The position numbers and the translations under genes were made by a program. Under the pieces are notes generated by a model. It did no database searches, was not told the origin of the DNA, and saw only the letters and a list, made by a program, of their open reading frames with translations. This document shows, piece by piece, positions 1 through 35,127 of a DNA stretch of 35,127 nucleotides. Position 1 is the stretch's first letter, and every line of letters begins with the position of its first letter. Origin of the DNA: a virus; the IMG/VR virus record IMGVR_UViG_3300044695_000376, positions 1 through 35,127 of that record. The stretch is one strand, 5' to 3'.

Positions 1-639
1 CCAGTATACCAACAATCAGGATTGCTATCTCAGCCTACGCAAAAGCTAGACTTTGCTGATTTGCGTGAAACAGAGAGATCATCACAAATGATGTCTCAGT
101 CTCTTGACCGCTTGAGTGAATTTGCATTTAAGGCTGCTGCTAAGAAAGCAATCAGAGAAGGTGAGCAATGGGCATATAACAACCCAATCTCTGACGAGCA
201 GATAGCGGCTGCAAAACGTGGAGCATTAGATATTGCTTTAGAGGCTCCTAAAGCTGGCACATTCTTTGGAGACTCAGCAAGAAAAATACAGGCTGGTCAA
301 CTTAGATCTACTCTTGAGTTACAAGCTAGAAGTGAGATTGCTAGAATATATCAAGATGTAGAGTCTGGTGCAATTGCAGACATAAAAACTTTAGATGATC
401 AATTTTACGCAATTCAAAAAGGTAACGGTAAGGTTATTGCATCATTAGATCCAGAGCAAGCAAATGCTTTTCAAGCATCTATAGCTACAGCAGCTAATCC
501 TGTTTATCAGGCTGGCGCTAAAAAGATTGGTGAATTAAGAGCTAAGTATATTGAAGACTTAGTAACTAGATCATTGGATAACTTTGATCCATTATTAAGA
601 TCATTAATTGATGAAAATACAGATCCAAAAAGAATATCT
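1..639. repeat. Left copy of the terminal overlap (matches 34489-35127)
   Basis: Bases 1-639 align without gaps to 34489-35127. I count 38 mismatches by eye, most of them at third codon positions. Differences are dense in the first 330 bases (33 of the 38) and absent over roughly the last 110. A physical direct terminal repeat would normally be identical, so this looks like a circular or circularly permuted genome assembled from more than one strain, closing to about 34,488 bp. Confidence 0.85.
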
Positions 640-1686
640 GATGAAATACAAATTCATAGAAAAGCATTATTAGGACAGGCAGTACAAGCAAATAATGTTG
701 CTGCATTTACTGCTACTCAAAAAGCTATAGATTCAAAAATTGAAAAAGCATATGTAGACAGATTATCTAATTATTTATCGTCTGATGAATTTGCTATGGC
801 TGCTCCAGACACAAGTTTTTCTTCAAGACTTGCTGCTCTTGAAAGCGGCAATGCAGGAAAGTATCAAGCAGTATGGTCAACTTTGCCTACTGAGTTACAA
901 GATAAAATTAAAACTCAATTCTTAAAGCGTGAAGCTGATAAAGAAAAAGCTTTACAGGTAGATGAAAAAGCAAAAGAAAAGCAAAATAAAGAAGACTCAA
1001 TTGAAGCTTTAAACAAGTATTACAAAGGCGAAATGGGTCAAGATGAAATAATAAATACTTTGATTGCAACAAAGCAAGCAACTCCTGCTTTGCTTAAATC
1101 GATACTTGCAGGAGAAGAAAAAACAACTGATGCAAAAACACTTTTCTTTATTGGTAATCAGATTGATAAAGGATCTTTTGGTAGACAGGACGTAGAAAAA
1201 TATTACGCTGATGGAAAAATAACTCTTAAAGAATCTCTTGATTTTATAAAGCAGATTAAAACAGAATCAAGAGATTTTGCTGATGCAAAAATGATACTTA
1301 AAGGTAAATTACAATTACCAGCTGATGGGCTTATATTTGGTGATCAATATAAAAAGCAGCAAGAAAAATATAGTTCTATGCTTGCTGATTTGATTAATGC
1401 TTCTAATGAAGCAATAGCTTCTGGTAAACCTTTTAACCCAATTGCATACGCAAACAAAATGGCGGTAGAAGGTACCAGCCAATTGAATCAAGCAAACGTC
1501 AAAGAGAAGGATGACGCTTTAGCTAACAAATGGAGAAATCTTGGTTATACACCTCCACCAGCGGGAACATTTTATACTGACCTTGAATTACAAAAAACTA
1601 AAACTCCTGATGGAAAGCCTCTTGCAAAAGAGGACATAAAGACAATTCTAAGATTGCAAAATAATGCAAAAAAGGCTAGAGAATGA
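1..1686 (+). CDS. Internal virion (ejection/core) protein, 5'-truncated by the window edge
   Basis: The frame is open from base 1. The second copy of this gene at the right end of the window begins MPLPTYQQ, so only the first three codons are missing here and the apparent TTG start at base 22 is an artefact. The protein (about 561 residues visible) is helical and charged, rich in Ala, Lys, Glu and Gln, without recognisable catalytic motifs or membrane segments. It lies after the tail-tube genes and a gp14-like protein, the place of the T7 internal core protein gp15. I infer a virion core or DNA-ejection role from position and composition only. Its stop overlaps the next start by four bases (ATGA). 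Confidence 0.6.
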   Translation, partial: PVYQQSGLLSQPTQKLDFADLRETERSSQMMSQSLDRLSEFAFKAAAKKAIREGEQWAYNNPISDEQIAAAKRGALDIALEAPKAGTFFGDSARKIQAGQLRSTLELQARSEIARIYQDVESGAIADIKTLDDQFYAIQKGNGKVIASLDPEQANAFQASIATAANPVYQAGAKKIGELRAKYIEDLVTRSLDNFDPLLRSLIDENTDPKRISDEIQIHRKALLGQAVQANNVAAFTATQKAIDSKIEKAYVDRLSNYLSSDEFAMAAPDTSFSSRLAALESGNAGKYQAVWSTLPTELQDKIKTQFLKREADKEKALQVDEKAKEKQNKEDSIEALNKYYKGEMGQDEIINTLIATKQATPALLKSILAGEEKTTDAKTLFFIGNQIDKGSFGRQDVEKYYADGKITLKESLDFIKQIKTESRDFADAKMILKGKLQLPADGLIFGDQYKKQQEKYSSMLADLINASNEAIASGKPFNPIAYANKMAVEGTSQLNQANVKEKDDALANKWRNLGYTPPPAGTFYTDLELQKTKTPDGKPLAKEDIKTILRLQNNAKKARE

Positions 1687-3773
1687 ACCTTGAAGAAAAA
1701 TTCTTAAACCAAGCTGCCGCTGAGATATTGCCGCAACTAGAGGAAACGAATCCTAACTTTCGTGGTCCAGTTCCACCAGCTCCACAAAAAGAAGCTCCAA
1801 CTGGTGAGATTCCTTTAATACCAGAAAAGCCTTTACCTGCTAATTTAATTTCTTCTGGTAGAGCTGTTGAGGCTACTGTTATTGGTCAACAATCTCCTAT
1901 TAATAAACCTGCTGCTGATACAACTACTGGTGTTATGCCAGTTACTGGTCGTGTATTTCCTGAAGACACAGCATCAATCCAAAATATACCTCGGACACAA
2001 TTAGAGGAAATGATGGGTAACATTGGATCTACAATACAGTCTGGCGCTGAGTATCTAGACTTTGCTGTGATTGGTTTGCCTGATGTCGGAACTCTTACTT
2101 TGAAGGATCTTACTGTAGGTGATCTTGGTAAAGTAATGGAGGCTATGAGTTATGGCTTTACTCCTACCACTGGCGAAGGTCAGACTCTACGTCCGACACC
2201 AGAGGCGCTAGATCTGCTGAATGCTATACCTGCATTCCAAGCTGCTAGTAAAGCAGTTAAGTATGGCGCTAAAGGATTAAGGGCTGGTGCTGAAGCATTG
2301 GCTCCTGCTGCTGCTGATGTAATCGAATCTGGTTTGCGTAAGACTGGCATGATTGCAGACATTGTGCCTGATGGTAAGTCTATGCCAAAGCCAGAAGGAT
2401 TAGTAAGCAGTAGATTCCCAACTGCCGTAAAAGCAACTGAAGACCCATTAAAAAATAATTTATTAATTAATTTGGATGCGGCAAAACAAGATCCTAAAGC
2501 ATTTGAACATAATGTAAATTTAATAACTAAATATCCTAACTTTGTATCAAGTGCTAAAACAACTGATTTAAAAGCTGATGATTTTATAAATAGCGTAAAA
2601 GATAATCTTTTATTTTTATACGATGCTGTGCCAGATGCAACCAGAAAGAGAAGTATGCTTTGGTATGACGGTGCAAGAAATATTACTGATAAATGGTCAA
2701 GTCAATACAACATACCTGATCAATCAGTTGCTGGTGTATTAGCTGTCTTATCTCCACAAAAAGATTGGTTTATGAATGTTTCACTTGGTGAGCGTGTAAT
2801 AGACATTATGTCTACCAAACAATCATACAAGTGGGACAGTGCAATGTCTTCAAAAGCAAAGCAGATATGGAAAAAAGAAAAATATGCGCCAATGCTAAAA
2901 GCAATTGAAGGTAAGCAATTATCTGAAATAACTGATGTTGGATTAAAAGCAATGTGGCTTAGAACATTTGATGAAGCTCATTTACCAAGGGAGCATCAAA
3001 TTGTAACTCCAGAAGGTCAGTATGCTGGTGCAAGACTTACATCAAAAGGAGTTCCATATCAAACTGGATGGGGTTCTTTAAATGAAATAGGTAAGGCTGT
3101 AAATATATTTGAAAACCCAAGCGTTGAAAATGTTAGTTTAAATCTTGGAACGCAACATAAAGTAAGAAGTTTTTATAATAATATTTACGCACCTAATGAT
3201 TCATCAGGTAATGTGACTATTGATACTCATGCAGTTGCAGCTGGATTGTTGCGTCCTTTATCTGGAAAAAGTAGAGAAGTAGAACATAATTTTGGATCAA
3301 ATGTAAAAGGTGAAGTTGGTCCAAAGAATAGTTCATTTACTGGATCACAAGGAACTTATGCCATATATGCTGAAGCATATAAGAGAGCAGCTGAAGAACG
3401 TGGTGTATTGCCTAGACAAATGCAATCTATTACATGGGAAGCTGTTCGAGGACTTTTTGAGGACACATTTAAAACCCCTAAAAATGCCGAAATGATAGAT
3501 AATATTTGGCTACAATATAAGAACGGCAAAATATCATTAGAGGATGCTAGAAATGAAATTGTCAAATCAGCAGGTGGAATCACAGCCCCAGAGTGGGAGC
3601 GAGCCGGATTACGTCCTGAATCTACTAAAGCAGTTCAACCTGCCAGTAACGAGGGAGAACTATCTGGGACTAGCGTATCCAGAGGGGCTGCCGGAGGATT
3701 GGTCAGCGGAAAACGAAATGGAACTTCCGCAAGAACTAAGAGAAAAGTAACAGCTACTGGAGGTGCTGAATAA
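1683..3773 (+). CDS. Large internal virion protein with a central HhH-GPD/DUF7178-like domain
   Basis: 696 residues. The N-terminal 240 residues are Pro-rich then helical. Residues about 246-620 form a distinct domain containing LSPQKDWFMN (about 356-366), a K-x-x-x-FYNN stretch and TIDTHAVAA (about 512-520). The K...FY.N...[IV]DTH pattern recalls the core of HhH-GPD DNA glycosylases, where the Asp before TH is catalytic, and phage polyvalent-protein domains such as DUF7178; this is inference from motif memory. The domain-coding DNA (about 2430-3560) is visibly more AT-rich than its flanks. The last 60 residues are low-complexity and overlap a second gene in another frame. The gene sits between two likely ejection proteins, so the product is probably carried in the virion. 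Confidence 0.6.
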   Translation: MNLEEKFLNQAAAEILPQLEETNPNFRGPVPPAPQKEAPTGEIPLIPEKPLPANLISSGRAVEATVIGQQSPINKPAADTTTGVMPVTGRVFPEDTASIQNIPRTQLEEMMGNIGSTIQSGAEYLDFAVIGLPDVGTLTLKDLTVGDLGKVMEAMSYGFTPTTGEGQTLRPTPEALDLLNAIPAFQAASKAVKYGAKGLRAGAEALAPAAADVIESGLRKTGMIADIVPDGKSMPKPEGLVSSRFPTAVKATEDPLKNNLLINLDAAKQDPKAFEHNVNLITKYPNFVSSAKTTDLKADDFINSVKDNLLFLYDAVPDATRKRSMLWYDGARNITDKWSSQYNIPDQSVAGVLAVLSPQKDWFMNVSLGERVIDIMSTKQSYKWDSAMSSKAKQIWKKEKYAPMLKAIEGKQLSEITDVGLKAMWLRTFDEAHLPREHQIVTPEGQYAGARLTSKGVPYQTGWGSLNEIGKAVNIFENPSVENVSLNLGTQHKVRSFYNNIYAPNDSSGNVTIDTHAVAAGLLRPLSGKSREVEHNFGSNVKGEVGPKNSSFTGSQGTYAIYAEAYKRAAEERGVLPRQMQSITWEAVRGLFEDTFKTPKNAEMIDNIWLQYKNGKISLEDARNEIVKSAGGITAPEWERAGLRPESTKAVQPASNEGELSGTSVSRGAAGGLVSGKRNGTSARTKRKVTATGGAE
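3553..3750 (+). CDS. Small overprinted phage protein in the +1 frame inside the preceding gene
   Basis: 65 residues starting at ATG 3553, preceded by TAGAGG nine bases upstream, a good ribosome binding site. An earlier in-frame ATG at 3544 overlaps that site and is less likely. The product contains NLPVTRENYLGLAYPEG and ends in an acidic then basic tail (ELPQELREK). The pattern TRENYL.LAY....P...S.E.E.ELP resembles a small conserved phage protein often found near virion genes; its function is unknown to me. In the same bases the long host frame is a Gly/Ser/Thr/Arg-rich low-complexity tail. That contrast suggests this short frame is the constrained one. Confidence 0.65.
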   Translation: MKLSNQQVESQPQSGSEPDYVLNLLKQFNLPVTRENYLGLAYPEGLPEDWSAENEMELPQELREK

Positions 3774-6706
3774 TGGCTATCGAATCTCTCAATCAGCGCC
3801 TAGACCAGCTAACTCCTGAGAATCTACAGGTACAGCAGACGCTACCTAATATCGAGCCTCCACCGTTTAATGCGGAGACTGAGGCTATTCTACCTGCCGA
3901 TGAGCAGCCAGTGGACGAGTTTGTGCCGGAGGCTGGGTTATTTTCGCAGCTAGTTAAAAAGCAGATCAAGAAAGCTCCTCTTAGCTCTGAGCGCAAGATC
4001 CTGCAAAAGGATATCCAGTCTGGCAAGGTAGGTGCATACACAGTAATTAGAGAGGACGCACCAGTTGATGAAATATTAAGAGAGGCTAAGACTGCACCAT
4101 CATCTGGTAGACCATCTCCAACTCAGGCACAGAAAGTAGCTGGAGTTGAGACAACTATATTTAATCTAGACAAGATTAATGATGTTGACAGTTTTAAGCA
4201 ATTCTTACAAGCCAGTGCTAAAAAATACGATGCTGATAAATTAGAAAAAATGTCATATAAGGATGTGGCTGAACAGGCTGCATTAGATGGATATGACGAA
4301 AGATTTATAGCTAGAATGCTTGATCCTAAAATGCAGACAGTAGCTAGTCCAAAGGAAGCAGCAACAATGCTTAACCTATTGGTAGATTCTGGAAAACACG
4401 CTTTTAATCTTGCAGAGCAAGTTAAGGTAGCGACTGCTAATGGAACTATTACGGCTGAGTTAGCTACCCAATTCCATCAGGCTGTAGCATTTGAAGGTGT
4501 ACTTGCTAAAGCTGTAAAAGGAAGACAGGCTGATATAGCTAGAACACTTGGTATATTTTCACAAGCTAGAACTGCTAGTACAGCTAGAGGCGCACAGCTA
4601 GAGACAATCCTTAATGAGGCTGGTGGAATTAGAAATTCATTCGAGCTGGCTAATAGCTACACTGCTTTGGATAGTCGTGCTGATCGTGCTGCATTATCAG
4701 AAAAAACTATATCTGGAACAACACGAGATATATGGTACTCAACATGGATCAACGGTCTATTGTCTTCACCAGTTACGCACGCAAAGAACATAGTAGGTAA
4801 TACTGCATTTGGTGCGTATATGTTGCCAGAAAGATTAATTGCGTCAGGCATTGGCAAGGGTAGAAATTTTATTTTTAAAGGTGGCGAAGAGGCTATCCAG
4901 CTAAATGAAGTTTATGCACAGGCAATGGGTATGCTTCAAGGCATACGTGAAGGCGGCAGTATAGCTGTTACCGCATTTAAAAAGAATGAGCCTACTGATG
5001 CGCTATCTAAGATTGAAAACTTCAGGAATGGTAGAGACACATTTGATGTTTCATTTGGTGACTCTGCTACAGCACAAGCGCTTAATAATGCAATGAAATA
5101 CTGGGGTGGATTTGTAACCACACCTAGTCGTGCGCTGATGGCAGAGGATGAATTCTTTAAGGCTGTTGGCTACCGCATGGAATTGAATGCGCTAGTAACC
5201 AGAGAAGCTAACAAGGAATACAGTAACTTAATTAAGAATGGTGTTGATGAGACTACGGCAGCACAGCAAGCAGCAACACTACATGAAAAGCTTTTGGTTG
5301 AGCCTACAGCTGAAATAGAAGAGGCAGCTAAATCAATGGCTTCAACTGTTACCTTTACAAGAGAACTTGAAGAAGGTTTACAGGGCGCTCAAAGATTCTT
5401 GAAGGACACTCCAGTCCTAAAGATATTCTTCCCATTCGTCAAAACTCCTACCAATATTGCGATGGAGGCAATGAGTCGTACTCCAATTATAAATTTTACT
5501 TCACCTAGATTTTGGGCTGACTACAATGCTGGTGGTATTCAAAGAGACATGGCGATGGCTAGAGTTGCCCTTGGATCTTTAATTGTTTTTGGCGCTGGAT
5601 CATATGCTCTTGATGGAAAAGTAACTGGATATGGACCAATGCGGTCAGAGGATAAGGCTGCACTTGAGGGTACAGGCTGGCAGCAATTCTCATTTGTCTT
5701 TAATAGATCTGATGTGAGTCCAGAGTTACTTGCTCAGTACAAAGAAATAACTCAAGTCAAAGAGACACCAGATAAGGTCTATGTCAGCTACGCTGGTATT
5801 GAGCCATTCTCATCCATGATGTCTATTTCTGCTACAGCTGGTGAGTATGCGATGGTAGACGGTAGTGAGGTAGACATGGAAAAGCTGATGATGGGAGCTA
5901 CCCTAGGATTGTATCAATACACATCTGAACAGCCTATGCTGCAAGGCTACGGTGAGCTAATGAAAATGTTTTCGTCCAAGGCAAATGATGCGCCATCAAT
6001 GCTTTATAACGTGATGGCACAAGTATCCAAGCAGACTAGTTCATATGTAATTGGTGGATCTCCAGCTGGCGCTTACTCATCATTCATTGCCAGCATTGAG
6101 CGTATTGTAAAACCAGAGAAAAGCTTGGTGATGGAGGCAGTATCTCCTGATGATGTGAATCTTATCTCTGGTGCTGAGAAGGGATTTTGGGAGGCTTTTG
6201 CACAAGCTAAGTCTAGAAATCCATTGACATCAGATACGCTACCAGTACAGCTAGATGCAATCACAGGTAATGAAAAGCGTATTGGCAAAGGTAACTGGTC
6301 AGAGATGTGGGATCCATTTAAATCAAGCGATGGTAAGTATTCTCCAGCTCATGCGGTACTGGTGGAATACGGTGTGCCAATGCCTAAGATTCCTAAAAAA
6401 ATTGATGGTGTTGAATTAACTGACAAGCAATACAATCAATGGATTCAAATTGCTACTGAGACTTTTAACATTGAAGACAAAATTGTTAAGCTTGGATCTA
6501 GTAAGGAATTTAGATCATTAGCATCTACAGACTTGGGTGCTGCTCAAGCTTTATTAAACAAGGTTATATCTGATGCATATAACGGCACACCAACTAATCA
6601 GGGTGCTAAATATATATTGCTTGCTGATCCAGAAAATATGGACTTAGCTGATGCAATTGAAGGTGTAAAAGAAAAGCAGCGTGAATTCGGAAAATATAAA
6701 AGGTAA
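3773..6706 (+). CDS. Giant internal virion / DNA-ejection protein (gp16-like position)
   Basis: 977 residues. GGAGGTG eight bases upstream supports ATG 3773, which shares one base with the previous stop (TAATG). The N-terminus is Pro/Glu-rich and probably disordered. The rest is mainly helical, with a TWINGLLSSPVTHAKN motif near residue 325 typical of large phage internal proteins. A hydrophobic stretch ALGSLIVFGAGSYAL lies near residues 598-612, followed by G-x-GPM and a GWQ block. These features fit large podoviral ejection proteins that enter the host envelope with the DNA. No lytic transglycosylase motif is evident. The family is not certain. Confidence 0.65.
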   Translation: MAIESLNQRLDQLTPENLQVQQTLPNIEPPPFNAETEAILPADEQPVDEFVPEAGLFSQLVKKQIKKAPLSSERKILQKDIQSGKVGAYTVIREDAPVDEILREAKTAPSSGRPSPTQAQKVAGVETTIFNLDKINDVDSFKQFLQASAKKYDADKLEKMSYKDVAEQAALDGYDERFIARMLDPKMQTVASPKEAATMLNLLVDSGKHAFNLAEQVKVATANGTITAELATQFHQAVAFEGVLAKAVKGRQADIARTLGIFSQARTASTARGAQLETILNEAGGIRNSFELANSYTALDSRADRAALSEKTISGTTRDIWYSTWINGLLSSPVTHAKNIVGNTAFGAYMLPERLIASGIGKGRNFIFKGGEEAIQLNEVYAQAMGMLQGIREGGSIAVTAFKKNEPTDALSKIENFRNGRDTFDVSFGDSATAQALNNAMKYWGGFVTTPSRALMAEDEFFKAVGYRMELNALVTREANKEYSNLIKNGVDETTAAQQAATLHEKLLVEPTAEIEEAAKSMASTVTFTRELEEGLQGAQRFLKDTPVLKIFFPFVKTPTNIAMEAMSRTPIINFTSPRFWADYNAGGIQRDMAMARVALGSLIVFGAGSYALDGKVTGYGPMRSEDKAALEGTGWQQFSFVFNRSDVSPELLAQYKEITQVKETPDKVYVSYAGIEPFSSMMSISATAGEYAMVDGSEVDMEKLMMGATLGLYQYTSEQPMLQGYGELMKMFSSKANDAPSMLYNVMAQVSKQTSSYVIGGSPAGAYSSFIASIERIVKPEKSLVMEAVSPDDVNLISGAEKGFWEAFAQAKSRNPLTSDTLPVQLDAITGNEKRIGKGNWSEMWDPFKSSDGKYSPAHAVLVEYGVPMPKIPKKIDGVELTDKQYNQWIQIATETFNIEDKIVKLGSSKEFRSLASTDLGAAQALLNKVISDAYNGTPTNQGAKYILLADPENMDLADAIEGVKEKQREFGKYKR

Positions 6707-6714
6707 GGACTAAC

Positions 6715-8634
6715 ATGGCAAACTATCCAATATCAAACGTATCACGAAGAGTGGTCTACACAGGTAGTGCTGGTGTGGGTCCATACTCATTCTCATTCGA
6801 GATCATTGCAGCTGGTGACGTAGATGTCTATAAGAATGACACGCTACTTAGCCTGACTACAAACTATACAGTAACGATTAATAGCAATGGAACAGGATCT
6901 ATAACTCTTGTGTCGGCTGCTACTGGCAGTGATCGCATTACCATTGTTGGAGCTAGAGCGATTGAGCGAACCACAGACTTTGTAACTGGTGGTGACTTGT
7001 TTGCTAATACGCTGAATGAAGAGATTGACTCACAGACTATCTTTGTGCAGCAGGTAGCAGAGACAGCAGAGCGCTCGATCAAGGCTCCAGTAACTGATCC
7101 TACCAACATCAACATGACGCTACCATCACAGACTTCACGAGTTGGTAAGACGTTAGCATTTGATGCTGATGGTAATCCTATTGCTGGTGATCCAATTGGT
7201 AACTGGCGAGGTGATTGGGCTACTGCAACATCATATCAAAATCGTGACTTAATTAAAGACACAACAAACAGCAATGTATATATTGCATTGGCTGCTCATT
7301 TGTCTTCTGGTTCACTGCCAATTACCACTAACACTGATTCCGCAAAATGGGGATTAGTGGTTGATGCTGCTGCTGCTAGTACCTCTGCTAGTAATGCTTC
7401 AACCTCTGCTACTAACGCTGCATCAAGTGCAAGCTCGGCAAGTACGTCTGCTTCTAATGCTTCTAGCTCTGCATCAAGTGCATCAACGTCTGCTTCTACA
7501 GCAACAACCCAAGCAACCAATGCATCTAACAGCGCATCATCTGCCGCAACTAGCGCAACCAGTGCAAGCAATAGCGCATCATCTGCATCTACATCAGCTA
7601 CCAATGCATCTAACTCAGCGTCATTGGCAGCAGCAAACGCAGCCTCTGGATTGTACTCATCAGTAATAGATAAGAGTGCAAACTACACTGTAGTTATAGG
7701 TGATGCTGGCGCTCTAATTCGTGTAACTACAACAAGTGGCGCAATCACAATTACACTACCAACAATTAGCACAGTAAATGATGGCTTTAAAGTTGCTGTA
7801 GTTAAATGGACTGGTGACGGAAATGGTGTAAGCGTAGTTAGATCTGGATCGGATACAATCAATGGCGCAACTTCATCAGCAATAGGATCTCAATACACTA
7901 GCACTACATTTGTTGCAGACTTTGAAAGTAATCAGTGGCTTGCTGTATCTAGTGGTCTAGGATCAACTAACGTAGCGGTTGATCAATTCAGTGGCAATGG
8001 ATCTACCGTAGCATTTACTTTATCTGGTGATGCAGGTAGTGAGAATAATACTCAAGTGTTTGTATCTGGAGTCTATCAAGAGAAAGATACTTATTCATTG
8101 TCAGGCACTACGCTGACATTCTCTGCTGCACCACCTACTGGTACTGGCAACATAGAGGTAGTGTGGACTGCTCCACTGTCTATTGGTGTACCTAGTGATG
8201 GCACCGTTACTTCTGCAAAGATGGCAGCTGGCGCAGCTGTTGCTAACATTGGATATACACCAGCTAATGATTCTTTAGTTGTACATTTAGCTGGAGCTGA
8301 GACAACAACTGGTGCAAAGCGTGGTGCGGTAGTTGCGCTAACTGATGGTGCAACTATTACCGCAGACTTTGCTGCCGCTAATAACTTTAGCGTAACGCTC
8401 GGTGGTAATCGTACTCTTGGCAATCCAACTAATGTGGTGGCTGGTCAGTCTGGCATCATTAAGATTAGTCAGGATGGAACAGGAAGTAGGACACTTGCAT
8501 ACGGATCTAGCTGGGACTTTCCTGCTGGTGCTGTACCATCACTTACCACTACAGCTAATGCGGTAGACATACTTGCTTACTATGTGGATACATCAACTAA
8601 CATTACTGCTCGTTTAGTTGGAGATCGTAAATGA
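6715..8634 (+). CDS. Tail fibre protein with T7-type N-terminal attachment domain
   Basis: 639 residues. Residues 1-150 match the T7 gp17 N-terminal fibre family that docks fibres on the short tail (VSRRVVYTGSAGVGPYSFSF, then GDLFANTLNEEIDSQTIFVQQ). A sugar-binding-like segment (WRGDWATATSYQ) follows, then an Ala/Ser/Thr/Asn repeat region (about 218-312) likely to form a trimeric shaft. The rest comprises beta-rich domains, including GVYQEKDTYSLSGTTLTF and a C-terminal GGNRTLGNPT block common in phage fibres. AAGGA lies upstream of the start. It begins the adhesion module and its stop overlaps the next start (ATGA). Confidence 0.88.
   Translation: MANYPISNVSRRVVYTGSAGVGPYSFSFEIIAAGDVDVYKNDTLLSLTTNYTVTINSNGTGSITLVSAATGSDRITIVGARAIERTTDFVTGGDLFANTLNEEIDSQTIFVQQVAETAERSIKAPVTDPTNINMTLPSQTSRVGKTLAFDADGNPIAGDPIGNWRGDWATATSYQNRDLIKDTTNSNVYIALAAHLSSGSLPITTNTDSAKWGLVVDAAAASTSASNASTSATNAASSASSASTSASNASSSASSASTSASTATTQATNASNSASSAATSATSASNSASSASTSATNASNSASLAAANAASGLYSSVIDKSANYTVVIGDAGALIRVTTTSGAITITLPTISTVNDGFKVAVVKWTGDGNGVSVVRSGSDTINGATSSAIGSQYTSTTFVADFESNQWLAVSSGLGSTNVAVDQFSGNGSTVAFTLSGDAGSENNTQVFVSGVYQEKDTYSLSGTTLTFSAAPPTGTGNIEVVWTAPLSIGVPSDGTVTSAKMAAGAAVANIGYTPANDSLVVHLAGAETTTGAKRGAVVALTDGATITADFAAANNFSVTLGGNRTLGNPTNVVAGQSGIIKISQDGTGSRTLAYGSSWDFPAGAVPSLTTTANAVDILAYYVDTSTNITARLVGDRK
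7370..7650 (+). repeat. Degenerate Ser/Ala/Asn/Thr-coding repeat within the fibre gene
   Basis: The DNA consists of imperfect repeats built from tctgc(a/t), agtgc(a) and aa(c/t)gc units, encoding runs such as SASNASTSATNAASSAS. The irregular unit length and coding sense distinguish it from a CRISPR array. It is the likely fibre shaft and a plausible site of slippage or recombination between phages. Confidence 0.8.
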
Positions 8635-11036
8635 GTGTATTACATAGTAATCCATTCCTGCTTGCATCAGGTAGTCCTACTGATCCTACGTTCCCAGTGC
8701 AGCGTAGTGTGCGACTGCGATCAAGTGCGACTGCTTACTTTAATCGTACTCTAACAACTCCTACTAATAATAAGATTTGGACTTGGAGTGGCTGGGTTAA
8801 ACGTGGCAGATTGGGTGTGTCTCAAACACTTATTGGTACTACTGATAATAATACATCTTCTGCAAACGTAGATAGATTTCAAATTAATTCTAATGATTCA
8901 TTGGAATACTTTAGTTATTCATCAGCTTATACAATTCAGATTATTACGACACAAGCATTTCGTGATACATCAGCGTGGTATTACATTACATTGGCTGTAG
9001 ATACAACACAAGCTACTGCGGCTAATCGTATTAAAGTTTATGTTAATGGAGTACAAGTTACTGCATTTGGAACTGCAACTTATCCATCTTTAAATTACAA
9101 CACTTATATAAATAGCGCAATACCTACATATTTAGGTGTTTATAACAACGCAGGTAGCGGAATTTCACTTCCTTTTGATGGCTACCTAACAGAATTAAAT
9201 TTCATTGATGGTCAACAATTAACACCATCATCATTTGGTGGCTACAACTCTGGCACTGGTGTATGGGAACCTCGTAGATATTCTGGAACATATGGCACTA
9301 ACGGTTTCTATTTAAACTTTAACGATAACAGCGCAGCAACTGCAGCAGCTATTGGTAAAGACTCTAGCGGTAACGGTAACAACTGGACACCTAATAATAT
9401 CTCTGTAACTGCTGGTGTAACGTATGACTCGATGTTAGATGTGCCTACAAATACTAGTGCTACTAATGCTAACTTCTGTGTAATTAATCCAATAAATCAA
9501 TCTGGGCAAACAATTACCAACGGAAATCTAACAGCTCAATGGTCACTTACTGCCGCAGGTCATAGAAGTACGTTTGCTATGGATTCTGGCAAGTGGTATT
9601 GGGAAGTCACTATGACTTCTATTAGCAACCAAACAAGCACAGGTATTATTAGAACAGACTCTTCGTTAACCACTGACTTTGCTGTTGTAGGTAGTAATGC
9701 TGTTTCTTACTTTGCGTTAACTGGTGGTAGGTATGTCAACGGAACTCTTACAGCTTATGGCGCAACTTATGCAACAGGAGACATTATAGGTGTTGCGGTT
9801 GATGTTACGAATAATACAATTACATTTTATAAAAATGGTACTTCTCAAGGCGCAATAACTGGATTAAGTTTGTCTGGTTTTTCTTGGTACGTTGCTTCTT
9901 GTAATTCAAACAATCAAGCAAACCAAATAGCGAACTATAACTTTGGTCAACGCCCATTCAGCTACACTCCACCTACAGGATTTGTAGCACTCAATACCTT
10001 TAACTTACCTGATCCTGCTGTTGTTAATGGCGCTACGCAATTTGCTGTTACTACATATACAGGTACAGGTGCAACACAAAACGTCACTAATACTGTAAAT
10101 GATGTTTCTTTTAAACCTGATTTTATTTGGATAAAATCACGAAGTAATATTACAAACCATACTATTTTTGATAGTGTTCGTGGAATAAATTCAACATCAG
10201 CAGGTTTATTTTCTAATCTTCTTGATGCTGAAGGAACTTCAGTTAATTGTGTTAGCGCAACATTATCTAATGGATTTACTATTAGTGGTAGTTCAGGAAG
10301 TTTAAATTTAAATACTTATACATATGTAGGCTGGCAATGGAAAGCATCTAATGCAACAGCAGTAACTAACACATCAGGTTCTATAACGTCATCAGTAAGC
10401 GCTAATCCAACAGCAGGTTTTAGTATTGTTACCTATACAGGTACAGGTGCTAATGCTACGGTAGGTCATGGGTTAGGTGTTGCACCTAGAATGATATTGA
10501 ATAAAGCAAGAAATTCTGCATTTAACTGGCACGTTTATGTTGCCGCTATAGGTAATGGAGATCTTGAAGGACTTAATACAACATCAGCATATAACGCAGG
10601 TTCTAATTGGTTTAATGGAACAGCCCCAACATCTTCTGTATTCTCTGCTGGAGCTTCTCAAGGAACAGCTACTTACGTTTCATATTGCTTTGCAGAAGTA
10701 GCTGGATATTCTAAGTTTGGTAGCTACACAGGAACTGGAAACTCCGATGGTAATTTTGTCTATTTAGGATTTAGACCAAGATTCTTAATTATAAAACCCA
10801 CATCTACTACTGGCAATTGGGAGTTGATAGACACAACTAGAGATACATATAACCCTAGTGCGTTATTGTTACGTGCAAATAGTAGTGCAGCACAGGTAAG
10901 TGCTTCACCTATAAACGATATTCTTTCCAACGGATTTAAACCAAGAAGTGCAAATGGAAGTCAGAATGATGCTGGTGTTACATACATCTACGCAGCCTTT
11001 GCAGAAAACCCATTCAAGTATTCTTTAGCGAGGTAA
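8631..11036 (+). CDS. Multi-domain virion adhesion protein (LamG-like, SPRY-like, DUF7483-like repeats)
   Basis: 801 residues. After a short leader, residues about 25-215 resemble a concanavalin/LamG jelly-roll (WTWSGWVKRG, then WYYITLAVDTTQ, VYVNGVQV and FDGYLTELNFIDGQQL). Residues about 300-450 resemble a SPRY fold (SGKWYWEVTM, then GVAVDVTNNTITFYKNGTSQG). The C-terminal 350 residues hold three divergent copies of a YTGTG ... P.F/MI..K ... W unit, of the type named DUF7483 in aquatic phages. The composition is Asn/Thr/Ser/Gly-rich and beta. I infer carbohydrate or receptor binding at the tail tip. Translation is probably coupled to the fibre gene by the ATGA overlap. Confidence 0.75.
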   Translation: MSVLHSNPFLLASGSPTDPTFPVQRSVRLRSSATAYFNRTLTTPTNNKIWTWSGWVKRGRLGVSQTLIGTTDNNTSSANVDRFQINSNDSLEYFSYSSAYTIQIITTQAFRDTSAWYYITLAVDTTQATAANRIKVYVNGVQVTAFGTATYPSLNYNTYINSAIPTYLGVYNNAGSGISLPFDGYLTELNFIDGQQLTPSSFGGYNSGTGVWEPRRYSGTYGTNGFYLNFNDNSAATAAAIGKDSSGNGNNWTPNNISVTAGVTYDSMLDVPTNTSATNANFCVINPINQSGQTITNGNLTAQWSLTAAGHRSTFAMDSGKWYWEVTMTSISNQTSTGIIRTDSSLTTDFAVVGSNAVSYFALTGGRYVNGTLTAYGATYATGDIIGVAVDVTNNTITFYKNGTSQGAITGLSLSGFSWYVASCNSNNQANQIANYNFGQRPFSYTPPTGFVALNTFNLPDPAVVNGATQFAVTTYTGTGATQNVTNTVNDVSFKPDFIWIKSRSNITNHTIFDSVRGINSTSAGLFSNLLDAEGTSVNCVSATLSNGFTISGSSGSLNLNTYTYVGWQWKASNATAVTNTSGSITSSVSANPTAGFSIVTYTGTGANATVGHGLGVAPRMILNKARNSAFNWHVYVAAIGNGDLEGLNTTSAYNAGSNWFNGTAPTSSVFSAGASQGTATYVSYCFAEVAGYSKFGSYTGTGNSDGNFVYLGFRPRFLIIKPTSTTGNWELIDTTRDTYNPSALLLRANSSAAQVSASPINDILSNGFKPRSANGSQNDAGVTYIYAAFAENPFKYSLAR

Positions 11037-11037
11037 T

Positions 11038-11463
11038 ATGTTTACACTTAACGGAAGTACACTACAACTAGACACACCATTTACTGATGCTAATGGTACT
11101 CAATACCCAGCCAACTGGCTGCGACTTGCTACACCAGAAGAGCGTACTGCTATAGGCATAGCAGAGGTAGCAGATCCAGAGCCATATGATGATCGCTACT
11201 ACTGGGGTGTTGGCAATCCAAAGGATCTAGACCAGTGCAAGGCTACGCTGATAGCACAGGTAAAGCAGACTGCTGCGTCATTGCTTGCTCCTACAGACTG
11301 GAAGGTAGTACGCTTTATAGAATCTGCTGCGCCTATTGGCACTACGGTTACGGAGTATCGTGAAGCTATTCGTGCTGACAGTAACAATCATGAGACTGCT
11401 ATCAACGCTTGCACTACGGTGGATGAACTGGCTGCGCTCCAATTAACTTGGACTGAGGAGTAA
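11038..11463 (+). CDS. Small DUF4376-like tail-fibre-associated protein
   Basis: 141 residues. The N-terminal part (GTQYPANWLRLATPEERTAIGI) and the C-terminal helical part (AASLLAPTDWKVVRFIE, then REAIRADSNN) match the layout of small DUF4376-type proteins encoded beside phage fibre genes, sometimes annotated as fibre assembly proteins. The TDW.V.R motif is the main basis. It sits one base after the adhesin stop and before a second fibre gene. A chaperone or fibre-accessory role is inferred from context. Confidence 0.6.
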   Translation: MFTLNGSTLQLDTPFTDANGTQYPANWLRLATPEERTAIGIAEVADPEPYDDRYYWGVGNPKDLDQCKATLIAQVKQTAASLLAPTDWKVVRFIESAAPIGTTVTEYREAIRADSNNHETAINACTTVDELAALQLTWTEE

Positions 11464-11467
11464 TAAC

Positions 11468-12532
11468 ATGGCATTGACACAAGTACCTGCATCTATGCAG
11501 GAACCGACAGCGCAGTACACAGGATTTAAGAATCGCATCATTAACGGAGACATGAGAATAGATCAGCGTAGAGCTGGTGCAAGTGTTACTCCTACTGCTG
11601 ATGGAACTTATACTATAGATAGATACGAAACAAGAATTTCTCAATCTAGCAAAATATCTATTCAACAAAGTACAACAGCACCTGCTGGTTTTACAAATTC
11701 AATGTTAGTTACTTCTCTAGCAGCAACAACTGTAGGATCATCTGATTATTTTGCAATATGCCAAAGTATTGAAGGTCTTAATCTTTCAGATTTTGGATGG
11801 GGAACAGCTAATGCTCAAACAATTACTTTGTCTTTTTGGGTTCGTTCTAGTTTAACTGGTACTTTTGGTGGTTCTATTTCTAACGGTTCTAATAGAAATT
11901 ATCCTTTCACATACACAATTAATTCTGCTAACACATGGGAAAAAGAAACAATAACTATTGCTGGTGACACATCTGGAACTTGGCTTACTACCAATGGTAA
12001 AGGATTACAACTGTCTTTAAGTCTTGGGTCAGGTTCAACATTTAACGGAACTGCTGGTGCTTGGGGTTCTGCTGGATTTTTCTCAGCTACAGGAGCTACG
12101 AACTTAGTATCTACTAACGGAGCTACGTTCTTTATCACAGGTGTCCAATTGGAGAAGGGTACTACAGCTACTAGCTTTGATTTTCGTAGCATTGGGCAAG
12201 AGTTAGCTTTGTGTCAGAGGTATTTTTGGAAGTCATATTCTACTGATGTGGCTATCGGCACTATTAACTCAGCTGGTCCTATTGCAAGTATAGCCAATGC
12301 TGCACTTTCTGTTTACTTCCCAGTTTACTTTCCTGTAGAAATGAGAGCTGCGCCAACAATAACTTTTTACAATAACACTACTGGCGCAACAGGAACTTGG
12401 AGAGATGGTGGAGGAACTGATAGAACTATGAGTTCTGCCACTCCTAGCACAAGATTAGTTTCTGTTAGTAACTTCTCAACTGCGGCTAACTCCACTATCA
12501 ATGGACATTTAACGGCAAGTATTGAACTATGA
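11468..12532 (+). CDS. Second tail fibre / receptor-binding protein
   Basis: 354 residues. GAGGAG overlapping the previous stop provides the ribosome site. The N-terminal FKNRIINGDMRIDQRRAG and the later FFITGVQLEKGTTATSFDFR and LCQRYFWKS motifs are hallmarks of a widespread family of phage fibre and carbohydrate-binding-like proteins. The middle is a beta-sandwich-like region (ITLSFWVRSS). It probably forms another receptor-binding component alongside the T7-type fibre, giving the phage at least three adhesin candidates. No depolymerase active site is evident. Confidence 0.75.
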   Translation: MALTQVPASMQEPTAQYTGFKNRIINGDMRIDQRRAGASVTPTADGTYTIDRYETRISQSSKISIQQSTTAPAGFTNSMLVTSLAATTVGSSDYFAICQSIEGLNLSDFGWGTANAQTITLSFWVRSSLTGTFGGSISNGSNRNYPFTYTINSANTWEKETITIAGDTSGTWLTTNGKGLQLSLSLGSGSTFNGTAGAWGSAGFFSATGATNLVSTNGATFFITGVQLEKGTTATSFDFRSIGQELALCQRYFWKSYSTDVAIGTINSAGPIASIANAALSVYFPVYFPVEMRAAPTITFYNNTTGATGTWRDGGGTDRTMSSATPSTRLVSVSNFSTAANSTINGHLTASIEL

Positions 12533-12693
12533 CTATTTACAAACTTTTACCAGACACACAGATGGGTGCGGCACAATGCATAACACGCATTTCTGACAGT
12601 GCATTAATCCCATTTGATCCTGCAAACACAGACTACCAAGCATATTTAGCTTGGGTTGAACAAGGCAACACACCATTACCTGCGGATGAATAA
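12529..12693 (+). CDS. 54-residue fibre-companion protein
   Basis: A short frame starting at ATG 12529, overlapping the stop of the fibre gene (ATGA). The product begins MTIYKLLPDTQMG and ends PANTDYQAYLAWVEQGNTPLPADE. The ending DYQ.YL.WV..GNTP.PADE recurs as a small protein or as the C-terminus of fibre-linked proteins in many phages. Its role is unknown; coupling suggests it acts with the fibre. Confidence 0.7.
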   Translation: MTIYKLLPDTQMGAAQCITRISDSALIPFDPANTDYQAYLAWVEQGNTPLPADE

Positions 12694-12695
12694 TC

Positions 12696-12917
12696 ATGGA
12701 GAATCAGATTGTATTTAATTTTGTCGTGGCTATTGCTGGCTTTCTTGGTGTCTTTGTATTTAACACTGTTACTAGAAAACTTCAGAAGCTTGAGGATAAA
12801 CTAGCAGAGATGCCTCGTGAGTACGTCCAGAAGGATGACTATCGTGCAGACATTGGCGAGATTAAAGCAATATTGAAACAGATCTTTGACAAGCTGGATA
12901 GCAAGCAGGACAAATGA
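12696..12917 (+). CDS. Small membrane protein with coiled coil, lysis region
   Basis: 73 residues. One N-terminal membrane segment (about residues 6-24, VFNFVVAIAGFLGVFVF) is followed by a charged coiled coil (KLQKLEDKLAEM, then IGEIKAILKQIFDKLDS). This layout is common for small proteins at the head of podoviral lysis cassettes, some called holin-like. It starts three bases after the previous stop and ends just before the next start. It could be a pinholin-like protein or a lysis accessory. Confidence 0.6.
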   Translation: MENQIVFNFVVAIAGFLGVFVFNTVTRKLQKLEDKLAEMPREYVQKDDYRADIGEIKAILKQIFDKLDSKQDK

Positions 12918-12918
12918 A

Positions 12919-13542
12919 ATGGAACCTATATCGACTGCAATCATGGTGGTGCAAGGTGTTAGCGCTATTGTCAAAGGTATCAGAAGCTTTGCTGATGAGG
13001 CTAACAAAGCAGTCGGTGAAATCAATAAGTGTGTTGAGTCTGGCAAGCAACTCAAAGACTCAATGGCTCCTATTACAAAGTTCTTCTCTGCTGCCAGCAA
13101 GTATGAGTCTGCTCGTACCCAGCTAGAGCAAGCAAAGGAAATCCAAGACAAGGCAATAGCTGCTGGCAATCCTGTAGCTGATGCCATGTCTGACGCTGAG
13201 TATGTGATGGAGATGATGTCTATTGATCGGCAGATCAAGCAGCACTATGATGACATCAAGCATTACTTCATCTATCACTTTGATGAAGCTGGTATGTGGG
13301 ATGACTTCTCTAGTAGGTTAAATAGTCTAAGGCAGGAGCGTGAAGCAAAGGCAGAGGCAAAGCGCAGGGAAGAGACTGAGAAAAGATTAGCTCTTGCTGC
13401 TGAGAAAATGAGACTGCGTAGGATCAGTCAACGTAGGTGGGAAATTTTTTATAACTGTATCGGTGGCTTTGTAATTACACTGATCATTGCAGGGTTTGCG
13501 TGGTTTATTCGGTGGATGTTTAATCAGGGAGGTAGTCAATGA
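12919..13542 (+). CDS. Unknown helical protein with C-terminal membrane anchor
   Basis: 207 residues from ATG 12919, chosen because AGGA sits eight bases upstream. An upstream TTG at 12886 lies inside the previous gene and is unlikely. The N-terminal half is amphipathic helix (MVVQGVSAIVKGIRSFADEA). Residues about 130-170 are highly charged coiled coil (REAKAEAKRREETEKRLALA), and a single membrane segment (FVITLIIAGFAWFIRWMF) ends the protein. Its place between two small membrane proteins suggests a lysis or envelope role, but I recognise no family. Confidence 0.6.
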   Translation: MEPISTAIMVVQGVSAIVKGIRSFADEANKAVGEINKCVESGKQLKDSMAPITKFFSAASKYESARTQLEQAKEIQDKAIAAGNPVADAMSDAEYVMEMMSIDRQIKQHYDDIKHYFIYHFDEAGMWDDFSSRLNSLRQEREAKAEAKRREETEKRLALAAEKMRLRRISQRRWEIFYNCIGGFVITLIIAGFAWFIRWMFNQGGSQ

Positions 13543-13823
13543 ACAATGATGATTGGATGACCAAGAAGTGGAGACCAATGATGGCTATCACTTACATGGT
13601 AATTTGCTTGTGCGACTTTGTAATCTTTCCTGTCTTCTGGACTATCGTACAATTTTGGGAAACGCAAGCAGCCAATGATGCATTCAGAGAATGGACTTCA
13701 CTGACTCTGCAATCGGGTGGATTCATACATATTACCTTCATGGCTATCCTTGGCATCTCTGCTTGGACTCGTGGTCAGGAAAAGATTGAATCAATTAAGG
13801 CAGGAAAGGAAGAGAATGCCTAG
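13539..13823 (+). CDS. Holin (3TM holin family-like)
   Basis: 94 residues. GGGAGG lies just upstream and the start overlaps the previous stop (ATGA). The sequence WRPMMAITYMVICLCDFVIFPVFW is typical of the 3TM holin superfamily, with further hydrophobic helices around residues 32-42 and 60-75 and a charged C-terminus. It would form the inner-membrane lesion that lets the downstream M15 peptidase reach the cell wall. The position directly before the spanin and endolysin genes supports this. Confidence 0.8.
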   Translation: MNNDDWMTKKWRPMMAITYMVICLCDFVIFPVFWTIVQFWETQAANDAFREWTSLTLQSGGFIHITFMAILGISAWTRGQEKIESIKAGKEENA

Positions 13824-14307
13824 ATCATGGATCATACTGGCTATGCTGGTGGTAGCTATCTCTGCTTACTTCTACGGACACAGGCAAGGACAGGCTGTCA
13901 TACAGGCTGAATGGCAAGCAGAGAAAGCAGAAGCTAATGCACAGGCTGCACTGGCTATTAAGAAAGCGCAGGACGCAGCCATAGCTACCGAGCGCAGACA
14001 GGCTGCACAGTTTAGAACTGTGGAGGCTAAGTTAATTGCAGACAATAGAAAGGTACAAGATGAAAAGAATGCTTTGCTTGATGGGTTTAATAAGTCTGGT
14101 GGGCTGCGCCTCCCAAGCGCCAAGGGTACAAACAATAGTAACGGACTGCCCGAAGCTACCACCAGTGCCAGCGGCAATCAGCCAGAAACAATCTGCTACC
14201 TTCCTGAAGAATTTGTCAGAGATCTTGCAGCTGAAGCCGAGCGAGCAGACCAAATTGTCTACCAACTAACTGCCTGTCAAATGATACTTGAGGAAGAACG
14301 TAAATGA
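13816..14307 (+). CDS. Rz: Inner-membrane spanin subunit (Rz-like)
   Basis: 163 residues from ATG 13816, with AAGGAAGAG upstream; it overlaps the holin end by eight bases. An N-terminal membrane anchor (SWIILAMLVVAISAYFYG) is followed by a long Ala/Gln/Glu-rich coiled coil (about 30-95), the classic type II inner spanin layout. A separate lipoprotein gene is embedded in the +1 frame. Together they would bridge the periplasm and fuse the inner and outer membranes in the last lysis step, so the host is Gram-negative. Confidence 0.85.
   Translation: MPRSWIILAMLVVAISAYFYGHRQGQAVIQAEWQAEKAEANAQAALAIKKAQDAAIATERRQAAQFRTVEAKLIADNRKVQDEKNALLDGFNKSGGLRLPSAKGTNNSNGLPEATTSASGNQPETICYLPEEFVRDLAAEAERADQIVYQLTACQMILEEERK
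14060..14269 (+). CDS. Rz1: Outer-membrane spanin lipoprotein (Rz1-like), embedded in Rz
   Basis: 69 residues in the +1 frame, entirely within the Rz-like gene. The signal peptide MKRMLCLMGLISLVGC ends in the lipobox LVGC (Cys16), followed by a Pro-containing short mature part (CPKLPPVPA). AAAGG lies about six bases before ATG 14060. An embedded, proline-bearing lipoprotein is the defining arrangement of lambda Rz/Rz1. The mature protein is expected to bind the Rz coiled coil in the periplasm. Confidence 0.85.
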   Translation: MKRMLCLMGLISLVGCASQAPRVQTIVTDCPKLPPVPAAISQKQSATFLKNLSEILQLKPSEQTKLSTN

Positions 14308-14732
14308 AACTAAGTGAACACTTTACTCTTGATGAACTTACGCATACGGATCATCGTGAGTTTGATAATGTGCCGAATGAATCTGAGCTGGCGAATCTTA
14401 AACGACTGGCTGCATTTTTGGAGACGGTTAAATCTGCGATAGGCGGCAAGCCTATTATCGTAAACAGTGCCTTCAGGTGTAAGGAAGTAAATGATGCCGT
14501 AGGGAGTTCGGATAAGAGTCAGCACAGGCTTGGATGTGCGGCTGATATTCGAGTTCCGCAAATGACTCCTGATGAAGTTGTGAAAGCGATCATCGCAGCT
14601 GGTCTTCCATTTGATCAGGTCATACGAGAGTTTGACAGGTGGACTCATGTGTCTATTCCTAATACGGCTGATGCTAAACCTCGTGGTCAGAAACTAATCA
14701 TAGATAAGACAGGCACAAGACCATACGCATAA
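14304..14732 (+). CDS. Endolysin, M15-family zinc peptidase
   Basis: 142 residues. The zinc-site motif S-x-H-x-x-G-x-A-x-D is present as SQHRLGCAAD (His74, Asp81), and WTHVS supplies the third ligand, His115. FRC..VN before it is also typical of Peptidase_M15_3 endolysins, which cut the peptide stem or crosslinks of peptidoglycan. No signal peptide is visible, so release depends on the holin. The start overlaps the Rz stop (ATGA). This is the last gene of the rightward late unit before the convergent junction. Confidence 0.88.
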   Translation: MKLSEHFTLDELTHTDHREFDNVPNESELANLKRLAAFLETVKSAIGGKPIIVNSAFRCKEVNDAVGSSDKSQHRLGCAADIRVPQMTPDEVVKAIIAAGLPFDQVIREFDRWTHVSIPNTADAKPRGQKLIIDKTGTRPYA

Positions 14733-14744
14733 TCCTGTGCCTGT
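14709..14744. terminator. Inverted repeat at the convergent gene junction
   Basis: ACAGGCACA (14709-14717) and TGTGCCTGT (14736-14744) form a perfect 9-bp stem around an 18-base loop, spanning the endolysin stop and lying four bases before the minus-strand stop at 14748. There is no strong T-run on either side, so if it ends transcription it is a weak or factor-aided bidirectional terminator. Confidence 0.4.
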
Positions 14745-14747
14745 GGT

Positions 14748-15482
14748 TTACTCTGCTACTGGCTCGACTTCTGGTTGGGCTGGTGGCATAGCAGCGCCAA
14801 GACTCTTTAGTCTATCAGCGTATTGCTTGCCATGCCAAAGCTTACGAACTGGATCAAGCTTATCTAGCGTAGCTTGGTTAGCCTCTTTGAGTTCACGCAA
14901 CTTAGTCATGCGCTCTCGGTGCGTGTAGCTACCAGACTTAGCTGTCTTCATGGCTGTGGAATTGTACTCGTCCTCCCACTGATCAGAAGTCTCAAAGCTT
15001 TTTGCCGGATCAGGTTTGTTTGGATACATGAGATGCCATTCTCCACCAGTAACCACAGGCTCTGGCATTACCTGCACAGGCTTAATAGCATCCAGTGGAT
15101 TGGCTGACTCTTGATCCTTTGGTACGTCCTCACCAGCGTAGATATACAGACCAATACCGTGCAGTGCAATTGCTTTAGCTAGGCAGCGCTGCATAGCTGT
15201 ATTAACTTGGAATGCATCAGGGTTTACGACTGCTTTATTCCTGTGATCCATTACTGGCAGCTGGGCTGTACGCTCCACACCGAAAGCTTTGACTGTACAG
15301 AAAACCATCACAGTATCATTCCATCGGACTGGCTCTTTGTATTCCCATGTCGCAGCCGGATCATTAAGTAATAATGTATCTACTGCCCATGCCCAAGACA
15401 GATACGACAGCCCCATTTTTTTTTCTACAATTCCAGACACATCGATTTTGCGTAGCTCTGAAAACTTACTGATCTCTGACAT
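14748..15482 (-). CDS. DUF1071-like single-strand annealing protein
   Basis: 244 residues from the ATG at 15482, placed five bases after GGAGG. The N-terminal KKMGLSYLSWAWAVDTLL and the central QVNTAMQRCLAKAIALHG.GLYIYAGEDVP blocks match phage DUF1071 proteins, regarded as Rad52-like annealing recombinases. The C-terminal third is charged and probably flexible. With the YqaJ-type exonuclease two genes upstream it would form a two-part recombination system that resects ends and anneals strands. It overlaps the end of the preceding 58-residue gene. Confidence 0.78.
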   Translation of the reverse strand: MSEISKFSELRKIDVSGIVEKKMGLSYLSWAWAVDTLLLNDPAATWEYKEPVRWNDTVMVFCTVKAFGVERTAQLPVMDHRNKAVVNPDAFQVNTAMQRCLAKAIALHGIGLYIYAGEDVPKDQESANPLDAIKPVQVMPEPVVTGGEWHLMYPNKPDPAKSFETSDQWEDEYNSTAMKTAKSGSYTHRERMTKLRELKEANQATLDKLDPVRKLWHGKQYADRLKSLGAAMPPAQPEVEPVAE

Positions 15483-15642
15483 CATGTCCTCCCATGTATG
15501 CTTGAATGGTTGCGAGAGTTGCAGCCACAATTGCATCCACTGCTAACAGAGATCTGTCTTCCAGCGGATAATCTATTGCTGCCTGAACTGCCTTGGCTGC
15601 CTCTAGTCTGGCTTTGATTAACGTGCCATCATTTATATTCAC
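15466..15642 (-). CDS. 58-residue hypothetical protein between exonuclease and annealase
   Basis: Starts with GTG at 15642, overlapping the exonuclease stop (GTGA), with AGGA upstream. It ends 17 bases inside the annealase gene. The product begins MNINDGTLIKARLEAAK and is a largely helical small protein (LLAVDAIVAATLATIQAYM). I recognise no family. Overlaps on both sides suggest translational coupling and a function linked to the recombination pair. Confidence 0.65.
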   Translation of the reverse strand: MNINDGTLIKARLEAAKAVQAAIDYPLEDRSLLAVDAIVAATLATIQAYMGGHDVRDQ

Positions 15643-16598
15643 GACAATTCCTTTATTGTTAATGTAGATTGGCGCACCGAGTATGCCTCTTTGGCTGGTG
15701 TAATTTTCTCAGGTTGGGCTTTGTAGTTACGCATACCCCAGTTGATCTTATACTTGCCAGCAATACCAACAGGTTTATCCTGTAGCAATTCCTTGAGCTG
15801 TGTCTCGCACTGGTTTATCAATTCAGTACGTGCCTCGATCTCAGCCTTGCATTCAAGGATAAGCTTTGCATACTCAGCTGCTGCATCATCCAGCTCTACT
15901 GGCTCAGATTCTGAGCTTGCTACCGAATACATTCTGTCAGCGTCCTTGCTATTCTGTGCAGGGAAAGCCTCGATCCTATGCTCATTCTTGTAAATCTCAA
16001 GACGATTCTGGAAGTCTAGTGCTACCTGCTTAATGCGATCCAGTGTGGCTTGATGTGGAGTGAATAAGAATATGCGTAGCTTAGTGCCTTGGTACAGTGT
16101 AGCTACAGCGCCCCACTTAGCTTGCATAATATCCATTTGAGCCTGTAACTGGATAGCTCCTCTCCACAGTGGTGGCTCTTCCTCTGGTGCATTACCTGTA
16201 AGCTTTGCCTCCAGCACTCCGAGTCCGTCCAGCACAATGCTTGGCGCTCCCATCACATAGATACCCGCATCAGGATCATGCTTAATCAGCTGGCTACGTC
16301 CATCAGCTAAACCATCGAGCGAGCAGCACAAAGGTATGGACTCGTGGAAGTATGGTTTTTCATGAGTTAGCTGGAGATCGGATAACTCTAGGCGCTTTGC
16401 AGTCTCAGCCAAGATCATTGGCTCTAACTGATTTCCCCAGTCCATAGCCTCATTGCTTATGTTGGGTGGAGTCTTACCTGCTATGGCTCCAATGGATACC
16501 TGCAACTCGTCATTAGGGCTGCGGTACTTACTCATACCCATGACAGCTGGCAAACGGCTGGCTGACAGGATTGTATCGGGTGTGACTTTGCCTACCAT
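15639..16598 (-). CDS. YqaJ-like recombination exonuclease
   Basis: 319 residues. The PD-(D/E)XK nuclease motifs of the YqaJ viral recombinase family are present: W-G-x-x-x-E (Glu59), SLDG (Asp95), LEAKL (Glu130, Lys132) and the Gln-rich QLQAQMD helix near 150-156. This type is the 5'-3' resecting partner of phage annealases, like lambda Exo. GGAG lies eight bases before the ATG. A C-terminal coiled coil (about 240-275) and a short tail follow the nuclease core. It overlaps the preceding gene by seven bases. Confidence 0.87.
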   Translation of the reverse strand: MVGKVTPDTILSASRLPAVMGMSKYRSPNDELQVSIGAIAGKTPPNISNEAMDWGNQLEPMILAETAKRLELSDLQLTHEKPYFHESIPLCCSLDGLADGRSQLIKHDPDAGIYVMGAPSIVLDGLGVLEAKLTGNAPEEEPPLWRGAIQLQAQMDIMQAKWGAVATLYQGTKLRIFLFTPHQATLDRIKQVALDFQNRLEIYKNEHRIEAFPAQNSKDADRMYSVASSESEPVELDDAAAEYAKLILECKAEIEARTELINQCETQLKELLQDKPVGIAGKYKINWGMRNYKAQPEKITPAKEAYSVRQSTLTIKELS

Positions 16599-16906
16599 AT
16601 TATGTCTCCTAGATATTTATAGGTGCGGATTGTACGAGCATGAGCGCTCGAATGCTTTGCTACTGTGTAACCGTTTGGCTGCCACTGATGACCACGAAAG
16701 ACAGCGCCAAGTACACTTGGATGGATATCATCCGGCACAGGCACAGCCTCTCTTACTTCATTAATACTGACACTGCCATGCACTTTGCTGTAATCGATGG
16801 CAAAGGATCTCGCAGCTGCTAAATACTCAGCCTTGGTTTCCTCATGGTGGCGCATGATGTCTAGCTTTAACTGCTTACCAGAAGGTATATCCCATGCCGA
16901 TCTCAT
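16592..16906 (-). CDS. Hypothetical protein, possible winged-helix fold
   Basis: 104 residues from ATG 16906, chosen because it overlaps the stop of the upstream membrane peptide (ATGA). A GTG two codons earlier is an alternative. The C-terminal half reads INEVREAVPVPDDIHPSVLG then VFRGHQW, GYTVAKHSSAHAR and TYKY. I recall a similar D.R....P....P...G.VF....W...G pattern in small phage proteins of replication or recombination regions; its function is unknown. Confidence 0.6.
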   Translation of the reverse strand: MRSAWDIPSGKQLKLDIMRHHEETKAEYLAAARSFAIDYSKVHGSVSINEVREAVPVPDDIHPSVLGAVFRGHQWQPNGYTVAKHSSAHARTIRTYKYLGDIIW

Positions 16907-16986
16907 AGCCACCCCGCTACAGCTGCGACTAATACTGCTATGCCGATAGCGATAATTACGTTATCCATTATGTCTTTATGATCCAT
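16903..16986 (-). CDS. 27-residue single-pass membrane peptide
   Basis: Starting at ATG 16986, with GGGAG seven bases before it, this frame encodes MDHKDIMDNV followed by a hydrophobic helix (IIAIGIAVLVAAVAGWL). Other in-frame ATGs at 16992 and 16968 are possible. It overlaps the end of the upstream gene and its TGA overlaps the next ATG. The hydrophobic core, ribosome site and coupled overlaps make it more than a chance frame. Function unknown. Confidence 0.5.
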   Translation of the reverse strand: MDHKDIMDNVIIAIGIAVLVAAVAGWL

Positions 16987-17518
16987 GTCCATTCTCCCTT
17001 CTAAAGTTAGCTACTCTTTGTTTGGCAGTGGTGTATGCCCACTGTACTGCTTCCTCCTGCGATTCAAAGCAAACTGATCTCTGCTTTACACCGAAGTCTG
17101 AAAATTTATGGTTAAGCTTTCTTGCGTTTTGTACCCATGCAAAATAGTTAAAGCCATCATTACGCAATCCAACTACCCAGCCAACTTCCCTACCTTTTGA
17201 ATCTTTAATTCCAGATCCAATAAAGCTTTCAATGGGATCTGTCATTAAAAAATCATTTGGATTTTGCACAACTTCAAGTTTTTTACGGAAATCAAGTGAG
17301 TATCCACAGCTATTAATAGCTTGCTCTGCCTCAGTGCCAGCCTCAATAGAAAAACCATTGTCATTAAAATTATCAACGCTGATCCCATGAATACCCAAAG
17401 AATAGATAGCTTTAAGTATCCAAGGATATTGGCTGCCATTACCTAAACCAAAGTCCTTACCCAAAGCATTGCGCTTTGCCTCATTCATTAAGAACAATAC
17501 TGCTTTTGTCTTGTCCAT
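16976..17518 (-). CDS. Hypothetical protein in the recombination operon
   Basis: 180 residues; the start shares one base with the recombinase stop (TAATG) and has GGGAG upstream. No family is recognised. The N-terminus is helical. The middle is more polar and somewhat AT-rich (NFNDNGFSIEAGTEAEQAIN), and the C-terminal part (FESQEEAVQWAYTTAKQRVANFRREN) is a helix of the kind that ends small nucleic-acid-binding proteins. Nothing catalytic is apparent. Operon position suggests an early role. Confidence 0.6.
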   Translation of the reverse strand: MDKTKAVLFLMNEAKRNALGKDFGLGNGSQYPWILKAIYSLGIHGISVDNFNDNGFSIEAGTEAEQAINSCGYSLDFRKKLEVVQNPNDFLMTDPIESFIGSGIKDSKGREVGWVVGLRNDGFNYFAWVQNARKLNHKFSDFGVKQRSVCFESQEEAVQWAYTTAKQRVANFRRENGHGS

Positions 17519-18165
17519 TATGCAATCTCCCTTGCAATGATGTTGGATACTTGTGATGCTGACCAGTTGATGCTGCCACGAACTGTCTGAACTTTGCGCT
17601 CAGTTAATGCTGCTGCTATCTGACGCAGACTTGTGTAACCAGCTGCTTTCAAGTCACGAATGATTGGCAATACTTTCTGTGCAAACTGATCTGCATTAGC
17701 TTGCAGAGCTGCTACACCAGCCGCTGAACTAATTGCTGGTGACTTAGTGCCAAGCTTTACACCACGAGCCTTGGCTGCGTCTAATGCTGCCTTGGTGCGC
17801 TTACTAATCTGTTCACGCTCTTCATCAGCAAAGATTGCTTTGATATTGAATTCCAAGGTGGATGTGTGTGGCATATCAGCAGCAAGAATGCCGATGCCTG
17901 ATTTGCGGAGAGTAATTAGAAAGCCAGCATCACGACTAAGACGATCCAACTTAGCGATCAATATAGTAGCGCCAGTCTTTTTGCAAAGATCGATGGCTGC
18001 TTCTAATTCAATACGGTTATTTTTCTTGCCGGATTCTACTTCTGTGAATGAAGCAATGATGTCATCAGCGTAGTGCTTGACTGCTTCCTGCTGCGCTTCT
18101 AAACCCAAGCCTGAACGTCCTTGCTTGGCAGTTGATACACGAAAGTAAGCTACATATTTGGTCAT
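17518..18165 (-). CDS. Serine recombinase (resolvase/invertase family)
   Basis: 215 residues. The catalytic serine motif YFRVSTAKQ (Ser11) and LDRLSRD (73-79) with the downstream EREQISKRTKAALDAAKARG.KLG block define the resolvase/invertase catalytic domain. The C-terminus (about 170-215: GYTSLRQIAAALTERK, then WSASQVSNII) is a helix-turn-helix DNA-binding domain. It is the size of small serine recombinases rather than large phage integrases. It could resolve replicated multimers, invert a segment, or integrate the genome. GGAG precedes the ATG. First gene of the leftward operon, next to a dyad-rich region that may hold its own sites. Confidence 0.88.
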   Translation of the reverse strand: MTKYVAYFRVSTAKQGRSGLGLEAQQEAVKHYADDIIASFTEVESGKKNNRIELEAAIDLCKKTGATILIAKLDRLSRDAGFLITLRKSGIGILAADMPHTSTLEFNIKAIFADEEREQISKRTKAALDAAKARGVKLGTKSPAISSAAGVAALQANADQFAQKVLPIIRDLKAAGYTSLRQIAAALTERKVQTVRGSINWSASQVSNIIAREIA

Positions 18166-18218
18166 TTTAGATCTCCTGTTTCTCGGTAGATTGACTGGTT
18201 TGTAGTGCCAGTTCCGTT

Positions 18219-18247
18219 AATGTATGCGATATCGCAGCGATATGCAA
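18219..18247 (-). promoter_or_regulatory. Leftward early promoter
   Basis: Read on the minus strand: TTGCAT (-35, 18247-18242), a 17-base spacer, and TACATT (-10, 18224-18219), about 54 bases before the recombinase ATG. The operator-like repeats fill the spacer and the -35, so a bound repressor would block polymerase. Sigma70-like match by eye. Confidence 0.5.
18226..18247. promoter_or_regulatory. Operator-like 11-bp tandem repeat / dyad
   Basis: GCGATATCGCA (18226-18236) is followed directly by GCGATATGCAA (18237-18247), a one-helical-turn repeat. The first unit contains the perfect 10-bp palindrome GCGATATCGC. It could be an operator for the adjacent RHH protein, which binds as a two-fold dimer, or a recombination subsite for the serine recombinase, whose relatives bind within their own promoters. 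Confidence 0.5.
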
Positions 18248-18331
18248 CAACTTATTTCAAAATAATTTAACTAAATACATGGTTCCGCAGGTCAGTTGTG
18301 ATATCTTGGCGCAATACAAAAGGGAGGTAAG

Positions 18332-18517
18332 ATGGAAAATAAGTACAATACGTTGCTAATTAGGCTACGTCCTGAAACCAGAGCATTGTTGGATCGTGCA
18401 GCTGGAGAACAGCGTAGATCTAGGGCATCAATCATTGATGAGTTGCTGCTGGACAGCCTTAAACAGCGCTATAACAGCACACATGACAGGCTAAACAAGA
18501 TGCTGGGTGCAGTGTGA
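18332..18517 (+). CDS. Ribbon-helix-helix DNA-binding protein
   Basis: 61 residues. The strand-helix-helix pattern LLIRLRPETRALLDRAAGEQ then SRASIIDELLLDSL is typical of Arc/MetJ/CopG-type regulators, which bind operators as dimers through the N-terminal beta strand. GGGAGG gives a strong ribosome site. First gene of the rightward early operon, directly facing the divergent control region, so an autoregulator or early repressor is likely. Its overlap with a GNAT gene also matches RHH-GNAT antitoxin-toxin layout. Confidence 0.8.
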   Translation: MENKYNTLLIRLRPETRALLDRAAGEQRRSRASIIDELLLDSLKQRYNSTHDRLNKMLGAV

Positions 18518-19056
18518 TTCGACTAGCAGCCACTCCAGATCTGCCATACATAGTATCTCTGTCCAAGACTGAGAGCCTATCTCTTGGGTTTATACCTAAG
18601 ATGGCATACGAGGCTGCTATTACAGGTCACAAAGGTGGCAAACGCTGGTCTACTACCTGCAATGACAGGCTATTTGTGTGCGAGGAGAACGGTGATCTGG
18701 TAGGGTTTGTGATGTTTAGCTACGGCAAGATAAGCAAGTGCAACCAGATAGCTATACAGGCTGATGCTAGGCTGATTGAGCGTGGCAAAGCTTTGCTATC
18801 AGCTGGTATCTCGCATGGGAATCTGGTAGGTAGGGAAGACTTTGCCTGTGGTTGCGCTGATGATCTACCAAGCAATTTATTCTGGCAGCAAATGGGCTGG
18901 GTTAAGGTGGGTGAGCGCCAAGGTATCAGCCACAAAAACACATGGCTGGAGACTAGTAAGCGCAAGATTAACGTGTACAGATACCAGACCAACTCATTAT
19001 TTACTAATGACTTTGGATTGATTCTGCCTAAAGATGATGCAGTAATTGCTTTGTGA
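18514..19056 (+). CDS. GNAT-family acetyltransferase
   Basis: 180 residues from GTG 18514, which overlaps the RHH stop (GTGA). The N-terminal IRLAATPDLPYIVSLSK, the central strand FVCEENGDLVGFVMFSY, and the ERGKALLSAGI and NLFWQQMGWVKVGE segments follow the GNAT fold; the latter two correspond to the acetyl-CoA-binding helix region and the last strands, though the pyrophosphate loop is poorly conserved. The substrate is unknown. It could be a modifier of host components or a toxin partner of the RHH protein. Confidence 0.7.
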   Translation: MIRLAATPDLPYIVSLSKTESLSLGFIPKMAYEAAITGHKGGKRWSTTCNDRLFVCEENGDLVGFVMFSYGKISKCNQIAIQADARLIERGKALLSAGISHGNLVGREDFACGCADDLPSNLFWQQMGWVKVGERQGISHKNTWLETSKRKINVYRYQTNSLFTNDFGLILPKDDAVIAL

Positions 19057-19063
19057 GGTGTGT

Positions 19064-19384
19064 ATGAATGGACGAGGTAAGCGTAACAAGGGTGCAGCTG
19101 GTGAACGTGAGCTGGCAGGTATCTTAAAAGACCACCTAGGGTTTGAAGTTAAAAGAAATCTAGGACAGGCGAGGGATGGAGCTGACGATATAACTATTCA
19201 GAAGTTCCGCATTGAAGTTAAACGACAAGAAAGGTTACAGGTAGACAAATGGAGCGAACAAGTGGAATCATGCAGCAAGTCTGGAGAAATACCAATACTG
19301 GCATACAGGAGGAACGGACAGCCTTGGAGAATATGCCTGAAGCTAGACGATTTTATCCCGATGCTACGAGATGCACTGGAATGA
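19064..19384 (+). CDS. PD-(D/E)XK nuclease, Holliday-junction-resolvase-like
   Basis: 106 residues from ATG 19064, with GAGG just upstream. The motifs GAAGERELAGILKD (Glu14/16), RDGADDI (Asp41/42) and IEVKRQERLQVDKW (Glu51-Val-Lys53) match small phage PD-(D/E)XK endonucleases related to archaeal-type resolvases. It would cut branched DNA made during replication or recombination, complementing the leftward recombination operon. Its stop overlaps the next start (ATGA). Confidence 0.78.
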   Translation: MNGRGKRNKGAAGERELAGILKDHLGFEVKRNLGQARDGADDITIQKFRIEVKRQERLQVDKWSEQVESCSKSGEIPILAYRRNGQPWRICLKLDDFIPMLRDALE

Positions 19385-19734
19385 CATGGAAGTATCTGGT
19401 TGACCAGTTGATGGGTGTTAATCCACCGATCATCAGGGTTGCTGGCAAGATGGTCATCAACATTGGCATAGGTGGTGACACACCAACCAAGGTAGGTAAG
19501 CCTAGGACATCCAACTTTGATCTGATCGTGGCTCATGTACTGCGTGAAGCTGGTAGCCTATCCACACCAGAGCTGCATGAGGAGATATTGCTATTACGTG
19601 AGCAGATCAGCATGGAGTCACTGTTTAGGCTGTGTAAGCGCATGGAGAATAGAGGTCAGCTGGTGTCTAGTAAACAGGCTAGGACTAGCGGTAATGGGAG
19701 AGGTGTCAATGTATGGCAGCTGGCAAAAAGGTAG
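19381..19734 (+). CDS. Hypothetical protein with possible winged helix
   Basis: 117 residues from ATG 19381, overlapping the nuclease stop. A longer reading from 19249 would lie inside the nuclease gene and is rejected. The C-terminal half (VLREAGSLSTPELHEEILLL, then LFRLCKRMENRGQLVS and NVWQLAKR) has the helix-helix-wing spacing of winged-helix DNA-binding proteins. The N-terminal part includes MTWKYLVDQLMG. Likely an early DNA-binding or regulatory protein; family not recognised. Confidence 0.62.
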   Translation: MTWKYLVDQLMGVNPPIIRVAGKMVINIGIGGDTPTKVGKPRTSNFDLIVAHVLREAGSLSTPELHEEILLLREQISMESLFRLCKRMENRGQLVSSKQARTSGNGRGVNVWQLAKR

Positions 19735-19889
19735 AAGGTTTCATTGAAGACAGGCTGTGTAGCAGCTGTAGACAAAGGAAAAAGCCGGAGGGAGGAGAAT
19801 GGATCCTGTTCAACAGAGGATTAAATCGGAGGTGGAACTGCAGGGAGTGCAATACACGAAGGGTTGCCAGACTTGCCAACACTCGGTAG
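19713..19889 (+). CDS. 58-residue Cys4 zinc-ribbon-like protein
   Basis: Starts at ATG 19713 with GGGAGAGG nine bases upstream, inside the end of the previous gene. The product has two CxxC pairs (Cys16/Cys19 and Cys43/Cys46) separated by a Trp-containing linker and a basic C-terminus (TRRVARLANTR), typical of a small zinc ribbon that binds nucleic acid or protein. It overlaps the next Cys-rich gene over about 90 bases in another frame. Confidence 0.7.
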   Translation: MAAGKKVEGFIEDRLCSSCRQRKKPEGGEWILFNRGLNRRWNCRECNTRRVARLANTR

Positions 19890-19978
19890 CACACGCTGAA
19901 GGACTGTGGTGCAAGCTGTGGGATTGTGAGTCTATTGGATATTGTGAGGGTTATGAGTATGAATCAGGCACAGCCTAG
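19799..19978 (+). CDS. 59-residue Cys-rich protein nested with its neighbours
   Basis: ATG 19799 follows GGAGGGAGGA, one of the best ribosome sites in the window. The product carries GCQTCQHSVAHAEGLWC and CESIGYCEGYE (Cys23, 26, 38, 43, 49), consistent with zinc or metal binding. It overlaps the zinc-ribbon gene upstream and the next Cys gene downstream, each in a different frame. No family assigned. Confidence 0.7.
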   Translation: MDPVQQRIKSEVELQGVQYTKGCQTCQHSVAHAEGLWCKLWDCESIGYCEGYEYESGTA

Positions 19979-20231
19979 TCCATGTGCATTGTGTGGGAGA
20001 TCTCATCTTGCTTATGGTGTGGTGGTAGTAAATGGTAAGGAAGTCTGTACATATTCTGATGAATGGAAGGCTGAATGCGAGTTAAGGACTGTGATGCGGT
20101 TCCCTGACAAGGCTAGAAAGCCCAAGGTTACTAAGCTTATGTACTTGGACATGGTAGAGAAAGAAAGAGGTTATCCAACAAGGAAAGCCATGAGAGATGA
20201 GATGGTTAAAAGATACAGGGAGAAGAAATGA
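19959..20231 (+). CDS. 90-residue CxxC protein
   Basis: ATG 19959 is preferred because GAGGG lies eight bases before it; ATG 19953 is too close. The N-terminus has CALCGRSH (Cys9, Cys12, His16) with Cys30 and Cys40 as further candidate ligands. The C-terminal half is basic and helical (LMYLDMVEKERGYPTRKAM, then KRYREKK). Third of three consecutive small Cys-rich genes; probably a zinc-dependent regulator or nucleic-acid-binding protein. Confidence 0.68.
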   Translation: MNQAQPSPCALCGRSHLAYGVVVVNGKEVCTYSDEWKAECELRTVMRFPDKARKPKVTKLMYLDMVEKERGYPTRKAMRDEMVKRYREKK

Positions 20232-20422
20232 CAGATAGAGACTTACTTTGGAAGCTATACGCTGAGTACATGACGCATGGCAATCTGTGTACAGAGACGC
20301 TAACAATGCTTGTAACTAGGCTAAAGGAGCCAGTATCGATGGCTGATGAGTGGAAAATGGAATGCATCAGAATGCTGGAGGATATTAAACACTTGCAGAC
20401 ACAGCTAAACAATTACCAATGA
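20228..20422 (+). CDS. 64-residue helical hypothetical protein
   Basis: Starts at ATG 20228 overlapping the previous stop (ATGA) and ends overlapping the next start (ATGA). The product is an all-helical, Leu/Met-rich small protein (ADEWKMECIRMLEDIKHLQTQ). No family is recognised. Coupling on both sides supports that it is a real early gene. Confidence 0.6.
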   Translation: MTDRDLLWKLYAEYMTHGNLCTETLTMLVTRLKEPVSMADEWKMECIRMLEDIKHLQTQLNNYQ

Positions 20423-21195
20423 CGCAGTTCAAGATACCACCAGCTCCAATTCTGAAGAAGAGGAAGACTCCACCGAGGAAGACACAGTACGCAATCATGC
20501 CACTACGAGCGCTGACAGATAAGCGCATCACTGACAGGAATCGTACTGTACTTGCCATGATGTCATCATTTGCTAACAGGGCTGGAATCACTTGGGTAAC
20601 TCACAAAAGGATAGGTGAGGAGTTTGGAATCACTCGTCAATCCATCCAGCGCATGATGGGAAAGCTTAGAGATGCTGGGTATATTGAGAAGGTATCAGGT
20701 TACAAAGTTGGCATCAAAGGTATTACTTACAGGATCATCTACGATCCCAAGATCAGCGCACAGGATGCAGTTGCAATAGCAGGTAACGGTATTGATTTAG
20801 AGGTAGAGCAGTACAACCAAGAGGATCCAGTAATGACATTTCGTAATCATCAACCACAGCCGATAGGCGCATTCTTAAAGGACTTACCAGTGGCTAAACC
20901 TAAGAGCAAACAGAAAGAGCAGCGTGAAGAGGCTGCAGAAGTGCGGAAGACGTATAAGGGAGAAGACTATAGTCGAGAGTTCTCTCGCACAGCGCAAGCA
21001 ATCTGCGGAGTCGAGCGCTTGCCAAACGAGCAAGACAAAGCGATAGCTGCCGAATTAGCAACACATCAGGTGGATCTGGATCAGTTCAAGCAAATGCTGG
21101 TGGAATCAATCACATGGCACAAGCAAACAGGTAAGCAGCCACCAGCAGGACTAGGTTATTACAAGCAAGTAGCACTGGCATTACGTAAAGCCTAG
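20419..21195 (+). CDS. Replication-initiator-like protein with N-terminal winged helix
   Basis: 258 residues. Residues about 28-95 form a winged-helix domain (PLRALTDKRITDRNRTVLAM, then EEFGITRQSIQRMMGKLRDAG and YIEKV) like the DNA-binding part of phage O/DnaD-type replication proteins and plasmid initiators. A charged linker (KPKSKQKEQREEAAEVRKTY) leads to a C-terminal helical domain about 195-258. It ends the early operon and lies directly before a dyad and AT-rich stretch that could be the origin. With no helicase or polymerase gene present, it likely recruits host machinery. Confidence 0.65.
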   Translation: MTQFKIPPAPILKKRKTPPRKTQYAIMPLRALTDKRITDRNRTVLAMMSSFANRAGITWVTHKRIGEEFGITRQSIQRMMGKLRDAGYIEKVSGYKVGIKGITYRIIYDPKISAQDAVAIAGNGIDLEVEQYNQEDPVMTFRNHQPQPIGAFLKDLPVAKPKSKQKEQREEAAEVRKTYKGEDYSREFSRTAQAICGVERLPNEQDKAIAAELATHQVDLDQFKQMLVESITWHKQTGKQPPAGLGYYKQVALALRKA

Positions 21196-21208
21196 GTAGT
21201 GGGTGTGT

Positions 21209-21246
21209 CTGTACAAAAACGAATGGTTCGATTCGAGTTTGTACAG
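21209..21246. other. 38-bp imperfect inverted repeat, possible replication-origin dyad
   Basis: Outer arms CTGTACAAA (21209-21217) and TTTGTACAG (21238-21246) are perfectly complementary. Inner arms CGAAT (21220-21224) and ATTCG (21231-21235) are also complementary, with symmetrical 2-base bulges and a 6-base loop. It starts 14 bases after the initiator-like gene and is followed by TACGTTA direct repeats (21253, 21269) and AT-rich ATATCAATTAATTAA. No T-run follows, so a simple terminator is unlikely. Confidence 0.5.
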
Positions 21247-21387
21247 GCATAATACGTTATCATTATGGTACGTTACGATATCAATTAATTAACGCTGTGT
21301 TATCAAAGTGGCATTATCCCCCCCCACCCCACCACCTATCGATGGGGGGACTGACACAATTTTTCCTGACTTTTCCTTGGAGGTTGT
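21247..21387. other. Non-coding AT-rich then C-rich tract, origin candidate
   Basis: Contains TACGTTA at 21253 and 21269 (16 bp apart), an AT-rich block (21278-21292), and an unusual run of eight C (21318-21325). A run of six G follows (21344-21349) that can pair with the C run around an ATCGAT palindrome. A T-rich stretch and GGAGGT lead into the next small gene. Confidence 0.4.
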
Positions 21388-21528
21388 ATGGTTAGCTTAT
21401 TGATGTACAACTTAGTGATATTTTTTGGTGGGATGATGTTTGAAAGATTCCTAAGATCACTTGATGGCTACGCTAAAGAATATCTTTTATATAAAAGGTA
21501 TCACAGTGATAAGTTTGATCCTGAGTAG
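21388..21528 (+). CDS. 46-residue small membrane protein
   Basis: ATG 21388 follows TTGGAGGT with three bases between, an excellent ribosome site in otherwise non-coding surroundings. The product begins MVSLLMYNLVIFFGGMMFERF (one hydrophobic segment, about residues 2-17) and ends with a charged Tyr-rich tail (EYLLYKRYHSDKFDPE). No family known to me. It overlaps a possible lipoprotein in the +1 frame. Confidence 0.6.
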   Translation: MVSLLMYNLVIFFGGMMFERFLRSLDGYAKEYLLYKRYHSDKFDPE

Positions 21529-21676
21529 TTGCGTGTTGCATTCCTATAGAGTTGCAACGTGCAACACTAAGCCAGAGTGGAGATGCGGCAACGGAACCAC
21601 ACCCGAAGAAAAAGGGATGATCTCTAAAAAGAGAGTGCGCTCTTGTTTATCTAAGCTACTTAGTCTGCCAAACTAA
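21464..21676 (+). CDS. Possible small lipoprotein overlapping the membrane protein gene
   Basis: 70 residues from ATG 21464. The N-terminus MATLKNIFYIKGITVISLIL then SSC fits a lipoprotein signal (basic n-region, hydrophobic core, lipobox LSSC, Cys23). The mature part is basic with several Cys (CNTKPEWRCGNG). There is no good ribosome site before the start, and the frame overlaps potential RNA hairpins, so it may be a chance frame. If real, an outer-membrane exclusion lipoprotein is one guess. Confidence 0.38.
   Translation: MATLKNIFYIKGITVISLILSSCVLHSYRVATCNTKPEWRCGNGTTPEEKGMISKKRVRSCLSKLLSLPN
21528..21565 (+). other. 13-bp RNA hairpin after the small membrane gene
   Basis: GTTGCGTGTTGCA (21528-21540) pairs with TGCAACGTGCAAC (21553-21565) over 13 positions, including two G-U pairs at the centre, around a 12-base loop. 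No T-run follows. It may be a transcript-processing or stability element, or part of a larger structured RNA. Confidence 0.5.
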
Positions 21677-21943
21677 GATGGTTAAACTGGCTCCGATCTG
21701 GTTGCCTTGTCTCATCCGAGGGGCTAACAGAAGAAATACCTAACCATTCGCTACGTTTATCCCTATTGGTCACGCACTACCGCAAGGACAGCTGGGTTAT
21801 GGCTGCATTCACCAATCTTACTTCAATTGAGGAAAAAAACAATATTGGTAATTACTATTGATTGCTAAATACTGATAGTTAAAATGCATATGCTTGTTTG
21901 CAGAATTTGAGATACTGATGGCTGTTTAGGAAGGGAGATAGAA
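21566..21943 (+). other. Low-coding stretch with several potential hairpins and a promoter-like site
   Basis: Apart from the doubtful lipoprotein frame, I see no gene here. Potential helices include GGCAAC (21587) with GTTGCC (21691) enclosing AACCA (21595) with TGGTT (21679). Others are AAGAG/CTCTT (21629/21640), CTTAGT/ACTAAG (21659/21672) and ACCAAT/ATTGGT (21811/21844). Individually these are near chance; together they are suggestive of a structured leader RNA. Confidence 0.35.
21858..21885 (+). promoter_or_regulatory. Sigma70-like promoter before the SSB-like gene
   Basis: TTGATT (21858-21863), a 16-base spacer and TAAAAT (21880-21885) lie about 60 bases before the GTG start of the SSB-like gene. 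This would start the transcript that runs into the terminase genes. Confidence 0.4.
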
Positions 21944-22216
21944 GTGGAATATGACAATACCAATCGTGGCACACTTTTCAAAGCGAAAGAAAAGAAAAGT
22001 GAGAAGAGTCCTGATTACACTGGCACTATTAATATTGCTGGTACTGAAATGCGCTTATCTGCTTGGCTGAAGGAATCGAAAGCAGGTACAAAATACTTTA
22101 GTCTGGCAGTGTCCGAGAAGGATGGTCAGTACGAAAGTAAGAGCAATGCTCGTCCTAGATCTGAAGGTAGGACTGATGGCAATGCCTCTCATGTAGATGA
22201 CGATATTCCATTCTGA
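21944..22216 (+). CDS. SSB-like small ssDNA-binding protein
   Basis: 90 residues from GTG 21944 with GGGAG upstream. The body (RGTLFKAKEKKSEKSPDYTG, then INIAGTEMRLSAWLKE and GTKYFSLAVSEK) is a short OB-like beta pattern known from small phage proteins. The acidic tail ending DDDIPF matches the C-terminal tip by which bacterial SSB recruits partner proteins. It probably coats single strands during replication or recombination and feeds them to the annealase. Its stop overlaps the next start (TGATG). Confidence 0.68.
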   Translation: MEYDNTNRGTLFKAKEKKSEKSPDYTGTINIAGTEMRLSAWLKESKAGTKYFSLAVSEKDGQYESKSNARPRSEGRTDGNASHVDDDIPF

Positions 22217-22464
22217 TGGCTACCAAGAAAAGAGTACGCACTCCAGATCCTGAAGCTGGTCTGCCAGCTGGGGCAATGATGGAGACGGATATCTGCATAG
22301 CGTATACCTTAAAAGGTATAACCTACCTGCCTCACTACAGTGAACGAGTCTACGTAGGGTTAGGTTATGGGGTTACTAACTTTGATACTTATTTGGGTAT
22401 TGAGTTGAAAGCCTTGGGTGCTAAACCTGTGGAGCTGGCGCTGTGGAAGAGGAGACAGTTTTAG
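22216..22464 (+). CDS. 82-residue hypothetical protein
   Basis: ATG 22216 shares one base with the previous stop. The product begins with a basic segment (MATKKRVRTPDPEAGLPAG) followed by a beta-rich part (ICIAYTLKGITYLPH, then RVYVGLGYGVTNFDTY). No family is recognised. Coupling to the SSB-like gene suggests a shared role in DNA metabolism. The unusual non-coding tract starts at its stop. Confidence 0.55.
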   Translation: MATKKRVRTPDPEAGLPAGAMMETDICIAYTLKGITYLPHYSERVYVGLGYGVTNFDTYLGIELKALGAKPVELALWKRRQF

Positions 22465-22916
22465 GGAAAGCGGATGCTGTGTAAGATTGACCGTACATCG
22501 GTGTAAGTCCGATGGCACAGACGCAGCGAGTACCTACCTTTTTAAGGCTGAGTCGCACAGTTTTCCTTAAACTTACGCTGGCTAGGGTTGCGACTGCCAG
22601 CTCCAACACGCATGAGGATTGGATGGAGCAGACCCTAGTGGGATGGGGGACTAGACAGCTCAGTATTAACGAAAACCGACTACTAATCGGGAATTAGTGA
22701 AAAGCTGTTAATAGTAAACGGAGTGGCGGGCGGGCTAGTAACCCAATGTGTCCACACCGATCAGTCTTCAGTCGTGTTGGTGGATGCGTAGGCTGATACG
22801 CAGATTTAAATGTGGTCGTGAATGGTAGGTGGCTAATCCCATGTCGCTGAAAACACATTATGGGAAACTTCACAAGTCGGAGATAAGCACCGATCACCAA
22901 CTTCAATTTAAAGATT
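22465..22916 (+). ncRNA. Candidate structured non-coding RNA (or packaging site) before terS
   Basis: 452 bases without a convincing gene in a genome where genes otherwise overlap. Perfect local stems include CATCGG/CCGATG (22496/22509), GCTGGC/GCCAGC (22577/22596), ACTAAT/ATTAGT (22682/22693) and TGCGTA/TACGCA (22785/22797). A pseudoknot is possible at the 3' end: AATGTG (22809) with CACATT (22854), and TCCCAT (22837) with ATGGGA (22860). ACCTACC (22532) can pair with GGTAGGT (22824), closing most of the element. Known large phage RNAs (GOLLD, ROOL) set a precedent but I cannot assign a family. A cos/pac packaging region is the main alternative. Confidence 0.45.
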
Positions 22917-23360
22917 ATGGCTACTAAAAAAGAAAAAGAGAAGTTTCCAAACCAGATACCACCATTGAAGAACTATGGTGGTGTACGTCTCATCCAGAAA
23001 AGACTGGAGAGATCCGGCACTCTGGAGGCTAACAGGGAGGCTGTCGCTTATGCACTACTATCAATGGCGAATACAAAGCTATCAGATATCATGGAATGGG
23101 ATTCCTCTGGTAACGTCATGGTCAAAGCCAGTAAAGACATACCAGAACACGCTCTCCATGCCATCAAAAAGCTAACCAGTCGCACAGATCGGGAAGGTAA
23201 TTCCTATATCGAGATTGAGTTGCATGACAAAGTGCAGGTATTGCGACTGCTGGCTAAAGCTTCTGGACTCTTGGACGGTGGCGATAATGGAGACAAACCT
23301 AGCGTGATTGGTATTAATATCAAAGCGCCCACAGTGATTGATGTAAACGATGAAGACTAA
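22917..23360 (+). CDS. terS: Terminase small subunit
   Basis: 147 residues. After a basic, Pro-containing N-terminus, the helical body matches phage small terminases: LSDIMEWDSSGNVMVKASKD, then IPEHALHAIKK and the DKVQVLRLLAKASGLL segment typical of Terminase_2-like proteins. It would recognise the packaging site, possibly in the non-coding tract immediately upstream, and deliver DNA to TerL. The ribosome site is weak (AAAG three bases before the ATG), so upstream RNA structure might influence translation. It overlaps terL by 11 bases. Confidence 0.8.
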   Translation: MATKKEKEKFPNQIPPLKNYGGVRLIQKRLERSGTLEANREAVAYALLSMANTKLSDIMEWDSSGNVMVKASKDIPEHALHAIKKLTSRTDREGNSYIEIELHDKVQVLRLLAKASGLLDGGDNGDKPSVIGINIKAPTVIDVNDED

Positions 23361-24900
23361 GGAAACTAGCGGTAAGTCAGTACCAGATATCGGTATCAAC
23401 TTAGACTTTTCGGACTCGCCAAAGGTGTGGGAGTTCATGCAGTCGGATAATTTCGTCCAAGGCTTGATGGGTCCAGTGGGTAGTGGTAAGTCATATGCGT
23501 GTGCAGCCAAGATATTTATTAAGGCTATCCAGCAAAAACCCAGCCCTATAGACAATATTCGCTACTCACGCTGGGCGATAGTGCGAAACAGCTACCCAAT
23601 GCTAAAGACCACTACGATTAAAACGTGGCTGGATCTGTTTCCTGAGAATACATTTGGTTCCCTGCTTTGGACTCCACCGATTACCCATCACATCAGGTTG
23701 CCAGCTAGAGATGGTGCAGCTGGTGTGGATTGCGAAGTCATATTTTTGGCACTTGATCAACCAAAGGACGTAAGAAAACTACTGTCCTTAGAACTTACAG
23801 GAGCATGGGTCAATGAAGCAAGAGAGTTACCTAAAGCCGTTATTGATGGTCTTACTCACAGGGTTGGCAGGTATCCTACTAAGCGTGACGGTGGGAGTAG
23901 TTGGCACGGTATATGGATGGATACGAATCCCATGGATGATGATCACTACTGGTATCGGTTAGCAGAAAAAGAAAAGATGACTGGAAAGTATGCTTGGAAG
24001 TTCTTCAAGCAGGAAGGCGGTGTAGTCGAGGTTAGCCACACTGATTTGCCAGACAATCCAGAGGCTAATGATCATATATTTGCAGCTGGTAAATGGTGGA
24101 AGCTAAACCCTAAAGCAGAAAATATTAAGAACTTACCTGCTGGCTATTACCAGCAAATGCTATTAGGTAAAAATTTAGACTGGATCCGCTGCTACGCTGG
24201 TGGACAATATGTCTATGTGCAGGAAGGAAAACCAGTCTGGCAGGAATATGATGACTCCATGATGTCTGGTGATGTAAATGTGGATCCAACTCAAGCTATA
24301 CAAGTAGGTTTGGACTTTGGTTTGACTCCAGCTGCTGTGATTGGGCAGCGTTTGCCTAATGGTCGGTGGAATATTCTTGATGAAATCGTTACTGAAGACA
24401 TGGGTTTGGAGCGTTTTGGTCAGCAACTGCTGGCAGAGTTAAACGCAAAGTACCCAAACTTCCAAGTATTGCTGTGGGGTGATCCAGCTGGTATGGCACG
24501 AGATGCGATTTATGAGGTAACAAGCTTTGACTACCTACGCACTTTGGGTTTGCGCGCACAACCAGCTCCATCAAATGACTTTAAGGTGCGTAGAGAAGCA
24601 GCTGCTATGCCGATGCAAAGACTGATTCAGGGTAAAGCTGGGCTGATGGTCAACACTCGGTGCAAGTTATTGCGTAAAGCACTGGCTGGTGGCTATCACT
24701 TTAAGCGTATTGCTGTGGGTGCAGGTCATGAACGGTTTAGAGATGCGCCAAACAAGAACGAGCATTCCCACGTAGGTGACGCATTTGGCTACTTGCTGCT
24801 AGGTGGTGGTGAGCATAAGAGATTAACCAAGCCGCAACACCTACAAAATACGATAGTTGTGCAGACTATTGCTAATTCAGACTTTGATCCGTTTGAATGA
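23350..24900 (+). CDS. terL: Terminase large subunit
   Basis: 516 residues. Walker A GPVGSGKS at 41-48 and a Walker B-type segment LTGAWVNEAREL near 147-158 (catalytic Glu in NEA) form the packaging ATPase. The nuclease domain shows VGLDFGLTPAAV (Asp near 322), LLWGDPAG near 375-381 and HSHVGDAFGYLLLG near 473-484, the three acidic motifs of the RNase H-like fold. It cuts concatemeric DNA and pumps it through the portal. It overlaps terS and the next gene (ATGA). Confidence 0.93.
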   Translation: MKTKETSGKSVPDIGINLDFSDSPKVWEFMQSDNFVQGLMGPVGSGKSYACAAKIFIKAIQQKPSPIDNIRYSRWAIVRNSYPMLKTTTIKTWLDLFPENTFGSLLWTPPITHHIRLPARDGAAGVDCEVIFLALDQPKDVRKLLSLELTGAWVNEARELPKAVIDGLTHRVGRYPTKRDGGSSWHGIWMDTNPMDDDHYWYRLAEKEKMTGKYAWKFFKQEGGVVEVSHTDLPDNPEANDHIFAAGKWWKLNPKAENIKNLPAGYYQQMLLGKNLDWIRCYAGGQYVYVQEGKPVWQEYDDSMMSGDVNVDPTQAIQVGLDFGLTPAAVIGQRLPNGRWNILDEIVTEDMGLERFGQQLLAELNAKYPNFQVLLWGDPAGMARDAIYEVTSFDYLRTLGLRAQPAPSNDFKVRREAAAMPMQRLIQGKAGLMVNTRCKLLRKALAGGYHFKRIAVGAGHERFRDAPNKNEHSHVGDAFGYLLLGGGEHKRLTKPQHLQNTIVVQTIANSDFDPFE

Positions 24901-25379
24901 TCAACATAATCGAGTTAAACGAGCGATTACCTAGAAAAGCTGGGGTGTGCTACATACCAATGGTTCCCAGCCACCTACATCATATGAGAATTACAGAGGA
25001 TCAACTTCCATTTGCGAAGGCTGTCTCTATGGATACCATGCTTGAGATGCAAGCTAGGCTCGGACTCGCAGTCACTGCTCTAGTTCATGGCAAACCTGTA
25101 GCAATGTTTGGCTGCATCATGCTGTGGACTGGTGTAGCTGAGATGTGGTCAATCATATCTGATGACGCTAGACGCTATCCCAAACAGCTAACACTGGTTG
25201 CTAAAGGCTTTAGCGATATCGTGGCGCAATCACTCTCATTGCACAGGCTCCAACTTACGGTAAGATCCGATGAGCCGAGGGCATTACGCTGGGCAGAGTA
25301 CCTTGGTTTTGAGATCGAAGGACTAATGAAAAAATATAGTCCTGACGGTGCGGATACTTATATTTTAGCGAGGGTTTAA
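24897..25379 (+). CDS. gp13-like GNAT-family protein (DUF2833-like)
   Basis: 160 residues. The pattern LGLAVTALVHGKPVAMFGCI, then GVAEMWSIISDDARRYP and LHRLQLTVRSDEPRALRWAE, LGFEIEGLMKKYSPDGAD fits the phage gp13-like acetyltransferase family (DUF2833), found near head or terminase genes in T7-like phages. Whether it acetylates anything is uncertain; some relatives are virion-assembly factors. It is the second GNAT-like gene in this genome. Coupled to terL by ATGA. Confidence 0.75.
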   Translation: MINIIELNERLPRKAGVCYIPMVPSHLHHMRITEDQLPFAKAVSMDTMLEMQARLGLAVTALVHGKPVAMFGCIMLWTGVAEMWSIISDDARRYPKQLTLVAKGFSDIVAQSLSLHRLQLTVRSDEPRALRWAEYLGFEIEGLMKKYSPDGADTYILARV

Positions 25380-25381
25380 TC

Positions 25382-25609
25382 ATGGGTGGAATGTTCGGTG
25401 GTGGTGGTGACGGTGGTGCAGCAGCTGCAATGGCAGAGCAAAAAAAAGAAACAGAAAGAATGAGGGCGCAAGCAGAAGCAGATAAGCGAGATATGTTAGA
25501 AACTCAGCAAGCTGGCTTAAAAGCTCGTCAACGTGGTGGCGCTCGTGCGTTATTGTCTACAGCTCGTGTAGATGGTGAAGAAGGTTTGAAAGATACGCTA
25601 GGCGGTTGA
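25382..25609 (+). CDS. Small Gly-rich/coiled-coil protein
   Basis: 75 residues. GAGGG lies eight bases upstream. The N-terminus is Gly-rich (MGGMFGGGGDGGAAAA), followed by a charged coiled coil (KKETERMRAQAEADKRDM) and a basic segment (LKARQRGGARALLSTAR). Similar small proteins occur between terminase and portal genes in podoviruses. Function unknown; a virion or assembly role is plausible. Confidence 0.6.
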   Translation: MGGMFGGGGDGGAAAAMAEQKKETERMRAQAEADKRDMLETQQAGLKARQRGGARALLSTARVDGEEGLKDTLGG

Positions 25610-25610
25610 T

Positions 25611-25763
25611 ATGGATAAGATGAAAAAGAAGGTTGCCAAGGTTATGCGTGAGTATAAATCCGGCAAACTGAAATCATCGAGTGGCGATAAGGTCACATCT
25701 AAGGATCAAGCTGTAGCTATCGCTATGTCAGAAGCTGGCATCAAGCAGAAAGGTAGCAAATGA
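25611..25763 (+). CDS. 50-residue basic protein (DUF6496-like)
   Basis: The product MDKMKKKVAKVMREYKSGKL, then SSSGDKVTSKDQAVAIAMSEAG, matches the small basic DUF6496-type pattern (KVM.E.K.GKL.SS.G..V....QA.AIA.SEA) found in phage head regions and bacteria. It begins one base after the previous stop and its TGA overlaps the next ATG. Role unknown. Confidence 0.72.
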   Translation: MDKMKKKVAKVMREYKSGKLKSSSGDKVTSKDQAVAIAMSEAGIKQKGSK

Positions 25764-25915
25764 AAGCTGGACTTTATGCCAATATTCATAAAAAGAGAGA
25801 GCGCATAGAAAAGGGATCTGGTGAAAAGATGCGTAAAGCTGGATCCGAGGGCGCTCCTACTGATGCTGCATTTAAGAAAGCAGCTAAAACCGCAATGAAA
25901 CCAAAGAAGAAATAA
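25760..25915 (+). CDS. 51-residue basic conserved phage protein
   Basis: ATG 25760 overlaps the previous stop. The product MKAGLYANIHKKRERIEKGS, GEKMRKAGSEGAPT, ending KPKKK, is Lys/Arg-rich. I recall the GLYANIH.KR.RI..GSGEKMR pattern from many environmental podoviruses, usually beside portal genes. Function unknown; the charge suggests DNA or scaffold contact. Confidence 0.72.
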   Translation: MKAGLYANIHKKRERIEKGSGEKMRKAGSEGAPTDAAFKKAAKTAMKPKKK

Positions 25916-25916
25916 T

Positions 25917-26093
25917 ATGAAATTTTCTTTAGAAGTTGAAATGAAAGGCAATGAGCATGACGAAGAAAAAAAGTCAGCTCCTACTGCTTTTCAAAAGAAA
26001 GTAGCAAAGATGCTTGCTCAGAAATCTGGCAGAAGTAAGCCTAATGAGATGGACTTTAAAAAGGCTGCTGAGTTAGAAGACGAGGATGATTGA
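25917..26093 (+). CDS. 58-residue charged hypothetical protein
   Basis: ATG 25917 begins one base after the previous stop. The product has an acidic-basic mix (MKFSLEVEMKGNEHDEEKKS, then FQKKVAKMLAQKSGRS) and an acidic tail (ELEDEDD). No family recognised. One base is shared with the next start. Confidence 0.6.
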   Translation: MKFSLEVEMKGNEHDEEKKSAPTAFQKKVAKMLAQKSGRSKPNEMDFKKAAELEDEDD

Positions 26094-26686
26094 TGGCTAC
26101 AACTCCAGTAGAACTTGAGTCGCTAACTACCAAGTCTAGGTTCGTTACGCTTGCTCAAAAAAACAATGCTGGCACTTATGTAGTAGCAGGATCTGATGCG
26201 CCATTGATTATGGTGGACGTAAACCATCAGCGCAATCACGATGGTCGAGCATTCTTTGCTTATAAGATGTATCCAGATAGTGCGCCATTAGCAGCTGGCG
26301 CTAGTTTAGATATTGCTCTAGCTGCTCCTGCTGGTGTATTCCCACACATAACTATTGATGCTATGTGTTTAGGTGATGCGGAACTTTATATCTATGAAGG
26401 AGCCAGCGCAACTGGTGGCACTTCATTTACTCCAATAAATAGAAATAGAAATTACGCACTTACCAATACTAGCCAGATAGCAATGATTATTTCTCCTACT
26501 GTTACATCATTAGGTAGCGAACTTGATGCACAGATTATTGCTGGTGGTGCAGGTAAAAAATCAGGTGGTGGTGTAGCTGGATCTTTAGAGTATGTATTAA
26601 AACCATTGACTACATACTTGTTTAGGCTAACCAATGTAAACGGAACTGCTCACGCTGCACATTTAGCTTTGGAGTGGTACGAATGA
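26093..26686 (+). CDS. Putative beta-rich virion protein
   Basis: 197 residues from ATG 26093. Beta-rich and low in Cys, it contains ITIDAMCLGDAELYIYEGAS, then GGTSFTPINRNRNYAL and PLTTYLFRLTNVNGTAHAAH. The YEGA ... N.NR.R pattern recurs in phage structural proteins encoded near portal or capsid genes, where head decoration or completion is suspected. No enzyme motifs. Its stop overlaps the next start. Confidence 0.6.
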   Translation: MATTPVELESLTTKSRFVTLAQKNNAGTYVVAGSDAPLIMVDVNHQRNHDGRAFFAYKMYPDSAPLAAGASLDIALAAPAGVFPHITIDAMCLGDAELYIYEGASATGGTSFTPINRNRNYALTNTSQIAMIISPTVTSLGSELDAQIIAGGAGKKSGGGVAGSLEYVLKPLTTYLFRLTNVNGTAHAAHLALEWYE

Positions 26687-26952
26687 AGAAAGAGCATAAG
26701 AATCCAAAGGGTGGATTAACTGAGGCTGGACGTAAATATTTTAAACGTACAGAAGGAAGTAATTTAAAGGCTCCAATTAAGGAAGGCACTAACCCTAGAC
26801 GAGTATCTTTTGCTGCGAGATTTGGTGGTATGGCTGGTCCACTTGTGGATGAGAATGGTAAGCCAACAAGATTAAAACTAGCATTAAAAGCGTGGGGATT
26901 TGGAAGCAAAGAGGCAGCTCGCAACTTTGCGAATAAGCATAAAAAGGATTGA
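26683..26952 (+). CDS. DUF6321-like small basic protein
   Basis: 89 residues from ATG 26683 (ATGA overlap). GLTEAGRKYFKRTEGSNLK, then RRVSFAARFGGMAGP and KPTRLKLALKAWGFGSKEAA, ending FANKHKKD, closely follow the DUF6321-type phage pattern (G....G...F.R.EGSNLK ... SF.ARF.GM.GP ... ALKAWG). Common beside podoviral portal genes; function unknown. Confidence 0.75.
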   Translation: MKKEHKNPKGGLTEAGRKYFKRTEGSNLKAPIKEGTNPRRVSFAARFGGMAGPLVDENGKPTRLKLALKAWGFGSKEAARNFANKHKKD

Positions 26953-26953
26953 T

Positions 26954-28546
26954 ATGGCTACTAAGTATTCATCAAAATTATCAGCAGAAGATATTCTTAA
27001 ACGACACGACATAGCATTAAGACGCAAGGATGACTTTCGTGCATTGTACGAAGACGCATACGAGTTCGCTCTTCCACAGCGCAATCTCTACGATGGGTAC
27101 TGGGAAGGTAAAGTAGGTGGACAGAAAAAGATGGTGCGAGTGTTTGACTCTACCGCTATCAACTCTGTGCAGCGCTTTGCTAACCGTATGCAGTCTGGCA
27201 TATTCCCACCACAGCGCAAGTGGTGCAAGCTTGAGGCTGGTACAGATATACCACCAGATCGTAAGATGGAGGCACAACTTGCTCTAGATGTTTACCTAGA
27301 CAAGATGTTTTCTGTAATCAAGCAATCAAACTTTGATATAGCTATCGGTGAGTTCTTGCTTGATCTGTCAGTCGGTACTGCTGTGATGATGGTGCAGTCA
27401 GGTGATGATGTTAATCCTATTAACTTTGTGCCAGTACCACAGTATCTAGTTGCAATTGAAGAGGGTGCGAATGGCGCAGTCGATAACGTGTACAGACGTA
27501 TGCGTATTAAGGCTGAAGCAGTCCAGCGTCAATGGTCTGATGCAGAGATTACTGGTGATCTAGCTAGACTTGTAGAACAAAAACCAACTGAGGAAGTTGA
27601 GTTTGTTGAGGCAACTATATTCGATCAAAAGCGTGGTGACTATTCTTACTGTGTCATTCATAAAGAATCTAAAACTAAAATTGTAAATCGCACAATTAAG
27701 GTTTCACCTTGGGTTGTATCACGTTACATGAAAGTAGCTGGTGAGATCTATGGTCGTGGTCCCGTTATCACAGCACTGCCAGATATTAAAACTTTAAACA
27801 AAACAAAAGAGCTGTTATTAAAAAATGCAGCGCTCGCAATTTCTGGTGTTTACACTGCCGCTGATGATGGTGTCATAAATCCTGCAACAATTCGTATCGT
27901 TGCTGGTGCAATTATTCCAGTAGCTCGTAACGGTGGTCCACAGGGCGAATCATTAAAAGCATTACCAAGATCTGGTGACTTTAATGTGTCGCAGTTAGTC
28001 ATCAATGATCTGCAACAAAACATTAAACGCATACTGCTTGATGAATCACTGCCACCAGATAACATGAGTGCAAGATCTGCTACTGAGGTAGTAGAGCGCA
28101 TGAAAGAGTTATCACAAAATCTTGGCTCTGCATTTGGTCGTTTGATTAATGAGACGATGATTCCATTAGTAGAAAAGATTTTGCAGGTAATGGATGATCG
28201 TGGATTGATCGATATGCCACTGCGAGTTAATGGTTTAGAAGTGCGTGTGATGCCTACTTCACCATTAGCTATGTCGCAGAACATGGAAGAGATCCAGAAC
28301 ATTATGCAGTATGCACAGATCACTGCAAGCTTTGGACAGGAAGCGCAATTCGCTTTGAAGAAAGGTGAAGCAATGGACATGATTGCTGAGAAGCTTGGTG
28401 TACCTGCAAGCTTGCGCTACTCACCAGAAGAACGAGCAATGGAGATGCAGAAGGCAGCACAAATGGCACAGCAGTTTGCAGCTGCTAATCCAGAGGCTGC
28501 GGCTCAAGCAGTAGGTAAAGCTGTTCAAGGTGGAGGAATGGTTTAA
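26954..28546 (+). CDS. Portal protein (T7 gp8-like head-tail connector)
   Basis: 530 residues from ATG 26954 with AAAGGA upstream. The N-terminal ALRRKDDFRALYEDAYEFAL, PQRNLYDG and the RVFDSTAINSVQRFANRM then SGIFPPQRKWCKLE block are typical of the Head-tail connector family. The central IYGRGPVITALPDIKTLN and the C-terminal helical SARSATEVVERMKEL.Q..G..F.R...E segments match too. It forms the dodecameric DNA channel joining head and tail. Confidence 0.92.
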   Translation: MATKYSSKLSAEDILKRHDIALRRKDDFRALYEDAYEFALPQRNLYDGYWEGKVGGQKKMVRVFDSTAINSVQRFANRMQSGIFPPQRKWCKLEAGTDIPPDRKMEAQLALDVYLDKMFSVIKQSNFDIAIGEFLLDLSVGTAVMMVQSGDDVNPINFVPVPQYLVAIEEGANGAVDNVYRRMRIKAEAVQRQWSDAEITGDLARLVEQKPTEEVEFVEATIFDQKRGDYSYCVIHKESKTKIVNRTIKVSPWVVSRYMKVAGEIYGRGPVITALPDIKTLNKTKELLLKNAALAISGVYTAADDGVINPATIRIVAGAIIPVARNGGPQGESLKALPRSGDFNVSQLVINDLQQNIKRILLDESLPPDNMSARSATEVVERMKELSQNLGSAFGRLINETMIPLVEKILQVMDDRGLIDMPLRVNGLEVRVMPTSPLAMSQNMEEIQNIMQYAQITASFGQEAQFALKKGEAMDMIAEKLGVPASLRYSPEERAMEMQKAAQMAQQFAAANPEAAAQAVGKAVQGGGMV

Positions 28547-28842
28547 TGGATTACGGAGATAGACCAGACGGATCCAAGAAAGGTAGTGGATACCTTGGTG
28601 AGATCAAACGTCCAGACGGTAACGTGATGACTGAGATTAGTATTGGTGTTGGTATTAATGGTAAGGAAGTAGATATTCCATTAATCGTACCAACTCTAAC
28701 TAAGAAAGAAATTAACTGGCTAAAGAATAATGATCCAGAAGACAAAGCATTCATGGATAAGATGCCAAAAGGAATTATAGAAAAAGCTGTAGACCATGCG
28801 TCTAAGCGTATAAAAGAAGGTAAGTCACCTTTTGCTGACTAG
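28546..28842 (+). CDS. 98-residue conserved phage protein after portal
   Basis: One base shared with the portal stop (TAATG). The product RPDGSKKGSGYLGEIKRPDG, then TEISIGVGINGKEVDIPLIV and PTLTKKEINWLKNN, has the RPDG.+KG.G.LG ... E...GV ... P.LVPTLT pattern of a small protein widespread in podoviruses. Function unknown; its position suggests a minor head or assembly role. Confidence 0.7.
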   Translation: MDYGDRPDGSKKGSGYLGEIKRPDGNVMTEISIGVGINGKEVDIPLIVPTLTKKEINWLKNNDPEDKAFMDKMPKGIIEKAVDHASKRIKEGKSPFAD

Positions 28843-28850
28843 GGAGAAAT

Positions 28851-29147
28851 ATGGCTGGATGGGATGATTTTGATGAACTACCTACAGATATTCGTGTTGC
28901 TACACAAATGTCTGATGATCTGGATATGTTATGTGCCAAGGTAATGACTACCGAGGACGGACAAAAGTTAATGAGGTGGCTACGGTCTACCTTGTTAGAG
29001 CAGCCTGTTGCCACACCAGACTGCGACTCTTCCTATGCTTATTACAGGGAAGGACAAAATAGTGTGGTGCGTGATATAGAGATGCGAATTAAACGATCTC
29101 TGAAACCAAAGGAAAATGATGGAAGACAACAACCAACCCAGCAGTAG
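28851..29147 (+). CDS. Bbp19-like small phage protein
   Basis: 98 residues, GGAGA four bases upstream. TEDGQKLMRWLRSTLLEQP, then SSYAYYREGQNSVVRDIEMR, resembles the Bbp19-type phage domain first noted in Bordetella podovirus BPP-1 (T..G...L.WL ... REGQ..V...I). Usually encoded between portal and scaffold. Function not established. Its end overlaps the scaffold start. Confidence 0.7.
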   Translation: MAGWDDFDELPTDIRVATQMSDDLDMLCAKVMTTEDGQKLMRWLRSTLLEQPVATPDCDSSYAYYREGQNSVVRDIEMRIKRSLKPKENDGRQQPTQQ

Positions 29148-29895
29148 TAGTGATGCTGGCTTATTGGATGGTGCAACCGCAACTGAAGATACTCAAAGCC
29201 AAAATCCAGTAGCCACATCGGTAGATCATAGAGCAGCCACACCAGAGGATGATGATAGTCCGTTAGAACGTCCAGACTGGTGGCCCGAAAACTTCTGGAA
29301 AAAAGACGAGTCCGAACCAGACTTGGAGGCAATAGCTAAAAGCTGGGGCGATCTCCGCAAGCAGATCAGCCAAGGCAAACATAAACCACCAGCTGATGGT
29401 AAATACGACACCAGCGCATTCGGCTCAATTCCCGAAGACGATCCTGTAAGAAATACGGTGATGGGCTGGGCAAATGAATTTGGCATCAGCCAACTGGCTT
29501 TAGATAAGTTAGTTGGGCAGGTAGTTGAGATGGGTGGCGCTCAACAGCAGCAAGCAGCATTTAATCGTGATGCTGAACTTAAGGCACTTGGACCAAATGC
29601 AAACGCTATGATCAAGTCTATGACTGATTGGGGCAGGGGATTGGTCAATAAAGGCATATGGGGCGCTGATGATTTTGAGGAATTCAAGATTATGGGCGGC
29701 ACAGCCAAGGGCATTAAAGCGCTGGCTAAGTTGCGTGAAACTTATGAAGGCACTAAGATTCCAACCAACTCAATGCCAGTCGATGGCGCTCCTAGTAAAG
29801 ATGAGCTGTACCAAATGGTTAATGATCCGAAGTATAAGACTGACGTAGCTTACCGCCAAAAGGTGGAAAAGATGTTTGCTCAGACGTTCGGTTAA
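29119..29895 (+). CDS. Capsid scaffolding protein (T7 gp9-like position)
   Basis: 258 residues; the second ATG (29119) is preferred, five bases after AAAGGA. The first 90 residues are acidic, Ser/Asp/Glu-rich and disordered, with RPDWWPENFW. The C-terminal half is helical (DPVRNTVMGWANEFGISQLA, then DELYQMVNDPKYKTDVAYRQ). Acidic, elongated and directly before the capsid gene is the usual profile of podoviral scaffolds. A strong terminator follows. Confidence 0.82.
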   Translation: MEDNNQPSSSSDAGLLDGATATEDTQSQNPVATSVDHRAATPEDDDSPLERPDWWPENFWKKDESEPDLEAIAKSWGDLRKQISQGKHKPPADGKYDTSAFGSIPEDDPVRNTVMGWANEFGISQLALDKLVGQVVEMGGAQQQQAAFNRDAELKALGPNANAMIKSMTDWGRGLVNKGIWGADDFEEFKIMGGTAKGIKALAKLRETYEGTKIPTNSMPVDGAPSKDELYQMVNDPKYKTDVAYRQKVEKMFAQTFG

Positions 29896-29921
29896 AGTCT
29901 CCCTCCTCTGTCTTGGAGTTT

Positions 29922-29947
29922 GCCCAGCCAAGTGCTGGGCTTTTTTT
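29922..29947 (+). terminator. Rho-independent terminator after scaffold gene
   Basis: GCCCAGC (29922-29928) and GCTGGGC (29934-29940) form a perfect 7-bp GC-rich stem with loop CAAGT, immediately followed by seven T. It would end or attenuate the terS-to-scaffold transcript, so the capsid gene probably has its own promoter. Confidence 0.88.
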
Positions 29948-29951
29948 CGTT

Positions 29952-29979
29952 TTGCGTTTTTTAAAAAATAGTGTAAAAC
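29952..29979 (+). promoter_or_regulatory. Possible capsid promoter
   Basis: TTGCGT (29952-29957), a 16-base spacer and TAAAAC (29974-29979) lie just after the terminator and about 150 bases before the capsid ATG. A weak sigma70 match, but the terminator upstream makes a promoter in this gap likely. Confidence 0.32.
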
Positions 29980-29990
29980 AGCATCAAGGC

Positions 29991-30012
29991 ATATCAGGCT
30001 GATATCAGACTG
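29991..30012. promoter_or_regulatory. 11-bp tandem repeat upstream of capsid gene
   Basis: ATATCAGGCTG (29991-30001) is followed directly by ATATCAGACTG (30002-30012). The same bases contain the dyad ATATCAGgCTGATAT and the palindrome CTGATATCAG. One-turn periodicity and a GATAT core also mark the operator-like repeat at 18226, suggesting a related regulator. Confidence 0.45.
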
Positions 30013-30034
30013 ACCCTTACCACTGCGGATGCAG

Positions 30035-30080
30035 ACGTTTAGGCTAACGTAAAAGGCAAGCTAAGACCCCATCTATGGGC
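30035..30080 (+). other. Hairpins in the capsid leader
   Basis: ACGTT (30035-30039) can pair with AACGT (30046-30050), and CCCA (30068-30071) with TGGG (30076-30079) around a four-base loop. They lie 47-92 bases before the capsid ATG and may stabilise this heavily used leader. Confidence 0.35.
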
Positions 30081-30126
30081 ATATCGTGGCGCAAAACAAT
30101 CTTATCAAACTATTAAGGAGTATAAC

Positions 30127-30969
30127 ATGAGCGTATCATTATCAAACGCTTTCGTTACCCTGTTTGATGCAGAAGTCAAACAAGCATTCCAAGGTAAGGC
30201 TATGCTTGTTGGTGCTGTGCGTCAGCGTAGAGGTGTCGAAGGCTCAACAGTAAAATTTCCTAAAGTCGGTCGTGGTGTAGCTACAGCTCGCATTACTCAG
30301 ACTGATGTAACCCCAATGAACGTAGGCTTCAGCTCAGTGACTTGCACACTGCAAGACTGGAATGCAGCTGAGTATTCAGACATTTTCTCCCAGCAAAAAG
30401 TAAACTTTGACGAGCGTCAAGAACTCGTACAAGTTGTAGCTTCTGCAATGGGTCGTAGACAAGACCAGTTAATTCTGGATGCATTAGGTTCTTCTGGTAC
30501 TTCATTGACAGTTGCTAACAGCATTGGTGGTTCTAATACCAATATGAACTTAGCTAAACTGCGTGAGGCAAAGCGCTTGCTCGATAAGAATAACGTACCT
30601 GCTGAAGGTCGTAATATTCTGATTCATGCAAACGGTTTATCTAACTTGTTGTCTGAGACAGCTGTAACCTCTTCTGACTTCAATAGCATCAAGGCTCTGG
30701 TACAAGGCGAGATCAACACATACTTAGGTTTCACTTTCCATGTATTAGGTGATCGCTCTGAAGGTGGCTTGGCTATCGATGGTTCGTTGGATCGTACTTG
30801 TTTCGCATTCCACAAAGATGCAATCGGCTACGCTGAAGGTATCGGTATGCGCTCCGAGATCAACTACATTCCTGAGAAGACTAGCTGGTTAGTCAACGAA
30901 GTTTTCAGCGCTGGCGCTGTAACAATCGATGCGGAAGGTATTGTTCAAATTACCTGCCGTGAAACTTAA
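30127..30969 (+). CDS. Major capsid protein
   Basis: 280 residues with a strong ribosome site (AAGGAG). The sequence SNAFVTLFDAEVKQAFQGKA, then VKFPKVGRGVATARITQTDV, FDERQELVQVVASAMGRRQD and a C-terminal INYIPEKTSWLVNEVFSAGA, GIVQI follows the HK97-fold capsid proteins of podoviruses (Phage_capsid_2-like). Position after scaffold and its own leader region support high expression. No N-terminal delta domain is evident, consistent with a separate scaffold. Confidence 0.9.
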   Translation: MSVSLSNAFVTLFDAEVKQAFQGKAMLVGAVRQRRGVEGSTVKFPKVGRGVATARITQTDVTPMNVGFSSVTCTLQDWNAAEYSDIFSQQKVNFDERQELVQVVASAMGRRQDQLILDALGSSGTSLTVANSIGGSNTNMNLAKLREAKRLLDKNNVPAEGRNILIHANGLSNLLSETAVTSSDFNSIKALVQGEINTYLGFTFHVLGDRSEGGLAIDGSLDRTCFAFHKDAIGYAEGIGMRSEINYIPEKTSWLVNEVFSAGAVTIDAEGIVQITCRET

Positions 30970-30981
30970 TAGGGGGCTAAC

Positions 30982-31257
30982 ATGGCATTTTCTGCAGATG
31001 GCTTTGCAACAATCGCAGCGAGTAAAGCTGGTAATGCACCATCAATTTACTCGTACAAAACAGCTGATACACAAGCAACTGTTAATACCTCTGGCTATTT
31101 CAACAGCATTGCATCGCTGTTAAAAGTTGGCGATATTATCTTTGTTTATGACAGTACTACTCCTAGCTTAGTATTGACTTATGTCAATGCAGTCTCTGGA
31201 GCTGGTGTTGTTGATATTGCTGACGGTACAACTGTAAGCGCAACTGATACAGACTAA
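30982..31257 (+). CDS. Small putative virion (head-associated) protein
   Basis: 91 residues; an AGGGGG site lies six bases before the ATG. Beta-rich and Ala/Ser/Thr-rich: SYKTADTQATVNTSGYFNSI, then LLKVGDIIFVYDSTTPSLVL. The YFN....LLKVGD.I.V.D pattern is common for a small gene directly after capsid genes in environmental phages. Likely decoration or head-completion protein. A stable hairpin follows. Confidence 0.68.
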   Translation: MAFSADGFATIAASKAGNAPSIYSYKTADTQATVNTSGYFNSIASLLKVGDIIFVYDSTTPSLVLTYVNAVSGAGVVDIADGTTVSATDTD

Positions 31258-31276
31258 TCTGGTCTGAATCAAGCAC

Positions 31277-31309
31277 AGGGCTGCTCTTGCACAACAAGGG
31301 TAGCCCTTT
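31277..31309 (+). terminator. Long hairpin after capsid-associated gene, likely terminator/attenuator
   Basis: AGGGCTGCTCTTG (31277-31289) pairs with CAAGGGTAGCCCT (31295-31307) over 13 positions including G-U pairs, with loop CACAA, then TTT. The short U tract suggests partial termination, which would set capsid expression above the tail genes. Confidence 0.7.
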
Positions 31310-31328
31310 ATCACATTAAGGATCTGAC

Positions 31329-31943
31329 ATGGCTGCTGGCGATACCAGTTTATCAATCTGCTCAGACGCATTAATAATGCTTGGCGCTCGTCCAATATCG
31401 TCATTTAATGACGGTACGGATGAGGCTAATATTGCTGATCGACTTTATCATGACATCAAAAATCAAATCTTGATGACGTATCCTTGGTCGTTTAGTTTTA
31501 AAAAAGAAAAACTAGCACAGCTAGTAACTACTCCAACTAATGAATATCGTTATGAATATGCTTTATCTGGTGATCGTTTAGGATCTCCTCGCAAGATATT
31601 CAACACAGGAAATGTTGGCGCTTATCCAATCCAAAATTACAAGATTATGGGTGATAAGGTGCTGACTAATGAGCAAACTATTTACGCTGAATATCAGTAT
31701 TCAACTCCAGAATTTGCTATGCCATCCTACTTTGTGCAGCTGTTGAAATATGTAATGGCTTGGCACTTTGCTTTACCAATCACAGATCAAACGGACAAGG
31801 CTCAGTATTGGCAAAGCGTAGCTGTAGGATCTCCAGCTGAGAATGGTCGTGGTGGTTATATGCGTACATCGATCAATATTGATGGACAGAATAATCCTGT
31901 GCAGTCTATTGAAGACTACTCACTGATAGCGGTTAGATACTAA
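31329..31943 (+). CDS. Tail tubular protein A (gp11-like adaptor)
   Basis: 204 residues. SICSDALIMLGARPISSFND, then ANIADRLYHDIKNQILMTYP, WSFSFKKEKLAQL and the PEYA.P..F...L.YVMAWHFALPITDQ region match podoviral tail tubular A/gp4-like adaptor proteins, which sit below the portal. Followed immediately (TAATG) by the tail-nozzle gene. Confidence 0.88.
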   Translation: MAAGDTSLSICSDALIMLGARPISSFNDGTDEANIADRLYHDIKNQILMTYPWSFSFKKEKLAQLVTTPTNEYRYEYALSGDRLGSPRKIFNTGNVGAYPIQNYKIMGDKVLTNEQTIYAEYQYSTPEFAMPSYFVQLLKYVMAWHFALPITDQTDKAQYWQSVAVGSPAENGRGGYMRTSINIDGQNNPVQSIEDYSLIAVRY

Positions 31944-33940
31944 TGACTCGTTTCGTATCACTCCAGACAAACTTCTCTTCAGGAGAGATGGATCCATTAC
32001 TGTTGGCTCGTGTGGATCTTGCTGCCTATCAGAATGCTTTGTCTGAGGCTACTAACGTAGTGATCCAGCCACAAGGTGGATTGAGACGTAGAGCAGGTTT
32101 AAGGTACTTATCAGCATTACCTAATAGTGGATCAGAGTCTGCTGCTAATGGTGTAAGGTGCATTGCGTTTGAGTTCTCAACTTCAGATAGTTATATGCTT
32201 GTTTTTACACATAACAGAATGTATGTGTACCGAAACAAGGTATTAATTACGAATATCAATGGAACTGGCAATAGCTATCTCAGCACATCGGCTGTAGGTT
32301 TAACTGGAGCAAGGCTGGCTAAAATATGCTGGACTCAATCAGCTGATACCTTGGTTGTAGTTCATCCATCTATAGCGCCAATCAAGATTGTTCGTGGAGC
32401 CACTAATGCTGACTGGACTGCATCAGCAATTACTTTCGACTCTATTCCTAAATATGCGTTTACTCTTAGCGTAACTAATCCAGCTGCTACGCTGACACCA
32501 TCAGCTGTATCTGGAAAGATAACGCTAACTGCTAGTGCATCAGTATTTACATCTGGTAGTGTTGGTCAGTATGTGAATGCTAGTCCACAGGGTAGAGCTA
32601 AGATTGTTGCCTACACATCAGGCACTGTGGTGAGCGCTATTACAGAGTTCCCATTCTTTAATTCATCAGCTATTGCATCAGGTAGCTGGGATTATGAGTC
32701 AGGTTATGAGGCTGTGTGGTCAGCTACAAAAGGCTATCCTGCTACGGTTACATTCCATGAGGGTAGGCTTTACTTTGGCGGTAGTGAATCTAGACCGTCT
32801 ACCATGTGGGGATCTAAGGTAGGTATATTCTTTGACTTTGAAGCTACCGAAGGATTGGATGACGATGCGGTAGAGGCAACACTAGACACCAATACTTACA
32901 ACTCCATTACAGACATAATCTCAGGTCGAGATCTGCAAGTGTTTACAACTGGTGGTGAGTTCTATGTGCCACAGAATGGTCTAGATCCAATTACACCGAC
33001 TAACTTTTTCTTAAAGACGATTAGTCGTAACGGCAGCAAGGAAGGTATTCGAGTACAGCAGCTGGAATCTGGCACTTTATTTATTCAGCGTCAAGGCAAG
33101 TCATTAAATGAGATGGCTTTCTCTGACACCCAGCTGACATATCTAACAAATAAGATCTCTTTGCTGGCTGGTCATTTACTAAAGAATCCTACTCGCCTAG
33201 GTTTGCGTAGAACTGTTGCTACTGACGAGAATGACTTGCTATTAATTGTAAATGCTACTGGTGGAACAATAGCTATATTCTCATTGCTGCGTCAGCAAAA
33301 TGTTATTGCGCCATCAGAGTTTGATACTGATGGTGAGTTCATTGATGTTGGTGTTGATATCACTACAATTTACGCAATCGTTAAGCGCACTATTGATGGA
33401 GCAACTCAATACTATGTAGAGTATTTTGATGATGATACTTACATGGATTCTGCTGTAAAAGGTGGTGCGGCTGCTAGTGTATCTGTGTCTCATTTGATTG
33501 GTAAGACAGTTAATATAAAGCTTGATGGCACTATCCAGCCTGATCAGGTAGTACCTGCTGGTGGCACTATCACATTTGCTAGAGCAGCGACATCATCATA
33601 TGAAGTTGGTTTGCCGTATACGGTAACTGTAGCAACTCAGCCAGTAGAATTAAGATTGGCATCAGGTACTCGCATTGGATTTAAAAAACGTATTGTTGAA
33701 GTGAATGCTGTGTTAAAAGATACGCAGCATTTAAAGATTAATAATATCGAAGTGCCTATCAGAAGTTTTGATACTGCCAGCATATTGGATGCTGACATTC
33801 CAGACTTCACTGGCATCAAGGTATTACATGGGATCTTGGGATATTCTCAGGACGCAAAGATTACCGTATCTCAGAATCTCCCATTGAAAATGACGCTACT
33901 CGGTATTGAGTACAAAGTAGCTACGCATCAGGGGACTTAA
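31943..33940 (+). CDS. Tail tubular protein B (tail nozzle)
   Basis: 665 residues. The N-terminal LQTNFSSGEMDPLLLARVDL, AAYQNALSEATNVVIQPQGG, LRRRAGLRYL block is diagnostic of podoviral tail tubular B proteins. Beta-rich middle and the RLYFGGSESRPSTMWGSKVG, FFDFEATEG motifs follow family expectations. Forms the distal tail tube. Shares one base with the previous gene. Confidence 0.9.
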   Translation: MTRFVSLQTNFSSGEMDPLLLARVDLAAYQNALSEATNVVIQPQGGLRRRAGLRYLSALPNSGSESAANGVRCIAFEFSTSDSYMLVFTHNRMYVYRNKVLITNINGTGNSYLSTSAVGLTGARLAKICWTQSADTLVVVHPSIAPIKIVRGATNADWTASAITFDSIPKYAFTLSVTNPAATLTPSAVSGKITLTASASVFTSGSVGQYVNASPQGRAKIVAYTSGTVVSAITEFPFFNSSAIASGSWDYESGYEAVWSATKGYPATVTFHEGRLYFGGSESRPSTMWGSKVGIFFDFEATEGLDDDAVEATLDTNTYNSITDIISGRDLQVFTTGGEFYVPQNGLDPITPTNFFLKTISRNGSKEGIRVQQLESGTLFIQRQGKSLNEMAFSDTQLTYLTNKISLLAGHLLKNPTRLGLRRTVATDENDLLLIVNATGGTIAIFSLLRQQNVIAPSEFDTDGEFIDVGVDITTIYAIVKRTIDGATQYYVEYFDDDTYMDSAVKGGAAASVSVSHLIGKTVNIKLDGTIQPDQVVPAGGTITFARAATSSYEVGLPYTVTVATQPVELRLASGTRIGFKKRIVEVNAVLKDTQHLKINNIEVPIRSFDTASILDADIPDFTGIKVLHGILGYSQDAKITVSQNLPLKMTLLGIEYKVATHQGT

Positions 33941-33941
33941 C

Positions 33942-34448
33942 ATGGCACAGTTAGTATTAGTTGCTGCGGCATTACAAGCATTTAGTTCTATTCAAGCTGG
34001 TCAAGCTCGTGGTAGACAATTACATTTGCAGGGAGCGCAAGCTAATCTTGAAGGTCAGCAACGTGCATTACAAGAAGAGCAAAAAGCAAATGTAGTTTTA
34101 CAAAGATTAAATGAAACAAATGCAGCTGCTAGAGCAAGGGGATCTGCTGGTGGTGTTCAATCATTCCAAGGATCTGCTGCATTAATTCAAGATGTAAATA
34201 CTCGTAGAGCTGGTAAAGAATTTGATATTGCATTAACTAGTGCTACTGGCGCTGAAAGAATGGGTCAAGCACAAATGGCTATGTATGCATCAGCTGCTAA
34301 CCAAGCTGAAAAGCAAGGTTATTTTAATGCTGCTATAGCATTAGCGTCAGGCGGATATCAGTACAGTCAGATAGGTGCTGCTCCGGCAGCTACCCAAACT
34401 GTTGGCAGCGCACCAACAGATACCTCTTCTTACACATTTAGACGGTAA
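33942..34448 (+). CDS. Internal virion protein, gp14-like
   Basis: 168 residues beginning one base after the previous stop. Ala/Gln-rich helices: an N-terminal hydrophobic segment (LVLVAAALQAFSSIQAG), then EGQQRALQEEQKANVVLQRL, NETNAAARARGSAGG and GAERMGQAQMAMYASAANQA. This resembles the small core protein of T7-like phages that forms the first ejected pore. Lies before the larger ejection proteins, as gp14 does. Confidence 0.72.
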   Translation: MAQLVLVAAALQAFSSIQAGQARGRQLHLQGAQANLEGQQRALQEEQKANVVLQRLNETNAAARARGSAGGVQSFQGSAALIQDVNTRRAGKEFDIALTSATGAERMGQAQMAMYASAANQAEKQGYFNAAIALASGGYQYSQIGAAPAATQTVGSAPTDTSSYTFRR

Positions 34449-34479
34449 TAGATATGGAAAGTTTTATTAGGTAAATAAT

Positions 34480-35127
34480 ATGCCATTACCAACATACCAA
34501 CAAATGGGATTGTTATCCACGCCTTCACAAAAGTTAGACTTTGCTGATTTGCGTGAGACAGAGAGATCATCACAAATGATGTCGCAGTCTCTTGATCGCT
34601 TGAGCGAGTTTGCGTTTAAGGCTGCTGCTAAGAAAGCAATGAGAGAAGGTGAGCAATGGGCATATAACAATCCAATTTCTGATGATCAGATAGCGGCTGC
34701 AAAACGTGGAGCGTTAGATATTGCTTTAGAAGCTCCTAAAGCTGGAACATTCTTTGGCGATTCAGCAAGAAAAGTACAGGCTGGTCAACTTAGATCTACT
34801 CTTGAATTAACAGCTAGAAGTGAAATTGCTAGAATATATCAAGATGTAGAGTCTGGTGCAATTGCAGACATAAAAACTTTAGATGATCAATTTTACGCAA
34901 TTCAAAAAGGCAACGGTAAGGTTCTTGCAGCATTAGATCCAGAGCAAGCAAATGCTTTTCAAGCATCTATAGCTACGGCAGCTAATCCTGTTTATCAGGC
35001 TGGTGCTAAAAAGATTGGTGAATTAAGAGCTAAGTATATTGAAGACTTAGTAACTAGATCATTGGATAACTTTGATCCATTATTAAGATCATTAATTGAT
35101 GAAAATACAGATCCAAAAAGAATATCT
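34480..35127 (+). CDS. Internal virion protein, 3'-truncated second copy of the first gene
   Basis: Starts at ATG 34480 with TTAGGT upstream and runs off the window after 216 codons. It supplies the true N-terminus (MPLPTYQQMG) lacking at base 1. About ten residue changes separate the two copies over 213 residues, while most nucleotide changes are silent. It is best read as the same genomic gene met again after a full turn, from another strain, rather than a second gene. Confidence 0.75.
   Translation, partial: MPLPTYQQMGLLSTPSQKLDFADLRETERSSQMMSQSLDRLSEFAFKAAAKKAMREGEQWAYNNPISDDQIAAAKRGALDIALEAPKAGTFFGDSARKVQAGQLRSTLELTARSEIARIYQDVESGAIADIKTLDDQFYAIQKGNGKVLAALDPEQANAFQASIATAANPVYQAGAKKIGELRAKYIEDLVTRSLDNFDPLLRSLIDENTDPKRIS
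34489..35127. repeat. Right copy of the terminal overlap (matches 1-639)
   Basis: Ungapped match to 1-639 at about 94% identity, with mismatches concentrated in its first half. It indicates genome circularity or permutation with strain variation. Confidence 0.85.

Follow-up and report, generated by a model that had tools for sequence, protein, structure and literature searches.

We argue that the 452 nt directly before the small terminase gene of this phage form a chain of structured RNA modules, and that the last of these, C2, is a tRNA-like domain in which kissing loops replace the canonical tRNA elbow. From the comparison of related sequences we regard this structural part as nearly certain. 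Our best explanation as a whole is that these are exchangeable RNA modules whose tRNA-like domain acts as a tRNA-mimic decoy carried as cargo. We offer it tentatively and would not call it probable.

The window, the whole stretch of DNA analysed, is a virus record of 35,127 bases. Its gene order is that of a phage: replication-type genes, then terS, terL and the structural genes. The gap runs from 22465 to 22916. An 82-aa ORF (22216-22464) lies 5' of it, and terS (22917-23360), with a weak Terminase_2 match just under the curated cut-off (E=5.8e-5), lies 3' of it. The large terminase gene terL (23350-24900; phrog_2, E=3e-18) follows directly. All three are on the + strand. The sequence-only reading took this gap for a structured, non-coding stretch without a convincing gene, and that is confirmed. 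The largest ORFs are 50-70 aa and the relatives show no protein-level conservation.

The same reading counted four perfect 6-bp hairpins. With loops of 3-12 nt we count three, so the number was wrong, but the excess over chance is real. Shuffles that keep the dinucleotides give 0.78 +/- 0.87, and three or more occur in 13/300 of them. There are 13 pairings of 7 bp against 5.3 in shuffles, which makes such hairpins and pairings about 2-4 times commoner than in shuffles. One of the three perfect hairpins, 22785-22802, is the D-arm-like arm of C2. The folding energy of the + strand is unremarkable (z = -0.87), so energy alone would not reveal the structure. Two other proposed features gain nothing from the relatives. 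The pseudoknot at 22809-22865 falls in the hypervariable middle of C2, and the 7-bp pairing 22532/22824 bridges unrelated modules.

Relatives were collected through TerS homologues, which gave 80 loci. Among those with 97-100% identical TerS the 82-aa ORF is kept but the stretch between it and terS is not. Five loci with near-identical TerS have no insert at all. In these the 82-aa ORF overlaps the TTG start of terS, which makes the weak ribosome site suggested for terS plausible. In six others module A is all that fills the slot, with the same borders and with interiors that differ across groups. Between relatives, the interiors of module A bear no relation to one another, and most of the flanking genes are 86-95% identical. 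One close relative (L003) has A, B and a tRNA-Tyr gene (GTA, 660-746 of that locus). Another (L001) has A, B, a 73-aa Acb2_Tad1_hairpin protein, and then C1 and C2; the gene for this protein, of the Acb2/Tad1 anti-defence type, is at 4524-4742 (PF24729, E=1.7e-14). The window and a near-identical record (L002) have A, B, C1 and C2. Occupied and empty sites before terS compare cleanly. Since relatives with near-identical TerS do without the insert, neither TerS nor packaging needs the gap, which behaves like a slot for cargo. These comparisons support a chain of structured RNA modules on the same strand as the surrounding genes, with contents exchanged among close relatives.

The gap had been proposed to be an undescribed large phage RNA. 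That it is an undescribed RNA is supported by covariation in C2, A and C1, by its presence in hundreds of phages and by the lack of an Rfam match. One large RNA specific to this place it is not; the gap is a string of modules that are distributed independently. The Rfam search was run at gathering and at permissive thresholds and gave no relevant match in the window or in the C2 loci. The covariation search suggested for homologous regions found covarying pairs in all three of these modules. A blastn search of the gap against phages and plasmids gave only matches of 20-35 nt, and these pointed to C2 in known phages. Antisense targets of the module interiors within the window genome are in no excess over shuffles.

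Some other differences near the slot were seen. Upstream of the 82-aa ORF, L001 and one of the relatives with only module A (L012) carry a 153-aa ORF in place of the window's SSB-like gene. In L012 the part that can be seen carries a CxxC...HH pattern, which hints at an HNH-type protein. The window also has a second long gap of 748 nt (21196-21943), which is 79-86% identical over about ten relatives and has no Rfam match. At 21388-21528 there may be a 46-aa ORF, ribosome site included, and the next 415 nt or so (21529-21943) are conserved non-coding sequence with strong hairpins. Roughly 21686-21803 is still about 70% identical in three more distant relatives.

Module A occupies 22460-22538 on the + strand (core 22464-22534) and has the same borders in 124 distinct instances. 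It has a short outer helix, a conserved internal loop (GAAAGCGGAUG / ACGCAGCGAGUA), a short inner helix and a hypervariable tip. Pairing was counted at bases outside the specified search pattern. The outer pairs form in 124/124 and 114/124 instances, where column make-up predicts 85.6 and 64.6 if the columns were independent. The variable inner pairs form in 93/114 and 76/114 against 48 and 43 expected. Patterns with exact borders find A in at least 120 stretches of the viral collection and C1 in at least 63. These patterns specify 22-23 bases, and by our own estimate, which is not a tool result, chance matches should be well under one. Module A was found in none of 200 bacterial genomes. A common position for it is between a stop codon, just upstream, and the next gene.

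Module B (22541-22600, +) is a pseudoknot predicted from sequence, in which UUUAAGG/CCUUAAA is crossed by AGUCGCA/UGCGACU, with a further CUGGC/GCCAG helix. It is found only in the window, L001, L002 and L003, at 95-98% identity. Module C1 (22603-22780, +) is a long hairpin whose borders recur in 43 distinct instances. Its arms are CCAACACG-CAU-GAGGAUUG and CAGUCUUC-AGU-CGUGUUGG, with a variable tip of 140 nt between them. One free stem position is G-C, U-A, A-U or C-G depending on the phage and is paired in 43/43 instances against 34.8 expected; the outer extension is mostly paired as well. The 3' strand of C1 (22773-22780) runs into the 5' strand of the C2 outer stem (22776-22782). Because bases 22776-22780 belong to both, the two helices compete and are mutually exclusive there.

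Sharing of interiors between different module types is not general. Only three such pairs were found and one is convincing, a 46-nt interior with 96% identity between an A (L243) and a C1 (L269). Agreement in strand between the modules and neighbouring ORFs is moderate only, with crude ORF calls. Other elements turned up in the same loci. In six of them C2 is replaced after C1 by other recurrent structured modules bounded by GTTGG...CCAAC. Another frequent element, AGCCxGCCGG..GTGGCGC..TAACACCGGCAGC.GGGGCT, is present in six loci. The contig that gave the C1 just mentioned, L269, also has the Rfam Betaproteobacteria-1 RNA (RF02932) at 3309-3430.

The central result is C2. The whole domain spans 22776-22901 on the + strand, and its minimum-energy fold has the same topology as the covariance model R1. 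The 5' strand of an acceptor-like stem, GUUGGUG (22776-22782), pairs with CACCAAC (22895-22901) over 7 bp. A 2-nt linker leads to a D-arm-like hairpin of 6 bp, UGCGUA-GGCUGA-UACGCA (22785-22802). A hypervariable middle (22803-22875) takes the place of the tRNA anticodon arm. It is followed by a T-arm-like hairpin of 5 bp, GUCGG-AGAUAAGCA-CCGAU (22876-22894), which lies directly against the acceptor-like stem. These are the proportions of the acceptor stem, linker, D-arm and T-arm of a tRNA, and the elbow is made by five loop-loop pairs. The window has four of the five (GCUGA with UAAGC, one mismatch), and most other copies have all five. The middle measures 18-208 nt in other instances and is unrelated in sequence among most of them. 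C2 as a whole is about 90-300 nt long.

Covariation supports the outer stem, the T-arm and the kissing pairs. A second scan of the viral collection put no constraint on the two hairpin loops or on the outer stem past GTG. It gave 116 distinct instances, and in nearly all of them five bases of one loop are complementary to five of the other. Most are GGCTGA/TCAGCA, and two-sided changes give GGTCGA/TCGACA, GTGCGA/TCGCAA and GACTGA/TCAGTA. A few instances are not compensated, such as GACTGA with TCAGCA or GGCTGT with TCAGCA. The three free positions of the outer stem are paired in 100-101/102 instances, against 47-92 expected. The seventh pair holds in 88/102, and base pairs 8 and 9 fall to 55 and 35/102, which is about chance. 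The stem thus covaries for exactly 7 bp. A formal set of 40 sequences with different interiors was also assembled, leaving out the window's relatives. Here 97.7% of cells pair, against 25-48% when the partners are slid. Nine pairs show double changes, with 69 double-change cells against 20.9 +/- 3.3 in shuffles that ignore relatedness. Some stem bases were already set by the search patterns, and pairs that never vary therefore count for nothing here. Only one pair of the kissing helix shows a double change in this set, and the loop-free scan is the stronger evidence for that helix.

R1 was built without the window's relatives and still matches the window at 22774-22903 (65.5 bits, E=2.8e-15). 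It also matches P1, mEp460, an O157 prophage, Bas80, phiEt88, ZC08, CASP1, Flu_PA14_3, Klebsiella phages and others. C2 is at 2500-2601 of the P1-type locus (L513) and at 2495-2623 of the Flu_PA14_3 locus (L515). C2 lies unannotated in the tRNA clusters of Pseudomonas phage ZC08, Alcaligenes phage CASP1 and a Klebsiella phage. The scan of the viral collection finds it in at least 119 stretches, and two queries find it in 221 and 239 phage records, weak tail matches included. Its 30-nt 5' motif is in 1,261/5,426 complete E. coli genomes (about 23%); 724 of the 1,721 places hit by this query are on plasmids, and a P1-type record is one phage example. Under stricter filters C2 is in 9/398 genomes of one bacterial phylum. 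It is absent from Rfam and from the annotations we saw, and a text search of mostly openly readable papers found no description of these modules.

Where C2 sits is also informative. Of 205 C2 instances, 28 (14%) have a tRNA gene within 500 nt, where random positions in those loci give 3.3%, and all 28 are on the tRNA strand. C1 behaves the same way, with 11/63 (17%) against 4.1% and 11/11 on the tRNA strand. Klebsiella phage RCIP0108 has an apparent free-standing RNA gene with C2 (2497-2626 of locus L280) as its 3' end. This has a promoter-like site at 2157-2185, a match no better than its chance frequency, and a strong terminator at 2665-2682. Upstream of C2, a P1-type phage (L513, 1350-2900) and Bas80 (L517, 2220-2500) have a conserved stretch GCGACTTTGCGG...TTTAGAAACTGACCA...AAATGCAAACGATGATG, which is apparently the 5' domain of a larger RNA.

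The likeness of C2 to tRNA (RF00005) is one of topology and not of membership. Both have a 7-bp acceptor or acceptor-like stem, a 2-nt linker, a D-arm, a 5-bp T-arm adjoining the acceptor and a contact between D-loop and T-loop. C2 has no anticodon arm of fixed form, its T-like loop is 9 nt, its elbow is five Watson-Crick kissing pairs and no CCA is encoded. Neither ARAGORN nor the Rfam tRNA model called a tRNA in the window. The species 1 and 2 RNAs of T4, rnaC and rnaD, are another comparison, as small RNAs beside phage tRNA genes whose roles are unknown (PMC3014915). The 3' end of rnaC is a T-arm-like hairpin directly before a possible acceptor-like strand, as in C2, but its T loop looks canonical (UUCGAAU) where C2 has a kissing loop. 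The last strand of rnaC (L518, 1909-2047) could make a 7-bp stem with the 5' end, with two U-U mismatches. From its sequence the species 1 RNA may be tRNA-like too. As homologues of C2 we reject rnaC and rnaD, since R1 finds nothing in this T4 region at E up to 10.

Several other readings of the modules have to be weighed. One suggestion, prompted by where the gap lies in this phage, just ahead of terS, was a role in packaging, as a cos/pac signal or a packaging RNA, or in regulating terS. The insert is missing from five relatives whose TerS is near-identical, so it is not conserved with the terminase. The slot contents are unrelated among relatives, and A, C1 and C2 all occur away from terminase genes in other phages. 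By sequence comparison this idea is already largely refuted, and we give it almost no weight. One can also picture the conserved hairpins as recombination or transposition sites at the DNA level, either folded strands like attC or the ends of small mobile elements, with the RNA incidental. The clean occupied and empty sites before terS would suit this, as would the exchange of tip contents, once between A and C1 (the 46-nt interior). An attC site likewise has conserved arms and a variable tip. Several things argue against it. U-G or G-U pairs on the + strand (columns 12/29, 13/40; kissing pair 19/119, 6/40) are A-C mismatches on the other strand. The long-range covariation of the kissing loops and the complete agreement with the tRNA strand argue for RNA, and no associated recombinase was identified. 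We consider DNA sites very unlikely. The U-G and G-U pairs, the tRNA-strand agreement and the antisense layout of the putative RCIP0108 transcript favour a function at the RNA level.

At that level the strongest rival is that the modules work in cis, on a transcript still being made or already processed, as antiterminators like the HK022 put RNA, as processing sites or as stability elements. The position of A between a stop codon and the next gene fits this, and conserved internal loops with variable tips would suit docking of a protein or RNA polymerase. The put RNA is a phage-encoded structured RNA too; it is about 70 nt long, has two stem-loops and works in cis on the transcript that carries it (PMC9378689). 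C2 is larger and has a hypervariable middle unlike put, a comparison made by description and not by sequence. In Bas80 and RCIP0108 C2 is antisense to most neighbouring genes, and the RCIP0108 terminator comes at most 40 nt after C2, which is odd for an antiterminator. We think action in cis doubtful. Another possibility is that C2 is one domain of modular, large RNA-only complexes like ROOL and GOLLD, which enclose or present tRNAs or other cargo. ROOL and GOLLD are large, structured RNAs of phages, functionally unexplained and often encoded beside tRNA islands; C2 shares this niche near tRNA genes, and in GOLLD, too, the 3' part is conserved and the 5' part variable (PMC12286853). C2 has kissing loops, and long non-coding stretches surround it in RCIP0108 and in the P1-type record. 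The kissing pairs are explained within one molecule, though, and a module can stand alone or be joined to others in many different orders. C2 itself is a small domain, tRNA-like in form, that turns up in many settings. The Rfam covariance models give no match to ROOL or GOLLD in the window or related loci, nor to OLE, at any threshold tried. A place in such complexes is improbable, and we see the relation of C2 to ROOL and GOLLD, as to T4 rnaC, as an analogy of setting only.

This leaves the tRNA-mimic reading, in which C2 would be accessory cargo. C2 would be transcribed and would fold into an L-like shape that displays the variable middle at the position of the tRNA anticodon arm. It would most likely be a decoy or sponge for a host factor that handles tRNA or for a defence nuclease that cuts it, and the middle would be under diversifying selection. 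The tRNA-Tyr and Acb2/Tad1-type genes that take their turn in the slot point toward a tRNA mimic or counter-defence cargo. Together with the tRNA-like fold and the fast exchange of interiors, they make this the most economical guess. A phage tRNA-Tyr defeats retron-Eco7, although it does so by replacing a functional tRNA and not as a decoy (PMC11555353). It must be said that about 86% of the C2 copies are more than 500 nt from any tRNA gene, which counts against a mimic. Ordinary tRNA enzymes may not recognise C2, because it has neither an encoded CCA nor a canonical elbow. Taken by itself, the tRNA-mimic function of C2 is possible but rather unlikely. A wider claim is more doubtful still: that C2 represents very widespread, undescribed phage tRNA mimics, with a kissing-loop elbow as scaffold and a payload exchanged fast, serving as swappable RNA counter-defence cargo. 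The carriers under this reading would be podoviruses, lambdoid phages, P1-like phage-plasmids and others.

A common class of phage RNA seems to have gone unnoticed. If the structure holds, a tRNA-like RNA domain is present in more than 200 sequenced phages and in about 23% of complete E. coli genomes, where prophages or phage-plasmids carry it; P1-type phages and O157-type prophages are among its carriers. The exchangeable modules are a natural case of RNA parts swapped between phages, and C2 is open to testing in laboratory phages. Its covariation-supported structure gives a starting point in phage tRNA islands, where rnaC, rnaD, ROOL and GOLLD have resisted functional explanation.
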